Of a stretch of DNA of 60,263 nucleotides, positions 1-60,263 are shown one piece after another; position 1 is the stretch's first letter; every line of letters starts with the position of its first letter. The DNA lies in contig JACRGJ010000073.1 of assembly GCA_016212425.1 (NCBI GenBank), positions 1 to 60,263 on the forward strand, given 5' to 3'. The notes under the pieces are model-generated. The model searched no databases, was not told the origin of the DNA, and was given only the letters and a program-made list of their open reading frames with translations. Source of the DNA: Micrococcales bacterium (GTDB lineage: Bacteria; Actinomycetota; Actinomycetes; Actinomycetales; Microbacteriaceae). The position numbers were made by a program, and so were the translations under genes.

Positions 1-267
1 GCCCTCTCCAGTCACGGCGGCCTGCACGGCGAGGTGGCCGCCGAGCCCGCGCCCGACGAGGATGGGCGGCGCGGGGCAGGCCTCGATCGCCTCGGCGATC
101 CCCTCGACGGCGGGTCCGACCCGGAACGGGGTGCCGGCGCGCGCGCCGTGCCCGGGCAGCGGAGGCGCGCGGACCTCGTGCCGCGCGTCCCGGAGGATCC
201 CCGCCACCGCGACCCACTCGCCGGGGGAGCCGCCGAACCCGTGCACGAGCACGACGGGGGCGGCCAT
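1..267 (-). CDS. Alpha/beta hydrolase, partial (C-terminus outside window)
   Basis: The first 89 codons of a minus-strand gene that runs off the window edge with no stop. The N-terminus begins MAAPVVLVHGFGGSPGEW, the beta-strand plus HGFGG oxyanion-hole motif of alpha/beta hydrolases. The turn that normally carries the nucleophile (G-x-S-x-G) reads ILVGRGLGGHLAVQ near residues 74-84, so the expected serine is a glycine. The protein may therefore be a non-hydrolytic member or use another residue. The ATG at 267 lies 6 nt after a minus-strand TAGCAT hexamer (274-279), so the mRNA is probably leaderless. It is divergent from the SDR gene at 373. The fold is clear; substrate unknown. Confidence 0.75.
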   Translation of the reverse strand, partial: MAAPVVLVHGFGGSPGEWVAVAGILRDARHEVRAPPLPGHGARAGTPFRVGPAVEGIAEAIEACPAPPILVGRGLGGHLAVQAAVTGEG

Positions 268-307
268 GCCGCGATGCTACGGCCACGGCGATCGGCCGGG
301 GCCCGGC

Positions 308-319
308 TAGCCTGAAGCC
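308..319 (+). promoter_or_regulatory. -10 element of leaderless transcript for leader ORF and SDR gene
   Basis: TAGCCT at 308-313 followed by six bases (GAAGCC) and then GTG at 320. The same 15-base string, TAGCCTGAAGCCGTG, occurs upstream of dapA at 28748-28762, where the GTG is the dapA start. Transcription should begin at or next to the GTG. Confidence 0.6.
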
Positions 320-376
320 GTGCCTGCCCCCGCCCCGCCGATCCGCACGAGCCCGACGCCCGGGACGGCGCGGTGA
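320..376 (+). CDS. Leaderless 18-residue leader ORF coupled to the SDR gene
   Basis: GTG at 320 opens an 18-codon frame, MPAPAPPIRTSPTPGTAR, ending in TGA at 374-376. The stop overlaps the GTG start (373-375) of the SDR gene in a GTGA arrangement typical of translational coupling. The start is 6 nt from a -10-like TAGCCT, so the transcript probably starts on this GTG. The peptide is rich in Pro, Ala and Thr and matches no family I know. The frame itself is seen directly; its translation is inferred. Confidence 0.45.
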   Translation: MPAPAPPIRTSPTPGTAR

Positions 377-1299
377 GCCGGATCGTCATCGCGGGGGCGT
401 CGGGCTTCATCGGCCGCTTCCTGCGCGAACGGTTCCGCGCCGACGGCGACGAGGTCTCGGGCATCGGCCGGGCAGCCACCGCCGCGGGCACGGACGCGGT
501 CTGGGGCGACGAGGAGGGGATCGCGCGCCTTCTCGAGGGCTCGGATCTGCTGCTGAACCTCGCCGGGCGCAGTGTGAACTGCCGCTACACCGAGCGCAAC
601 CGGGCCGAGATCCTCGCGTCGCGGCTGGACACCACCGCGGCGCTGGGTCGGGCCGTCCTGGCGGCCGACGCCCCGCCGCGGGTGTGGATGAACTCGAGCA
701 CCGCGACGATCTACCGGCACGCCGAGGACCGGCCGATGGACGAGGCCGGGGGCGAGCTGGGCTCCGGCTTCTCGGTCGATGTGGCCAGGGCGTGGGAGCA
801 GGTCTTCGCCGAGCACGCTCGCGACGGGGTGCGCCAGGTGGCGCTGCGCACGGCGATCGTGCTCGGCCCGGGCTCGGTGATGACCCCCTACTCGAACCTC
901 GCGCGCGTCGGGCTGGGTGGAGCGCAGCTCGGCGGCCACGACGGAGCAGGCAGCCAGATGTTCAGCTGGGTGCACCGCGAGGATGTGTACCGGGCGATCC
1001 GCTTCCTGCAGCAGTCCCGGCTCAGCGGAGCGGTGAACCTGAGCGCGCCGAACCCGGTGCGGAACCGCGAGCTGATGGGCACCATCCGGCGTGCACTCGG
1101 CGTGCGCGTCGGCCTGCCGCTGCGACCGTGGATGCTGGAGCTCGGCGCCGCGCTGCTGCGCACCGAGACGGAGCTGGTGCTGAAGAGCAGGTGGGTGCTG
1201 CCCGCCCGCCTGCAGGATGCCGGGTTCGAGTTCGCCTGGCCGCACCTCGGCCCCGCCGTGCGCGAGATCCTGCACCGGCCGCCGCTGCGGGCATCCTGA
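373..1299 (+). CDS. TIGR01777-type SDR family epimerase (YfcH-like, DUF1731)
   Basis: A 308-residue atypical short-chain dehydrogenase/epimerase. The N-terminal dinucleotide motif is IVIAGASGFIGRFL (residues 4-17). An NLAGRSV block follows near residue 62, and the C-terminus has the DUF1731-like segment ending in EILHRPPL. TIGR01777 proteins bind NAD(P) with an extended SDR fold, but their physiological substrate is not established. The GTG start overlaps the stop of the leader ORF at 320-376, so translation is probably coupled. A second member of this family lies at 25115-26035 on the other strand. Confidence 0.85.
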   Translation: MSRIVIAGASGFIGRFLRERFRADGDEVSGIGRAATAAGTDAVWGDEEGIARLLEGSDLLLNLAGRSVNCRYTERNRAEILASRLDTTAALGRAVLAADAPPRVWMNSSTATIYRHAEDRPMDEAGGELGSGFSVDVARAWEQVFAEHARDGVRQVALRTAIVLGPGSVMTPYSNLARVGLGGAQLGGHDGAGSQMFSWVHREDVYRAIRFLQQSRLSGAVNLSAPNPVRNRELMGTIRRALGVRVGLPLRPWMLELGAALLRTETELVLKSRWVLPARLQDAGFEFAWPHLGPAVREILHRPPLRAS

Positions 1300-1351
1300 A
1301 CCGAGGCCCCGCGTCGGCGGGAGCCTGCGGGCTCTGGGAGAATGAGGCGCC

Positions 1352-3217
<1,866 letters not shown>

Positions 3218-3240
3218 AGCCGCCGCGGGGGTGACCGTCC

Positions 3241-3281
3241 GCCGGCGGGTTCGAGACCGTGACCCCGTGACGAACGCCGGC
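3241..3281. terminator. Possible hairpin after lepA
   Basis: GCCGGCG and TTCG at 3241-3253 pair with CGAA and CGCCGGC at 3271-3281, with a two-base bulge and a loop of about 17 nt. It sits 24 nt after the lepA stop and before the MarR promoter. No T-run follows, so it could be a terminator or an operator dyad. Confidence 0.3.
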
Positions 3282-3340
3282 ACGGAACTCCGGGCGCATC
3301 CGCACCGCGCGCTGAGTTTGTGTCGGTACGCTGTTCCGCT

Positions 3341-3808
3341 ATGGCTGGCGAGGAGATCCCGATCGGTCGATCCGACATCCCGGGGGAGGATCTGCCGGAC
3401 GAGCTGGCCTCGCTGGTGCAGACCGCCGTCTCGTGGACCCACCGCCGCTGGCGCACCGTAGCCGGATACGACGGACTCGGCTACGGGGCGCTGTCCCTGC
3501 TGCACCGGCTGCTCCGAGTGGGTCCCCAGTCCCTCGGCGAACTCGCGCGCTGGGAGGGCGTCACGCCGGCGACCATCAGCCAGACCGCGGATCGGCTGCT
3601 CGACGGGGGCTTCGTCACCCGGGCGGCCATCGCCCGCGACCGAGGCGGGGAGCGGCTGAAGATCACGGAGAGCGGCGCGGCGGCGGCGCAGCACTGGATC
3701 GATCAGGGCGTCGCCTGGATCGACGCGGCGCTCGCCGACGCGAGCGACGCGGATCGCGAGACGCTCCGCCGCGCTGCGCACCTCCTCGTCGCGATCGCCC
3801 GCACCTGA
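3341..3808 (+). CDS. MarR-family winged-helix transcriptional regulator
   Basis: A protein of about 155 residues with MarR architecture: flanking dimerisation helices, a central helix-turn-helix (SLGELARWEGVTPATISQTA) and a wing containing ARDRGGERLKITESG. MarR proteins bind palindromic operators as dimers and usually release DNA on ligand binding. The ATG at 3341 is preferred because it follows a -10-like TACGCT (3327-3332) by 8 nt. A GTG seven codons upstream lies within the promoter. The target is not evident; the co-directional DUF1990 gene has its own promoter. Confidence 0.85.
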   Translation: MAGEEIPIGRSDIPGEDLPDELASLVQTAVSWTHRRWRTVAGYDGLGYGALSLLHRLLRVGPQSLGELARWEGVTPATISQTADRLLDGGFVTRAAIARDRGGERLKITESGAAAAQHWIDQGVAWIDAALADASDADRETLRRAAHLLVAIART

Positions 3809-3869
3809 GGATCGCCCAGTCCGATCGCGCGGGGGGGTCCACCCCGGCGCCGCGTCCTACGATGGGGCG

Positions 3870-4538
3870 GTGCACCCGGCGCCCCTCCACGAGCGCGCCG
3901 TGACCTACGCGGCGGTCGGCGCCACCCGGGCGGATGACCTCCTCGACTACCCGCCAGCGGGCTACCGGGCCCTCGAGCGCCGCGCGCTGATCGGCCACGG
4001 CGACGCGCGCTGGGAGTGGGCGTGGACGCAGACCCTCAGCTGGGGGATCCAGCGCCGCGCCGGATTCCGGATGCGGATCGAGGCGCCCCCGGCGGCCGCC
4101 TCCGAGCTGCGGTACCAGCCGGTCGGGTTCGACGCGGCCGGCAAGCCGGTGCAGCCGGCGGTCGTGGGGGAGGCCGGCGAGCAGGTGTTCCTGGCCGACG
4201 GCTCGCCGCTGCTGCGGCCGGGCGATTCGGCCTGGCTCGGCATCCGCTTCCTCTTCGCGCGCTTCCGCTTCCCGTGCCGCGTCGTCTACGTGGTCGACGA
4301 GCCGCAGCGGCGGGGCTTCGCCTACGGCACCCTGCCGGGCCACGCCGCACGCGGCGAGGAGGCGTTCCTCGTCGACCGCCGCGACGACGGGTCGGTGTGG
4401 ATCACGATCCGCGCCTTCTCCCGGCCCGCGACCCCGTTCTGGTGGCTCGTGGACCCGATCCTCCGCGTCGTGCAGCGCGTCTTCACCCAGCGCTACCTCC
4501 GCGCGCTCGCCGGCCCGATCCCCGACGCCTCGGTCTGA
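3870..4538 (+). CDS. DUF1990 family protein
   Basis: A 222-residue protein that fits the DUF1990 family: an early TYAAVGATR segment, the PPAGYRALERR stretch, GFAYGTLPGHAARGEEAFLV in the middle, and FSRPATPFWWL with a basic RYLRAL tail. Function is unknown. The GTG at 3870 follows TACGAT (3858-3863) by 6 nt, which suggests a leaderless mRNA. Its TGA (4536-4538) overlaps the ATG of hemW (4538-4540), so the two genes are probably co-translated. Confidence 0.8.
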   Translation: MHPAPLHERAVTYAAVGATRADDLLDYPPAGYRALERRALIGHGDARWEWAWTQTLSWGIQRRAGFRMRIEAPPAAASELRYQPVGFDAAGKPVQPAVVGEAGEQVFLADGSPLLRPGDSAWLGIRFLFARFRFPCRVVYVVDEPQRRGFAYGTLPGHAARGEEAFLVDRRDDGSVWITIRAFSRPATPFWWLVDPILRVVQRVFTQRYLRALAGPIPDASV

Positions 4539-5764
4539 TGCCGTCCACCCTCCCGGCCGGCGATCCCGCTCCGGCCGACGGCACCCTCCCGGCCTCCGTC
4601 GCGGTCGGCGCCGAGGCGCGCGACCTCGGGGTCTACCTGCACGTGCCGTTCTGTCGCGTGCGCTGCGGCTACTGCGACTTCAACACCTACACCGCCGACG
4701 AGGTCCGCGGCGTCCGGCGGGAGGACTACGCCGACCAGGCGATCGCCGAGGTGCGGATGGCCCGCGAGATCCTCGCGCGCGCGGGCGTCGGGACCCGCCC
4801 GGTCAGCACCGTCTTCTTCGGCGGCGGCACCCCGACGCTGCTGCCGGTGGCGGACCTCGCGCGGATGCTCGACGCCGTCCGGGGCGCCTGGGGGCTCGCC
4901 CCCGATGCCGAGGTCACCACCGAGGCCAACCCCGACTCCGTGGACCGGGAGGCGCTTCGGGCGCTCGCGGCTGCCGGCGTGACCCGGGTGAGCTTCGGCA
5001 TGCAGTCCGCGGTGCCGCATGTGCTGGCCACCCTCGAGCGCACCCACGATCCCGACCGCGTGCCGCTCGTGGTCGGCTGGGCCCGCGAGGCGGGTCTGGC
5101 GGTCAGCCTCGACCTCATCTACGGCGCCCCGGGTGAGACGGCCGAGGACTGGGAGCGCTCGCTCGAGGCGGCGCTGGCGCAGCATCCGGATCACGTCTCC
5201 GCCTACGCGCTCATCGTCGAGCAGGGCACCCGACTGGCCCGGCAGGTCGCCCGCGGCGAGGTCGTGGCACCGGACGACGACCTGCAAGCCGAGCTCTACG
5301 AACGTGCGGATGCCCTCCTCACGGCGGCCGGCTACTCCTGGTACGAGGTGAGCAACTGGGCGCGGTCGGCCGCCGATCGCTCCCGCCACAACCTCTCCTA
5401 CTGGACGGGCCAGGACTGGTGGGGCATCGGTCCGGGCGCGCACAGCCATGTCGGCGGGGTGCGCTGGTGGAACCTGAAGCACCCGGCCGCGTACGCCGAC
5501 CGGATCCGAGCCGGGCTCTCGCCCGCGCACGCGCGGGAGCTGCTGGACGACGAGACCCGCCGGGTGGAGCGTGTGCTGCTCGAGACCCGGATCGCCGGGG
5601 GGCTGCCGCTCGAGGCTCTCGAGCCCGCGGGTCGCGCGGAGGTGGCGGCGCTCATCGCCGAGGGGCTCGTCGAGGGCCGCCCCGCGATCCACGGTCGCGT
5701 GGTACCGACCCTCCGCGGGCGGCTTCTCGCCGACACGGTCGTGCGCCGCCTGCTCACCGACTGA
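4538..5764 (+). CDS. hemW: Radical SAM heme chaperone HemW (coproporphyrinogen III oxidase-like)
   Basis: A 408-residue radical SAM protein. LGVYLHVPFC leads into the CxxxCxxC cluster motif (C39, C43, C46), followed by GYCDFNTY, which is characteristic of the HemN/HemW group. FFGGGTPTLL and EANPDSV follow. HemW lacks the extra N-terminal region of true HemN and is regarded as a heme-trafficking protein. The start codon shares its A with the stop of the DUF1990 gene. A perfect 10-bp hairpin follows the stop. Confidence 0.93.
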   Translation: MPSTLPAGDPAPADGTLPASVAVGAEARDLGVYLHVPFCRVRCGYCDFNTYTADEVRGVRREDYADQAIAEVRMAREILARAGVGTRPVSTVFFGGGTPTLLPVADLARMLDAVRGAWGLAPDAEVTTEANPDSVDREALRALAAAGVTRVSFGMQSAVPHVLATLERTHDPDRVPLVVGWAREAGLAVSLDLIYGAPGETAEDWERSLEAALAQHPDHVSAYALIVEQGTRLARQVARGEVVAPDDDLQAELYERADALLTAAGYSWYEVSNWARSAADRSRHNLSYWTGQDWWGIGPGAHSHVGGVRWWNLKHPAAYADRIRAGLSPAHARELLDDETRRVERVLLETRIAGGLPLEALEPAGRAEVAALIAEGLVEGRPAIHGRVVPTLRGRLLADTVVRRLLTD

Positions 5765-5781
5765 GCGCGGGAAGGGAAGAG

Positions 5782-5808
5782 GGCCCGGATCAGGCGGATC
5801 CGGGCCTT
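5782..5808. terminator. Rho-independent terminator between hemW and the DUF4870 gene
   Basis: GGCCCGGATC (5782-5791) and GATCCGGGCC (5797-5806) form a perfect 10-bp stem with a 5-nt loop, followed by TT. It lies between two convergent genes and may act in both directions. Confidence 0.7.
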
Positions 5809-5818
5809 CCGCGATGCG

Positions 5819-6217
5819 CTACTTGATGAGGCGGATGGTGAGCGGGTACCGGTAGCTGCCGCCCGCGTTGACCTTCGAGAACCCCAGGATGCTCCAGACG
5901 ATGTCGAGCACCCAGACGGCGAGGTAGGGCAGCCACCCGATCAACGTCCAGATCCCGAACGTCACGACGGTCAGGATCGCATTGAGGATGCTGTAGGCGA
6001 CGACGACGATGACGAGCGTGATCTGGAAGTTCAGTGCTTCCTTGCCCTCGCGATTGGTCAGGGCCCCGCGGTCCTTGAACACCAGCCAGATGATGAGCGA
6101 GGGGAGGATCCCGATGATCCCGCCGAGGTGGGCGATGCCGGCCCACTGCTTGTCCTCGGCGGCGCTCAGGGGCGCGGCCGCGGCCGGGGCTGCGGGGGGA
6201 GGAGGAGTGTCGGTCAT
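5819..6217 (-). CDS. DUF4870 domain membrane protein
   Basis: A 132-residue protein. A short Pro/Ala-rich head is followed by EDKQWAGIAHLGGIIG and then hydrophobic segments: ILPSLIIWLVF, a TLVIVVVAYSILNAILTVVTF stretch, and WLPYLAVWVLDIVWSILGF. Together with REGKEALNFQ this is the DUF4870 pattern of small integral membrane proteins of unknown function. The ATG at 6217 is chosen because it gives the family N-terminus; an in-frame upstream extension is low-complexity and non-hydrophobic. Convergent with hemW. Confidence 0.85.
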   Translation of the reverse strand: MTDTPPPPAAPAAAAPLSAAEDKQWAGIAHLGGIIGILPSLIIWLVFKDRGALTNREGKEALNFQITLVIVVVAYSILNAILTVVTFGIWTLIGWLPYLAVWVLDIVWSILGFSKVNAGGSYRYPLTIRLIK

Positions 6218-6369
6218 GAGCGGTCGGGCCTTCCAGTCTCGGAGAGCGGACGCCCCCGTGCGGGAGTGCGTCCATCGCGCCGATGCACAGCCGGTGCTCA
6301 GCATGCGACGCCACACAAGCTAGTGCCTCCCGGGGTCCAGTACCAGGCATGAGACGGGGGACGTCGCGC

Positions 6370-6401
6370 TAGACTTGGCAGTCGTCCCCGTCGAGTGCCA
6401 G
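6370..6401 (+). promoter_or_regulatory. hrcA promoter -10 and CIRCE operator
   Basis: TAGACT at 6370-6375 is a good -10 hexamer. Starting on its last base, TTGGCAGTC (6375-6383) and GAGTGCCAG (6393-6401) are separated by exactly 9 bp. This matches the CIRCE architecture (TTAGCACTC, N9, GAGTGCTAA) at 7 of 9 bases per arm. HrcA bound here would cover the transcription start and repress hrcA-dnaJ, the standard autoregulatory loop. Confidence 0.85.
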
Positions 6402-6459
6402 CGCGGAGCGGTACGGGACGTCGGGCCGCACGCCCGAACAGAATCGGGAGGAGCGCGCG

Positions 6460-7479
6460 ATGGTGTCCGAGCGCAGCCTCGCCGTGCTTCGCGTCATCGT
6501 GCAGGACTACGTGGCCACCCGTGAGCCGGTCGGGTCGAAGTCGATCGTCGAGCGGCACTCCTTCGGGGTCTCGTCGGCGACGATCCGCAACGACATGGCC
6601 CTGCTCGAGGAGGAGGATCTGATCGCGGCGCCGCACACCTCCTCCGGTCGCGTCCCCACCGATAAGGGGTACCGGGTCTTCGTCGACCAGCTGGCCGATC
6701 TGCGTCCCTTGAGCGGGCCGCAGCGGCAGGCCATCGAGGCCTTCCTCGACGAGGCGGAGGACCTCGACGACGTGCTGTCCCGAACCGTGCGGCTGCTCTC
6801 CGAACTCACGCACCAGGTGGCGCTGGCGCAGTACCCGAGCTTCGGCGGCGAGCGGGTGCGTCATGTCGAGCTGGTCTCGCTCGGCCCGCACCGGCTGATG
6901 ACGGTGCTCATCACCGATTCCGGGCGGGTGGATCAGCGGATCTCGGACCCCGGCGAAGAGGTCGACGAGACCTACCTCGCGGAGTTGCGGGCGCGGCTGA
7001 ACACCGACCTGGGCGGCCTCGGGGTGGGGGAGGTGCCGACCGCCCTGCAGCGGCTCACCGGGACGGTGGCACCCGCGCGGCAGTCGATCGTCGACGCGGT
7101 GACCGCGAGCCTCGTCGAGCAGGTGCACGCGACCCGCCGGGACCGGCTCGTCATGGCCGGCGCCGCCAACCTCGTGCGGACCGAGAGCGACTTCCAGGGC
7201 AGCATCTACCCGGTGCTGGATGCGATCGAGCGCCAGGTGACCCTGCTCAAGCTCTTCGGCGAGATGGAGATCGACGGGGCCGGGGTCGCGGCGCGGATCG
7301 GGCGGGAGAACGCGGGCACCGGGCTCGAGGAGACGAGCGTGCTGGCCGGCTCCTACTCGTCCGGCGGATCCCGTGCGCGGCTGGGCCTCGTCGGCCCGAT
7401 CCGGATGGACTACTCGAACAACATGGCGGCCGTGCGCGCGGTGGCGCGCTATCTGACCCGGCTGCTGGGTGAGGACTGA
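6460..7479 (+). CDS. hrcA: Heat-inducible transcription repressor HrcA
   Basis: A 339-residue repressor of normal length. The N-terminal winged helix contains EPVGSKSIVERH and SSATIRNDMALLEEED, typical of HrcA, followed by the HTSSGRVPTDKGYRVFVD segment. The C-terminus contains a GPIRMDYSNNMAAVRAVARY block. HrcA binds CIRCE elements and represses chaperone genes, with GroEL modulating its activity. It has a GGGAGGAG ribosome binding site and an ATG start. dnaJ follows after 3 bases, so both share the CIRCE-controlled promoter. Confidence 0.97.
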   Translation: MVSERSLAVLRVIVQDYVATREPVGSKSIVERHSFGVSSATIRNDMALLEEEDLIAAPHTSSGRVPTDKGYRVFVDQLADLRPLSGPQRQAIEAFLDEAEDLDDVLSRTVRLLSELTHQVALAQYPSFGGERVRHVELVSLGPHRLMTVLITDSGRVDQRISDPGEEVDETYLAELRARLNTDLGGLGVGEVPTALQRLTGTVAPARQSIVDAVTASLVEQVHATRRDRLVMAGAANLVRTESDFQGSIYPVLDAIERQVTLLKLFGEMEIDGAGVAARIGRENAGTGLEETSVLAGSYSSGGSRARLGLVGPIRMDYSNNMAAVRAVARYLTRLLGED

Positions 7480-7482
7480 TAC

Positions 7483-8592
7483 GTGGCCACGATCGACCAC
7501 TACGAGGTGCTGGGCGTCGCTCGCGACGCGTCTCCCGAGGAGATCAAGCGCGCCTACCGGCGGCTCGCGCGCGAACTGCATCCGGATGTCAACCCGAGCG
7601 AGGACGCTGCCGAGCGCTTCAAGCAGGTGACGCACGCCTACGACGTGCTGAGCGACCCGCAGCAGCGGCAGCGCTTCGACCTGGGCGGCGACGGGGGCGC
7701 GTTCGGGGGGCAGGGCTTCGGGTTCGGCGACATCTTCGAGACGTTCTTCAACAACCAGCGCCAGAGCGCCGGACCGCGCGCGCGCACCGAGCGCGGTCAG
7801 GGTGCGCTGCTGCGCATCGCGGTCGACCGCCCGGAGGTGGTCGTCGGCGCCCCGCGCGACATCGAGGTCGACACCGCGGTGCTCTGCCAGACCTGCCAGG
7901 GCAGCTGCACCCAGCCCGGGACGCACGAGCAGACCTGCGACATCTGCCGCGGCACCGGACAGATCCAGCGCTCGGTGCGCTCGCTCCTGGGCAACGTGAT
8001 GACCTCCAGTCCGTGCGGCACCTGCCGCGGCTTCGGCACCGTCATCCCGCACCCGTGCGTCACCTGCCAGGGGCAGGGCAGGGTGCGCGCCAAGCGCACC
8101 ATCGACGTCGACATCCCGGCCGGCGTCGACACCGGCATGCGCATCCACCTGCCCGGCGAGGGCGAGGCCGGCCCGGCGGGCGGTCAGAACGGCGACCTCT
8201 ACCTCGAGGTGAAGGTGCGCCACCACGACGTGTTCAGCCGCAGCGGTGACGACCTGCTCGCGACGCTGGAGGTGCAGATGACCGACGCGGTGCTCGGCAC
8301 CCACGCGCGCCTGGACGGGCTCGACGGCGAGCCGATCGAGATCGAGGTGAAGCCGGGCGTGCAGTCCGCCGACATCGTGACGGTCAAGGAACGCGGCATC
8401 ACCCACCTCCGCGGCGCGGGCCGCGGCGACCTGAAGGTCGGCATCCAGGTCGTGACGCCGGTGCGGCTCAACTCGAAGGAGAAGGCGATCTTCGAGCAGT
8501 TCCGCGCGAACCGCCCCCCGATCGCCCCGGAGTTCTCCCACTTCCAGCAAGGCCTGTTCGCGAAGCTGCGCGACCGTTTCCTGAACCTCTAG
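7483..8592 (+). CDS. dnaJ: Chaperone protein DnaJ
   Basis: A 369-residue type I J-protein. The J domain has HPD at residues 33-35. A short Gly/Phe-rich stretch ([13 protein letters not shown]) follows, then four cysteine repeats at roughly residues 134-205: [24 protein letters not shown] and CVTCQGQG. The first repeat ends in C instead of G, as in some actinobacterial DnaJ2 proteins. DnaJ delivers unfolded proteins to DnaK and stimulates its ATPase. No dnaK or grpE is nearby. Start is GTG, three bases after the hrcA stop. Repeat R1a lies directly downstream. Confidence 0.97.
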
Positions 8593-8610
8593 CGCGTCCC
8601 CTTTTTCCCC

Positions 8611-8679
8611 GACAACAGCTGTTGTCGGCGAGAACAGCGGAGATCCCGGGCGTCGGGGCCGAGCACGGCTGTCGTCCCG
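8611..8679. repeat. Palindromic intergenic repeat R1, copy a
   Basis: A 69-bp element. It starts with the perfect 16-bp palindrome GACAACAGCTGTTGTC (8611-8626), has the core GGAGATCCC at offset 28 (8639-8647), and ends in GGCTGTCGTCCCG. Copies b (18722-18790) and c (57160-57228) have the same length, the core at the same offset and the same final TCCCG. It lies between dnaJ and rsmE. Confidence 0.8.
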
Positions 8680-8789
8680 AACTTCGGAAGCGGGCGAGCG
8701 GTCGTCCCGAGCCGTTCCGAGCCGGGCGGAGGCGTGCGGCGGCAGCCTCGAGCCGACCCCCGGCGAGCGCCATCCGCGATAGTGGACGC

Positions 8790-9515
8790 ATGGCGTGGCT
8801 GTACCTCGGTGAGCTCCCGGACGCGGTCGCGATCGGGGATCGCGTGCGCCTCGACGGGGACGAGGCGCGCCACGCGGTCCACGTGGCGCGGGCGCGGGTG
8901 GGCGAGCGGCTCGCCATCGGCGACGGGGCCGGGCGCGTCGCGCTCGGCATCGTCACCGGGGTGGCCGACGCCGAGCTCCGCCTCGAGGTCGAGGAGCTGC
9001 GCATCGAGCCGGTGCCGAACCCGGAGCTGTGGCTCGTGCAGGCGCTGGCCAAGGGCGATCGGGACGAGCTCGCGATCCAGGCGGCCACCGAGCTCGGAGC
9101 GTCCGGGATCGTGCCATGGGCGGCCGAGCGCTCCGTGACGCGCTGGGAGGGGCCGAAGGCGGCGAAGGCGCACGCGCGCTGGGCCGCCATCGTGCGCGAG
9201 GCGGCCAAGCAGGCGATCCGCTCGCGCGTGCCCGTTGTCGCGCCGCTGGCCCGGCTCGGCGACCTCGCGCGGATGCCGGGAGCCGTGCTCGTGCTGGAGC
9301 CGACGGCATCCGCTTCGATCTCCTCCGTCGACCTGCCCACGGAGGGGCGGATCGCGCTCGTGGTCGGACCGGAGGGGGGCGTGACGCCTCGCGAGCTCGA
9401 CGCGCTCTCGGCTGTCGGCGCCGTGCCGGTGCGCCTGGGTCCGGAGGTGCTGCGCACATCCACGGCGGGTCCCGCGGCGCTGACCGCCCTGAACCTCCGG
9501 CTCGGGCGATGGTGA
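8790..9515 (+). CDS. rsmE: 16S rRNA (uracil(1498)-N(3))-methyltransferase RsmE
   Basis: A 241-residue SPOUT methyltransferase. The N-terminal PUA-like part contains GDEARHAVHVARARVGE. The knotted SAM site at the C-terminus shows ALVVGPEGGVTPREL and VRLGPEVLRTSTAGPAAL, the RsmE signature. It methylates U1498 of 16S rRNA in the decoding region. The ATG at 8790 gives the family length and lies 6 nt after GATAGT (8778-8783). The frame upstream runs into repeat R1a. It overlaps the next gene by 7 nt. Confidence 0.95.
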   Translation: MAWLYLGELPDAVAIGDRVRLDGDEARHAVHVARARVGERLAIGDGAGRVALGIVTGVADAELRLEVEELRIEPVPNPELWLVQALAKGDRDELAIQAATELGASGIVPWAAERSVTRWEGPKAAKAHARWAAIVREAAKQAIRSRVPVVAPLARLGDLARMPGAVLVLEPTASASISSVDLPTEGRIALVVGPEGGVTPRELDALSAVGAVPVRLGPEVLRTSTAGPAALTALNLRLGRW

Positions 9516-10255
9516 CCCCGCCGGCGACATGGGGCGGCGGCGAGTACCTCCGCCTCGGGCCGGGCGAGGAGCGTCCCGCCATCGTCGACGCGCTCGCCGA
9601 CGGATCCGTACCGCGGCTCGCCTGGCGCAACGAGCTCGGTGGCCAGACCTGGCGGATCGGCGACCGCTACGTGAAGTGGAGCCCCCGCCGGCTCGGGACC
9701 GACCTCCTCGCCGAGGCCGAGCGGATGCGGTGGCTCGAGGGCCGGCACCCGGCACCTCGGCTCCTCGAGACAGGCGAGGAGAGGACGGGGGAGGATGAGA
9801 CAGCGCAGGGGAACCTCTCCGCCGCGAGCCCGGGCGAGTCGGCCGTCGCCGAGCGCTGGCGGGCCCGGCCCGAGCGGGCCGTGCGCGTGATCGCCGGGGG
9901 ACTCCGCCGGCTGCACGCGCTGCCGGTGGACGCGGTCCCGGCCGGCTGGACCTCGTGGCTGACGCGGGAACCGGCGGCGCTCGGCCCGCGGCCTCCGATC
10001 GAGCGTCCGGTCCTCGCGCACGGCGACGCGTGCTCACCGAATACGCTGATCGCTCCGGACGGGTCCTTCGCGGCCCACGTCGACGTGGGCGACCTCGCGG
10101 TCGGCGACCGCTGGGCCGACCTCGCCGTCGCGACCATGGCGATCGGCTGGAACTACGGTGCGGGCTGGGACGGCGCCTTCTACGACGCCTACGGCATCCA
10201 GCCCGACGCGGAGCGCATCCGCTGGTATCGAGCGCTCTGGCACGCCGAAGCGTGA
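9509..10255 (+). CDS. APH(3')-like aminoglycoside phosphotransferase family kinase
   Basis: A 248-residue kinase-fold protein. The catalytic loop is VLAHGDACSPNTLI (H, D and N at about residues 171, 173 and 178). The metal-binding loop is HVDVGDLAVGDRWADLAVA (about 189-207). Both, together with AAWNYGAGW-like and EAYGI-like end segments (here IGWNYGAGWDG and YDAYGIQPDAERIRWYR), resemble APH(3') enzymes, which phosphorylate the 3'-OH of aminoglycosides with ATP. The middle (GEERTGEDETAQ) is irregular. It overlaps rsmE by 7 nt and shares the GC content of its neighbours, so it looks resident. Whether it confers resistance cannot be told. An ordinary small-molecule kinase is the alternative. Confidence 0.7.
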   Translation: MVTPPATWGGGEYLRLGPGEERPAIVDALADGSVPRLAWRNELGGQTWRIGDRYVKWSPRRLGTDLLAEAERMRWLEGRHPAPRLLETGEERTGEDETAQGNLSAASPGESAVAERWRARPERAVRVIAGGLRRLHALPVDAVPAGWTSWLTREPAALGPRPPIERPVLAHGDACSPNTLIAPDGSFAAHVDVGDLAVGDRWADLAVATMAIGWNYGAGWDGAFYDAYGIQPDAERIRWYRALWHAEA

Positions 10256-10305
10256 GGTCGACGGCGCCGGTAATCTGCCAGCGGCGAACGAGAGGGAGTC
10301 ACACC

Positions 10306-10728
10306 ATGGCCGAGACGAAGAGCAGCGGATTCACGGCGGAGGAGAAGGCGGCGATGCGGCAGCTCGCGAAGGAGCGGAAGGCGAGCGCGAGCCGCGAGGA
10401 GGGGGTGCGAGCCGTGCAGGAGGCGATCGCCAAGATGTCGGACGAGGATCGCGCGCTGGCGGAGCGGGTGCACGCGATCATCACCGAGGCCGCCCCGGAA
10501 TTGAACCCGAAGACGTACTACGGGATGCCGGCCTATGCGCGCGACGGGAAGGTCATCGTCTTCTTCAAGAACGCCGGCAAGTTCACGGAGCGCTACGCGA
10601 CGCTCGGCTTCGAGTCCGTCGCGGCCCTCGACGAGGGCACCATGTGGCCGACCTCCTGGGCGGTGACGGCGTTGACGACGGCGGACGAGAAGCGGATCGC
10701 CGAGCTGGTGCGCCGGGCGCTGGGCTGA
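10306..10728 (+). CDS. DUF1801 family protein (YdhG-like)
   Basis: A 140-residue soluble protein. The second half has LNPKTYYGMPAYARDGKVI and FKNAGKFTERYATLGFES, typical of DUF1801 (an iron-chaperone frataxin-like fold in some members). The N-terminal third is charged and helical. The function in bacteria is not settled. A promoter hexamer TAATCT (10270-10275) and a purine-rich site AGAGGGAG precede the ATG. It is followed at once by repeat R3a. Confidence 0.75.
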   Translation: MAETKSSGFTAEEKAAMRQLAKERKASASREEGVRAVQEAIAKMSDEDRALAERVHAIITEAAPELNPKTYYGMPAYARDGKVIVFFKNAGKFTERYATLGFESVAALDEGTMWPTSWAVTALTTADEKRIAELVRRALG

Positions 10729-10731
10729 CCC

Positions 10732-10816
10732 GGTCCGATCTCGGCATCCGATGTGGCGCCTGAGCCGCGTGCGCATCACCGGCCCCTTCCGCCCCACCCG
10801 ATACCGAGATCGGACC
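10732..10816. repeat. Palindromic intergenic repeat R3, copy a
   Basis: GGTCCGATCTCGGCATC (10732-10748) is inverted, with one mismatch, as GATACCGAGATCGGACC (10800-10816). The outer cores, from GATCTCGG (10737) to GAGATC (10811), span exactly 75 bp, the same as in copies b and c. It begins four bases after the DUF1801 stop and may end transcription. Confidence 0.8.
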
Positions 10817-10899
10817 CGCGTCCCGGTCGCCGCGGCGGTCGCGGCGGCTCGACCGCTCGATCCCGGCGGGGACCGGCGGGCGCCCGTAGACTGGGCCCG

Positions 10900-11256
10900 A
10901 TGAGTGATCCGACCGTCTTCCAGCGCATCGCCGCGCGGGAGATCCCGGCCGAGATCCTCTACGAGGACGACGAGGTGATCGCGTTCCCGGATATCGCGCC
11001 GAAGGCGCCCGTGCACCTGCTGGTGGTGCCGAAGTCGGCACGGTACGCGAGCGTGACCGAGCTCGCCGCGGCGGATCCGGCGCTGCTCGCCCGCATGGTG
11101 GCGGTCGCCCAGAGCCTGGCCGACGCGCGGTGCGGCGGCCAGTTCCGGCTCGTCTTCAACACGGGCGAACGGGCCGGACAGACGGTCCTGCATGTGCATG
11201 CGCACGTGCTCGGCTCCGATTCGGAGCGCGGGCTGACGGAAGGCGACCTTGAGTAG
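10900..11256 (+). CDS. HIT family (histidine triad) nucleotide-binding protein
   Basis: A 118-residue HINT-type protein. N-terminal FQRIAAREIPAEILYEDD, then AFPDIAPKAPVHLLVVPK, and the C-terminal histidine triad VLHVHAHVLG. HIT proteins hydrolyse AMP-linked phosphoramidates or dinucleotides through the middle histidine. ATG at 10900 follows TAGACT (10887-10892) by 7 nt, so the mRNA is probably leaderless. The last 8 nt overlap the TTG start of phoH. HIT next to phoH is a common actinobacterial arrangement. Confidence 0.93.
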   Translation: MSDPTVFQRIAAREIPAEILYEDDEVIAFPDIAPKAPVHLLVVPKSARYASVTELAAADPALLARMVAVAQSLADARCGGQFRLVFNTGERAGQTVLHVHAHVLGSDSERGLTEGDLE

Positions 11257-12352
11257 CGACGTTCCTGCCGGAGCCGGGAGCGCGCCGGAGCGCGCCGAGC
11301 TGGAGGTCGACGGGGTCGCGATGGTGCGCCTCCTCGGGCCGCAGGACCGCCTCCTGCGCACCATCGAGCGCCAGTACCCGGCGGTCACGGTGGTCGTCCG
11401 CGGGAACCGCGTGACCCTCGAGGGCGAGGGCGAGCAGGTGCGCGCCGCGCGCCGACTGGTGGAGGAGCTCGTGCAGATGGTGCGCGGCGGCACCGACCTC
11501 GGTCCCGTCGACGTCGCCAGCTCCGCCCGCATCCTCGAGCGGAACCAGGGCAGCCCCGCCGAGGTGCTGAGCCAGGCGATCCTGACCGCGCGGGGACGCA
11601 GCATCCGCCCGAAGACCCTCGGGCAGAAGGACTACGTCGACGCGATCGACCGGAACACGATCACCTTCGGAATCGGCCCCGCCGGCACGGGGAAGACCTA
11701 CCTCGCCATGGCGAAGGCGGTGCAGGCGCTGCAGCGCAAGGAGGTCGAGCGCATCATCCTGTCGCGCCCGGCGATCGAGGCGGGGGAGCGGCTCGGCTTC
11801 CTGCCGGGCACGCTGACGGACAAGATCGACCCGTACCTCCGCCCGCTGTACGACGCGCTCAACGAGATGATGGATCCGGAGCTCGTGCCGAAGCTGCTCG
11901 CCGCGGGCACCGTCGAGGTCGCGCCGCTCGCCTACATGCGCGGCCGAACCCTGAACAACGCGTTCGTCGTTCTGGACGAGGCGCAGAACACCACGCCCGA
12001 GCAGATGAAGATGTTCCTCACGCGCCTGGGTTTCGGGACGCGGATGGTGGTCACCGGCGACATCACCCAAATCGATCTCCCCACCGCCGCGAGCGGCTTG
12101 CGCGTCGTCACGCGGGTGCTCGGGGACATCCCGGACATCCACTTCGCGCGCCTGACCAGCGAGGACGTCGTGCGCCACTCGCTCGTCGGGAGGATCGTGG
12201 ACGCGTACACCGAGTACGACGAGCGTCAGCTGGCCCGCCGCCACGAGCGGGACCGTGCCGCCGGGGCCGCCGCCGCGCATCCGGATGGCCCGAACCGGGC
12301 CGAACGCCGCGGCCGTCCGCCGCAGGACCACCGCCCTCCGTGGCAGCGGTGA
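11249..12352 (+). CDS. phoH: PhoH family ATPase (PhoH-like protein)
   Basis: A 367-residue protein. The N-terminal 90 residues include a KH-like region (VVVRGNRVTLEGEGEQV). The ATPase domain has Walker A GPAGTGKTYLAMA near residues 148-160 and Walker B FVVLDEAQNTTPEQMKM near 242. GFGTRMVVTGDITQIDLP follows. PhoH proteins are putative RNA helicase or nuclease partners of YbeY and are often encoded beside it. The TTG start overlaps the HIT stop by 8 nt, so translation is coupled. The tail is charged and low-complexity. Repeat R2a separates it from ybeY. Confidence 0.93.
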   Translation: MSSDVPAGAGSAPERAELEVDGVAMVRLLGPQDRLLRTIERQYPAVTVVVRGNRVTLEGEGEQVRAARRLVEELVQMVRGGTDLGPVDVASSARILERNQGSPAEVLSQAILTARGRSIRPKTLGQKDYVDAIDRNTITFGIGPAGTGKTYLAMAKAVQALQRKEVERIILSRPAIEAGERLGFLPGTLTDKIDPYLRPLYDALNEMMDPELVPKLLAAGTVEVAPLAYMRGRTLNNAFVVLDEAQNTTPEQMKMFLTRLGFGTRMVVTGDITQIDLPTAASGLRVVTRVLGDIPDIHFARLTSEDVVRHSLVGRIVDAYTEYDERQLARRHERDRAAGAAAAHPDGPNRAERRGRPPQDHRPPWQR

Positions 12353-12375
12353 CCCCGTGAGCACCTCTTCCTTTC

Positions 12376-12516
12376 CCCCAATTGGTTCACATGACGCTCG
12401 TTTCGTCCCCCTTTGCGCCACATCACGAGACGAAGCCGAGTCCCTCCGCTCAACCGCGCGCGGTCGTCATGTGGCGCAAAGGGGGCCGTGGAGCGCGTCA
12501 TGTGAACCAATTGGGG
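12376..12516. repeat. Palindromic repeat R2, inverted pair
   Basis: Two 52-bp arms face each other: 12376-12427 and the reverse complement of 12465-12516, separated by 37 bp. Each begins CCCCAATTGGTTCACATGAC and has a CCCCCTTTGCGCCACAT block near its inner end. They differ mainly in the ten bases between these blocks. Each arm holds two CACATGACG-type half-sites exactly 31 bp apart. The element fills most of the phoH-ybeY gap. Confidence 0.85.
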
Positions 12517-12544
12517 TAACTGACGCGGCGGACGGGGGGCGAGG

Positions 12545-13006
12545 GTGAGCATCGAGATCAACAACGAGTCGGGGGTCGCCGTGGACGAGAGCGCGCTCGT
12601 GCGGCTGACCGCGTTCGCTCTCGATCACCTGCACGTGCACCCGGATGCCGACCTCGACCTGCTCCTGGTCGATGAGGCCGCGATGGAGCAGCTGCACGTG
12701 CAGTGGATGGACGAGCCCGGTCCGACCGACGTGCTGAGCTTCCCGATCGATGAGCTGCGGCCAGGCAGCGACGATGAGCTCACCCCGCCCGGGCTCCTCG
12801 GCGACATCGTGCTGTGCCCCCAGGTGGCGGCGGAGCAGGCGGTCGGCGCCGGGCATTCCACCCAGGACGAGCTGAACCTGCTCACCGCCCACGGCATCCT
12901 GCACCTGCTCGGCTTCGATCACGCCGAGCCGGAGGAGGAGAAGGAGATGTTCGGCATCCAGCGCGACATCCTCCTCGGCTTCTCCGTCGTCGAACGACGA
13001 CGGTAG
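12545..13006 (+). CDS. ybeY: Endoribonuclease YbeY (rRNA maturation factor)
   Basis: A 153-residue metalloprotein. The zinc motif is HGILHLLGFDH (H-x3-H-x5-H), preceded by a TDVLSFPID stretch that is also conserved. YbeY acts in 16S rRNA 3'-end maturation and ribosome quality control. The GTG at 12545 has a purine-rich GGGCGAGG upstream. Four bases separate its stop from the CNNM gene, so they form a unit. Upstream repeat R2 implies either read-through from phoH or its own promoter. Confidence 0.95.
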   Translation: MSIEINNESGVAVDESALVRLTAFALDHLHVHPDADLDLLLVDEAAMEQLHVQWMDEPGPTDVLSFPIDELRPGSDDELTPPGLLGDIVLCPQVAAEQAVGAGHSTQDELNLLTAHGILHLLGFDHAEPEEEKEMFGIQRDILLGFSVVERRR

Positions 13007-13010
13007 CGCG

Positions 13011-14348
13011 ATGCTCGTCGCGCTGTTCCTCGCCGCCGCGGTGATCCTGGTCGCCTTCGGCGGACTCCTGGCGGCGGCGGATGCGGCGCTCGCCGTGGTG
13101 AGCCGCATCGACATCGCCGAGATGTCGGCGGGCAGCCGCGTGCGGCGCTCGCTCGCCGCCATCGCCGACGATCCCGGCGCACACGGCAACGCCGTGAACT
13201 TCGTCCGCGTGCTCTCCGAGACCGGGGCCGCCGTGCTGGTCACGCTGGCGTTCTCGACCGTGTTCGGCGCCGAGTGGTGGTGGACGCTGCTCGTCAGCGT
13301 GCTGGTGATGACCGCGGCGAGCTTCGTGCTCGTGGGGTCGAGCCCCCGCAGCGTCGGGCGCGCGCATCCGAGGGCGATCCTGCGCTTCTCCGCTCCGCTC
13401 GTGCGTCTGCTGCGGGTGCTACTGGGTCCGATGGCGGCGCTGCTCGTCGCACTCGGGAACCGGGTGACCCCCGGACGACCCCGCACGACCACCTTCTCGA
13501 GCGAGGAGCAGCTGCTCTCGATGGTCGACGAGGCCGCCGAGCTGCAGGTGCTCGAGGCGGACGATCGCGAGCTCATCCACTCCATCTTCGAGTGGGGCGA
13601 CACCGTCGTCCGTGAGGTGATGGTGCCACGCACCGACATGCAGACGGTGGATCACGACGTGACGGTGGGGGAGGCCACCGCGCTGTTCCTGCGGGCTGGC
13701 ATCTCGCGGATGCCGGTGGTCGGCAAGGACGCCGACGAGGTGTTCGGCGTGCTCTACCTCCGCGACATCGTCCGGCTCGGCTACGAGCGCCCGCTGGAGG
13801 CCCGCACGGAGAGCGTGCGCGCCCTGGCGAGGCCGGCGATGTTCGTCCCGGAGTCGAAGAAGGCCGACGACACGCTGCGCTGGATGCAGCTGCACTCCAC
13901 CCACCTCGCCCTGGTCGTGGACGAGTACGGCGGCATCGCCGGGCTCGTCACCCTGGAGGACCTCATCGAGGAGCTGGTGGGCGACATCTCCGACGAATAC
14001 GATCGCGACACCCCGGATGTCACCGTGCTCTCGGAGGGCGTATACCGGGTGAGCGCCCGGCTCCCCACGGACGAGCTCGGCGACCTGTTCGGCATCGAGC
14101 TGGACGACGAGGACGTCGACTCGGTCGGCGGGTTGCTCGCGAAGGAGCTCGGGCAGCTGCCGCAGACCGGTTCGAGCGTGCTCGTGTCGGGACTCGTGCT
14201 GCGCGCCGAGCGGGTGGAGGGCCGTCGCCGGGTGCTGCGGACGGTGGTGGTGGAGCGCGGCGCGGCGCTCGCCGCCGCCGAGGACGCCCTGGTGCCGGAG
14301 GGGCGGGATCGGCGTGTCGAGGACCGAGAGGATGCCGCGCGTGGCTGA
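13011..14348 (+). CDS. CNNM/CorC-HlyC family transporter-like protein with CBS pair
   Basis: A 445-residue membrane protein. Hydrophobic segments lie at about residues 1-28, 65-83, 88-106 and 125-147 (the DUF21/CNNM region). The CBS pair lies at about 200-330, with VPRTDMQTVDHDVT and LVVDEYGGIAGLVTLEDLIEE split across the two halves, and a CorC/HlyC C-terminal domain follows at 345-425. Relatives are linked to Mg2+ or Co2+ export and membrane integrity. It is positioned between ybeY and era, as in many Actinobacteria, and overlaps era by 17 nt. Confidence 0.9.
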   Translation: MLVALFLAAAVILVAFGGLLAAADAALAVVSRIDIAEMSAGSRVRRSLAAIADDPGAHGNAVNFVRVLSETGAAVLVTLAFSTVFGAEWWWTLLVSVLVMTAASFVLVGSSPRSVGRAHPRAILRFSAPLVRLLRVLLGPMAALLVALGNRVTPGRPRTTTFSSEEQLLSMVDEAAELQVLEADDRELIHSIFEWGDTVVREVMVPRTDMQTVDHDVTVGEATALFLRAGISRMPVVGKDADEVFGVLYLRDIVRLGYERPLEARTESVRALARPAMFVPESKKADDTLRWMQLHSTHLALVVDEYGGIAGLVTLEDLIEELVGDISDEYDRDTPDVTVLSEGVYRVSARLPTDELGDLFGIELDDEDVDSVGGLLAKELGQLPQTGSSVLVSGLVLRAERVEGRRRVLRTVVVERGAALAAAEDALVPEGRDRRVEDREDAARG

Positions 14349-15246
14349 GCCGGCGGGGACGGCGTTCCGCTCCGGATTCGCGACCTTCGTGGGTCGGCCG
14401 AACGTCGGCAAGTCCACCCTCACCAATGCGCTCGTGGGGGAGAAGGTCGCCATCACCTCCTCGAAGCCGCAGACCACCCGGCGGGCGATCCGCGGGATCG
14501 TGCACCGCGCGGACGGGCAGCTCATCCTCGTCGACACCCCCGGCGTGCACCGGCCGCGCACCCTGCTCGGCGAGCGCCTGAACGACGTGGTGCAGTCCAC
14601 CCTGGCCGACGTCGACGTCATCGGCTTCTGCGTGCCCGCCGACGAGAAGGTGGGACCGGGCGACCGGTGGATCGACGACCAGCTGAACCGGCATCCGCGG
14701 GCCCGCCGGCTCGCGATCGTGACGAAGGTGGATGCGGCACCGCGCGCGGTGGTGGCGGAGCGGCTGCTGCAGGTCAGCGAGTTGCGCGACTGGGAGGCGA
14801 TCGTGCCGGTCTCGGCGGTCAGCAGCGTCCAGCTCGACCTTCTTGTCACGGAGCTCATCCGCCTGCTGCCCGCCTCCGACCCGCTCTATCCCGCCGACGC
14901 CGTCACCGACGAATCGCTGGAGGCCCGGATCGCGGAGCTGGTGCGGGAGGCGGCCCTGGAGGACGTGACCGACGAGCTGCCGCACTCGATCGCGGTGACG
15001 GTGGACGACATCGTGCAGCGCGACGACCGCGAGCTGGTGGAGGTCTACGCCAACCTCTGGGTGGAGCGCGACAGCCAGAAGGGCATCGTCATCGGGCGCG
15101 GAGGCGAGCGCCTGCAGCGCATCGGCGCCCGCGCCCGGGAGGGCATCGAGCCGCTGGTCGGGGCTCAGGTCTTCCTGTCCCTCCGGGTGAAGGTCGCCAA
15201 GGAGTGGCAGCGCGATCCGCGCCAGCTCGGCCGACTGGGTTTCTGA
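14332..15246 (+). CDS. era: GTPase Era, 16S rRNA-binding ribosome assembly factor
   Basis: About 304 residues. G1 is GRPNVGKST, the switch region has SKPQTTRRAIRGI, G3 is DTPGVH and G4 is TKVD. A C-terminal KH domain contains GIVIGRGGERLQRIG. Era binds the 3' end of 16S rRNA and checks 30S assembly. Three starts are possible (GTG 14314, ATG 14332, GTG 14341). ATG 14332 is chosen because GAGGA lies 8 nt upstream. It overlaps the CNNM gene, so translation is coupled. Confidence 0.95.
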   Translation: MPRVAEPAGTAFRSGFATFVGRPNVGKSTLTNALVGEKVAITSSKPQTTRRAIRGIVHRADGQLILVDTPGVHRPRTLLGERLNDVVQSTLADVDVIGFCVPADEKVGPGDRWIDDQLNRHPRARRLAIVTKVDAAPRAVVAERLLQVSELRDWEAIVPVSAVSSVQLDLLVTELIRLLPASDPLYPADAVTDESLEARIAELVREAALEDVTDELPHSIAVTVDDIVQRDDRELVEVYANLWVERDSQKGIVIGRGGERLQRIGARAREGIEPLVGAQVFLSLRVKVAKEWQRDPRQLGRLGF

Positions 15247-15282
15247 CTCGTCGCGGGACGTCCGACCGGTCACACTGAACGA

Positions 15283-15909
15283 GTGGCCCGGCGGATGCAG
15301 CGGAGGCGACTCAGCGTCGCGCTCGCCGTCGCGGTGGTGCTCGTGGCGACGCTCGCCGGGTGCGCGCAGCCCCGCACGCGGATGCCCGCGAGTCTCGGGG
15401 CGGGCTTCGTCGCCAGCGTCCTCCTGACCTGCATCGACCGGCTCAGCCCGTCAGCGGACGGTGACCGGCAGCCTGTCGTCGTGGAACCCCGTCGGCTGGG
15501 GTGGGTGGTGAGGGTCGGTGATCTCACGGTCCGGGGTGACGATCGCGGGGACGACACCTGGTCGATCGGGCCGCGGACGGACTACGTGGCAGCCGGTCTC
15601 GCCATCCCGCGCTTCCTCGGCTGCGTCGACCGGCATCCGCTCGACTGGGCGCTCGCCCGAGCCGACTCGCCGGTGCTGCGGGCCCAGCTCTACCCCTACC
15701 TCCGCGGGGAGCTGATGCCCTGCCTCGAGCGCTTCGGCGCGGACTCCGGCGACCTCCCCTCGGCCGCCGACTACGTCGCCGGTCGCGAGTGGTTCGATCC
15801 CTACCGGCTCGTCGCGTTCCGCGGGCTCGCGGAGGTCCGCTCGATCCAGGCCGCGTGTCCGCCGGCACCGCCCGCGGTGCTGGCCGCTCTGCCCTCCGGT
15901 TCGGGATGA
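15283..15909 (+). CDS. Putative lipoprotein of unknown function
   Basis: A 208-residue protein with a lipoprotein signal: basic MARRMQRRR, a hydrophobic VALAVAVVLVATLAGC stretch with the lipobox cysteine at about residue 27. The mature part contains four more cysteines and no motif I recognise. It should be anchored on the outer face of the membrane. GTG at 15283 follows CACACT by 6 nt, consistent with a leaderless mRNA. An ATG four codons later is an alternative. It lies between era and pnp, where no conserved partner is obvious. Confidence 0.65.
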   Translation: MARRMQRRRLSVALAVAVVLVATLAGCAQPRTRMPASLGAGFVASVLLTCIDRLSPSADGDRQPVVVEPRRLGWVVRVGDLTVRGDDRGDDTWSIGPRTDYVAAGLAIPRFLGCVDRHPLDWALARADSPVLRAQLYPYLRGELMPCLERFGADSGDLPSAADYVAGREWFDPYRLVAFRGLAEVRSIQAACPPAPPAVLAALPSGSG

Positions 15910-16301
15910 GGATCCGCCGCTGCGCCTCCGTGTTCGCGGTCGCCGCGGACCGGGCCGGTCCTGCTTCATCCAGACGTGGTGTCCGTTCGCTCCGCCGGAC
16001 GTGACGATCTCGGCGCGGCTCGCCGCGGCATCCGCGGTGCCCGGAAGCGCGTCCTGCTAGGCTTTCGGAGGCCGCCATCCCGGCGGCCGCGCCCGGTACC
16101 GCCGGGCGACCCATCCGGAGCAGGCCGGCACGAAGCTGGTCACCGGTGGTGGTCTTCCGAGCACGACACGGGCAGTGAGCCCGGTGTCGGGTCCGCGCGG
16201 AGCGCTTCTACTGTTGACCAGATCGCGATCAGTACCGCATCCTTCCTGCCCGCTCCTGCTCCGTGCAATGCCGCCCATGTGCGGCAGCAAGGAGACGACC
16301 T
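15910..16301 (+). promoter_or_regulatory. pnp promoter and structured leader (gene-free stretch)
   Basis: This 392-bp stretch has no credible gene and no rpsO. A -10-like TAGGCT (16058-16063) would start a leader of about 230 nt. Just after it are hairpins at 16070-16088 (GGCCGCC with GGCGGCC) and 16091-16107 (GCCCGG with CCGGGC), and another at 16165-16188 (GACACGGGC with GCCCGGTGTC, one bulge). PNPase mRNA is autoregulated through a structured leader in E. coli. A similar role here is inference. Confidence 0.5.
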
Positions 16302-18647
<2,346 letters not shown>

Positions 18648-18665
18648 TCCCCACCCCGGAACGGA

Positions 18666-18690
18666 GCCCGCACCCCTCGAGGGTGCGGGC
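18666..18690 (+). terminator. pnp terminator hairpin
   Basis: GCCCGCACCC (18666-18675) and GGGTGCGGGC (18681-18690) form a perfect 10-bp stem with a 5-nt loop, about 20 nt after the pnp stop. No long T-run follows, as is common in high-GC actinobacteria. Confidence 0.7.
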
Positions 18691-18721
18691 GCCGTTCCGC
18701 ATCCCGCGTCCCCACGTCGCA

Positions 18722-18790
18722 GACAACAGCCGTCCTCGTCCTCGACAGCGGAGATCCCGGCCGTCAGGAGCGACAACAGCTGTTGTCCCG
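18722..18790. repeat. Palindromic intergenic repeat R1, copy b
   Basis: A 69-bp copy. It starts GACAACAGC, has GGAGATCCC at offset 28 (18750-18758) and carries the full palindrome GACAACAGCTGTTGTC at its right end (18772-18787), then CCG. It lies between convergent pnp and the PEBP gene. Confidence 0.8.
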
Positions 18791-18837
18791 GGACCTGGAC
18801 CCCGGACGCCGGGCCGGAGGACCCCCGAGGGGGTGCG

Positions 18838-19365
18838 CTATTCCGTGATCGCGGTGCCCATCAGATGCGCTCGGCCGAGGATCGAGTCGAGCAGGGTGAA
18901 CCCGATCAGGGCCGGGGTGGCCCCCGCGTCCACCTCGAGCGTCGGCACCGACAGCGCCGACATGGTGAAGAAGTAGCGGTGCTCGCCGTGCCCCTGCGGC
19001 GGGGCGGCGCCGAGGAAGCGCGTCAGTCCCGCCTCGTTGACGCCGTGCACGGCACCGGCGGGCAGCAGGCCGGCATCCGGGTTCCCCGCATCGGCGGGCA
19101 GCGACGTCGCCTCGCCCGGGATGTCGCGAACCGACCAGTGCCAGAAGCCGCTGCCGGTGGGGGCGTCGGGGTCGTAGACGGTGAGCACGAAGCTCCGCGT
19201 GCCCTCCGGGGCTCCGCTCCATTCGAGCGCGGGGGAGCGGTCCTCGCCGCCCGCGCCGAAGATGCCGGATCGGGCGGAGAGCGGCAGGCGCGCACCCTCC
19301 GCGAAGTCCGGGCTCCTCAACTCGAAGACCGGCACCTCGGGTAGCCGGGCGTAGGGATCGTTCAC
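18838..19365 (-). CDS. YbhB/YbcL family Raf kinase inhibitor-like (PEBP) protein
   Basis: A 175-residue phosphatidylethanolamine-binding-protein fold. Signatures are DRSPALEWSGAPEGTRSFVL, YDPDAPTGSGFWHWSV and GHGEHRYFFTMSAL, the ligand-pocket loops of the YbhB/YbcL group. There is no signal peptide, so it is cytoplasmic. The biological role in bacteria is unclear. The ATG at 19365 has GAAGGAGA upstream, and TAGCGT (minus strand, 19396-19401) is a plausible -10. It converges on pnp. Confidence 0.92.
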   Translation of the reverse strand: MNDPYARLPEVPVFELRSPDFAEGARLPLSARSGIFGAGGEDRSPALEWSGAPEGTRSFVLTVYDPDAPTGSGFWHWSVRDIPGEATSLPADAGNPDAGLLPAGAVHGVNEAGLTRFLGAAPPQGHGEHRYFFTMSALSVPTLEVDAGATPALIGFTLLDSILGRAHLMGTAITE

Positions 19366-19504
19366 GGGGTCTCCTTCGATTCGCGCACCCGTCTCACGCT
19401 AGTACCGGGCCCCCGAATGACCCGGTGCATCCGGCCCGCTCCCACTTCGGCGGCGGCTCGGTAACGATTCGGGATGCCGACGTCACGGCGTCGGCGGGCT
19501 GCGT

Positions 19505-19572
19505 TAGCCTTCCCGCACGCGACGTCGACCCGAGGAAATCCGGCCTCCGAGCGCGTCGGTAGGAGCGAGCGG
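19505..19572 (+). promoter_or_regulatory. Aldo/keto reductase promoter -10 and leader
   Basis: TAGCCT at 19505-19510 is a -10-like hexamer. A leader of about 56 nt follows, ending with a TAGGAG ribosome binding site about 9 nt before the ATG at 19573. The rest of the 207-bp gap holds the PEBP promoter on the other strand. Confidence 0.45.
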
Positions 19573-20607
19573 ATGGCGGAGCCCACCGGTCCCGGTGCAC
19601 CCGATGAGCGTCCCGGCGCCGGTGCCGGAGTGGACCGCATCACCACCGAGGAGACCGCCGCGATCGTGGGAGCCCCCCTGCCCGTGCGCCGTCGGGTGGG
19701 CTCGACCGAACTCGAGGTGTTCCCGGTCGCCCTGAGCGGCAAGGTGTTCGGTTGGGGCGTGGATGCGGCCGAGACCCCGGCGATCCTGGATGCGTACCGC
19801 TCGCTCGGCGGCAACTTCGTCGACACCGCCGATGTCTACGCCGGGGGACGCAGCGAGATCATGATCGGTCGGTGGATGCGCGAATCGGGCGCGCGCGAGG
19901 AGATGGTCGTCGCGACGAAGGTCGGCAAGTCCCCCGATAACCCCGGGCTGTCCGCCCGGGCCGTCACCGCCTCCGTCGAGGATTCCCTCCGTCGCCTGCA
20001 GACCGACCGCATCGACCTGCTCTACCTGCACATCGACGACCCGCGGGTCGAGTTCGACGAGACCCTGCTCGCCGTCGACGATCTCATCCGCTCCGGGAAG
20101 GTGCGCTATTTCGGCGGCTCCGACCACACCGGCGAGCGCCTCTTCCTCGCCCGGATCGCCTGCGGGCTCCTCGGGGTCGCGCCGCTCGTCGCCCTGCAGA
20201 ATCAGTACCATCTCCTGCACCGCGCCGAGTACGAGCAGGGGCTCGCCCAGGTCGCCGAGCAGCAGGGCCTCGCGGTCATGCCGCGCTTCGCCCTCGCCGG
20301 CGGCTTCCTCAGCGGCAGGTACCGGACCCGCGCGGACCTGCGGGGGAGCGCGAGCGGGCGGCAGCTCGGCCGCTACCTGACTCGGCGCGGCTCGAGGGTG
20401 CTGCACGCGCTCGACGACACGGCCCGCGCGCACGACGTCGCCCCGGCGACCATCGCGCTGGCCTGGCTGCTGGCCAAGCCGCACGTCGTAGCCCCGGTCG
20501 TCTCGGCGACCCGCCGGGAGCAGGTGGTCGACCTGGCGGCCGCGGCGCGGGTCCGGCTCAGCCGCCCCGAGCTCGAGCGCCTGGACCGTGTGAGCGCCGG
20601 GCTGTAG
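19573..20607 (+). CDS. Aldo/keto reductase
   Basis: A 344-residue TIM-barrel oxidoreductase. About 40 residues of disordered head precede the domain. Catalytic residues are recognisable: NFVDTADVYAGG (Asp and Tyr), ATKVGK (Lys) and LYLHIDD (His). The NADPH-binding end has VAPVVSATRREQVVDLAAAA. These enzymes reduce carbonyls with NADPH; the substrate is unknown. The ATG at 19573 has TAGGAG upstream. It converges on the TetR gene with only 7 bases between stops. Confidence 0.9.
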   Translation: MAEPTGPGAPDERPGAGAGVDRITTEETAAIVGAPLPVRRRVGSTELEVFPVALSGKVFGWGVDAAETPAILDAYRSLGGNFVDTADVYAGGRSEIMIGRWMRESGAREEMVVATKVGKSPDNPGLSARAVTASVEDSLRRLQTDRIDLLYLHIDDPRVEFDETLLAVDDLIRSGKVRYFGGSDHTGERLFLARIACGLLGVAPLVALQNQYHLLHRAEYEQGLAQVAEQQGLAVMPRFALAGGFLSGRYRTRADLRGSASGRQLGRYLTRRGSRVLHALDDTARAHDVAPATIALAWLLAKPHVVAPVVSATRREQVVDLAAAARVRLSRPELERLDRVSAGL

Positions 20608-20614
20608 CCGTCGC

Positions 20615-21193
20615 CTACGCGACGGCGGCGAGCACCCGCTCGAGCACTCGCTCCAGCGCGGCCTTCGCCGCCACCGGGTCGCCGGCGTGCGCGCCCGCGA
20701 CCGCGCCGTCGCGGGCGAGCAGCAGCTCGTCCACGGCGTCTCCGGGCAGCGGATGTCCGAGCTGACGCAGCGCGGCGGCCACGATGTCCGCTCGCCACTC
20801 GCGGTGCTCGCGCACGTGCTGGCGCACGGGATGCCGAGCACCCGGGAACTCGGCCGCCGCGTTCAGCATCGCGTCGCCGCGGAAGTCGGCGCTCGAGATG
20901 TCCTCGATGGCGTCGCGCACCACACCGCGCACCACCTCGGACGGCGTGCTCCGTGTCGCCGTGCGCTCGACCTCCGACCTGCTGCGGTAGGCGACGTAGT
21001 CGAGGATCAGCCGGTCCTTCGATCCGTAATGCTTGTAGAAGGTCGCCTTGGTGACCCGTGACTCGCTGATCAGGCGGTCGATGCCGACGCCGCGGATGCT
21101 CTCGGATGTGAAGAGCGCATCCGCGGTCTCCAGGATGCGGCGCTTGGCCGGTGCCATCGGCCGTTCGGGCGGCGTCGGGGCAGGGTCGGTCAC
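20615..21193 (-). CDS. TetR/AcrR family transcriptional regulator
   Basis: A 192-residue regulator. The DNA-binding domain has KRRILETADALFTSESIRGVG, then a recognition helix within VTKATFYKHYGSKDRLI, the standard TetR pattern. The C-terminal helical domain binds an unknown ligand. The GTG at 21193 is preferred because GAGGAG precedes it; an ATG at 21157 is the alternative. A dyad at 21342-21357 over its -35 region suggests autorepression. Confidence 0.88.
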   Translation of the reverse strand: MTDPAPTPPERPMAPAKRRILETADALFTSESIRGVGIDRLISESRVTKATFYKHYGSKDRLILDYVAYRSRSEVERTATRSTPSEVVRGVVRDAIEDISSADFRGDAMLNAAAEFPGARHPVRQHVREHREWRADIVAAALRQLGHPLPGDAVDELLLARDGAVAGAHAGDPVAAKAALERVLERVLAAVA

Positions 21194-21324
21194 GGTGGCT
21201 CCTCGGGTTCGGGTGCGGGCCGGGGAGACCGTCGGACCGGCGGCTCGGGACGCTCGTCGCGAGCGGGACGACTCGCGGACATCCGCCGGTACGACGGCCT
21301 GGGACTCCTCGGCCGCACCTCCCG

Positions 21325-21357
21325 ATACTAGAGCCAATGCGGACAGACTGATCTGTC
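21325..21357 (-). promoter_or_regulatory. tetR promoter with overlapping operator dyad
   Basis: On the minus strand TAGTAT (21325-21330) is a good -10. GACAGA (21342-21347) and TCTGTC (21352-21357), separated by 4 bp, form a palindrome that covers the position of the -35 hexamer (about 21348-21353). This is what an autorepressing TetR operator looks like. Confidence 0.5.
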
Positions 21358-21436
21358 TATTCTTCCCGAGTGGATACCCCAGTTCGGGGGATGCCGGGCG
21401 GGCTGCGCTCCACGCACGGTGACGTAGGCTCGCCGG

Positions 21437-22786
21437 GTGAACGGTGCGGTCCGCCTCCCTCTCGACGTCCCCGATCTGCGATTCGACGGCTCCGGCGGCT
21501 CCCTCGTCCGCCGCAGCGTGCTGCCGAGCGGCGTGCGGGTCCTCTCGGAGCGGGTGCCCGCCGCCCAGAGCGCCACGGTCGGTTTCTGGGTCGCCGTCGG
21601 CTCGCGGGATGAGGCCGAGGGCGGCTACGGCTCGACCCACTTCCTCGAGCACCTCCTGTTCAAGGGCACGCGCGCGCGCACCGCGCTCGACATCGCGGTC
21701 TCCTTCGACGCCGTCGGCGGCGAGAACAACGCGCTCACCGCCAAGGAGCACACCTGCTACTACGCGAAGGTGCGTGACCGCGATCTGGAGATGGCGGTCA
21801 CGGTGCTCGCCGACATGTTCTGCGCATCCGTGCTCGACCCGGAGGAGTTCGAAAACGAGCGCGGGGTCATCCTCGAGGAACTCGCGATGGCCGACGACGA
21901 CCCGGCGGATGTCGCGAACGAGCGATTCTTCGAAGCCGTGTTCGGAGCGCATCCGCTGGGCCGCCCGATCGGCGGCAGCCCCGCCTCGATCGCCGGAGTC
22001 ACGCGCGACGCGGTCCACGCGCACTACCGCGCGAACTACCGCCCGCAGGATCTGGTGGTGACGGTCGCCGGTGCCGTCGACCACGACGTCCTGCTCGACT
22101 GGCTCGCCCGGGCTCTCGCGGAGGCCGGCTGGGATCCGGCGCGCGAGGCGACACCGGTGCCGCGCCGCACCCCGCTCGGCCGGCCCCTGCAGCGCGGCTC
22201 CGCGCTCACCGTGGTGGAGCGACCGCTGGAGCAGGCGGTGGTGATGCTCGGTTCGTCGGGCTTCCCGGCGGCGGACGCCCGCCGGCCCGTCATCAGCGTC
22301 CTCAACTCGGTGCTCGGCGGGGGGATGTCGTCGCGGCTGTTCCAGGAGATCCGCGAGCGCCGGGGCCTGGCCTACTCGGTCTACTCCTTTGCGGCCGGGT
22401 ACTCCGACGCCGGACTGTTCGGCATGTCAGCCGGCTGCTCGCCCCAGCGCGCGGGGGACGTCGCCGAGCTGCTGCTCGCCGAGCTCCACCGGCTCGCCGC
22501 GGACGGCATCACCGACGCCGAGCTGGCGCGGGCACGCGGCCAGCTGGGCGGCGCATCCGCCCTGGCACTCGAGGATTCGGATACGCGGATGTCGCGCCTC
22601 GGCCGGTCGGAGCTAACCCTGGGCGAGTTCGTCGATCTCGACGAGACGCTGCGCCGGCTCGAGGGGGTGACGCCTGATGCGGTGCGCGCGCTCGCAGTGG
22701 AGTTCGCGGAGCGCCCCCTCTCCCTCACCGCGGTCGGCGCCGTCGACGCGTCGGCGTTCCCCCTCGCGGTCGACGCGGCGGCGTGA
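21437..22786 (+). CDS. M16 family zinc peptidase (processing-peptidase type)
   Basis: A 449-residue inverzincin. The inverted zinc motif HFLEH lies in STHFLEHLLFKG (about residues 69-80), and ENERGVILEELAM supplies the distal glutamate. The C-terminal half has GGGMSSRLFQEIRERRGLAYSVY split over the second domain. The family degrades or processes peptides; substrates here are unknown. In Actinobacteria this gene usually lies downstream of pnp, as here. GTG at 21437 is 6 nt after TAGGCT, a leaderless pattern. Confidence 0.93.
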   Translation: MNGAVRLPLDVPDLRFDGSGGSLVRRSVLPSGVRVLSERVPAAQSATVGFWVAVGSRDEAEGGYGSTHFLEHLLFKGTRARTALDIAVSFDAVGGENNALTAKEHTCYYAKVRDRDLEMAVTVLADMFCASVLDPEEFENERGVILEELAMADDDPADVANERFFEAVFGAHPLGRPIGGSPASIAGVTRDAVHAHYRANYRPQDLVVTVAGAVDHDVLLDWLARALAEAGWDPAREATPVPRRTPLGRPLQRGSALTVVERPLEQAVVMLGSSGFPAADARRPVISVLNSVLGGGMSSRLFQEIRERRGLAYSVYSFAAGYSDAGLFGMSAGCSPQRAGDVAELLLAELHRLAADGITDAELARARGQLGGASALALEDSDTRMSRLGRSELTLGEFVDLDETLRRLEGVTPDAVRALAVEFAERPLSLTAVGAVDASAFPLAVDAAA

Positions 22787-22787
22787 C

Positions 22788-23390
22788 GTGTCGCGCTACC
22801 TCTACCTGGTGCGGCACGGCGAGCAGCAGGATGCGGAGCACGGGCTTCCGGACGGGCCGCTGAGCCCCCGCGGCGTCCGGCAGGCCCGCGCGGTTGCCGA
22901 ACGGCTCTCGGGTGTGCCGTTCCACGCCGTCTGGACCTCACCCCTGAAGCGTGCGCTGGAGACCGCGCGCATCATGGCCGAGCGGATGCCCGCACTCGAG
23001 GCCCAGCCCTCGATGCTGCTGATGGACTGCATCCCCACCGGGCCGACGCCGGAGATGCCGCACGGCTACGCCCCCTTCTTCGGCGGGGTCACCGAGGACG
23101 AGATCGCCGCCGGCGAGGCGCAAATGGCGGACGCCCTGGAGGAGTGGCTCACCCCCTCTCGCGGCGATTCGCACGAGCTGCTGATCACGCACAACTTCGT
23201 CATCGCCTGGTTCGTCCGGGCCGCCCTCGGCGCGGAGACCTGGCGTTGGATGACGGTGAATCAGGCGAACTGCGGGCTCAGCATCGTCCGGGTCCGCTCC
23301 GCGAAGGGGCCGGTGCTGATCACCCACAACGACCTCGGCCACCTCCCGCCCGAGCTCCGCACCGGTCTGCCGGTGGACCAGCCCTACTAG
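22788..23390 (+). CDS. Histidine phosphatase family protein
   Basis: A 200-residue phosphoglycerate-mutase-like protein. The catalytic RHG lies in LYLVRHGEQQD (about residues 9-11), WTSPLKRALETARIM follows, and the second histidine is in LLITHNFVIAWFV. It is related to SixA and broad phosphatases; its substrate is unknown. GTG at 22788 starts one base after the TGA of the M16 gene, so the two are co-transcribed. Confidence 0.9.
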   Translation: MSRYLYLVRHGEQQDAEHGLPDGPLSPRGVRQARAVAERLSGVPFHAVWTSPLKRALETARIMAERMPALEAQPSMLLMDCIPTGPTPEMPHGYAPFFGGVTEDEIAAGEAQMADALEEWLTPSRGDSHELLITHNFVIAWFVRAALGAETWRWMTVNQANCGLSIVRVRSAKGPVLITHNDLGHLPPELRTGLPVDQPY

Positions 23391-23402
23391 CGGAGGGCGG
23401 AC

Positions 23403-23882
23403 CTACCGGGCACCCAGATCCTTGCGGTACCAGTCGGTCGCGTTGGGGTTGTCGTTGTAGGGCTCGATCCGGGCGTAGCCGAGGCGGGCGTACAACGCAC
23501 CGGCCGCTTCGAGCACACGGTTCGTGTCCAGCACCAGCTCCGTCGCCCCGAGCTCGCGCGCCCGGCGTTCGAGCTCCTCCAGCAGCGCCCGCCCGTGACC
23601 GCCGCCCCGCGCCTCGGGTCGCACCCACAGGTGCTTCACCTCGTACCGGACGGCGGGAGGGGTGACCTCCAGCCGCCGGATGCCGGCGCAGCCGCGGGGC
23701 TCGCCGTCGGCGTCGAGCACGAGGAAGACCCCGTCCACGAACGCCTCGCCGGCCGGCAGCACCGCGCGGTAGCGTCCCAGCTCGATGGGGAAGGAGCCGG
23801 TCCGCTCCGCGAAGTAGTCCTCGAGCAGGCGCCGGGCATCGGGCGCGTCCGGCCGCGCGGCGCGGAAGCGGCGGGCGGACAC
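23403..23882 (-). CDS. GNAT family N-acetyltransferase
   Basis: A 159-residue acetyltransferase. The acetyl-CoA loop is VRPEARGGGHGRALLEELE (motif A), and motif B contains AAGALYARLGYARIEPY. The acceptor is unknown. The GTG at 23882 lies 6 nt from a minus-strand TAGGCT that overlaps the dapB -10 on the other strand, so both start codons are only 22 bp apart and both mRNAs are predicted leaderless. It is convergent with the phosphatase gene. Confidence 0.88.
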   Translation of the reverse strand: MSARRFRAARPDAPDARRLLEDYFAERTGSFPIELGRYRAVLPAGEAFVDGVFLVLDADGEPRGCAGIRRLEVTPPAVRYEVKHLWVRPEARGGGHGRALLEELERRARELGATELVLDTNRVLEAAGALYARLGYARIEPYNDNPNATDWYRKDLGAR

Positions 23883-23888
23883 GCCCCG

Positions 23889-23898
23889 AGCCTAGGCT
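23889..23898. promoter_or_regulatory. Palindromic shared -10 element for GNAT gene and dapB
   Basis: AGCCTAGGCT is a perfect 10-bp palindrome. Read forward, TAGGCT (23893-23898) is followed by 6 nt and the dapB TTG. Read in reverse, TAGGCT (23894-23889) is followed by 6 nt and the GNAT GTG at 23882. The two -10 hexamers overlap by two bases. Confidence 0.65.
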
Positions 23899-23904
23899 TG
23901 CCCC

Positions 23905-24633
23905 TTGGTCACCCGGGTCGCCGTCGTCGGAGCGACCGGGCGGATGGGGCGCCTCGCGCTGGATCTGATCGGCGATGCCCCCGACCTCGAGGTCGCGGCG
24001 ACGCTCGACTCGCGGACCCCGCTCGAGGCGATCCAGGGCAGCGACCTGGTGCTCGACGTCAGGGCGCCGGCGGCCTCGCCCGGCATCGTCGACGCGGCAC
24101 TCGAGCGCGGCATCCCGGCCCTCGTGGGCACCTCCGGCTGGAGCGCCGAGCGGCTCGCGACCCTCGAGCAGCGCCTGCGCGAGCTGCCCGACCTCGGGGT
24201 GATCGTCGTGCCGAATTTCTCCATCGGCTCGGTGCTCGCCACCCGGTGCGCCGAGATCGCCGCCACGTACTTCGACTCCGCCGAGATCGTCGAGGCGCAT
24301 CACGCGGGCAAGGTCGACTCGCCCTCCGGAACCGCGATCCGCACCGCCGAGCGGATGGCCGCGGCGCGGCGCGAGCTCGGTCCCGTCGCGGCGCCGCACG
24401 CCGACCAGCGCGCCCGCGGCCAGCAGGTGGCCTCGATCCCGGTGCACAGTCTCCGGCTCGCCGGGGTCGAGGCCCGGCAGGAGGTGATCTTCGGCGGCAC
24501 AGGGGAGACCCTCAGGCTCACCCACGACACGTACTCCTCCCGCGCCTACGAGGCCGGGATGCTGCTCGCGCTGCGGGCCGCCCCCGGCAATCACGGACTG
24601 CTCGTCGGGCTCGACGCGCTCCTGACGCGATGA
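23905..24633 (+). CDS. dapB: 4-hydroxy-tetrahydrodipicolinate reductase
   Basis: A 242-residue enzyme of the lysine/diaminopimelate pathway. It reduces HTPA with NAD(P)H. The nucleotide motif is VAVVGATGRMGRLAL (residues 5-19). The substrate-binding catalytic block is EAHHAGKVDSPSGTA, with FSIGSVLA upstream. Start is TTG at 23905, 6 nt after TAGGCT; no other start in frame fits the conserved N-terminus. It overlaps the next gene by 4 nt (ATGA). dapA follows about 4 kb away and dapF about 18 kb away. Confidence 0.95.
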   Translation: MVTRVAVVGATGRMGRLALDLIGDAPDLEVAATLDSRTPLEAIQGSDLVLDVRAPAASPGIVDAALERGIPALVGTSGWSAERLATLEQRLRELPDLGVIVVPNFSIGSVLATRCAEIAATYFDSAEIVEAHHAGKVDSPSGTAIRTAERMAAARRELGPVAAPHADQRARGQQVASIPVHSLRLAGVEARQEVIFGGTGETLRLTHDTYSSRAYEAGMLLALRAAPGNHGLLVGLDALLTR

Positions 24634-25118
24634 GCCGCCTCGTCCGCCTCGAGCATGCGACCCGCGTCGCGCGCGCCCGTGCCGCCGCGATCCTCATGGC
24701 CGTGCTGCTGCTGCTGTACCTGTTCGTGGCGATGGGGTACGCCATCACCTTCATCCGAATCGGCGAGCCGGTGGCCACCGGGCTCGGGGTCGCGCTGCTC
24801 GTGCTGCCGCTGATCGGCGTCTGGGCCCTCGCCCTCGAGTTCGCGTTCGCGATCCGCTCCGACCTCCTGGCCGCGCGCCTCGAGCGCGAAGGGGGGATAC
24901 CGGACGAGGGGCTGCCGACCCTGCCGAGCGGCCGCGTCGATCCGACCGCCGCCGATGCGGTCTTCCCGCGCTACCGGGAGGCGGTCGAGGCCGCTCCGGA
25001 GGACTGGCGCGCGTGGTTCCGGCTCGGCATCGCCTACGCCGCCAGCGGCGATCGCCGTCGCGCCCGGTGGGCGACCCGGCAGGCGATCCGCTTCTCGCGG
25101 GCCTCGGCTCGCGCCTAA
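24630..25118 (+). CDS. Small membrane protein with TPR-like tail, unknown function
   Basis: A 162-residue protein. Two hydrophobic segments (about 20-42, AAAILMAVLLLLYLFVAMGY, and 51-77) form a membrane hairpin. The cytoplasmic C-terminus, YREAVEAAPEDWRAWFRLG and onward, resembles a single tetratricopeptide repeat. I know similar uncharacterised proteins between dapB and thyX in this group. ATG overlaps the dapB stop by 4 nt. Its stop TAA shares bases with the TAG stop of the opposite SDR gene. Confidence 0.7.
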   Translation: MSRLVRLEHATRVARARAAAILMAVLLLLYLFVAMGYAITFIRIGEPVATGLGVALLVLPLIGVWALALEFAFAIRSDLLAARLEREGGIPDEGLPTLPSGRVDPTAADAVFPRYREAVEAAPEDWRAWFRLGIAYAASGDRRRARWATRQAIRFSRASARA

Positions 25119-26035
25119 GAACGCTTCTTCAGGGCCGCGAGGATCGCGGCCTCGACGGTCTCATGCTGCCAGCGGAAGCCATCGGCCATCAGCCGATCGG
25201 GCACCATCAGCATGCTGTCCAGCAGCAGGCGCTGCCCCGCCTCGCCCAGCAGGCGGATGCCCCAGCTCGGCACGGTGAACAGGTACGGCCTGTGCAGGGC
25301 CCGAGCGAACTCGTGCGTCACCCGGTCGCTCGTCGCCGGGGTCGGCCCGGCGAGATTGACCGGCCCGGCGAGCTTGGAGCGGAGCAGGTGCCGGATGGCC
25401 GCGGCCTCGTCGTGGAGCGAGATCCAGGGCCAGTGCTGCCCGCCACTGCCGAATCGGGATCCGAGGCCGACACCGGTCAGCGTCCGCACCGGCGCCAGGC
25501 CCCCGGTGCGCGCGACGACGACGGCCGTGCGCGCCTGCACCACCCGCACCCCGCGCGGCGCAAGGCGCGAGGCGGCCTCCCAGTCGGCGACGACCTGCGG
25601 CAGCCAGCCCTTGCCCTGCTCGTCGAACTCCGTGAGGCGCTGCCCCGGCCGGTCTCCGTAGAAGCCCGCAGCCGACGCGGTGATCAGCGTCTTCGGCCGT
25701 CGCGCGGCGGGGCTGATCCGGGCGAGGGCCTCCGCGAGCACGGTCGTCGGCACGATGCGGCTCTCTCGGATCTCCCGCCGGTACGCCGGGGTCCACGGGA
25801 TCCGGCCGATGGATGCGCCCGCGAGGTTGACGATCGCGTCGAAGCCGGCGAGCAGCTCCGCATCGACCGTGCCCGAGCCGGGGTCCCAGGTGCGCTCATC
25901 CGCTGCCGTCGCGGGTCGGCGCACCAACTGGACGGCCTCGTCCCCGTCCTCACGGAGCTGGCGCACCAGCTCCCTGCCGATGAGTCCGGACGCTCCGGCC
26001 AGCAGGACCCGGAGCGGCTTGCGGGCCCGCGGCAT
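25115..26035 (-). CDS. TIGR01777-type SDR family epimerase (second copy)
   Basis: A 306-residue paralogue of the gene at 373-1299. VLLAGASGLIGRELVRQL is the dinucleotide motif, DAIVNLAGASIGRIPW and TASAAGFYGDRPGQ follow, and the end has SLHDEAAAIRHLL and the DUF1731-like WGIRLLGEAGQRLLLDS stretch. The substrate is unknown. It starts three bases after the OsmC gene stop, so the pair is an operon. Compared with the first copy it keeps a more typical family SAAGFYG motif. Confidence 0.88.
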   Translation of the reverse strand: MPRARKPLRVLLAGASGLIGRELVRQLREDGDEAVQLVRRPATAADERTWDPGSGTVDAELLAGFDAIVNLAGASIGRIPWTPAYRREIRESRIVPTTVLAEALARISPAARRPKTLITASAAGFYGDRPGQRLTEFDEQGKGWLPQVVADWEAASRLAPRGVRVVQARTAVVVARTGGLAPVRTLTGVGLGSRFGSGGQHWPWISLHDEAAAIRHLLRSKLAGPVNLAGPTPATSDRVTHEFARALHRPYLFTVPSWGIRLLGEAGQRLLLDSMLMVPDRLMADGFRWQHETVEAAILAALKKRS

Positions 26036-26038
26036 CCG

Positions 26039-26467
26039 TCAGGCCAGGCTGGCTTCGAGGGTGATCGGGATGCCGGCGAGCGCCTTCGACACCGGGCAGC
26101 CGTCCTTCGCCTCGCCGGCGAGGCGATCGAAGTCCTCCTCCGCGAGACCGGGCACCTTCGCACTGACCAGCAGGTGGCTACCGGTGATGCCGCCCTCCTG
26201 GACCGAGAAGGTGACGGCCGCGGTGACCTGCAGGCTCTCGGGTGGAGTGCCGTTCTGTGCGAGCGCATTCGAGAACGCCATGGCGAAGCAGGCGGAGTGC
26301 GCCGCGCCGAGCAGCTCCTCCGGGGTGGAGGTCGCCGCACCTCCTTCGGAGCGCGCCTTCCAATCCACCTTGAGCTCCGCGGCGTCGGACGAGTCGAGCG
26401 AGACGGTCCCGTTGCCGCTCATCAGGTCGCCGAACCACAGGGTGGTCGCTTCGCTGGTCACTGCCAT
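26039..26467 (-). CDS. OsmC family peroxiredoxin
   Basis: A 142-residue OsmC-type hydroperoxide reductase. The first reactive cysteine is in GAAHSACFAMAFSNAL (about residue 60), and the second in AKDGCPVSKALAG (about residue 124). Both catalytic cysteines are thus present. It reduces organic hydroperoxides. A strong GAGGAGG site precedes the ATG, and TAGAGT on the minus strand (26499-26504) is the likely -10. It forms an operon with the SDR gene. Confidence 0.92.
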   Translation of the reverse strand: MAVTSEATTLWFGDLMSGNGTVSLDSSDAAELKVDWKARSEGGAATSTPEELLGAAHSACFAMAFSNALAQNGTPPESLQVTAAVTFSVQEGGITGSHLLVSAKVPGLAEEDFDRLAGEAKDGCPVSKALAGIPITLEASLA

Positions 26468-26560
26468 GGGGGATCCTCCTCGACGATGGGGTGGTTTCAC
26501 TCTAGGGCGGCGCGGCGGGGGAGCGCATCGGCGGTGGAGCGGGCTCCTAGGGTGAGGGTC

Positions 26561-27301
26561 GTGCCCGATGCCGACGCCCTCGAAGCCGAGTTCCGATCCG
26601 ACATCACCGTCGAACTGGTGCGCTCCAGCGCGGGCGATTCGGATGTGCTGTTCGCGGCTCGCGTCTCGACGCAAGGGGAGCAGACGCTGGCGACCGCGGC
26701 GGCCGGCACCGCCGCATCCGACCGCGACCGCGGGCTGATCAACTACCTCATGCGCGACCGCCACGGGTCGCCGTTCGAGCACAACTCCATGACGTTCTAC
26801 GTGCAGGCGCCGATCTTCGTTTTCCGCGAGTTCATGCGACACCGGATCGCCTCCTACAACGAGGAGTCGGGCCGTTACCGCGAGCTGCGGCCGGTGTTCT
26901 ACGTGCCCGGCCCCGAGCGGCGGCTGGTGCAGGTGGGGAAGCCCGGCGCGTACGTCTTCGAGCCCGGCACGGCCGAGCAGCACGCGCTCGTCGACGCCTC
27001 GGCGCGCTCGGTGGCCCTGGCCGCGTACGCCTCGTACCGGCGGATGCTCGACGCGGGAGTCGCGCGGGAGGTGGCGCGGATCGTCCTGCCGCTCTCCCTG
27101 TACTCCTCGATGTACGTGACGATGAACGCCCGGTCGCTGATGAACTTCCTCTCCCTCCGCACGACGCGCGAGGACTCCCGGTTCCCCTCTTTCCCGCAGC
27201 GCGAGATCGAGATGGCGGCGGAGCAGATGGAGGAGCACTGGCGCGCCCTCATGCCCCTGACCTACGCCGCCTTCGAGCAGAACGGCCGCGTCGCGCCCTG
27301 A
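26561..27301 (+). CDS. thyX: FAD-dependent thymidylate synthase ThyX
   Basis: A 246-residue flavin enzyme making dTMP from dUMP with methylene-THF and NADPH. The ThyX motif is seen as RHRIASYNEESGRY at about residues 93-106. The C-terminus has LPLSLYSSMYVTMNARSLM spread over the active-site helices. GTG at 26561 follows TAGGGT (26548-26553) by 7 nt, giving a leaderless mRNA. It is divergent from osmC. A strongly C-rich stretch and repeat R3b follow the stop. Confidence 0.96.
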   Translation: MPDADALEAEFRSDITVELVRSSAGDSDVLFAARVSTQGEQTLATAAAGTAASDRDRGLINYLMRDRHGSPFEHNSMTFYVQAPIFVFREFMRHRIASYNEESGRYRELRPVFYVPGPERRLVQVGKPGAYVFEPGTAEQHALVDASARSVALAAYASYRRMLDAGVAREVARIVLPLSLYSSMYVTMNARSLMNFLSLRTTREDSRFPSFPQREIEMAAEQMEEHWRALMPLTYAAFEQNGRVAP

Positions 27302-27404
27302 CGCCCCCGCCGCTGACCCGCTCCGCCCCCGCTCCGCCCCCGTGCCCCTTCGCGCCGCCCCCGGCCCGCTCCGCCTGCGCTCCTCCGCGCCCGCCTGCGC
27401 CGTG

Positions 27405-27485
27405 CCCGATCTCGGCATCCGGCGTGGCCTGCGGGGCCCATGCGCAACTCGAGCCTCACCCACCACATCGGATGCCGAGATCGGG
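27405..27485. repeat. Palindromic intergenic repeat R3, copy b
   Basis: CCCGATCTCGGCATCC (27405-27420) is repeated inverted at 27470-27485, and the arms extend inwards to GTGG and CCAC: 21 of 23 positions match. Outer cores 27408-27482 span 75 bp. It lies between thyX and the AbiEi-like gene. The 100 bp before it are strongly C-rich with no gene. Confidence 0.85.
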
Positions 27486-27576
27486 TCGCTCCTCCCCAGC
27501 CCCGAATCTCGAGCGGCTGTCCACCGGCGCTTCTCGGGGCCCGCGGACGTGGACGCTCACGCGGCACCATCCCCCT

Positions 27577-28365
27577 ATGGATGCGTGGCGGGGCGGCCTC
27601 GTCCGACGGTCCGAGCTGCGGAGCGCCGGGATGAGTCGCCGCGAGGTGACGCGGCGGGTCTCGGACGGGACTCTGCTGAAGATCCGCTCCGGGTGGTACG
27701 GGCGTCCGGATCTCACCCCCGATCAGATCGCGGCGGCCCGGGTCGGCGGCCGCGTGACCTGCCTGTCCTGGGCGAGGCACAGGGGGCTGTGGATCCCGCC
27801 GACCGCCGACCGTCTCGTTCACGTCGCCGTGGCGACGAACACCGGGCTCTCCACGCGCGCGGTGTTGCCGCATCTCGTCTCCGATACCCCCGCCCTGATC
27901 CGGAGCACCGAGAGGACGCTGGACGGCACGACCTCCGCGATTCGCCATCTGGCGCTCTGTCAGCCGGCGAACATCGCCTACGCCATCGTGGAGTCTGCGC
28001 TCCGGGACGGTGCGCTCTCCCCGGAGGAGTGGCGCGCTGTTCTTGCGACCCTCCCCGCCCGGCTGCGACTCCTGCTCGGGCCGGCCGCTCGGCTCTCGGG
28101 CAGCGGGTCGGAGTCGGAGTTCGCGTTCCGCGCCCGGGCCATCGGCGTCCCATTCCGCCAGCAGGTCATCATCGGCACAGACCGGGTCGATTTCCTCCTC
28201 GCGGATGGACGCATCGTCGAGATCGACAGTCGCGCGTTCCACGATCAGCTGCGTGATCACCGCCGCGATGCGCGGACGCGCGCACTCGGCCGGGAGACCC
28301 TGCGCTTCTCGTACGACCAGGTCTGGTTCGAGTGGTCCTCGATCGTCGCGGCGCTGCTCGGCTGA
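27577..28365 (+). CDS. AbiEi antitoxin-domain protein fused to DUF559/Vsr-like nuclease fold
   Basis: A 262-residue protein. The N-terminal winged helix (GLVRRSELRSAGMSRREV, then GTLLKIRSGWYG) matches the AbiEi_4 type. The C-terminus from about residue 178 (SGSESEFAFRARAIGVPF, DRVDFLLADGRIVEIDSRAFH, TLRFSYDQVWFEW) matches DUF559, a PD-(D/E)xK nuclease relative; E, D and E-x-D candidates are present. No AbiEii toxin is adjacent, so it is an orphan. Such genes are frequent in Microbacteriaceae. The ATG at 27577 lies 6 nt after CACCAT. R3 repeats lie on both sides. Confidence 0.75.
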   Translation: MDAWRGGLVRRSELRSAGMSRREVTRRVSDGTLLKIRSGWYGRPDLTPDQIAAARVGGRVTCLSWARHRGLWIPPTADRLVHVAVATNTGLSTRAVLPHLVSDTPALIRSTERTLDGTTSAIRHLALCQPANIAYAIVESALRDGALSPEEWRAVLATLPARLRLLLGPAARLSGSGSESEFAFRARAIGVPFRQQVIIGTDRVDFLLADGRIVEIDSRAFHDQLRDHRRDARTRALGRETLRFSYDQVWFEWSSIVAALLG

Positions 28366-28399
28366 GTGGCCGCCGTGCCGGACCCCGGCATGAACCGAT

Positions 28400-28452
28400 G
28401 ATGATGCTCGGCATGCGCATCATCCGTCACGGGCGCCCCGCGCTATGCCGAG
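28400..28452. repeat. Diverged or shortened R3-like inverted repeat
   Basis: CTCGGCAT (28408-28415) and ATGCCGAG (28445-28452) match the R3 core but with only 45 bp between outer ends. GATGATG and CATCATC (28400-28406 and 28418-28424) form an extra local stem. It is possibly a decayed R3. Confidence 0.45.
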
Positions 28453-28560
28453 ACGCGGCACGGCTCCGCGGTCCGTTCGCGCTTCGTGATGCGCGAGCAC
28501 GCGATCCTTCGTCGACGGATGACGCCGCCCCCTCTCCCCGCTCCGCCGCGAGTGCCGTAC

Positions 28561-28639
28561 CCGATCTCGGCATCGCGTGATGCTCGTGTGCCTGCTGTGG
28601 CGCGAGCGCCCCACTATCCCCATCCGATGCCGAGATCGT
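28561..28639. repeat. Palindromic intergenic repeat R3, copy c
   Basis: CCGATCTCGGCATC on the left and GATGCCGAGATCG on the right are inverted copies. Outer cores 28563-28637 span 75 bp, as in copies a and b. The interior differs from the other copies, so arms and length are conserved more than the loop. Confidence 0.8.
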
Positions 28640-28670
28640 GCCGCGCCGCCGCGCACCCGACGCGCACCGG

Positions 28671-28718
28671 ACCCGCGCCCGAGCCCGCACCCGCACCCGA
28701 GCCCGCGCCCGCACCCGC
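28671..28718. repeat. Tandem hexamer array upstream of dapA
   Basis: Eight head-to-tail hexamers of the form R-CCCG-M (ACCCGC, GCCCGA, GCCCGC, ACCCGC, ACCCGA, GCCCGC, GCCCGC, ACCCGC). The array ends 29 bp before the dapA -10, so a change in copy number would move sequence upstream of the -35 position. Confidence 0.75.
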
Positions 28719-28759
28719 AGCGGGACCGAGGGGCGCACGGGCCCCGGTAGCCTGAAGCC

Positions 28760-29731
28760 GTGGAGCAGAATCCGTTCGGTCAGGTGCTCGTCGCGCTGGT
28801 GACCCCCTTCACCCCCGACGGCGAGGCGGACTGGTCCGACGTCGAGAAGCTCATCGACGCGGTGATCACCCAGGGCGCCGACGGCATCGTCGTCACGGGC
28901 ACGACAGGGGAGACCAGCACGCTCACCGACCCCGAGAAGGTGCGGCTGGTCGAAGTGGCGAAGGATGTCGCCGCGGGCCGCGCGAAGGTGGTCACCGGAG
29001 GCGGGTCCAACGAGACCGCGCACGCGATCGAGCTCTACCGCAAGAGCGAGAAGGCCGGCGCGGACGGCATCATGATCGTGACGCCGTACTACAACAAGCC
29101 GACGCAGGCGGGCATCCTGACGCACTTCCGGATGGTGGCCGACGCCACCGACCTGCCGGTGATCCTCTACGACATCCCCGGCCGGACCGGGGTGCCCATC
29201 CGCTACGAGACGATCCTGCGCGCGGCGAAGCACCCGAACATCCTGGCCGTGAAGGATGCCAAGGGCGACCTGTCGGAGGTCAGCCGCGTGCTCAATCAGA
29301 CCGACCTGATCTACTTCGCCGGCGACGACGCGATGGTGCTCCCGACGATGGCGATCGGCGGATCCGGTGTCATCAGCGTCACCGCGAACATCACCGCCAC
29401 TCCCTACCGCACCATGGTCGACGCGGTGAACGCGAACGACCTCCGCACCGCCACCGCCGCCCACCAGTCGCTCGAGCCGCTGGTGCGGGCGACCATGACC
29501 CACGTTCCCGGCACCGTGGCGGCGAAGTACATCCTGCACGGCCTCGGCCGCATCTCCAGCCCCCGTGTCCGGTTGCCCCTGGTGGGTCCGGAGGAGGCGG
29601 AGGCCGCGCTGATCGAGGACGAACTGGCCCTGGTCCGGGATGTGCCCGGTGCCGACTTCGGGAACTTCCGACCCGACCGGAACGCCGCGGCGGGCGGAGC
29701 CCTGCCGAAGGTCGCCGGCACAACCCGCTGA
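28760..29731 (+). CDS. dapA: 4-hydroxy-tetrahydrodipicolinate synthase
   Basis: A 323-residue aldolase condensing pyruvate with aspartate semialdehyde, the first step specific to lysine/diaminopimelate. GTTGETSTL is the family signature (about residues 46-54), the general base lies in ILYDIPGRTG, and the Schiff-base lysine is in LAVKDAKGD. GTG at 28760 is 6 nt after TAGCCT, giving a leaderless mRNA. RNase J begins 6 nt after the stop with its own GAGG site, as often seen in Actinobacteria. Confidence 0.97.
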   Translation: MEQNPFGQVLVALVTPFTPDGEADWSDVEKLIDAVITQGADGIVVTGTTGETSTLTDPEKVRLVEVAKDVAAGRAKVVTGGGSNETAHAIELYRKSEKAGADGIMIVTPYYNKPTQAGILTHFRMVADATDLPVILYDIPGRTGVPIRYETILRAAKHPNILAVKDAKGDLSEVSRVLNQTDLIYFAGDDAMVLPTMAIGGSGVISVTANITATPYRTMVDAVNANDLRTATAAHQSLEPLVRATMTHVPGTVAAKYILHGLGRISSPRVRLPLVGPEEAEAALIEDELALVRDVPGADFGNFRPDRNAAAGGALPKVAGTTR

Positions 29732-29737
29732 GGAATC

Positions 29738-31417
29738 ATGCCCCTGCCCCAGATCATCGAGCCGCGCGCGCTCGCCCCCCAGACCCTTCGCGTGGTGCCC
29801 CTCGGGGGGCTCGGCGAGATCGGCCGCAACATGACCGTCTACGAGTACGAGGGGAAGCTCCTCGTCGTGGACTGCGGGGTGCTGTTCCCCGAGGAGCACC
29901 AGCCCGGCGTCGACCTGATCCTCCCCGACTTCTCCTCCATCCAGGATCGCCTGGACGACGTCGTGGGAATCGTGCTCACGCATGGCCACGAGGACCACAT
30001 CGGCGGCGTCCCCTATCTTCTCCGGCTCAAGCGCGACATCCCGATCCTCGGCTCCACGCTGACCCTCGCCTTCGTCGAGGCGAAGCTCAAGGAGCACCGG
30101 ATCGCGCCCTACACCCTCGCGGTGAAGGAGGGCCAGCACGAGCGGCTGGGTCCGTTCGAGACGGAGTTCATCGCGGTCAACCACTCGATCCCGGATGCGC
30201 TGGCCGTCGCCATCCGCACACCCGCCGGGCTCGTGCTGCACACCGGCGACTTCAAAATGGATCAGCTGCCGCTGGACGATCGGATCACCGACCTCCGGGC
30301 CTTCGCGCGTCTCGGCGAGGAGGGGGTCGACCTCCTCCTCCCCGACTCCACGAACGCGGACGTACCGGGGTTCACTCCGATGGAGCGCGACATCGGACCG
30401 GTCCTGGAGAACGTGATCGCGCGCGCGAAGCGGCGCGTCATCGTGGCCAGCTTCTCGAGCCACGTGCACCGGGTGCAGCAGGTGATGGATGCGGCGGTCG
30501 CGAACGGGCGCCGAGTCGCCCTGATCGGCCGGAGCATGGTGCGCAACATGGGCATCGCTGCCGAGCTCGGCTACCTCAAGGTGCCGGAAGGCGTGCTCGT
30601 CGACCTCAAGGAGGCCCTCGACCTCCCCGACGAGGCCGTGGTGTTCATGTCGACCGGGTCGCAGGGCGAGCCGATGGCGGTGCTCGCCAGGATGGCGAAC
30701 GGCGACCACCAGATCGAACCGGGCTCCGGCGACACCGTCATCCTCGCCTCGAGTCTCATCCCCGGGAACGAGAACGCCGTCTACCGCGTGATCGACGGGC
30801 TGACCCGGCTCGGCGCCACGGTCGTGCACAAGGCCAACGCCCGGGTGCATGTCTCGGGCCACGCCGCCGCCGGCGAACTGCTCTACTGCTACAACATCCT
30901 GACGCCGCGGAACGTGCTGCCCGTGCACGGCGAGTACCGGCACCTCACCGCGAACGCGCGCCTCGCGCAGGACACCGGGGTGCCGGTGGCGAATACCTTC
31001 GTGGGCGGCAACGGCATCGTGCTCGATCTGCACGCCGGGGTGGTGCGCCAGGCCGGGCAGCTGGACGTGGGATACACCTACGTCGACGGATCGACCGTCG
31101 GGGAGCTGACCGACGCCGACCTGAAGGACCGTCGCATCCTGGCGGAGGAGGGGTTCATCTCGATCTTCGTCGCCATCGACCGGCAGACCGGCCGCGTGAT
31201 CGTCGGCCCGGAGATCCAGTCGCGGGGATTCGCCGAGGACGAATCGGTCTTCGACGACGTGCGGCCGCGCATCGTGCAGGCCCTCGCGGATGCGGCGAAG
31301 AGCGGGAACATGGACCAGCGCGGCTACACCCAGGCGGTCCGTCGCACCGTGGGCCGCTGGGTGAACACGCAGCATCGCCGGCGGCCGATGATCGTCCCCG
31401 TGGTCATCGAGGCCTGA
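29738..31417 (+). CDS. rnj: Ribonuclease J
   Basis: A 559-residue metallo-beta-lactamase/beta-CASP nuclease. The metal motif HGHEDHIGG lies in VLTHGHEDHIGGVPYLL (about residues 82-98), and HTGDFKMD and SFSSHVHRVQQVMDAA mark later metal and beta-CASP positions. VHVSGHAAAGEL is the C-terminal motif of the catalytic region. RNase J has endo- and 5'-3' exonuclease activity in mRNA decay and rRNA maturation. ATG follows a TGAGGAAT site and the gene is co-transcribed with dapA. It converges with the next gene, three bases away. Confidence 0.96.
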   Translation: MPLPQIIEPRALAPQTLRVVPLGGLGEIGRNMTVYEYEGKLLVVDCGVLFPEEHQPGVDLILPDFSSIQDRLDDVVGIVLTHGHEDHIGGVPYLLRLKRDIPILGSTLTLAFVEAKLKEHRIAPYTLAVKEGQHERLGPFETEFIAVNHSIPDALAVAIRTPAGLVLHTGDFKMDQLPLDDRITDLRAFARLGEEGVDLLLPDSTNADVPGFTPMERDIGPVLENVIARAKRRVIVASFSSHVHRVQQVMDAAVANGRRVALIGRSMVRNMGIAAELGYLKVPEGVLVDLKEALDLPDEAVVFMSTGSQGEPMAVLARMANGDHQIEPGSGDTVILASSLIPGNENAVYRVIDGLTRLGATVVHKANARVHVSGHAAAGELLYCYNILTPRNVLPVHGEYRHLTANARLAQDTGVPVANTFVGGNGIVLDLHAGVVRQAGQLDVGYTYVDGSTVGELTDADLKDRRILAEEGFISIFVAIDRQTGRVIVGPEIQSRGFAEDESVFDDVRPRIVQALADAAKSGNMDQRGYTQAVRRTVGRWVNTQHRRRPMIVPVVIEA

Positions 31418-31420
31418 GAC

Positions 31421-32968
31421 TCAGATGAGCGCGGTGGCGAGCGCTTCGGCGAATCGCCCCGAGGGCTCCGTTCCGAGATCGATGCGCTCCAGCCGCCGCT
31501 CCGACCAGAAGTAGAGCGACGAGCTGAGCCCGCCCCCCGGCGTCATCTCCGGACCGCCGGTGGAGAGGGTCTCCGCGAGTTGCGCGAGCTCCTCGACGAC
31601 CAGCACGGAGTCGCGCCAGATCGTGTGGAACAGCAGCGCGTGGCGATGCGGCACGGCGATGACGACCCCGTGCGGGGCCTCGCCGAACCGCGCCTCGATC
31701 GAGGGCAGGTTCGCGGCTTTGGTCGCGACGTAGTGCGATGCGCCGGAGAGCATCCGGATGCCGGGGGCGATCTCGCGCTCGTCGTCGATCCCCTCGGCGG
31801 CGCTGGCGCGCCAGCCGTCGTGGAAGAGCTCCTCGACCGTGAAGGGCATCTGCTGGATCTCACTGTCGAGCAGCAGGCGGGGGGTGCCGCCGATGAGCAG
31901 CTCGAGGCCGACGTGCAGCCCGGGCGCGACGCGGCGGCTGTAGTGCCAGGAGTCCTCCCCGATCGGCGGGGACGGGAGCAGCCGGGCGCGGACGGCGCGG
32001 CGCAGGGCGTCGAGGTGGGCGGTCGGCGGCGGAGGGCCAGGGTGAGCGCGGCGGAGTGCGAGGTCGGCGCCGACGAGAGGCGCTTCGACGGCGTCGACGG
32101 AGAATCGCGTCCCGTCGTCCTCGGCTGGCAGAGCGGAGGGTGCGGGACCGAGGTCGCGCGGGAGCGCCGTGCGCGGCGCGGCGGGCGCGGGAGCGCTCGG
32201 ACGCGGTACGGGTGGGGCGGACCGCGGCAACTCGGTTGCGGCACCGGCAGCGGAAGGCGGGGTCGATTGCCCCGGCCCCGCCGCCGTCGCGCGGAACTCA
32301 GGGCCGGCGGAGACCGCAAGGACGGAGGGGGGCGGCGCATCCGCCAACCTCAGCGCCGGGGGCGCCGGGGGCGCCGGGGGCGCCGCGGGTGCCGGGGGAG
32401 CCGCGACCGCCGGGTGTGCCGCGACCGCCGGGTGTGCCGCGGGCACCGGGGCGACCGCGGGGGCGCTCGGCGTCGGGTTCGTCGATGCCACGCTCGGGAC
32501 GGAGGCCCGCGCCGCAACCGGGGAGGGCAGGTCCACCGGGGTCGCCGCCGGTGCCGGCATGCTGGCCAGGAGCTCCCGGGTGAGAGAGGCCTGCGCGGCG
32601 CTCGGGGGCCGTGCCAGCTCGGAGCCGGGGCCGGGCACCCGGGTCCCGGGCTCCGGCAGGGCGGGAGCCGGTGCGACCGGGGTGGGGCCGGTGAGCGCGT
32701 GACGCTGATCGGCGTACATCTCGAGCACGGCGGTGACGTAGTGCCGGGCCAGCGCGGCCCAGATCCGGCGCGGCTCCACGGCGCAGCGCTCCGCGAGCGG
32801 ACGGACGGGCAACTGGGTGCCGTCGGTCAGCCGCAGCCGAAGGTCCTCGACGGAGTCGGCCGATTCGAAGACGTCGCGGAACCCCCGCGCATGCAGCTCC
32901 GCTGCCATGAGCCGTCTCGCCTCGGTCGCCGCTTCGGGCAGCGGCGTCCTCCGGCCGAATGCTGCCAT
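31421..32968 (-). CDS. Conserved protein with Ala/Pro-rich linker, unknown function
   Basis: A 515-residue protein. Residues 1-105 are a globular helical domain. About 110-290 is an Ala/Pro-rich linker with an imperfect repeat (HPAVAAHPAVAA). From about 305 there is a second globular domain (WHYSRRVAPGLHVGLELLIGG, HGVVIAVPHRHALLFHTIW, SLYFWSERRLERIDL) that weakly recalls DUF1444-type proteins; this is uncertain. No signal peptide or membrane segment. A minus-strand TATCCT and an AGGGGGAAG site precede the ATG. It is convergent with RNase J and divergent from ftsK. Confidence 0.7.
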   Translation of the reverse strand: MAAFGRRTPLPEAATEARRLMAAELHARGFRDVFESADSVEDLRLRLTDGTQLPVRPLAERCAVEPRRIWAALARHYVTAVLEMYADQRHALTGPTPVAPAPALPEPGTRVPGPGSELARPPSAAQASLTRELLASMPAPAATPVDLPSPVAARASVPSVASTNPTPSAPAVAPVPAAHPAVAAHPAVAAPPAPAAPPAPPAPPALRLADAPPPSVLAVSAGPEFRATAAGPGQSTPPSAAGAATELPRSAPPVPRPSAPAPAAPRTALPRDLGPAPSALPAEDDGTRFSVDAVEAPLVGADLALRRAHPGPPPPTAHLDALRRAVRARLLPSPPIGEDSWHYSRRVAPGLHVGLELLIGGTPRLLLDSEIQQMPFTVEELFHDGWRASAAEGIDDEREIAPGIRMLSGASHYVATKAANLPSIEARFGEAPHGVVIAVPHRHALLFHTIWRDSVLVVEELAQLAETLSTGGPEMTPGGGLSSSLYFWSERRLERIDLGTEPSGRFAEALATALI

Positions 32969-33139
32969 CGGTCTTCCCCCTGCGGATCAGGATAGGAGCG
33001 GGGTCTCCGCGTCCCCATCCCCAGTCGTGGGGTCGCACCGGTCCGCGCTCCCCGGAACCCGGGCACCGCTGATCGCCGTTCGGCCGGACACGCGCCGCGC
33101 CTCACCGGACCCGTGGCTCCCCGCGGCTACCGTCGGGCC

Positions 33140-35845
33140 ATGGCCACGAGCACCCGGTCGGGAACCCGCGCGCGCTCCGGCGGCACCCGGTCGACGGCTG
33201 CGCGCTCCGGCACCCGCTCGCGCGCCGCCACCTCGACCTCGCAAGCGGTCACCAAGCGACTGCCCGCGGCTCCCCCTCCCGCCCACGAGGGTCCGGGAAT
33301 AGCGAGCCGGGCCTGGCTGGCTCTGGCCCATCTCGCCGGGGGCGCCGCCCGCGTCTTCGGCACGGAGGGGCTCGAGAAGGAGCAGCGTCGCGACGGGCTG
33401 CCGTTCCTCCTCGTGCTGCTCGCCGTGGCGGGTGGAGCGGTCGAGTGGTTCTTCGCCGGCAGCGACGTGGCGACCGCGCTCGACGTGTACACCTTCGGCG
33501 GGTTGTTCGGTCGCGTCGCCTACGCCCTTCCCGTCATCATGCTGGTGCTCGCGGTCTGGCTCTTCCGGCATCCGGCGAGCGTGCACGACAACACCCGGCT
33601 CGGCATCGGGATGCTGCTCTTCCTCGGCTCGATCAGCGGGCTCTGCCAGGTGGCCGGCGGTGCGCCCTCGGCGAGTGCCGGCGCGGCCGGCCTCGCGAAG
33701 GCCGGGGGAGTGCTGGGGTGGCTCGTCGTCTGGCCCTGGGCGGCTCTCGGCGTGCTCGGAGCGTCCGTGGCCCTCAGCATCCTGACCCTCGCCCTGTCGC
33801 TCCTCATCATCACCAAGACGCCGCCCAACCGGCTCGGACGGCGTCTTCACGAGCTCTACGCCTACCTGTTCGGCGCGCAGCTGCCCGAGCGTGCCCCGGA
33901 GCGGTCGGCGGATGCGCCCGACGACTCCGGTGCGTTCGGCTCGTTCTCGGACCTCGGGCTCGACCTGGCGGACGAGAGCTCGATGCCGTGGTGGCGGAAG
34001 GCGCGCAGGCGCCGGGACGAGCCCGCATTCGACAGCCCGGTCGTCGCCCTGACGGGACAGGTCGAGACGGAGGCCGCACCGCACCAGGACGCGTTCGGAG
34101 TCGATCTCCTCGAGGACCTCGTGCGGGCCGAGGACGCCGTCAAGCGCTTCACGGGCGAGGTCGAGACCGGCGGTGCCACGGGTATCCGGGACGACGAGAC
34201 CGCGCTCGTCCCCGCGACGGACCTCGAGCAGCTGCCGCCTGCCCGCCCCCGAGCGCAGCGCCCCTACCGTCTGCCCTCCCCGCAGGTGCTCTCCGCCGGG
34301 ACCCCGCCGAAGGCGAAGACGCCCGCGAACGACGAGGTCATCCAGGCGATCACGAGCGTGCTGGGGCAGTTCCAGGTGGATGCGCGGGTCACCGGGTTCA
34401 CCCGCGGGCCGAGCGTCACGCGGTACGAGATCGAGCTCGGCCACGGCGTGAAGGTCGAGCGCGTCACCGCCCTGGCGAAGAACCTCTCCTACGCGGTCGC
34501 CTCGAACGAGGTGTCGATCCTCTCGCCCATCCCGGGGAAGAGCGCGATCGGCATCGAGATCCCCAACCGCGACCGCGAGATCGTCTCGCTGGGCGACGTG
34601 CTGCGCTCCGGCGCCGCCGCGAAGAGCGCGCACCCGCTCACGATCGGACTCGGTAAGGACGTCGAGGGCGGGTTCGTCGTCGCGAACCTGGCCAAGATGC
34701 CGCACCTCCTCGTCGCCGGCTCTACCGGATCCGGCAAGTCGAGCTTCATCAACTCGATGATCACCAGCGTGCTGATGCGCGCCAAGCCCGCCGAGGTGCG
34801 GATGGTGCTCGTGGACCCCAAGCGCGTCGAGCTCGCCGCCTATCAGGGCGTGCCGCACCTGATCACCCCCATCATCACCAACCCGAAGAAGGCCGCTGAG
34901 GCGCTGCAGTGGGTGGTGAAGGAGATGGATATGCGGTACGACGACCTCGCGTCGTTCGGATTCCGCCACATCGACGACTTCAACCGCGCGGTGCTCGCGA
35001 ACGAGATCGTGCTTCCTACGGGCAGTGAGCGGAAGCTCCAGCCCTACCCGTACCTCCTCGTCGTCGTGGACGAGCTGGCTGATCTGATGATGGTCGCCCC
35101 TCGCGACGTCGAGGACTCGATCGTCCGGATCACGCAGCTGGCGCGCGCCTCCGGCATCCATCTCGTGCTCGCCACCCAGCGGCCATCCGTCGATGTCGTC
35201 ACCGGACTCATCAAGGCGAACGTGCCCTCGCGGCTCGCGTTCGCGGTGTCGTCGATGACCGACTCGCGCGTCATCCTCGACCAGCCGGGCGCCGACAAGC
35301 TGATCGGGCAGGGCGACGGGCTCTTCCTGCCGATGGGCGCCTCCAAGGCGGTGCGAGTGCAGGGCGCATGGGTGCAGGAGACCGAGATCGCCCAGGTCGT
35401 CGCCCACGTCACCGAGCAGGCGCGTCCGGAGTACCGGGAGGACGTCGCCGCCCCGGCGGAGAAGCGCGAGATCGACGCCGACATCGGCGACGATCTCGAG
35501 CTGCTGCTCCAGGCGGCGGAGCTCGTCGTGAACACCCAGTTCGGCTCCACCTCGATGCTGCAGAGGAAGCTGCGGGTCGGCTTCGCCAAGGCGGGTCGGC
35601 TTATGGACCTCCTCGAGTCGCGTGAGATCGTCGGCCCCTCGGAGGGGTCGAAGGCGCGGGATGTGCTGGTCACCCCTGAGCAGCTGGCGGACGTCCTGGC
35701 TCAGCTCCGCGGCGGTGCGCCCGGGGGCGGCCCGACCGCCGCGTCCTCGGCGTCGGTCGACCCGATCGAGGAGCAGTTCCGTGGTTATCCTGAGGGAGAC
35801 GACCCCTCGGACGGGGACGCCTGGGACCTGACCGGCAGGGGGTAG
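33140..35845 (+). CDS. ftsK: DNA translocase FtsK/SpoIIIE family
   Basis: A 901-residue septal DNA pump. A basic SGTR-rich head precedes four or five membrane segments (about residues 90-230). A linker follows, then the motor domain: Walker [11 protein letters not shown] (about 526-535) and Walker [15 protein letters not shown] winged gamma domain near the end has [20 protein letters not shown]. It moves chromosome dimers through the closing septum. The ATG at 33140 follows TACCGT (33128-33133) by 6 nt. A GTG nine codons upstream lies within the promoter. pgsA follows after 4 nt. Confidence 0.96.
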
Positions 35846-35849
35846 CGCG

Positions 35850-36491
35850 ATGGCGGAACCCCGCCAGAACCCCCTCCGCAGCAATCCGCTGCGCGGGCGG
35901 GTGGTCAGCGACGGTGACACGCAGGCCAGCCTCGGCAATGTCGCGAACATCGTCACCGTCGTCCGGATCCTGTGCGCGCCGGTGTTCGTCTGGCTGCTGC
36001 TCTCGGACGGCGACCGGGACGGCTGGCTGCGATGGGCGGCGGCCGCGCTGTTCCTCGTCGCGATCCTCACCGACTCCGTCGACGGCTTTCTCGCCCGGCG
36101 CCAGAACCTCGTCACCGACTTCGGCAAGCTCGTCGACCCCATCGCCGACAAGATCCTCGTCGGCGCCGCGCTGGTCGGGCTGTCGGTGCTTGGCGAGCTG
36201 TGGTGGTGGGTGACGGCCCTCATCCTGCTGCGTGAGGGCGGCATCACGGTCTTCCGATTCGTCGCACTGCGCGACCGGGTCATCCCCGCGTCGCTGGCGG
36301 GGAAGGTGAAGACCTGGGCGCAGTCGGTCGCGGTGGCCGTGATGCTCGTACCGCTGGACGGCCTAGTGGGCACCGGGTGGCTGTGGCTGGGCTGGATCCT
36401 GATGGCCGTCGCGCTCGCGCTGACCGTCTACAGCGGCCTCGAGTACCTGGTCCAGGCCCGTCGGACCGGCCGCGCACGGCGCACCGGATGA
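35850..36491 (+). CDS. pgsA: CDP-diacylglycerol--glycerol-3-phosphate 3-phosphatidyltransferase
   Basis: A 213-residue CDP-alcohol phosphatidyltransferase with about five membrane segments. The catalytic motif is DGFLARRQNLVTDFGKLVDP followed by IADK, fitting D-G-x2-A-R-x8-G-x3-D-x3-D. It makes phosphatidylglycerophosphate, the precursor of phosphatidylglycerol and cardiolipin. It lies between ftsK and cinA and overlaps cinA by 4 nt (ATGA), so the three genes are probably one operon. Phosphatidylinositol-type synthases share the motif; the cinA linkage favours PgsA. Confidence 0.92.
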   Translation: MAEPRQNPLRSNPLRGRVVSDGDTQASLGNVANIVTVVRILCAPVFVWLLLSDGDRDGWLRWAAAALFLVAILTDSVDGFLARRQNLVTDFGKLVDPIADKILVGAALVGLSVLGELWWWVTALILLREGGITVFRFVALRDRVIPASLAGKVKTWAQSVAVAVMLVPLDGLVGTGWLWLGWILMAVALALTVYSGLEYLVQARRTGRARRTG

Positions 36492-36997
36492 CCGACCTGC
36501 CCGCGCTCGTCGAGGCACTCCGGAGCCGCGGGCTGACGATCGCCGTGGCGGAGTCGCTGACCGGAGGTCAGGTGGTCGCCGCCCTCGTGGACGTGCCGGG
36601 GGCCTCCGCCGTCCTGCACGGCGGGATCGTCGCGTACGCGACCCCGCTCAAGCGCGACCTGGTCGGCGTGGATGCGCGCCTACTCGCCGAGCATGGTGCG
36701 GTGCACCCCGAGGTCGCCCGTCAGCTCGCCGACCGGGTGCGCTCGGCGCTGGCCGTCGACGGACGCGCCGCCAGGGTGGGCATCGGCACGACGGGCGTCG
36801 CGGGACCGGACCCGCAGGACGGTGTGGCCGCGGGCACCGCCTTCGTCGCGGTCGCCGTCGACGAGGCGATCCTCGTGCGCGAGGTGCACGAGGAGGGAGC
36901 ACGGGATGCGGTCCGCGCGGCCGCCACGCGGGCGGCGCTCGCTCTCCTCGCGGCGACGCTCGAGGTTCCGCCCCTCTCACTGGGGCTCCCGGAATAA
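36488..36997 (+). CDS. cinA: CinA-family nicotinamide-nucleotide amidohydrolase (C-terminal type)
   Basis: A 169-residue protein with only the CinA C-terminal amidase domain. The motif AESLTGGQVVAAL (about 20-32), VVAYATPLKR-like GGIVAYATPLKRDLVGV, and GTTGVAGPDPQDG are typical of PncC. It hydrolyses NMN to nicotinate mononucleotide in NAD recycling. The ATG overlaps the pgsA stop. Downstream lies the palindrome-rich clgR promoter. Confidence 0.93.
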   Translation: MTDLPALVEALRSRGLTIAVAESLTGGQVVAALVDVPGASAVLHGGIVAYATPLKRDLVGVDARLLAEHGAVHPEVARQLADRVRSALAVDGRAARVGIGTTGVAGPDPQDGVAAGTAFVAVAVDEAILVREVHEEGARDAVRAAATRAALALLAATLEVPPLSLGLPE

Positions 36998-37009
36998 CCG
37001 CCGTTTCGC

Positions 37010-37064
37010 GCAGGTTAAACCTGCCGAGTCACACACGTGTCATACAGCGCGCGCTGGTTAGAGT
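37010..37064 (+). promoter_or_regulatory. clgR promoter with three palindromes
   Basis: GCAGGTTAAACCTGC (37010-37024), ACACGTGT (37033-37040) and CAGCGCGCGCTG (37045-37056) are perfect dyads in 47 bp. TAGAGT (37059-37064) is the likely -10, and GTGTCA (37037-37042) a possible -35 with 16-bp spacing. The dyads cover the promoter, so they are candidate operators, possibly for ClgR itself. Confidence 0.5.
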
Positions 37065-37129
37065 TTCCGAACCGGTGCGGGTACAGTTCCGAATCCCCGG
37101 TGTAGCGGACACGTCCGAAGGAGGCAGTC

Positions 37130-37462
37130 ATGGTCCTGGTTCGACAGGAGATCGGCGATGTCCTCCGCGATGTCCGTCTGCAGAAGGCGATGACGTTGCG
37201 GCAGGTGGCCGGCCGGGCAAGCGTCGCCCTCGGCTACCTGAGCGAGGTGGAGCGTGGCCAGAAGGAGGCCAGCTCCGAAATCCTCGCCTCGGTCGCCGAC
37301 GCTCTCGACACCCCGATCTCCGCCATCATGCGTGAGGTCGGTGAGCGCCTGGCCGTCCTCGAGGGCGTGGACGTGGACGTGGTGGGCATGCGGCCGCTCG
37401 TCCCCGACACTCTTCCGGACGACCTGGTCGCGCAATTCGACGCGCCGCTCGCGCTGCGCTGA
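37130..37462 (+). CDS. clgR: ClgR-type XRE helix-turn-helix regulator of Clp protease genes
   Basis: A 110-residue regulator. The HTH lies at about residues 8-65, with MTLRQVAGRASVALGYLSEV and GQKEASSEILASVADALD closely following the ClgR pattern. ClgR activates clpP1P2, clpC and other stress genes and is itself a Clp substrate in studied Actinobacteria. The C-terminus ends ...FDAPLALR; an Ala-rich degron is not obvious. GAAGGAGG precedes the ATG. The position between cinA and DUF3046-recA is the usual actinobacterial order. Confidence 0.92.
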   Translation: MVLVRQEIGDVLRDVRLQKAMTLRQVAGRASVALGYLSEVERGQKEASSEILASVADALDTPISAIMREVGERLAVLEGVDVDVVGMRPLVPDTLPDDLVAQFDAPLALR

Positions 37463-37537
37463 GCCGCCGACCCCCGCATCCTCTCGCCCTCTCTCTTTTC
37501 GTCCGGGGCCGTCCGGGGCCGTCCGCTTCCTCCTTGT

Positions 37538-37589
37538 CCCCAATTGGGCCATCTGAGTGCTGTCGTTGCCCTATTTGCGCCATCTGACA
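37538..37589. repeat. Palindromic-family repeat R2, single unit
   Basis: CCCCAATTGG (37538-37547) opens a 52-bp unit that aligns with each arm of the pair at 12376-12516 and includes TTTGCGCCA. Its two half-sites read CATCTGA (37550-37556 and 37581-37587), 31 bp apart at the same offsets as the CACATGA sites of the other element. Both half-sites changed together. Confidence 0.75.
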
Positions 37590-37638
37590 GGGCCGGCGCC
37601 GTCGGCGGGGGCGGGCACGCGCGCCTAGCCTGGGACGG

Positions 37639-37863
37639 ATGAAGGTCAGCGAGTTCCGGCGCGCGGTGGTCGAGGAGTTCGGAAGCGGGTACTCCGCCGT
37701 CCTCACCCGCGACACGCACCTCGCCGAACTCGACGGCCGCACCGCCGACGAGGCGCTCGCCGCCGGGGTGCCTGCCGGGACGGTGTGGCTCGCCCTGTGC
37801 CGCTTCCAGGATGTGCCCGAGTCACGTCGGCACGGGCGTGGGCTTCCCGAGCCGCAGCGCTGA
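37639..37863 (+). CDS. DUF3046 family small protein
   Basis: A 74-residue protein: MKVSEFRRAVVEEFGSGYS, then LTRDTHLAELDGRTADEALAAG and WLALCRFQDVPESRRHG. This is the whole DUF3046 family length and pattern. Its role is unknown, but it is encoded before recA across Actinobacteria. ATG is 7 nt after TAGCCT (37626-37631), so the mRNA is probably leaderless. The LexA-controlled recA promoter lies downstream. Confidence 0.88.
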   Translation: MKVSEFRRAVVEEFGSGYSAVLTRDTHLAELDGRTADEALAAGVPAGTVWLALCRFQDVPESRRHGRGLPEPQR

Positions 37864-37910
37864 CCGCCCCGTCGTGCTTCGATTCCGCCGCGACACGCCG
37901 CTCACCTGAG

Positions 37911-37939
37911 TCGAACATCCGTTCGCCTCGGCGTAGTCT
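37911..37939 (+). promoter_or_regulatory. recA promoter with LexA (SOS) box
   Basis: TCGAACATCCGTTCGC (37911-37926) matches the actinobacterial LexA box TCGAAC-N4-GTTCGA at 11 of 12 defined bases. TAGTCT (37934-37939) is the -10, so the -35 falls within the box. A leader of about 200 nt follows to recA, rich in local dyads. Confidence 0.85.
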
Positions 37940-38145
37940 CCTCCCCAGGTGCCATCGGGGACCGGATCTCCACAATCCGACCGAGGGAGCCCGACGATGT
38001 CGGACCCCCGTCGTAGCGTGCGAGATGTCGGAACCGGACGGCTCCGACGAAGCCCTGTCGAGGTGCCGGCGACCTTGCTCCATCGGTCAACGGAGGACGA
38101 CAGAAGACGGGCGACACGACACACGACGCGACAAGGAGAACCGCA

Positions 38146-39228
38146 ATGCCCTCACCAGCAGACCGCGAGAAGGCCCTCGAGACCGCACTCGCCCAGATCG
38201 ACCGGCAGTTCGGCAAGGGCACCGTCATGCGCCTCGGCAGCGACGAGCGTGCCCCGGTGGCGGTCATCCCGACCGGGTCCATCGCTCTCGACGTCGCGCT
38301 CGGCATCGGCGGCATCCCGCGCGGCCGCATCATCGAGATCTACGGCCCGGAGTCCTCCGGTAAGACGACCCTGACTCTCCACGCGATCGCGAACGCGCAG
38401 CGGAACGGCGGCATCGCCGCGTTCATCGACGCGGAGCACGCGCTCGACCCCGAGTACGCCCGCAAGCTCGGCGTGGACATCGACTCGCTGCTGGTCTCCC
38501 AACCCGACACGGGGGAGCAGGCGCTCGAGATCGCCGACATGCTCGTCCGGTCCGGATCGATCGACCTCATCGTCGTGGACTCCGTCGCCGCTCTCGTGCC
38601 CCGTGCCGAGATCGAGGGTGAGATGGGCGACTCGCACGTCGGTCTCCAGGCGCGCCTGATGTCGCAGGCGCTGCGCAAGCTCACCGGCGGTCTCAACCAG
38701 ACCGGCACCACGATGATCTTCATCAATCAGTTGCGCGAGAAGATCGGTGTGTTCTTCGGCAGTCCGGAGACCACCTCCGGCGGCAAGGCACTGAAGTTCT
38801 ACGCGTCCGTCCGTCTGGACATCCGTCGCATCGAGACCCTCAAGGACGGCACCGACGCAGTGGGCAACCGCACCCGCGTCAAGGTCGTCAAGAACAAGAT
38901 GGCGCCGCCGTTCAAGCAGGCGGAGTTCGACATCCTCTACGGGGTCGGCATCTCTCGTGAGGGCAGCCTGATCGACTACGGCGTCGAGCACGAGATCGTC
39001 CGCAAGTCGGGCGCCTGGTACACCTACGACGGCGACCAGCTCGGCCAGGGCAAGGAGAACGCCCGCAACTTCCTCATCCAGAATCCGGATGTCGCGGCCG
39101 AGATCGAGCGGAAGATCCTCACCAAGCTGGGGGTGGGCGCGCACGCGGCACCGCCGGAGACGGCCTCCGCCGCCACCGTCGATTCGATCCAGACCAAGCT
39201 CGCCGCTCGCAAGGCCGTCGGCAGCTGA
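38146..39228 (+). CDS. recA: Recombinase RecA
   Basis: A 360-residue strand-exchange ATPase. Walker A is GPESSGKTT (about 67-75), Walker [13 protein letters not shown], and loop L2 has [20 protein letters not shown] around the DNA-binding region. RecA filaments also trigger LexA self-cleavage. An AAGGAGAA site precedes the ATG. The promoter 200 bp upstream has a LexA box. recX starts one base after the stop. Confidence 0.98.
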
Positions 39229-39229
39229 C

Positions 39230-39928
39230 GTGAGCGGGTCCGAGGGCTGGCTGGCGCCGGTCAGCTATCTGCCTGGCGTCCAGCCGCCTTCGGGCGACCT
39301 CCCCACCCCGGCCGGCGTCGACGGTGCAGAGGAAGACGACGACAGCCGTGCCCGCCCGATCGATGCCGCGGAACGGAAGTCCGCGAATCGCGGCTCGGGG
39401 CGACGAGCGGACCGTCCCGCCTCCGAGCGGAGCGCCGCCCCGGCCCGCCGCGCCGAGAACGTCTCGCTCGCCGCGCTCACTCGCCGGGGACTGTCGCGGC
39501 GGGAACTCGAGCGCACCCTGCGGCAGCGCCAACTCGACGACGACACCATCGCCGCGGAGCTGGCCCGGCTCGAGTCCGTCGGACTCGTCGACGACGTGGC
39601 GCTGGCGCAGCAACTCGTCGGCCGGCTACAGGAGCGCAAGGGTCTCGGGCGCACCGCGATCGCCGCCGAGCTCTCTCGACGGATGCTGTCGCCCGCCGCG
39701 ATCGAGTACGGTCTCGACCTGATCGACTCCGGCGACGAGCTCGCCGTGGTGCGAGAACTGGCGGCGAGGCGGGCACGCCAGCTCGGCGGCCTGGACCGCG
39801 ACACGGCGGTGCGTCGCCTCACCGGCTACCTCCTGCGCCGGGGTTACTCCGGAAGCACGCTCCGCGCGGCCGTGGACTCCGCGCTCCCCACGACGGGGAC
39901 CACGAACGGCTCGGTCCGCTTCCGCTGA
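39230..39928 (+). CDS. recX: Regulatory protein RecX
   Basis: A 232-residue protein. About 80 charged, disordered residues precede the RecX helical repeats: [36 protein letters not shown] and [20 protein letters not shown]. RecX binds RecA filaments and limits recombination activity. GTG at 39230 gives co-translation with recA; internal starts after the head are possible. The long N-terminal extension is typical of actinobacterial RecX. Confidence 0.93.
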
Positions 39929-39969
39929 GGCGCCCGAGCCCGAGGGCGACGGTGACTTACCCTGGTGCG

Positions 39970-41490
39970 GTGATGAGCGAGACCCGCACCCCGCCCGGGG
40001 CCCGCACCTACGAGGTGCGCACATTCGGCTGTCAGATGAACGCGCACGACTCGGAGCGGCTCTCGGGGTCCCTGGAGGCGGCCGGCTATGTTCGGGCCGA
40101 GCACGGGGCCGGCGCGGACGTCGTGGTCATCAACACCTGCGCGGTGCGGGAGAACGCCGACAACAAGCTCTACGGCACGCTCGGGCACCTGGCGTCGGTG
40201 AAGCGGGAGCGGGCCGGCACGCAGATCGCCGTCGGCGGCTGCCTTGCGCAGAAGGACAAGTCCGTCATCCTCGACCGCGCTCCGTGGGTCGACGTGGTCT
40301 TCGGCACCCACAACATGGGGGCTCTTCCGACCCTGCTGGAGCGAGCCCGCCACAACGACGAGGCGCAGCTGGAGATCCTCGAGGCTCTCGAGGTCTTCCC
40401 CTCGACCCTGCCCACCCGCCGCGAGTCCATCGCCAGCGGCTGGGTCTCCATCTCGGTCGGCTGCAACAACACCTGCACCTTCTGCATCGTCCCCACCCTC
40501 CGGGGCAGCGAGCGCGACCGTCGACCCGGCGACATCCTCTCCGAGCTCCAGCTGCTCGTCGACGACGGCGCCATCGAGGTCACCTTCCTCGGGCAGAACG
40601 TCAACTCGTACGGCGTCGGGTTCGGCGATCGGCAGGCGTTCTCCAAGCTGTTGCGGGCCGCGGGCACGATCGGCGGGCTCGAGCGCATCCGCTTCACCAG
40701 CCCGCACCCGGCCGCATTCACCGACGATGTCATCGACGCGATGGCCGAGACCCCGAGCGTCATGCCGCAGCTGCACATGCCGCTGCAGTCCGGATCCGAT
40801 CGCATCCTCAAGGCCATGCGGCGCTCCTACCGCTCGGAGCGGTTCCTCGGCATCCTGGACCGGGTGCGCGCGCGGATGCCGCACGCCGCGATCTCCACGG
40901 ACATCATCGTCGGATTCCCCGGCGAGACCGAGGAGGACTTCCAGGACACCCTCCGCGTCGTCGAGGAGGCGCGTTTCGGGTCCGCTTTCACCTTCCAGTA
41001 CTCGATCCGCCCCGGCACCCCGGCGGCGACCCTGCCGGATCAGCTGCCCAAGGCGGTGGTGCAGGAGCGCTTCGAGCGGCTGGTGGAGCTTCAGGAACGG
41101 ATCTCCGCCGAGGAGAACGCCGCCCTCGTGGGCTCGCGGGTGGAGGTGCTCGTCGCGCCGGCCGAGGGCCGACGTGACGCCAGGACCCGGCGGATGTCGG
41201 GACGGGCGGAAGACGGCCGCCTGGTGCATTTCGCGCTTCCGGACGGGCAGACGGCACGGCCGGGCGATGTGGCGAGCGTGATCGTCAGCGGATCCGCGCC
41301 GCACTACCTGCTCGCCGATCTCGCCTCCGACGCCGCGGTGGCGGTCCGTCGCACCCGCGCCGGTGACGCGTGGGAGCGGCAGGACGCCGAGAGCTGCGCG
41401 GCGCCCGCGCATCCCGGCGGTGCGGGTGCGTCCGTCGGGCTCGGACTCCCGGGCCTCCGCGAGGGGCTCGTCGTCCCGACCGTCCGGTGA
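39970..41490 (+). CDS. miaB: tRNA-2-methylthio-N6-dimethylallyladenosine synthase MiaB
   Basis: A 506-residue methylthiotransferase. The N-terminal UPF0004 domain has [15 protein letters not shown] with its cluster cysteines. The radical SAM motif is CNNTCTFC (about residues 165-172). A TRAM domain ends the conserved part ([12 protein letters not shown]). About 70 extra residues follow. It adds the methylthio group to ms2i6A37 of tRNA. GTG 39970 lies 6 nt after TACCCT; the adjacent ATG 39973 is an alternative start. Its TGA overlaps the miaA GTG, matching the pathway order. Confidence 0.96.
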
Positions 41491-42431
41491 CCGGTCCGCC
41501 GCAGCTCGTCAGCATCGTCGGACCGACCGGCACCGGGAAGAGCGACCTCGCCCTCGACCTCGCCACGGCGCTGCGCGAGCGGCGGCGACCCGCCGCGATC
41601 GGCAATGCGGACGCGATGCAGCTCTACCGCGGGATGGACATCGGCACGGCCAAGGTGCCGCCCACGGAGCGCCGGGGCATTCGGCACCACCTGCTCGACG
41701 TCCTCGAACCGCGGGAGGAGGCGAGCGTCGCGCGCTATCAGACGGCCGCCCGGGAGGCGATCGAGGACATCCGCACCCGGGGCGCCGTCCCGATCCTCGT
41801 GGGCGGGAGCGGCCTCTACGTCTCGAGCGTGGTCTACGATTTCAGCTTCCCCGGCACCGACGCCGGGGTGCGTCTGCGACTCGAGGAGGAGCTGGCACGC
41901 TCCGGCGCGGGGCGTCTCCACACCCGGCTCCGGGAGGTCGACCCCGCGGCGGCCGCCGCCATCGGCCCGCACAACGGCCGCCGCCTCGTGCGGGCGCTGG
42001 AGGTCATCGAGATCTCCGGTCGGCGCTTCGGATCGGGGCTCCCCGCCGAGGCCCGGACCTGGCTGCCCACCCTCACCCTCGGGCTGCGCCAGAGCCGCGA
42101 GCAGCTCGTGCCGCGGCTCGATGCCCGGGTCGAGCGGATGTGGACCGCCGGTCTGGTCGACGAGGTCGCCGCCCTCCGCCCGGCCGGGTTGGGCGTGACC
42201 GCGGCCCGGGCGATCGGGTACGCGCAGGCGCTGGCCCAGCTGGACGGCGCGATCGGTGAGCGTGCCGCGATCGAGCAGACCCAGGCGCTGACCCGCCGCT
42301 ACGCCCGCCGGCAGGTGAGCTGGTTCAGACGGTACGCCGCGACCAGGTGGATCGACGCCGACGCGCCCGCGGCGGACCGCCTGGCGACCGCGCTCGAGGG
42401 CCTGAGCACCGCATCCGGAGCCGCCCGCTAG
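41487..42431 (+). CDS. miaA: tRNA dimethylallyltransferase MiaA
   Basis: A 314-residue enzyme adding the dimethylallyl group to A37 of tRNA, the substrate for MiaB. P-loop GPTGTGKS lies at residues 12-19, and [19 protein letters not shown] follows with the usual Asp and Gln positions. [13 protein letters not shown] is near the end. The GTG overlaps the miaB stop. The stop TAG also forms the first half of the dapF -10 hexamer. Confidence 0.96.
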
Positions 42432-42440
42432 CGTGAGCGG
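42429..42440 (+). promoter_or_regulatory. dapF leaderless promoter overlapping the miaA stop
   Basis: TAGCGT (42429-42434) starts with the miaA stop codon TAG, followed by six bases and the dapF GTG at 42441. Geometry equals the other predicted leaderless starts. Confidence 0.5.
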
Positions 42441-43307
42441 GTGACCACACTCGCCTTCACCAAGGGCCACGGCACCGGCAACGATTTCGTGCTCGTCGCC
42501 GACCCCGATGGCGTCCGCGAACTCGACCCAGCCGACGCCGCCCGCCTCGCGGACCGGCGATCCGGAGTCGGTGGCGACGGGGTGATCCGCGCGGTGCGGT
42601 CTCAGCGATTCGCCGACGGCGCCGCCGCCCTGGCCGAGGACCCGGCGGCGGAGTGGTTCATGGACTACCGCAACGCCGACGGCAGCGCGGCGGAGATGTG
42701 CGGCAACGGCATCCGGGTGTTCGGGGAGTTCCTTCTGGCCGAAGGGCTCGCCGAGGTCGCCGTGGGGGAGACGATGGCGGTGGGAACCCGCGCCGGGGTC
42801 CGCGCACTGACCCGTACCGGGGAAGGCTGGAGCGCCGACCTCGGCCGCTACCGGGTGCGGGACGACGGGGTGACGGTCAGCGCCCGCAACCTCCGCATCG
42901 ACCGTCCGGCGGTCAGCGTCGAGATCGGCAACCCGCACGCGGTCGTCGCCCTCGCCGACGACGAGGAGCTGGACGAGATCGACCTCACCATCGCGCCCGG
43001 GGTACTGCCTCTCCCGGCGGACGGCGTCAATGTCGAGTTCGTCGTGCCGGATGATCCGCTCGTGGTCGGTGGCCGCGGCGGCATCCGGCTGCGCGTGCAC
43101 GAGCGCGGATCCGGCGAGACGCTCTCCTGCGGCACCGGCGCCGCCGCGGCCGCGATCGCCACCCGCTTCTGGGCGGGCGACAGGGCTCCGGCCGAGTGGC
43201 GGGTCGTGGTTCCCGGCGGTGTGCTCGGGGTCGCCCTGCGCGACGGGCGGGCCACTCTGAGCGGCCCGGCGGAGCTGGTCTACTCCGGCGTCATCGACCT
43301 CGGCTGA
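42441..43307 (+). CDS. dapF: Diaminopimelate epimerase
   Basis: A 288-residue cofactor-independent epimerase. The two catalytic cysteines lie in EMCGNGIRVFGE (about residue 86) and LSCGTGAAAAAIA (about residue 230). FTKGHGTGNDFVLV is the conserved N-terminus. It converts LL- to meso-diaminopimelate for peptidoglycan and lysine. Its 3' end overlaps the antisense methyltransferase gene by 28 nt. Confidence 0.97.
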   Translation: MTTLAFTKGHGTGNDFVLVADPDGVRELDPADAARLADRRSGVGGDGVIRAVRSQRFADGAAALAEDPAAEWFMDYRNADGSAAEMCGNGIRVFGEFLLAEGLAEVAVGETMAVGTRAGVRALTRTGEGWSADLGRYRVRDDGVTVSARNLRIDRPAVSVEIGNPHAVVALADDEELDEIDLTIAPGVLPLPADGVNVEFVVPDDPLVVGGRGGIRLRVHERGSGETLSCGTGAAAAAIATRFWAGDRAPAEWRVVVPGGVLGVALRDGRATLSGPAELVYSGVIDLG

Positions 43308-43957
43308 CCATCGTTCGCGGAGGCGGATGCGGGCACGTCCCCGTCCTCCTCGCGCCAGCGCACCCGGAGCACCCGGTAGCCCTTCGCGGTGGCGGCCCGC
43401 GTCACGCGCGCCCTGCCGGAGAACTCGCTCTCCAGCCAGCGCTGCAGCGAGTCCGCGCCGAGGTTCCTCTGCACGACGAGCCAGGCGTCCGAGTCGCGAT
43501 CCAGACGCGGGAGCCACCGGCGCAGCAGGTGGTGCAGCTCGCTCTTGCCGATCCGGATGGGCGGATTCGACCAGATGGTCCGGAAGCGGATGTCCTCCGG
43601 CACGGCATCCGGAGTCGCCGCGGTCACGTTGTCGAGGCCGAGTGCCGCCGCGTTGACGCGGGCCAGCTCGAGCGCGCGCTCGTTGACGTCGACCGCCCAC
43701 ACGTTCGCGTGTGGCGAGCCCAGCCCGAGGCTCAGAGCCACCGGTCCCCATCCGCAGCCGAGATCCAGGAGGTGGCCCCCCGGCGGCGGTGCCGGCACGG
43801 CGGCCAGCAGCACCGAGGTGCCGGCGTCGATCCGGTCGGGACTGAAGACCCCGCCCGCCGTGGTGACCTGCACCGGCCGTCCCGTCAGCATCACCGAGAG
43901 GTGCCGTGGCGCGAAGACGCCCGCGGGGTGAGCGCTGAAGTAGTGCTCACCCGACAT
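43280..43957 (-). CDS. Class I SAM-dependent methyltransferase, RsmC/RlmG-like
   Basis: A 225-residue methyltransferase. It starts SGEHYFSAHPAG, then GGVFSPDRIDAGTSVLL, the SAM motif LLDLGCGWGPVALSL, and the catalytic NPPI in IWSNPPIRIGKSE. NPP(Y/F/I)-type motifs methylate exocyclic amines, here probably a guanine of rRNA as in RsmC. ATG at 43957 is 6 nt after a minus-strand TAGGTT (43964-43969), so leaderless. It is divergent from hflX. The tail overlaps dapF on the other strand. Confidence 0.88.
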   Translation of the reverse strand: MSGEHYFSAHPAGVFAPRHLSVMLTGRPVQVTTAGGVFSPDRIDAGTSVLLAAVPAPPPGGHLLDLGCGWGPVALSLGLGSPHANVWAVDVNERALELARVNAAALGLDNVTAATPDAVPEDIRFRTIWSNPPIRIGKSELHHLLRRWLPRLDRDSDAWLVVQRNLGADSLQRWLESEFSGRARVTRAATAKGYRVLRVRWREEDGDVPASASANDGQPRSMTPE

Positions 43958-44028
43958 GCCTCGAACCTATCCGCCCACCGCGAACCCCGGGTCGGATCCA
44001 CCCGACCAGAACTAGGCTGGCAGGGAAG

Positions 44029-45678
44029 ATGACCTCCCTGAATCAGCACACCCCGACCGACCAGTCGGGAGCGACCGATCCGTCCTCGACCACCGTCGAT
44101 TCCTCGGCGGGCGCCGCCCCGCCGCAGGACGCGATCGGGCGGATCCTCGCCACCGCGGACGCCCGCGCGGCACGCTCCCTCTTCGCCGACTCCGCATCGG
44201 CCCTGCAGTTGCAGGACCACTACGAGGACGACCGCGACGGCGATCAGCTCGACCGCGACGCGCGCGCCGCACTCCGTCGTGTCGCCGGGCTGTCGACGGA
44301 ACTCGAGGACGTCACCGAGGTCGAGTACCGGCAGCTGCGGCTGGAGAACGTGGTGCTCGTGGGCGTCTACTCCGGCTCGACGCTCGAAGAGGCGGAGAAC
44401 TCCCTGCGCGAGCTGGCCGCGCTCGCCGAGACTGCGGGCGCGGTCGTGCTCGACGGCCTGCTGCAGCGCCGCCCGCATCCGGATCCCGCCACCTACGTCG
44501 GCCGCGGCAAGGCCGACGAGCTCGCGGCGATCGTGTCGCATCTCGGCGCCGACACCGTGGTCGCCGACACCGAGCTGGCCCCGAGCCAGCGACGCGCGCT
44601 GGAGGACGTGGTCAAGGTGAAGGTGATCGACCGCACCGCGGTGATCCTGGACATCTTCAGCCAGCACGCCAAGAGCCGCGAGGGCAAGGCGCAGGTCGAG
44701 CTCGCCCAGCTCGAGTACCTCCTCCCGCGCCTGCGCGGCTGGGGCGAGTCGATGTCGCGCCAGGCCGGCGGTCAGGTCGGCGCGGGCACCGGCATGGGCT
44801 CCCGCGGACCGGGCGAGACGAAGATCGAGCTCGACCGCCGTCGCATCCACACCCAGATGGCGAAGCTCCGCCGTCAGATCGCCGGCTTCGCGCCCGCCCG
44901 CGCGGTGAAGCGCAGCAACCGCGACCGGTTCCAGGTGCCCAGCGTCGCGATCGCCGGCTACACCAACGCCGGCAAGTCGAGCCTCCTGAACCGGATCACC
45001 CGCGCGGGCGTGCTCGTCGAGAACGCGCTCTTCGCCACCCTCGACCCGACCGTGCGCCGCACCGAGACCCCCGACGGGCGCACCTACACGCTCGCCGACA
45101 CGGTCGGCTTCGTGCGCAACCTCCCGCACCAGCTCGTCGAGGCGTTCCGCTCCACGCTCGAGGAGGTTGGCGAGTCCGATCTCGTCGTGCACGTGGTCGA
45201 CGCCTCGCACCCGGACCCCGCCGCGCAGCTCGCGACGGTCCGCGACGTCATCCGCGATGTCGGAGCGCGCGAGTTGCCGGAGCTGGTGGTGATGAACAAG
45301 GCGGATCTGGTCGACGAGGACGCCCGGCTGCTGCTACGCGGGCTGGAGCCGGAGGCGATCTTCGTCTCCGCGCGCACCGGGGAGGGGATCGCCGAGCTCC
45401 AGCAGCGGATCGCGGATGCCCTGCCGCAGCCCGATGTCTCGCTGCGGCTGCTCGTGCCCTTCGACCGCGGCGAGGTGGTCGCGTTCGCGCACGAGCACGC
45501 CGTCGTGGACGGCACCGCGTACGACGAAGCCGGCACCCGATTGGAGCTGCGCGCCTCCACGCCGGTCGCCCACCGCCTCGAGGCGATGCTCGGCGGCTCG
45601 AGCCACCTCCGCCCCGACGCGCAGCGCGTCGCGGCGCGTAACACGGGCGGCACGGCCGCGGACGCGACCCTATCCTGA
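44029..45678 (+). CDS. hflX: GTPase HflX
   Basis: A 549-residue ribosome-associated GTPase. The HflX N-domain has HPDPATYVGRGKADELAA, and the coiled linker contains GPGETKIELDRRRI. The G domain has IAGYTNAGKSSLLN (G1), LADTVGFVRNLPHQL (G3) and NKADL (G4). HflX splits stalled or heat-damaged ribosomes. The first 90 residues are a family-variable extension. TAGGCT lies 10 nt before the ATG, so any leader is a few nucleotides. The gene order miaB-miaA-dapF-hflX is conserved in Actinobacteria. Confidence 0.96.
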   Translation: MTSLNQHTPTDQSGATDPSSTTVDSSAGAAPPQDAIGRILATADARAARSLFADSASALQLQDHYEDDRDGDQLDRDARAALRRVAGLSTELEDVTEVEYRQLRLENVVLVGVYSGSTLEEAENSLRELAALAETAGAVVLDGLLQRRPHPDPATYVGRGKADELAAIVSHLGADTVVADTELAPSQRRALEDVVKVKVIDRTAVILDIFSQHAKSREGKAQVELAQLEYLLPRLRGWGESMSRQAGGQVGAGTGMGSRGPGETKIELDRRRIHTQMAKLRRQIAGFAPARAVKRSNRDRFQVPSVAIAGYTNAGKSSLLNRITRAGVLVENALFATLDPTVRRTETPDGRTYTLADTVGFVRNLPHQLVEAFRSTLEEVGESDLVVHVVDASHPDPAAQLATVRDVIRDVGARELPELVVMNKADLVDEDARLLLRGLEPEAIFVSARTGEGIAELQQRIADALPQPDVSLRLLVPFDRGEVVAFAHEHAVVDGTAYDEAGTRLELRASTPVAHRLEAMLGGSSHLRPDAQRVAARNTGGTAADATLS

Positions 45679-45768
45679 ACCGACGCCGCACCCCGCGGCG
45701 CGAAGCGACAGCCGAGCCCGGCACCCGCCTCTGTCCGGACCCGATCGCGGCCTGAGGGAGGAGACCCG
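45671..45768 (+). promoter_or_regulatory. metF promoter and leader
   Basis: TATCCT (45671-45676) is a good -10 that overlaps the end of hflX. The predicted leader of about 85 nt begins with CGCCGC (45684-45689) pairing with GCGGCG (45695-45700) and ends in GGAGGAG before GTG. It does not match a SAM, SAH or cobalamin riboswitch that I can recognise. Confidence 0.4.
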
Positions 45769-46728
45769 GTGCCCGAGGCATCCGACTGTCCCACCTTCTC
45801 GTTCGAGCTGTATCCGCCGCGGGACGCCGCGGCGGAGGCGGCGCTCTACCAGAACCTCGGTGCGCTCGTCGCGGCGGGCCCGGAGTTCATCTCCGTCACC
45901 TACGGCGCCAGCGGATCCTCCCGTGATCGCTCCCTCGGGGTCCTCGGTCATCTGCTGCGCGAGACCGACGTCCGCCCGATGGCCCACCTCACCTGCGTCG
46001 GCACCTCCTACGCCGAGGCCGCCGACCTCATCCGCGAGTTCCTCGACGCCGGCGTGCGCAGCTTCCTCGCGCTGCGGGGCGACCCGCCCGCTGGCACCCG
46101 GCACGAAGACCTCGTCCTCGGCGACCTCGGCAGCGCGGGGGAGCTCGTGCAGCTGATCCACCGGGTGCAGGAGGAGCGCTCGCCCTTCACCGAGACGCCG
46201 GTGCCCGGTTTCCCGGGCGCGCGTCGGCTGCGCAGCGGCGAGAAGGTCACGATCGCGGTCGCCGCGTTCCCGAACGGCCACCCGCGCTCGCGCTCCGGCA
46301 GCCAGGACATCGACACCCTGCTGGCGAAGGAGGCGGCCGGCGCGAACCTCGCGATCACGCAGCTGTTCTTCGACGCGGATCACTACCTCGGGTTCGTGCA
46401 GCGCGCCCGCGCGGCGGGGGTCACCCTGCGCATCCTGCCCGGCATCATGCCCGTGACCTCGGCCGCTCGCCTGCGCAGGATCGTCGAGCTGACCGACGAG
46501 CGGATGCCGCGCACCCTCCTCGCGCGTCTCGAATCCGCCGACGACCCGGGCCGCGTGGGCATCGACCACGCGGTCGCGCTCTCGCGGCGGCTGCTCGACG
46601 GGGGCGCGCCCGGTCTCCACCTCTACACGTTCAACCGGTCCGCCGCGCCGCTCGCCGTGCTGCGCGAGACCGGGTTGCTGCCCGCCATGTCCGCCTTCCC
46701 GCCCGCCCCCGTACAGGAGCTCGCATGA
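45769..46728 (+). CDS. metF: 5,10-methylenetetrahydrofolate reductase
   Basis: A 319-residue TIM-barrel flavoprotein reducing methylene-THF to methyl-THF. FSFELYPPRDAAAEAAL is the N-terminal signature with the catalytic Glu, VTYGASGSSRD follows, then FLALRGDPP and NLAITQLFFDADHY. It supplies the methyl donor for MetE, which starts within its stop (ATGA overlap). GGAGGAG precedes the GTG. The metF-metE pair is one operon. Confidence 0.96.
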   Translation: MPEASDCPTFSFELYPPRDAAAEAALYQNLGALVAAGPEFISVTYGASGSSRDRSLGVLGHLLRETDVRPMAHLTCVGTSYAEAADLIREFLDAGVRSFLALRGDPPAGTRHEDLVLGDLGSAGELVQLIHRVQEERSPFTETPVPGFPGARRLRSGEKVTIAVAAFPNGHPRSRSGSQDIDTLLAKEAAGANLAITQLFFDADHYLGFVQRARAAGVTLRILPGIMPVTSAARLRRIVELTDERMPRTLLARLESADDPGRVGIDHAVALSRRLLDGGAPGLHLYTFNRSAAPLAVLRETGLLPAMSAFPPAPVQELA

Positions 46729-49037
46729 CCACCCCCGCCTTCCCCTCCGGCACCATCCTCGGCTACCCCCGCCTCGGGCCTCACCGCGAGCTCAAGCGCG
46801 CCGTAGAGGCGTACTGGGCGGGTCGCCTCGACCGCGACGCGCTCGAGGCGACCACCGCCGCGCTCCGCGCGACCACTCGCGAGCGGCTCGCCGGCCTCGG
46901 TCTCGGCCGTGACGATTCGGCGATCCCGGAGGCGTTCTCGTACTACGACCAGGTGCTCGACGCGGCGACCACGGTCGGCGCGGTGCCCTCGCGCTTCGCG
47001 GACCTGCTCGGATCCGGTTCGCTCGATCTCGATGGGTACTTCACCCTGGCCCGCGGGGACGGTCGGCGCGCGCCGCTCGAGATGACGAAGTGGTTCGACT
47101 CCAACTACCACTACCTGGTGCCCGAGCTCGGGCCGGATGCCGACTTCCGCCTCACCTCCGACCGCCTCGTCCGGGAGACCGAGGAGGCGATCGCCGCTGG
47201 CTACGTCACCCGGCCGGTGATCGTCGGGCCGGTGACCCTTCTCGCGCTCGCGAAGGCGGCGGACGACGCGCCGGCGGGCTTCTCGCCCCTCACGCTGCTC
47301 GACCGCGTCCTCCCCGTGTACCGCGAGCTGCTCCGGCGACTGGCGGAGGCCGGGGCGCGCTGGGTGCAGCTCGACGAGCCCGCTCTGGTCAGCGAGTCGC
47401 TCCCGGTCCCGCGGCCGGAGCTCCTGCACGCCGCTCGTACGGCGTACGATTTCCTCGGCGCGGAGCGACCGCTCGGCATCCTCGTCGCGGCGCCGTACGC
47501 CGCCCTCGACGACGCTCTTCCCGTGCTGACCGCCGCGCCCGTCGACGCGATCGCGCTCGACCTGGTCCGGGGCGCCGTGCCCCAGGGGATCACCACCGAC
47601 AAGACGCTGGTCGGCGGGGTGATCGACGGGCACAACATCTGGCGCGGCGACCTCTCGACCGCGTGGGCGAAGCTCGAGGCGCTGCGGGCGGTCGCGCCGT
47701 CGGTGTCGGCGGGCACGTCGACCAGTCTGTTCCACGTCCCGCACGACGTGGCCGACGAGCCGCAGCTGCCCGAGCGCCTGCGCTCCTGGCTCGCCTTCGC
47801 CGACCAGAAGGTCGAGCAGGTGGTCGCCCTCGCGCGCGGGCTGACCGAGGGGCGCGCGGCCATCGAGGCGGAACTGGCCGCCGCATCCGCCGCCCTCGCC
47901 GATCGCCACCGGGCCGAGGGTGTCCGCGACGGCGCCGTGCGTCGACGGATCGCGGAGCTCGACGAGTCCGCGTTCTCCCGCAGCCCGTACGCCTCGCGGC
48001 GCGACGCGCAGGATGCCGCGCTGCCGTTGCCGTTCCTGCCCACGACGACGATCGGGTCGTTCCCGCAGACCGGCGACATCCGCCGCGAGCGCGCCCGCTT
48101 CGCGCAGGGCGAGATCGCCGAGGAGGAGTACACCGGATTCCTGCGGGGGCAGATCCGCGACGTCGTCGAGCTGCAGGAGCGGATCGGGCTTGACGTGATC
48201 GTGCACGGCGAGCCCGAGCGCAACGACATGGTGCAGTACTTCGCGGAGCAGCTCGACGGCTTCGCCGTCACCCGGAACGGCTGGGTGCAGTCCTACGGGT
48301 CGCGTGCGACCCGTCCCTCGATCCTCTGGGGCGACGTGTCCCGTCCGGCGCCCATGACGGTCGCGTGGTCCGCGTACACTCAGACGCTCACCGACAAGCC
48401 GGTGAAGGGGATGCTGACCGGACCGGTCACAATCCTCGCCTGGTCGTTCGTGCGCGACGACCAGCCGCTCGGCGACACCGCGAACCAGGTCGCGCTCGCC
48501 CTGCGCGACGAGATCGCCGACCTGGAGGCCGCGGGCATCGGCGTGGTGCAGGTCGACGAGCCCGCGCTCCGCGAGCTGCTGCCGCTCAAGCGAGTCGACC
48601 AGCCCGCCTACCTGGACTGGTCGGTGCGCTCCTTCCGCCTCGCGACGGGGGGCGCCGCCGACCCGACGCAGATCCACACCCACCTCTGCTACTCGGAGTT
48701 CGGGGTGGTCATCGAGGCGATCGACGCCCTCGACGCGGATGTCACCTCCATCGAGGCGGCGCGCTCACGCATGGAGGTCGTGGCGGATATCGCCGCCAGC
48801 GCGTTCGCCCGCGGCATCGGCCCGGGCGTGTACGACATCCACTCCCCGCGGGTGCCGACCGCCGATGAGGTCGAGGAGCTGCTGGAGGTCGCCCTCGCGT
48901 CGATCCCGGGCCGCCAGGTCTGGGTGAACCCCGACTGCGGCCTCAAGACCCGCGGCTACGACGAGACGGTCGCCTCGCTCGAGAACGTGATCGAGGCGAC
49001 CCGCCGTCTGCGCTCCCGGGTGAGCCAGCGGGCATAG
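46725..49037 (+). CDS. metE: Cobalamin-independent methionine synthase MetE
   Basis: A 770-residue two-barrel enzyme transferring methyl from methyl-THF triglutamate to homocysteine. The N-terminal half has LGYPRLGPHRELKRA; the C-terminal half has LPTTTIGSFPQT, and zinc ligands lie in IHTHLCYSEF (His and Cys) and WVNPDCGLKTRG (Cys). It needs no B12. It overlaps metF by 4 nt. lexA converges on it 68 bp away. No B12 riboswitch is visible. Confidence 0.97.
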   Translation: MTTPAFPSGTILGYPRLGPHRELKRAVEAYWAGRLDRDALEATTAALRATTRERLAGLGLGRDDSAIPEAFSYYDQVLDAATTVGAVPSRFADLLGSGSLDLDGYFTLARGDGRRAPLEMTKWFDSNYHYLVPELGPDADFRLTSDRLVRETEEAIAAGYVTRPVIVGPVTLLALAKAADDAPAGFSPLTLLDRVLPVYRELLRRLAEAGARWVQLDEPALVSESLPVPRPELLHAARTAYDFLGAERPLGILVAAPYAALDDALPVLTAAPVDAIALDLVRGAVPQGITTDKTLVGGVIDGHNIWRGDLSTAWAKLEALRAVAPSVSAGTSTSLFHVPHDVADEPQLPERLRSWLAFADQKVEQVVALARGLTEGRAAIEAELAAASAALADRHRAEGVRDGAVRRRIAELDESAFSRSPYASRRDAQDAALPLPFLPTTTIGSFPQTGDIRRERARFAQGEIAEEEYTGFLRGQIRDVVELQERIGLDVIVHGEPERNDMVQYFAEQLDGFAVTRNGWVQSYGSRATRPSILWGDVSRPAPMTVAWSAYTQTLTDKPVKGMLTGPVTILAWSFVRDDQPLGDTANQVALALRDEIADLEAAGIGVVQVDEPALRELLPLKRVDQPAYLDWSVRSFRLATGGAADPTQIHTHLCYSEFGVVIEAIDALDADVTSIEAARSRMEVVADIAASAFARGIGPGVYDIHSPRVPTADEVEELLEVALASIPGRQVWVNPDCGLKTRGYDETVASLENVIEATRRLRSRVSQRA

Positions 49038-49105
49038 CACTCGAGCCGCGGATGTGCGCGCGCCCGGAGGTCGCGGGCTAAGCGGCGGGGGCCAGACGGC
49101 GCGGG

Positions 49106-49774
49106 TCAGACGGCGCGGAGGACGGCCACGATCTTGCCGAGCACGACGGCCTCGTCGCCGAGGATCGGCTCGAAGGCGGAGTTGCGCGGCAGCAGCCAGG
49201 TGTGGCCGTCGCGGCGACGAAGCACCTTCACGGTCGCTTCGCCGTCGAGCATCGCCGCGACGATCTCGCCGTTCTCCGCGTTGTTCTGCTGCCGCACGAC
49301 CACCCAGTCGCCGTCCGTGATCGCCGCGTCGATCATCGACTCCCCGACCACCTTGAGGATGAACAGATCTCCCTTGCCGACGAGCTGACGGGGCAGCGGG
49401 AAGATCTCCTCCACCTGCTCTTCGGCGGTGATCGGGATGCCGGCCGCGATGCGGCCGACCATCGGCACCATCCGCGCATCGCCCACGGGGGGTGCGGTCT
49501 CGGTCACGGAGGATGTCGGGGGCAGGTCGATCAGCACCTCGAGCGCCCGAGGCCGGTTGGGGTCGCGTCGCAGGTAGCCGCTGAGCTCGAGCTGATTCAA
49601 CTGGTGCGTCACGCTCGAGAGCGACGCCAGCCCCACCTCGTCGCCGATCTCGCGCATGCTCGGCGGATAGCCGCGGCGGGCGACGGACAGCTGGATCGCT
49701 TCGAGGATCGCCTTCTGCTTGTCGCTCAGCGTCGTGCGGCGGCGGCCCCGCCGCGCGCTTTCGGTCTGGTCCAT
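49106..49774 (-). CDS. lexA: LexA repressor
   Basis: A 222-residue SOS repressor. The winged helix has [20 protein letters not shown] and [15 protein letters not shown]. The cleavage site is Ala111-Gly112, with catalytic Ser146 (GESMIDAA) and Lys183 (ATVKVL), so autoproteolysis should be intact. The ATG at 49774 has a GGGAGAAG site. A degenerate LexA box (49851-49866) covers the -35 of its own promoter (-10 TACAGT, 49826-49831). It is divergent from the LysM gene. Confidence 0.97.
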
Positions 49775-49825
49775 GCCCGCTTCTCCCGATGTCGGTGGCT
49801 GCTGATTCGCTGCAGTCACGTCGGA

Positions 49826-49866
49826 ACTGTATCCGGTGAGACAGCGAAAACGACACATTTGTTCGA
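49826..49866 (-). promoter_or_regulatory. lexA promoter with a degenerate LexA box
   Basis: On the minus strand TACAGT (49826-49831) is the -10, and TCGAACAAATGTGTCG (49851-49866) overlaps the -35. Its left half is perfect and its right half poor, which would fit weak autorepression. Confidence 0.5.
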
Positions 49867-49904
49867 GAGTGTCGGGGGCTGCGGGGATGATCAGGGCCAG
49901 GAGG

Positions 49905-49949
49905 TTGAACTCATGTTCGATCGAAGCTATATTCGGAACACGGGTTCGA
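49905..49949 (+). promoter_or_regulatory. SOS promoter of the LysM gene: two LexA boxes around the -10
   Basis: TTGAACTCATGTTCGA (49905-49920) is a LexA box with one mismatch. Its first six bases, TTGAAC, form a -35. After 17 bp comes TATATT (49928-49933), a strong -10. A second box with core GAAC-N4-GTTC lies at 49934-49949, over the start point. Confidence 0.85.
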
Positions 49950-50026
49950 CCGCGGCGCTCCCGGCCGAGCGTCGCGGTCGTCCCGTCCCCCGACCCACCA
50001 CCGCTCGAATGACGGGAGAACAAGCC

Positions 50027-50377
50027 ATGAGCACCATCGCGACCACCGCATCCGCTCCGCGACTGCGGATCACTCCCCGAGGTCGGGCCGTGGTCGCCGT
50101 GCTCCTCGCGGTCCCGCTTGCGGCGGGAACGGTGGCCTTCGGTCTCGGACAGGGCGCCGCGGCCGACGGCGGGGTGCGAACCGCCTCGGTCGGTGCCAGC
50201 AGCTTCCGCTACGTCACCGTCGGCACCGGGGAGTCGCTCTGGTCGGTGGCGCAGCGGATCGCCCCCAGCGCCGACCCGCGGGATGTGGTCGCAGACCTCG
50301 TCGAGTTCAACCAGCTGGGTTCGGCTTCGGTGCAGGCTGGTGAGCGACTCGCTGTCCCCTCGCAGTACGCGAACTGA
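50027..50377 (+). CDS. Small LysM membrane protein, probable SOS cell-division inhibitor
   Basis: A 116-residue protein. A basic cytoplasmic head is followed by one membrane segment (about 20-40) and an extracytoplasmic LysM domain (about 61-112: [35 protein letters not shown]). Placement divergent from lexA, small size, one membrane helix plus LysM, and strong LexA boxes match the SOS division inhibitors DivS, ChiZ (Rv2719c) and YneA. GGGAG lies 8 nt before the ATG. The inhibitor role is inferred by analogy. Confidence 0.82.
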
Positions 50378-50384
50378 GCTGCCC

Positions 50385-50486
50385 GGTGCTGAGAACCGCG
50401 GTGCTCGCGGGAACCGCGGGGCTGCGAGGACTCCGGTGCGGAGAACCGCGGGGCTGGCGAGAATCGCAGGGCTCCCTAGAATCTCC
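50385..50486. repeat. Degenerate 50-bp tandem duplication carrying the hisC promoter
   Basis: 50385-50434 and 50435-50486 align as two copies of about 50 bp, each made of three 15-19 bp subunits beginning GGTGC or GGGCT and containing GAACCGC-like ends. The last subunit of copy two contains TAGAAT, the hisC -10; the matching place in copy one reads GAGGAC. Confidence 0.6.
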
Positions 50487-50488
50487 GG

Positions 50489-51595
50489 GTGACGTCGCTC
50501 TCCGATCTCCCGATCCGAGACGATCTCCGCGGGACGGAGCCGTACGGGGCACCGCAGGATCACGTCCGCTACGCGCTCAATGTCAACGAGAACACGCATC
50601 CCGTGCCCCGGGATGTCGTCGCGGCCATCACCGCGGCGGTCGCCAGGGCGGCAGCGGGAGTCAACCGCTACCCGGATCGCGAGTTCACCGAGCTCCGCGC
50701 GCATCTGGCCCAGTACCTGAGCGGTCGCGCCGGGCCGGGGGAGTCCATCGAGCCGCCGCAGGTCTGGGCGGCGAACGGCTCGAACGAGGTGATTCAGCAC
50801 GTTCTGCAGGCCTTCGGCGGCCCGGGTCGCTCGGTGCTCGGATTCCCGCCCACGTACTCGATGCACTCGATCATCGCCGCCGGCACCCTCACACGCTGGG
50901 TATCCGGCGAGCGTGACGCCGAGTTCCGCATCTCCCCTGCCGCGGCCGTCGCGGCCGTCGAGCGGGCGCGTCCCGACCTCGTGTTCCTGTGCACACCGAA
51001 CAACCCCACCGGCACCCCCCTCGAACCGGACACGATCGCCGCGGTGTACGAGGCGACCGAGGGCATCGTCCTGGTCGACGAGGCCTACGCGGAGTTCATG
51101 CCGGCCGGCTCGGCCAGTGCGCTCAGCCTGCTGCCCGGCCGCCCGCGACTCCTCGTCGCGCGGACGATGAGCAAGGCCTTCGCGTTCGCCGGCGCGCGCC
51201 TCGGCTACCTCGTCGCCGATCCCGCGGTCATCGACGCCCTGCGGCTGGTGCGGCTGCCGTACCACCTCTCCGCCCTGACGCAGGCGGCGGCCGTCGCCGC
51301 ACTGCAGCACGCGCCCGAGATGCTCGCGATGGTCGACGAGATCGCGGGGCAGCGGGATCGCCTGCTCGCCGAACTGCCGGCGATCGGCTTCCCCGTGCAC
51401 GACAGCGCCGCGAACTTCGTCCTCTTCGGCGGGGTGGCCGACCCCGCCGCCACCTTCCTCGCGCTGCGCGAGCGCGACATCCTGATTCGCGACGTCGGCA
51501 TCCCGAACCACCTCAGAGTCACCGCCGGGACCGCCGAGGAGACGACGTTCTTCCTGGCCCGTCTCGCGGACCTCGGCCCCGGCGGGGCTCGGTAG
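50489..51595 (+). CDS. hisC: Histidinol-phosphate aminotransferase
   Basis: A 368-residue PLP enzyme of fold type [11 protein letters not shown] marks the substrate loop near the start, [14 protein letters not shown] the cofactor ring region, and [19 protein letters not shown] holds the Schiff-base Lys. It converts imidazole acetol phosphate to histidinol phosphate. GTG at 50489 follows TAGAAT (50477-50482) by 6 nt. Its stop TAG is reused in the hisB -10. No hisD is visible in the window; it usually precedes hisC. Confidence 0.95.
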
Positions 51596-51604
51596 AATCG
51601 CCGC
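51593..51604 (+). promoter_or_regulatory. hisB leaderless promoter overlapping the hisC stop
   Basis: TAGAAT (51593-51598) begins with the hisC stop codon TAG and is followed by six bases and the hisB ATG at 51605. It is the same hexamer and spacing as the hisC promoter. Confidence 0.55.
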
Positions 51605-52204
51605 ATGAGCCGGTCCGCGCACCTCACCCGCGAGACCCGCGAATCCTCGATCGACCTTCGTCTCGAGCTCGACGGCACCGGTACCGCGGATGTGGAGACC
51701 ACTGTCCCGTTCTTCGATCACCTGCTCTCCGCGTTCGCCAAGCATGCCCTCGTCGACCTCTCCGTCCGGGCCGGCGGGGACATCGAGATCGACGCGCACC
51801 ACACTGTGGAGGACACCGGGATCGTGCTCGGGCAGGCGATCCGCGAGGCGCTCGGCGACAAGCGGGGTATCGGCCGGTACGGGGATGCCACCGTGCCTCT
51901 GGACGAGGCGCTCGCCCGCGCGGTGGTCGATGTCTCCGGCCGCCCGTACCTCGTGCACGAGGGAGAACCGGAGGGGTTCGCCCTGCACCGCATCGGCGGC
52001 CACTTCACCGGGTCCCTCGTCCGTCACGTCTTCGAGGCGATCGCGCTGAACGCGCGGATCACCCTGCACGTCGATCTCCTCCGGGGACGCGATCCGCACC
52101 ACATCGCCGAGGCCCAGTTCAAGGCCGTGGCGCGGGCGTTCCGCGTGGCCGTGCAGAGCGACCCGCGGGTGCACGGCATCCCCTCGACCAAGGGCGCCCT
52201 GTAG
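51605..52204 (+). CDS. hisB: Imidazoleglycerol-phosphate dehydratase
   Basis: A 199-residue monofunctional IGPD. Manganese-binding blocks are [10 protein letters not shown] and [14 protein letters not shown], with [15 protein letters not shown] at the N-terminus. It dehydrates IGP to imidazole acetol phosphate, the HisC substrate. It has no phosphatase domain, so another enzyme performs the HisN/HisB-N step. The ATG is 6 nt after a -10 that overlaps the hisC stop. hisH follows two bases after the stop. Confidence 0.96.
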
Positions 52205-52206
52205 CC

Positions 52207-52839
52207 GTGGCGGCTCCGGTCGTCGCCGTGCTGGACTACGGCTCCGGCAACGTGCACTCGGCGGTGAAGGCGCTCGAGCGCGCCGGCGCCGAGGTGCGGC
52301 TGACCGCCGACCGTGCCCTGATCCATCGCGCCGACGGCCTGCTGGTCCCCGGCGTCGGGGCGTTCTCCGCCGTGATGGCGGCGCTGGAGACGGTGCGCGG
52401 CTCCGAGATCGTCGATCGTCGGCTCGCCGGTGGCCGCCCCGTGCTCGGGATCTGCGTCGGGATGCAGATCCTGTTCGACGTCGGCCGCGAGCGCGGCGTG
52501 GACTCGAAGGGGCTGGGTCAGTGGCCGGGGGTCGTCGAGCAGTTGCCGGCCGACGTCCTGCCGCACATGGGCTGGGACACCGTGCGGTCGGACGCCGGAT
52601 CCGTCCTGTTCGACGGCATCGCGGACGAGCGCTTCTACTTCGTGCACTCCTACGCCGCGCAGCAGTGGACCCTCCCTCGGGACGACCGGCGCCGGCCGCC
52701 CGCCCTGACCTGGTCCGAGCACGGCGCGCCCTTCCTCGCCGCGGTGGAGAACGGGCCCCTCTCGGCCACGCAGTTCCACCCGGAGAAGTCCGGCGCAGCG
52801 GGTATCCGGCTGCTGCGCAACTGGCTCGGATCGCTGTGA
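52207..52839 (+). CDS. hisH: Imidazole glycerol phosphate synthase subunit HisH
   Basis: A 210-residue class I glutamine amidotransferase. The nucleophile Cys lies in [12 protein letters not shown], and His and Glu in [10 protein letters not shown] complete the triad. [15 protein letters not shown] is the N-terminal signature. It supplies ammonia to HisF, which is not in the window. GTG start after hisB; its TGA overlaps the GTG of priA. Confidence 0.96.
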
Positions 52840-53573
52840 CCGGCCGGCTCATCCTGCTGCCGGCCGTCGATGTCCAGGACGGCAGGGCGGTGCGACTCAC
52901 CCAGGGCGCCGCGGGGTCGGAGACCTCCTACGGCGACCCGGTCGAGGCGGCGGCGCACTGGGCGGAGCAGGGCGCCGAGTGGATCCACCTGGTCGACCTC
53001 GATGCCGCGTTCGGCCGGGGCGACAACCGGGCCGTCCTCCGCCGCGTGATCGACGCCGTGCCGGACGAGATCGCGATCGAGCTGTCCGGCGGCATCCGGG
53101 ACGACGCGTCCCTGGACGCCGCCCTCGCGACCGGGGCACGCCGCGTGAACCTCGGCACCGCGGCGCTCGAGGATCCGGAGTGGACGGCCAGGGCGATCGC
53201 CCGCAGCGGCGACCGGGTCGCGGTGGGACTCGACGTGCGCGGCACGACGTTGGCGGCCCGCGGCTGGACCCGGGACGGCGGGGAGCTGTGGGAGGTGCTG
53301 GCCCGGCTCGAGGACGCCGGATGCGCCCGTTACGTCGTCACCGACGTCACGAAGGACGGCACGCTGCGCGGGCCGAACCTCGAGCTGCTCCGCGCGGTCG
53401 CCGCCCGGACGGACCGACCCGTCGTGGCCTCCGGGGGGATCGCGGAGCTCGCCGACCTGGTGGCGCTGCGGTCGCTGGTGGACTCGGGGATCGAGGGCGC
53501 CATCGTGGGCAAGGCCCTCTACGCGGGCGCCTTCACGCTGACCGAGGCGCTGGACGTGGCCGGACGGTCGTGA
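52836..53573 (+). CDS. priA: HisA/PriA phosphoribosyl isomerase
   Basis: A 245-residue TIM barrel. The first catalytic Asp is in [18 protein letters not shown] and the second in [14 protein letters not shown]; the phosphate sites have SGGI and ASGGI. In many Actinobacteria this protein (PriA) serves both histidine and tryptophan synthesis. The region [20 protein letters not shown] fits PriA, but single-function HisA cannot be excluded. It overlaps hisH by 4 nt and the SseB gene by 4 nt. Confidence 0.92.
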
Positions 53574-54343
53574 GCGTGATCCCCGTCCCGCCGCAGCCGG
53601 GAGACAGCGCCGGCGTGCCCTGGGCGGGTCGGAGCTTCGAGCCCAACCCCGCATCCGACGATGACGGGTCGGCGGATGCGCGGCTCCTCGAGGCGCTGCT
53701 GCGCTTCCGGGCCCGCGAACTGGGCCAGCCGGACGTGCTCGACGCCCTCCGCACGGCGCGGGTGCTCGTGCCGCTGGTGGCGGGCCCGGGCAGGGAGGGC
53801 CCCGGTCCCGCGGGCCACCGGATCGACACGAGCCAGGAGCTCTCGCTGGTGACGGTCGCCGCACCCGACGGCCGGCGGGTGCTGCCCGCGTTCACCTCCG
53901 TCGCCACCCTCCGCGCGTGGGACCCCGCCGCCCGGCCGATCCCGGTGGACGCCCGGCGGGTCGCCGTCGCCGCTGCCGGCGAGGGTACGGACCTCGTCGT
54001 GCTCGATCCCGCTTCCGCGACGGAGTTCGCGCTCCGCCGCGGGGCGCTGCGCGCGCTCGCCATGGACGAGCCCTGGGTGGCTCCGGCCGACGACCCCCGG
54101 GTGGCGGCATCCGTCGATCGCGCCGTCGCGGGGGAGCTCGACGTGCTGGCGGCCCGCGCGCTGCCCGGGGACCCGGACGCACGCCTCTCCGGCCCGGACC
54201 TCATCGTCGCGGTGGTGCTGCGCGGAGGCCTCGACGGGGAGGCGCAGCAACGGGTGCTCGCGCGGCTCGCGGAGGACTGGCGGTCGGAGGAGGCGCTCGC
54301 CGAACTCGTCGACTCGATCGCGGTCTCCCTCGTCAGCGTCTGA
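53570..54343 (+). CDS. SseB family protein
   Basis: A 257-residue soluble protein. The central part, [11 protein letters not shown], then [21 protein letters not shown] and [21 protein letters not shown], matches the SseB N-terminal domain. This family often follows hisA or lies near infC in Actinobacteria. Its molecular role is not known. GTG at 53570 overlaps the priA stop, so it belongs to the his operon by translation coupling. Confidence 0.85.
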
Positions 54344-54427
54344 GCGCAGCGCCGGCCGGGGTTGACTTTCCCCGGCGGCCGGGCCAGGGTCTGTCCCCGC
54401 GGGGCTCCACCTGCGAGGAGGCAAGGC

Positions 54428-55231
54428 ATGGCCGTTCGGCTCGGAGACGCGGTCTTTCGTCTCGACACGCTGCGCTTCGAGCCTTCGCCCAAGCGGGTCC
54501 GGGCCCTCCTGGCAGGTCGAGTCGTGGTCGACACCGACCGCGCCGTCCTCGTCTGGGAGCCGCGGCGGGTAACACCTGTCTACGCCGTGCCGACCGCGGA
54601 CGTCGATGCCGCGATCGTGGCGGCGGAGCAGCCCGCGCCTCCCGATCTCGCCACGTCGCCCGCGGTCTGGACGCCGCAGGTCCCTTTCGACGTGCGACTC
54701 ACCTCCGGCCGTCTCGTCCGGATCGAGGTGCCCGGACATCCAGGGGCCCCGGGTTTCCTGCCGGACGACCCGGATCTGGACGGACTGGTCGTGCTCGACT
54801 TCGCGGCCTTCGACTGGCTCGAGGACGACGATCCCATCGTGGCGCATCCCCACGACCCATTCTCCCGGATCGATGTGCGCGCCTCTCGCGCGGAGTACCG
54901 GCTGAGCCTGAGCGGCGAACCGGTCGCCCTCTCCCGTCGCGTGCGGATCCTGTACGAGACCGGCCTGCCGCCTCGCCTCTACTTCCCTCCTGCCGACCTC
55001 CTGGTCCGGCTCGAGCCGAGCACCACCCGCTCCGCGTGCGCCTACAAGGGCGATGCGAGGTACTTCTCCGCCACGATCGGGGCGCATCGCATCGAGGACA
55101 TCGCGTGGAGCTATCCGGATCCCCTCCTCGACGGCGAACCGGTCCGCGGGCGCATCGCGTTCTTCGAGGAGCGGCTCGACCTGAGCATCGACGGACGGGC
55201 CTGTCCGCAACGGCCCTCGCCCTTCGCGTGA
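54428..55231 (+). CDS. DUF427 domain-containing protein
   Basis: A 267-residue protein. The C-terminal half (about 160-265) has the DUF427 pattern: LYFPPADLLVRLEPSTTRSA, CAYKGDARYFS, AWSYPDPL, and GRIAFFEERLDLSIDG. The N-terminal half contains a weaker copy (RFEPSPKRVRALLAGRVVVD). Function is unknown. GAGGAGG lies 7 nt before the ATG at 54428, which fixes the start. It is convergent with the DUF1844 gene, 20 bp away. Confidence 0.82.
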   Translation: MAVRLGDAVFRLDTLRFEPSPKRVRALLAGRVVVDTDRAVLVWEPRRVTPVYAVPTADVDAAIVAAEQPAPPDLATSPAVWTPQVPFDVRLTSGRLVRIEVPGHPGAPGFLPDDPDLDGLVVLDFAAFDWLEDDDPIVAHPHDPFSRIDVRASRAEYRLSLSGEPVALSRRVRILYETGLPPRLYFPPADLLVRLEPSTTRSACAYKGDARYFSATIGAHRIEDIAWSYPDPLLDGEPVRGRIAFFEERLDLSIDGRACPQRPSPFA

Positions 55232-55251
55232 GTTCGCGCGGACGCGGGCGT

Positions 55252-55629
55252 TCAGGTGACCGGCCCTGTCCACTTCTCCCCGGGGCCCCGGCCGACCGGA
55301 TCGGGGATGGGTGAGGCCTCGCGGAAGGCGAGCTGCACCGTGCGCAGCCCGTCCCGCAACGCGAGCGCGTGGTGGTCGCCGAGGGACGGGGCGGATGCGG
55401 TGACCAGTCCGGCCAGCGCATCGATCAGCTTCCGCGCCTCGTCGAGGTCGAGGGCCGCGTCGCCCTCCTCCGCGAGCCCGCACTTCACGGCCGCCGCGCT
55501 GAGGAGGTGGATCGCCACCGTGTTGATCACCTCGATCGCGGGCACGTCGCCGATGTCCCGCACCTCGTCGCTCGGCTGCGCAGTACTCGGCTGCCCGTCG
55601 CTCACTGGGTCGTCCTCTGCTAAACTCAT
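55252..55629 (-). CDS. DUF1844 family protein
   Basis: A 125-residue acidic protein. VRDIGDVPAIEVINTVAIHL, then DLDEARKLIDALAGLVTA and LRDGLRTVQLAFREAS, is the DUF1844 core. It is encoded next to infC across Actinobacteria; its role is unknown. ATG 55629 has GGAG 5 nt upstream. GTG 55605, with AGAGGA 7 nt upstream, is an alternative. It is divergent from infC; the infC -10 (55621-55626) overlaps its first codons. Confidence 0.85.
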   Translation of the reverse strand: MSLAEDDPVSDGQPSTAQPSDEVRDIGDVPAIEVINTVAIHLLSAAAVKCGLAEEGDAALDLDEARKLIDALAGLVTASAPSLGDHHALALRDGLRTVQLAFREASPIPDPVGRGPGEKWTGPVT

Positions 55630-55870
55630 GCGGGCTCCGGGGTAGATCCCGGAAACGAAAGCGGAGAAATCCCACCCGTCGGCCGCATCACCAGGCTAGC
55701 CGGGTCCGAGTCGAGCGATCGGCGCAGCGTCAGCTGAGCGGATCGCGCGGCAGATCCCTCCACCGGCACCCGCCGGTCGTCGGGGGATGCGCGTGGCTCG
55801 TCCGCGTGGGAGCTCGCCTCTTTCGTGCCCCGATTCGCTCGGGGACCAGCACACTCACGAAGGAGACAGC
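55621..55870 (+). promoter_or_regulatory. infC promoter and long leader
   Basis: TAAACT (55621-55626) is a strong -10 on the plus strand. It would give a leader of about 235 nt ending in AAGGAG before the ATC start. Long leaders of infC-rpmI-rplT operons often carry L20 or attenuation control in other phyla. I see no known motif here. The leader contains several GC-rich dyads. Confidence 0.45.
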
Positions 55871-56525
<655 letters not shown>

Positions 56526-56533
<8 letters not shown>

Positions 56534-56720
56534 GCAGAAGACGCACTCGGGTGCGAAAAAGCGTTTCCGGATCACCGGCAGCGGCAAGGTCGTCAAGCAG
56601 GGCTCCGGCATGCGCCACCACCTCGAGTACAAGTCCTCCCGGGTGACCCGCCGGCAGAACCGCGACGTGGTCCTCGCTCCTCAGGACGCCAAGGGCATCA
56701 AGCGTCTCCTCGGCAAGTGA
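56526..56720 (+). CDS. rpmI: 50S ribosomal protein L35 (bL35)
   Basis: A 64-residue basic protein, [20 protein letters not shown], ending with the [15 protein letters not shown] tail. Full normal bL35 length. Its ATG overlaps the infC stop by 8 nt, so translation is coupled. rplT follows after 29 bp with its own AAGGA site. Confidence 0.97.
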
Positions 56721-56749
56721 CCGGCACGAACGAGTAAGGACAACAAGAA

Positions 56750-57139
56750 ATGGCACGTGTCAAGCGGGCGGTCAACGCCCATAAGAAGCGCCGCGTCATC
56801 CTCGAGCGCGCCGAGGGGTACCGCGGGCAGCGCTCGCGGCTGTACCGCAAGGCGAAGGAGCAGGTCACCCACTCCCTCGTCTACGCCTACCGCGACCGCC
56901 ACGCGAAGAAGGGCGAATTCCGACGCCTGTGGATCCAGCGGATCAACGCCGCGGCCCGCGCGAACGGAATGACCTACAACCGACTCATCCAGGGCCTCGG
57001 CCTCGCCGGTGTCGAGGTCGACCGGCGCATCCTCGCCGAGCTCGCGGTGAACGAGCCGGCTACGTTCGCGGCCCTGGTGGAGACCGCCCGGGCGGCGCTC
57101 CCCGCGGACGTCAACGCGAAGGCCGCTCCCGCCGTCTGA
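56750..57139 (+). CDS. rplT: 50S ribosomal protein L20 (bL20)
   Basis: A 129-residue basic protein: [53 protein letters not shown] and the C-terminal [17 protein letters not shown] match bL20. It binds 23S rRNA early in 50S assembly and can repress its own operon in some bacteria. A strong hairpin at 57236-57270 and repeat R1c follow. Confidence 0.97.
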
Positions 57140-57159
57140 GTTGCTGTCCCGGTCCTCGC

Positions 57160-57228
57160 GACAACAGCTGTTCCCACCTCCTGCGGTGGAGATCCCCGCT
57201 GTGGGAGCCGAGAACAGCTGTTGTCCCG
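57160..57228. repeat. Palindromic intergenic repeat R1, copy c
   Basis: 69 bp from GACAACAGCTG to TTGTCCCG, with GGAGATCCC at offset 28 (57188-57196), as in copies a and b. The left palindrome is half preserved and the right one has a single change. It lies just after rplT. Confidence 0.8.
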
Positions 57229-57235
57229 GAACCGA

Positions 57236-57270
57236 ACGGCGCCCACCCCGCGCACTGGGGCGGGCGCCGT
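57236..57270 (+). terminator. Terminator hairpin of the infC-rpmI-rplT operon
   Basis: ACGGCGCCCACCCC (57236-57249) pairs with GGGGCGGGCGCCGT (57257-57270) over 14 positions with one mismatch and a 7-nt loop. No T-run follows. Confidence 0.65.
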
Positions 57271-57307
57271 CCGCGTCCGCGCGTTCGCGCTCGCCTACGA
57301 TGCGGGT

Positions 57308-58129
57308 GTGATCGACAACCCGCGCTCCCCGCGCGTGCGGGCGGTGGCGAAGCTCGCCAAGCGTTCCGCGCGCAACGACACCGGGCGTTTCCTCCTCGAG
57401 GGACCGCAGGTGGTGCGCGAGGCCTTCGCCTACCGGCCCGAGGTGGTCGATGAGTTGTTCGCGACCGCCACGGCGCTCGACCGCCACGGCGAGCTGGCCC
57501 GGGCGGCGGCGCAGCACGGCATCCGCGTGGAGCAGGTGTCCGAGCTGGTGCTCGAGGCGATGGCCGACACGGTGACCCCACAGGGCATCCTCGCGGTCGG
57601 GCGCTTCTTCACTACCCCGCTCGACCGGCTGCTGGCGGCGCGTCCGACGCTCGTCGCGGTGCTCGAGGAGGTGCGCGATCCCGGCAACGCCGGCACGATC
57701 ATCCGGGCGGCGGATGCCGCGGGCGCGGAGGGCGTCGTGCTCACCGGGCGCAGCGTCGACGCCTACAACCCGAAGGTGATCCGCTCGACGACCGGGTCGA
57801 TCTTCCACCTGCCCTTCGCGCAGGGCCACGACCTCGCCGAGGCGCTGGACGGCCTCCGTTCGATCGGATGCCGGGTGCTCGCGGCCGACATCGGCGGCGA
57901 CGACCTTCTCGAGGTGCGTGGATCCGGGGGCCTCGACGGCCCGACGGCGTGGCTGTTCGGCAACGAGGCGCACGGCCTCGCCGACGAGCAGATCGCCCTC
58001 GCCGACCGGTCGGTGCGCGTGCCGATCTACGGTCACGCCGAGTCGATGAACCTCTCCACCGCCGCCTCCGTCTGTCTCTACGAGTCCGCGTTCGCGCAGC
58101 GGGCCGCGGGCGTGTTGCGCGGAGCCTGA
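57308..58129 (+). CDS. TrmH/SpoU family RNA 2'-O-methyltransferase
   Basis: A 273-residue SPOUT enzyme. N-terminal substrate domain RNDTGRFLLEGPQVVREAF; the SpoU motifs are LEEVRDPGNAGTIIRAADA, AWLFGNEAHGL and PIYGHAESMNLSTAASVCLYE. It methylates a ribose in rRNA or tRNA; the position (rlmB-like or tsnR-like) is not decidable from sequence. GTG at 57308 is 6 nt after TACGAT (57296-57301); further upstream the frame runs through the terminator. It commonly lies between rplT and pheS in Actinobacteria. Confidence 0.92.
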   Translation: MIDNPRSPRVRAVAKLAKRSARNDTGRFLLEGPQVVREAFAYRPEVVDELFATATALDRHGELARAAAQHGIRVEQVSELVLEAMADTVTPQGILAVGRFFTTPLDRLLAARPTLVAVLEEVRDPGNAGTIIRAADAAGAEGVVLTGRSVDAYNPKVIRSTTGSIFHLPFAQGHDLAEALDGLRSIGCRVLAADIGGDDLLEVRGSGGLDGPTAWLFGNEAHGLADEQIALADRSVRVPIYGHAESMNLSTAASVCLYESAFAQRAAGVLRGA

Positions 58130-58172
58130 GCGGACGCGGAGGAGGGGCCTGCGCCGCGCGGCAACCGCCCAC

Positions 58173-58222
58173 AGGCCACAACACGCCGCAACGCACGGCA
58201 CCGTAACGGCGTGTCGTGGCCT
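58173..58222. repeat. Nested inverted repeat after the methyltransferase gene (R4)
   Basis: AGGCCACAACACGCCG (58173-58188) pairs with CGGCGTGTCGTGGCCT (58207-58222) at 15 of 16 positions. The 18-nt loop contains a second small stem, ACGG with CCGT. It may be a terminator. It has the same design as R1-R3, but no second copy is present here. Confidence 0.65.
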
Positions 58223-58260
58223 CTCGACGGGGAGGGCCGACGCCCCCGCGCGCGCGGGGA

Positions 58261-58311
58261 GGGCGCGGGCGAGCGGGGGAGGGGAGGGGGCGCGCGCCGC
58301 GCCGGTAGGGT
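58261..58311 (+). promoter_or_regulatory. pheS promoter with a G-quadruplex-type tract
   Basis: Five G-runs of at least three (58261-58263, 58267-58269, 58275-58279, 58281-58284, 58286-58290) with loops of 1-5 nt fit the intramolecular G-quadruplex pattern. The last run ends 15 bp before the -10 hexamer TAGGGT (58306-58311), so the tract covers the -35 region. GTG of pheS follows the hexamer by 8 nt. Confidence 0.5.
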
Positions 58312-58319
58312 GGAGAACC

Positions 58320-59375
58320 GTGTCCGAGCACCCCCCGATCCCTCCGGTGGAGATCACCGAGCAGGCCGTGCAGAATGCGGTGGATGCGGCGCTCGCCGCG
58401 ATCGCCACCGCGTCCGACACCGCCACGATCCGGGCCGCGCGTGCCGCGCACACCGCCGAGGGGTCGCCGCTCAGCCGCATGAACGCCGCGATCCGCGACC
58501 TCCCGGCCGAGCGGAAGGCCGCGGCCGGGAAGCTCGTCGGCCAGGCCCGCGCCCGGGCGAATCAGGCGCTCGCCGACCAGGAGGCCGTGCTCGCCGAGGT
58601 CGAGGCGCGCGCGCAGCTGGACGCCGAGACCGTCGATGTGACCGCGGTGCCACCGCGCCGGGCGCTCGGCGCCCGCCATCCGCTCAGCCTCCTCATGGAG
58701 CGGATGCAGGACGTGCTCGTGGGGATGGGCTGGGAGGTCGGCGAGGGTCCCGAGCTCGATCACGAGTGGTTCGTGTTCGACGCGCTGAACACCGACCCGG
58801 ATCATCCCGCGCGCTCCGAGCAGGACACGCTCTACGTCGCTCCCACCGAGCGGCACCTGGCCCTGCGCAGCCACACGTCGACGGTGCAGATCCGCTCGCT
58901 GCTCGAGCGCGGCGCGCCGCTCTACCTGGTCGGTCCTGGCAAGGTGTTCCGGCGCGACGAGATCGATGCGACGCATGTTCCCGTCTTCCACCAGCTCGAG
59001 GGCATCGCGATCGACAGGGGGCTCACCATGGCGCACCTGCGCGGCACGCTCGAGCATCTCGCCCGGGCGATGCTCGGCGCCGAGGCGCAGATCCGCCTGC
59101 GCCCCAACTTCTTCCCGTTCACGGAGCCCTCCGCGGAGATGGATGTCTGGCACCCGCGCGCAAAGGGCGGTGCACGGTGGATCGAATGGGGCGGATGCGG
59201 CATGGTCGACCCGAGCGTGCTGCGCTCCTGCGGGGTCGATCCGGACGAGTACCAGGGCTTCGCGTTCGGCATGGGCATCGAGCGCACCCTCCAGTTCCGG
59301 GGCGACCTGAACGACATGCGCGACATGATCGAGGGCGACCTGCGCTTCTCGCGGCAGTTCGGGATGGTCGTCTGA
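58320..59375 (+). CDS. pheS: Phenylalanine--tRNA ligase alpha subunit
   Basis: A 351-residue class II synthetase subunit. The N-terminal coiled-coil arm (about 1-90) binds tRNA. Motif 1 lies around HPLSLLMERMQDVLVGMGW, motif 2 around KVFRRDEIDATHVPVFHQLE, and motif 3 in FAFGMGIERTLQFRG. The Phe pocket has WIEWGGCGMVDP. It works as an alpha2beta2 tetramer with PheT. GTG start 8 nt after TAGGGT. TGA overlaps the pheT ATG. Confidence 0.97.
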   Translation: MSEHPPIPPVEITEQAVQNAVDAALAAIATASDTATIRAARAAHTAEGSPLSRMNAAIRDLPAERKAAAGKLVGQARARANQALADQEAVLAEVEARAQLDAETVDVTAVPPRRALGARHPLSLLMERMQDVLVGMGWEVGEGPELDHEWFVFDALNTDPDHPARSEQDTLYVAPTERHLALRSHTSTVQIRSLLERGAPLYLVGPGKVFRRDEIDATHVPVFHQLEGIAIDRGLTMAHLRGTLEHLARAMLGAEAQIRLRPNFFPFTEPSAEMDVWHPRAKGGARWIEWGGCGMVDPSVLRSCGVDPDEYQGFAFGMGIERTLQFRGDLNDMRDMIEGDLRFSRQFGMVV

Positions 59376-60263
59376 TGCGGGTCCCGGTGTCGTGGCTGGG
59401 CGAATGGGTCGATCTCCCCGACGAGGTGAGCCTCGAACGGCTGCACGCCGACCTCGTGCGTGTCGGATTCGAGGAGGAGGAGGTCGTGACCTTCGACCTC
59501 CAGGGCCCGATCGTCGTCGGTCAGGTGCTGTCGGCCGAGAAGGAGCCGCAGTCCAACGGCAAGACCATCACCTGGTGTCAGGTGGACGTGGGGGAGCCGC
59601 AGACGCGCGGCATCGTCTGCGGTGCGCACAACTTCGCCGCGGGCGACAAGGTCGTCGTGACCCTGCCCGGGGCGGTGCTGCCCGGACCGACGGCATCCGA
59701 TCCGTTCGTGATCGCGGCCAGGAAGACCTACGGTCACGTCTCGGACGGCATGATCGCCTCCGCCCGGGAGCTCGGCTGGGGCGACGAGCACGAGGGCATC
59801 CTGCGCCTCGCCGACCTCGGCGTCGACGCGCCGGTCGGGTCGGATGCGATCGCCCTCCTGCACCTCGACGACGCGGCGGTCGACATCAACGTCACCCCGG
59901 ACCGCGGCTACGCCCTCTCGATCCGCGGAATCGCCCGGGAGTACGGGCACGCCACCGGCGCCGCCTTCCGCGATCCCGCCGCCGCGGTCGTGCTCCCGGC
60001 AGTCCCGACCGGCTTCCCCTTCGAGTTCCGCGACGACGCCCCGATCCGCGGGCGCGCGGGGATCCGCCGCGCATCCTTCCGCGTCGTCCGCGGGGTCGAC
60101 GGCACCCGCCCCACCCCGCCCTGGCTGAAGACGCGCCTGCTGCTCGCCGGCATCCGCTCGCTCGGCATCCTGATCGACATCACCAACTACGTCATGCTGG
60201 AGCTCGGCAACCCGATCCACGGGTACGACCTCGACAGGCTGCAGGGCGGCATCACCGTCCGGC
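59375..60263 (+). CDS. pheT: Phenylalanine--tRNA ligase beta subunit, partial (3' end outside window)
   Basis: The first 296 codons of pheT, open to the window edge. MRVPVSWLGEWVDLPDEVS is the usual start. The tRNA-binding (EMAP-like) domain has GPIVVGQVLSAEKEP and GIVCGAHNFAAGDKVVV. The B3/4 editing region starts near residue 210, with SLGILIDITNYVMLELGNP ending in a HGYD motif. The ATG shares bases with the pheS stop. Nothing is abnormal in the part that is visible. Confidence 0.97.
   Translation, partial: MRVPVSWLGEWVDLPDEVSLERLHADLVRVGFEEEEVVTFDLQGPIVVGQVLSAEKEPQSNGKTITWCQVDVGEPQTRGIVCGAHNFAAGDKVVVTLPGAVLPGPTASDPFVIAARKTYGHVSDGMIASARELGWGDEHEGILRLADLGVDAPVGSDAIALLHLDDAAVDINVTPDRGYALSIRGIAREYGHATGAAFRDPAAAVVLPAVPTGFPFEFRDDAPIRGRAGIRRASFRVVRGVDGTRPTPPWLKTRLLLAGIRSLGILIDITNYVMLELGNPIHGYDLDRLQGGITVR

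Follow-up and report, generated by a model that had tools for sequence, protein, structure and literature searches.

Can one short palindrome supply the -10 element of two divergent genes, and do so at a distance that would leave both mRNAs without a leader? The question is raised by the interval between a GNAT-family N-acetyltransferase gene and dapB in the window, that is, the whole 60,263-nucleotide stretch of a Microbacteriaceae genome that was analysed. The features concerned are:

23403..23882, minus strand: GNAT-family N-acetyltransferase gene, GTG start (Pfam Acetyltransf_1, E = 2.2e-15)
23905..24633, plus strand: dapB, encoding 4-hydroxy-tetrahydrodipicolinate reductase, TTG start (TIGR00036, Pfam DapB_N/DapB_C)
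23880..23907, no strand: the whole 28-bp module, two opposing start codons flanking one predicted shared -10
23889..23898, no strand: palindrome AGCCTAGGCT, with two -10 hexamers overlapping in it
23893..23898, plus strand: predicted -10 TAGGCT of dapB, 6 nt before the TTG, without a G at -14
23889..23894, minus strand: predicted -10 TAGGCT of the GNAT gene, 6 nt before the GTG

Geometry of the site and predicted transcription starts

The dapB product scores 149 bits against TIGR00036 (cut-off 122) and is the single dapB match found by a search of the source genome; the GNAT protein has no NCBIfam model above cut-off in the profile search. The preliminary description was right about the palindrome, which is perfect and carries one TAGGCT per strand at 23889-23898, and about the spacing, with the GTG (23880-23882, minus strand) and the TTG (23905-23907, plus strand) each 6 nt from its own hexamer. 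The 22 bp that it gave between the two starts are the bases lying between the codons, and the distance between the first bases of the codons (23905-23882) is 23 bp. The two hexamers have T23893-A23894 in common, so that -10-like elements overlap on opposite strands in the manner of a shared -10 bidirectional promoter. A Shine-Dalgarno-like tetramer (GGAG or GAGG) is absent at -14 to -5 from dapB and the GNAT gene alike, as expected of leaderless genes, and both carry TANNNT some 12 bp upstream of the start codon, the mark of TA-led genes, which in Actinobacteria are taken as leaderless (PMC3160421; this and the other papers cited are drawn on in excerpt). An ATG or GTG start, usual but not strictly defining for leaderless genes, is found at the GNAT gene (GTG) and not at dapB (TTG).

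Promoter activity and start sites are read here from the DNA. The principal sigma factor (SigA polymerase) would recognise TAGGCT on either strand and, since the hexamers share one TA step, RNA polymerase would open the same DNA in one orientation at a time, towards GNAT on the left or towards dapB on the right. With initiation 7 nt past each hexamer, transcripts would begin on the start codon or a few nt from it, and the resulting mRNAs would be leaderless or nearly so in both directions. For the GNAT arm, the predicted start reads C(-1) G(+1) T(+2), which fits the start-site preference of M. tuberculosis (PMC3898074). On the dapB arm, pyrimidines fill positions 23901-23905 ahead of and at the TTG of the plus strand, which counts against this arm given that purines make up 85% of M. 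tuberculosis start sites (PMC3898074). An mRNA with a complete UUG has to begin on a pyrimidine within 23901-23905 or further upstream, which makes a dapB leader of 1-4 nt no less plausible than a leaderless message. For E. coli, ATG is also said to be required for leaderless translation (PMC3898074), and non-AUG starts are described as inefficient (PMC3616915). A base error at the dapB TTG is possible, as the genome assembly is in 134 contigs.

The decamer by itself is unremarkable and says little: allowing up to one mismatch it has one match in the window, and at least one match occurs in 46 of 100 shuffles. It is present once in the 2.56-Mb genome, which rules it out as a repeated genomic element. 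Its position relative to the starts, however, is not chance, since among 200,000 shuffles of the 22 intergenic bases a fraction of only 9.5e-5 had TANNNT 6 or 7 nt ahead of both starts. The same signal is enriched throughout the window, where TANNNT-N6-RTG is found 16 times against 3.2 expected (about fivefold; none of 100 shuffles reaches 16), and where a scan of spacers 0-20 gives 16 sites at spacer 6 and between 0 and 4 at each of the others. Over 365 kb (the window plus L002-L072) the scan gives 142 sites at spacer 6, 61 at spacer 7 and 10-38 elsewhere, a result that is not independent of the pair survey below because the loci are mostly dapB loci, some of them copies. With TTG starts allowed, 17 window ORFs of at least 80 codons, some of which may not be genes, carry the signal at spacer 6 or 7, and dapB is the sole TTG among them.

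Two further observations were made in the window. The 15-mer TAGCCTGAAGCCGTG, a leaderless-type start, is present twice (308-322 and 28748-28762), with different sequences behind the two copies. Near the window edge, divergent leaderless-type starts lie at 265-279 (minus strand) and 308-322 (plus strand); these are probably not a gene pair, because the plus-strand ORF has 18 codons only (the minus-strand ORF has 89).

GNAT/dapB pairs in relatives

A search with the GNAT protein at E <= 1e-15 matched 244 of 398 genomes of the family and left 154 without a match. Among the matches listed, 100 GNAT start regions were examined, and all 100 have a divergent dapB within 600 bp. These 100 loci, together with other loci (20, 17, and 27 of 29 further GNAT-search loci), gave 164 pairs, of which 16 were removed as duplicates in intergenic sequence, leaving 148 distinct pairs. 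The count leaves out L001 and L142, which are copies of the window, and L112-L141, which contain other gene pairs, as well as L005, L006, L034 and L161 (about 1.3 kb between the genes), and L020 and L163 (GNAT and dapB on one strand). The named relatives matched with dapB are Microbacteriaceae, judged by genus. The divergent layout, though common, is not found everywhere: among the 71 dapB loci L002-L072, 30 lack any GNAT match in the stretch examined. In L005, L006 and L034 (the last being Schumannella soli) the leaderless-type -10 is, as judged by eye, kept at both genes across the approximately 1.3 kb that separates them.

TANNNT stands 5-8 nt before both starts in 144 of the 148 distinct pairs, nearly all from relatives. 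This figure partly counts what is possible, since GNAT starts were selected for the signal from several candidate codons: the start taken was the third aligned codon in 95 pairs and another codon in the rest, a freedom of choice that comes with the variable GNAT N-terminus. For dapB, the start taken is the aligned codon in 140 of the 144. Three of the four exceptions lack TANNNT near the aligned dapB start (L154, L208, L216) and one lacks it at GNAT (L054); in L154, TANNNT-N6-ATG was seen by eye nine codons further upstream. At other spacers between 0 and 25 the motif is rare in the 92-pair subset in which this was counted (one dapB case and two GNAT cases). No GGAG or GAGG occurs at -14 to -5 of either gene in any of the 144 pairs, the window included. 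Such tetramers do lie within 7 nt of the start in 17 dapB and 15 GNAT genes, the window's not among them by eye, and we judge these too close to act as Shine-Dalgarno sequences.

The leaderless reading of both genes is well supported, in view of the fivefold enrichment and the double signal in the pairs; it is strong for the GNAT arm and probable for the dapB arm. The proposal of one symmetric -10 for both genes stands in that the element can serve both; a dapB start codon at +1 is its least sure part, because the 144 dapB starts comprise 106 ATG, 37 GTG and a single TTG, that of the window. The window's dapB promoter also departs from its relatives at -14, where 123 of the 144 have a G (TG at -15/-14 in 65) and the palindrome imposes a C. 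In relatives, GNAT and dapB would be transcribed divergently, both as leaderless mRNAs, mostly from separate -10 boxes at varying distance.

This distance was expressed as a step, counted from the T of the left-hand box to that of the right-hand one, so that a shared TA is -1 and a 2-bp gap is 3. The shared TA is found in 4 of the 144 pairs (the window, L023 with ATCCTAGGAT, L211 and L245) and the 2-bp gap in 8; the remaining steps range from 7 to 315, with 18 pairs above 60, and unshared boxes are 2 to 314 bp apart. The palindrome thus sits at the short end of a wide range. That 2-bp-gap boxes are commoner than shared ones is a sign against any preference for sharing at this locus. The G at -14 of dapB is present in all eight pairs with the 2-bp gap and missing in three of the four with the shared form, the window included.

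A dapB tree of 93 rows, built by a quick method and lacking L245, places six of the seven 2-bp-gap pairs present in it in one group. The three shared-TA rows require three changes on this tree, in which support near the window is weak, and repeated origin of the shared form appears likely. It most likely arose by intergenic shortening, although the tree gives this no backing, having no supported group that joins the window with the 2-bp-gap pairs. Loss of 4 bp between the TAG repeats of a AGCCTAGATAGGCT-like ancestor (as in L032, L033, L037 and L171) is plausible in sequence and is kept as an idea, although the tree does not put the window in that group. L037, whose boxes lie 2 bp apart, is from Homoserinibacter gongjuensis NBRC 108755.

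The shared-TA pattern in other genomes

The pattern CAY-N6-ANNNTANNNT-N6-RTG was searched in the 398 family genomes with the reversed pattern as control. It gave 854 sites against 263 for the control and matched 338 genomes against 172, with more sites than control sites in 288 genomes and fewer in 35; the window's own site is not among the 854 because of its TTG start. Counted in one set of 100 genomes, the shared TA was found 236 times against 69 for the control, and directly abutting boxes 11 times against 4. Abutting boxes were considered as a preferred form and rejected, as without one repeat (7 of the 11, in one genome) the count is 4 against 4, with no excess. A 30-bp palindromic repeat, in which CACGGGCCCAG and its complement stand on either side of a TATA centre, occurs seven times in the genome G104. 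Searched in 246 genomes from other families of the class, the shared-TA pattern gives 433 sites against 230, with a match in 181 genomes. Enrichment differs between these families, being strong in f32 (28 versus 2), f45 (34 versus 4) and f27 (13 versus 0) and absent in f37 (14 versus 14) and f51 (21 versus 22).

Among 30 loci viewed, 19 are flanked on each side by an ORF of 80 codons or more, and seven of the 19 represent one pair repeated within a single genus. Doubt attaches to L114 and L116, since L115, which has the same site, runs into a stop after 28 codons. Gene pairs named by Pfam include:

L118: P5C reductase (proC) / cation efflux protein
L120: HhH-GPD glycosylase / protein without a Pfam match, around a perfect AGCCTAGGCT
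L112: RecG-type helicase / Cons_hypoth95
L127: seryl-tRNA synthetase / diacylglycerol kinase
L141: RecO / GNAT

We take the glycosylase of L120 to be MutY and the Cons_hypoth95 protein of L112 to be RsmD. The sequence ATCCTAGGAT with 6+6 spacing occurs again in G300 and G365 (one genus) and in G263 and G167 (another), and the flanking proteins look alike at their N-termini in L118, L134 and L135, the loci of three of these four genomes. At L121-L124, L126, L128 and L129, in seven genomes of one genus, a TA is shared between the leaderless-type starts of one pair of proteins, of 196-198 and 379-396 residues.

Alternatives, known systems and significance

The preliminary description went on to propose that two polymerases excluding each other would couple dapB output to the acetyltransferase. 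Steric exclusion itself is physically expected at a shared -10 and is accepted for such promoters; strong activation of one arm can repress the other (PMC12825309), and polymerase competition has been proposed by the authors of the csoR-cueA study for partly overlapping -10 elements (PMC5057107). A switch in which exclusion is strong enough for transcription of GNAT to lower dapB and vice versa, and is under selection, is nevertheless quite unlikely. As the boxes range from sharing a TA to lying 314 bp apart, any coupling of GNAT and dapB is not conserved, and this variable spacing argues against selection for exclusion. Moreover, all five E. coli bidirectional promoters tested were too weak at the basal level to compete, and exclusion mattered there only with one arm strongly activated (PMC12825309). 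The sequence analysis brought up no functional link of this GNAT to lysine/DAP synthesis. The coupling claim is left unsupported, and expression of GNAT and dapB is probably near-independent at ordinary activity.

It could instead be that only the GNAT arm works as drawn and that dapB is transcribed mainly from an upstream start inside the GNAT coding region, giving a leadered mRNA with a TTG start. It is the dapB arm that has the TTG, the pyrimidine at +1 and no G at -14, which speaks for this; the TTG, however, has no GGAG or GAGG at -14 to -5, and a -10 stands 6-8 nt before dapB in the 144 pairs and in one more of the 148, which makes a leadered dapB unlikely. A perfect 10-bp palindrome between divergent genes may also bring to mind an operator that binds a dimeric regulator and covers both start regions by coincidence. 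We consider this highly improbable and leave it as unsupported: the palindrome has one copy in the genome, its symmetry follows directly from two shared -10 boxes, and most relatives keep TANNNT at each start and not the palindrome. The reading that we favour, and hold to be quite likely, is a compact bidirectional housekeeping promoter, near-leaderless both ways, in the shortest form of a layout frequent among relatives.

Each element of this reading is already known singly: bidirectional promoters, leaderless genes of the TA-led type and a divergent pair whose mRNAs are both leaderless. The site resembles the shared -10 bidirectional promoters of Warman, Grainger and colleagues (PMC12825309, PMC10268837), often found between divergent protein genes, in its opposite-strand overlapping -10 elements and its predicted start distance: common distances in those promoters are 10, 18 and 23 bp, with 18 the commonest (PMC12825309), and the 23 bp found here is a figure taken from start codons rather than mapped start sites. 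Unlike the case here, those papers seem not to treat leaderless mRNAs: the word 'leaderless' has no hit in PMC10268837, and PMC12825309 is not among the papers listed as dealing with both subjects. With TA-led genes of Actinobacteria (PMC3160421; M. tuberculosis map, PMC3898074) the site shares TANNNT about 12 bp upstream and the lack of a Shine-Dalgarno-like tetramer, but its dapB starts with TTG where theirs usually start with ATG or GTG. A pair of divergent leaderless neighbours is known in M. tuberculosis, where the start sites of prpD and of its divergent regulator Rv1129c were both mapped at the start codons (Cortes et al. 2013, PMC3898074); those of the window are predicted. In csoR-cueA of Bradyrhizobium liaoningense the -10 elements also overlap in part and the csoR mRNA is leaderless by RACE, but cueA starts 42 nt upstream of its start codon and the CsoR repressor regulates the pair (PMC5057107). 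The overlapping promoters of lysG/lysE in M. tuberculosis include a second lysE promoter that gives a leaderless transcript (PMC5648196). The earlier statement that no case is known in which both products are leaderless does not hold against prpD/Rv1129c, the double layout in the surveyed pairs and the enrichment of the shared-TA form; two leaderless genes on one shared -10 were not found in the top-ranked open-licence literature.

The layout looks like the most compact form of an arrangement common in relatives and not a one-off regulatory switch. Doubtful, and offered tentatively, is the broader notion of a recurrent class in leaderless-rich actinobacteria: 28-bp modules in which one shared TA would be the core for two genes and both start codons would be +1, selected at housekeeping pairs such as proC with cation efflux, seryl-tRNA synthetase with diacylglycerol kinase and recO with GNAT, where the orientation of the polymerase would set the protein ratio. 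Because the relatives are many natural replicates with differing box separations, the effect of -10 sharing on expression is directly testable. If start-site mapping confirms the predictions, 28 bp would fix the transcription and translation starts of two genes, and the site would let orientation choice by RNA polymerase and leaderless UUG initiation be tested in a minimal natural setting; its interest is mainly as a pointer to the family-wide shared-TA set.
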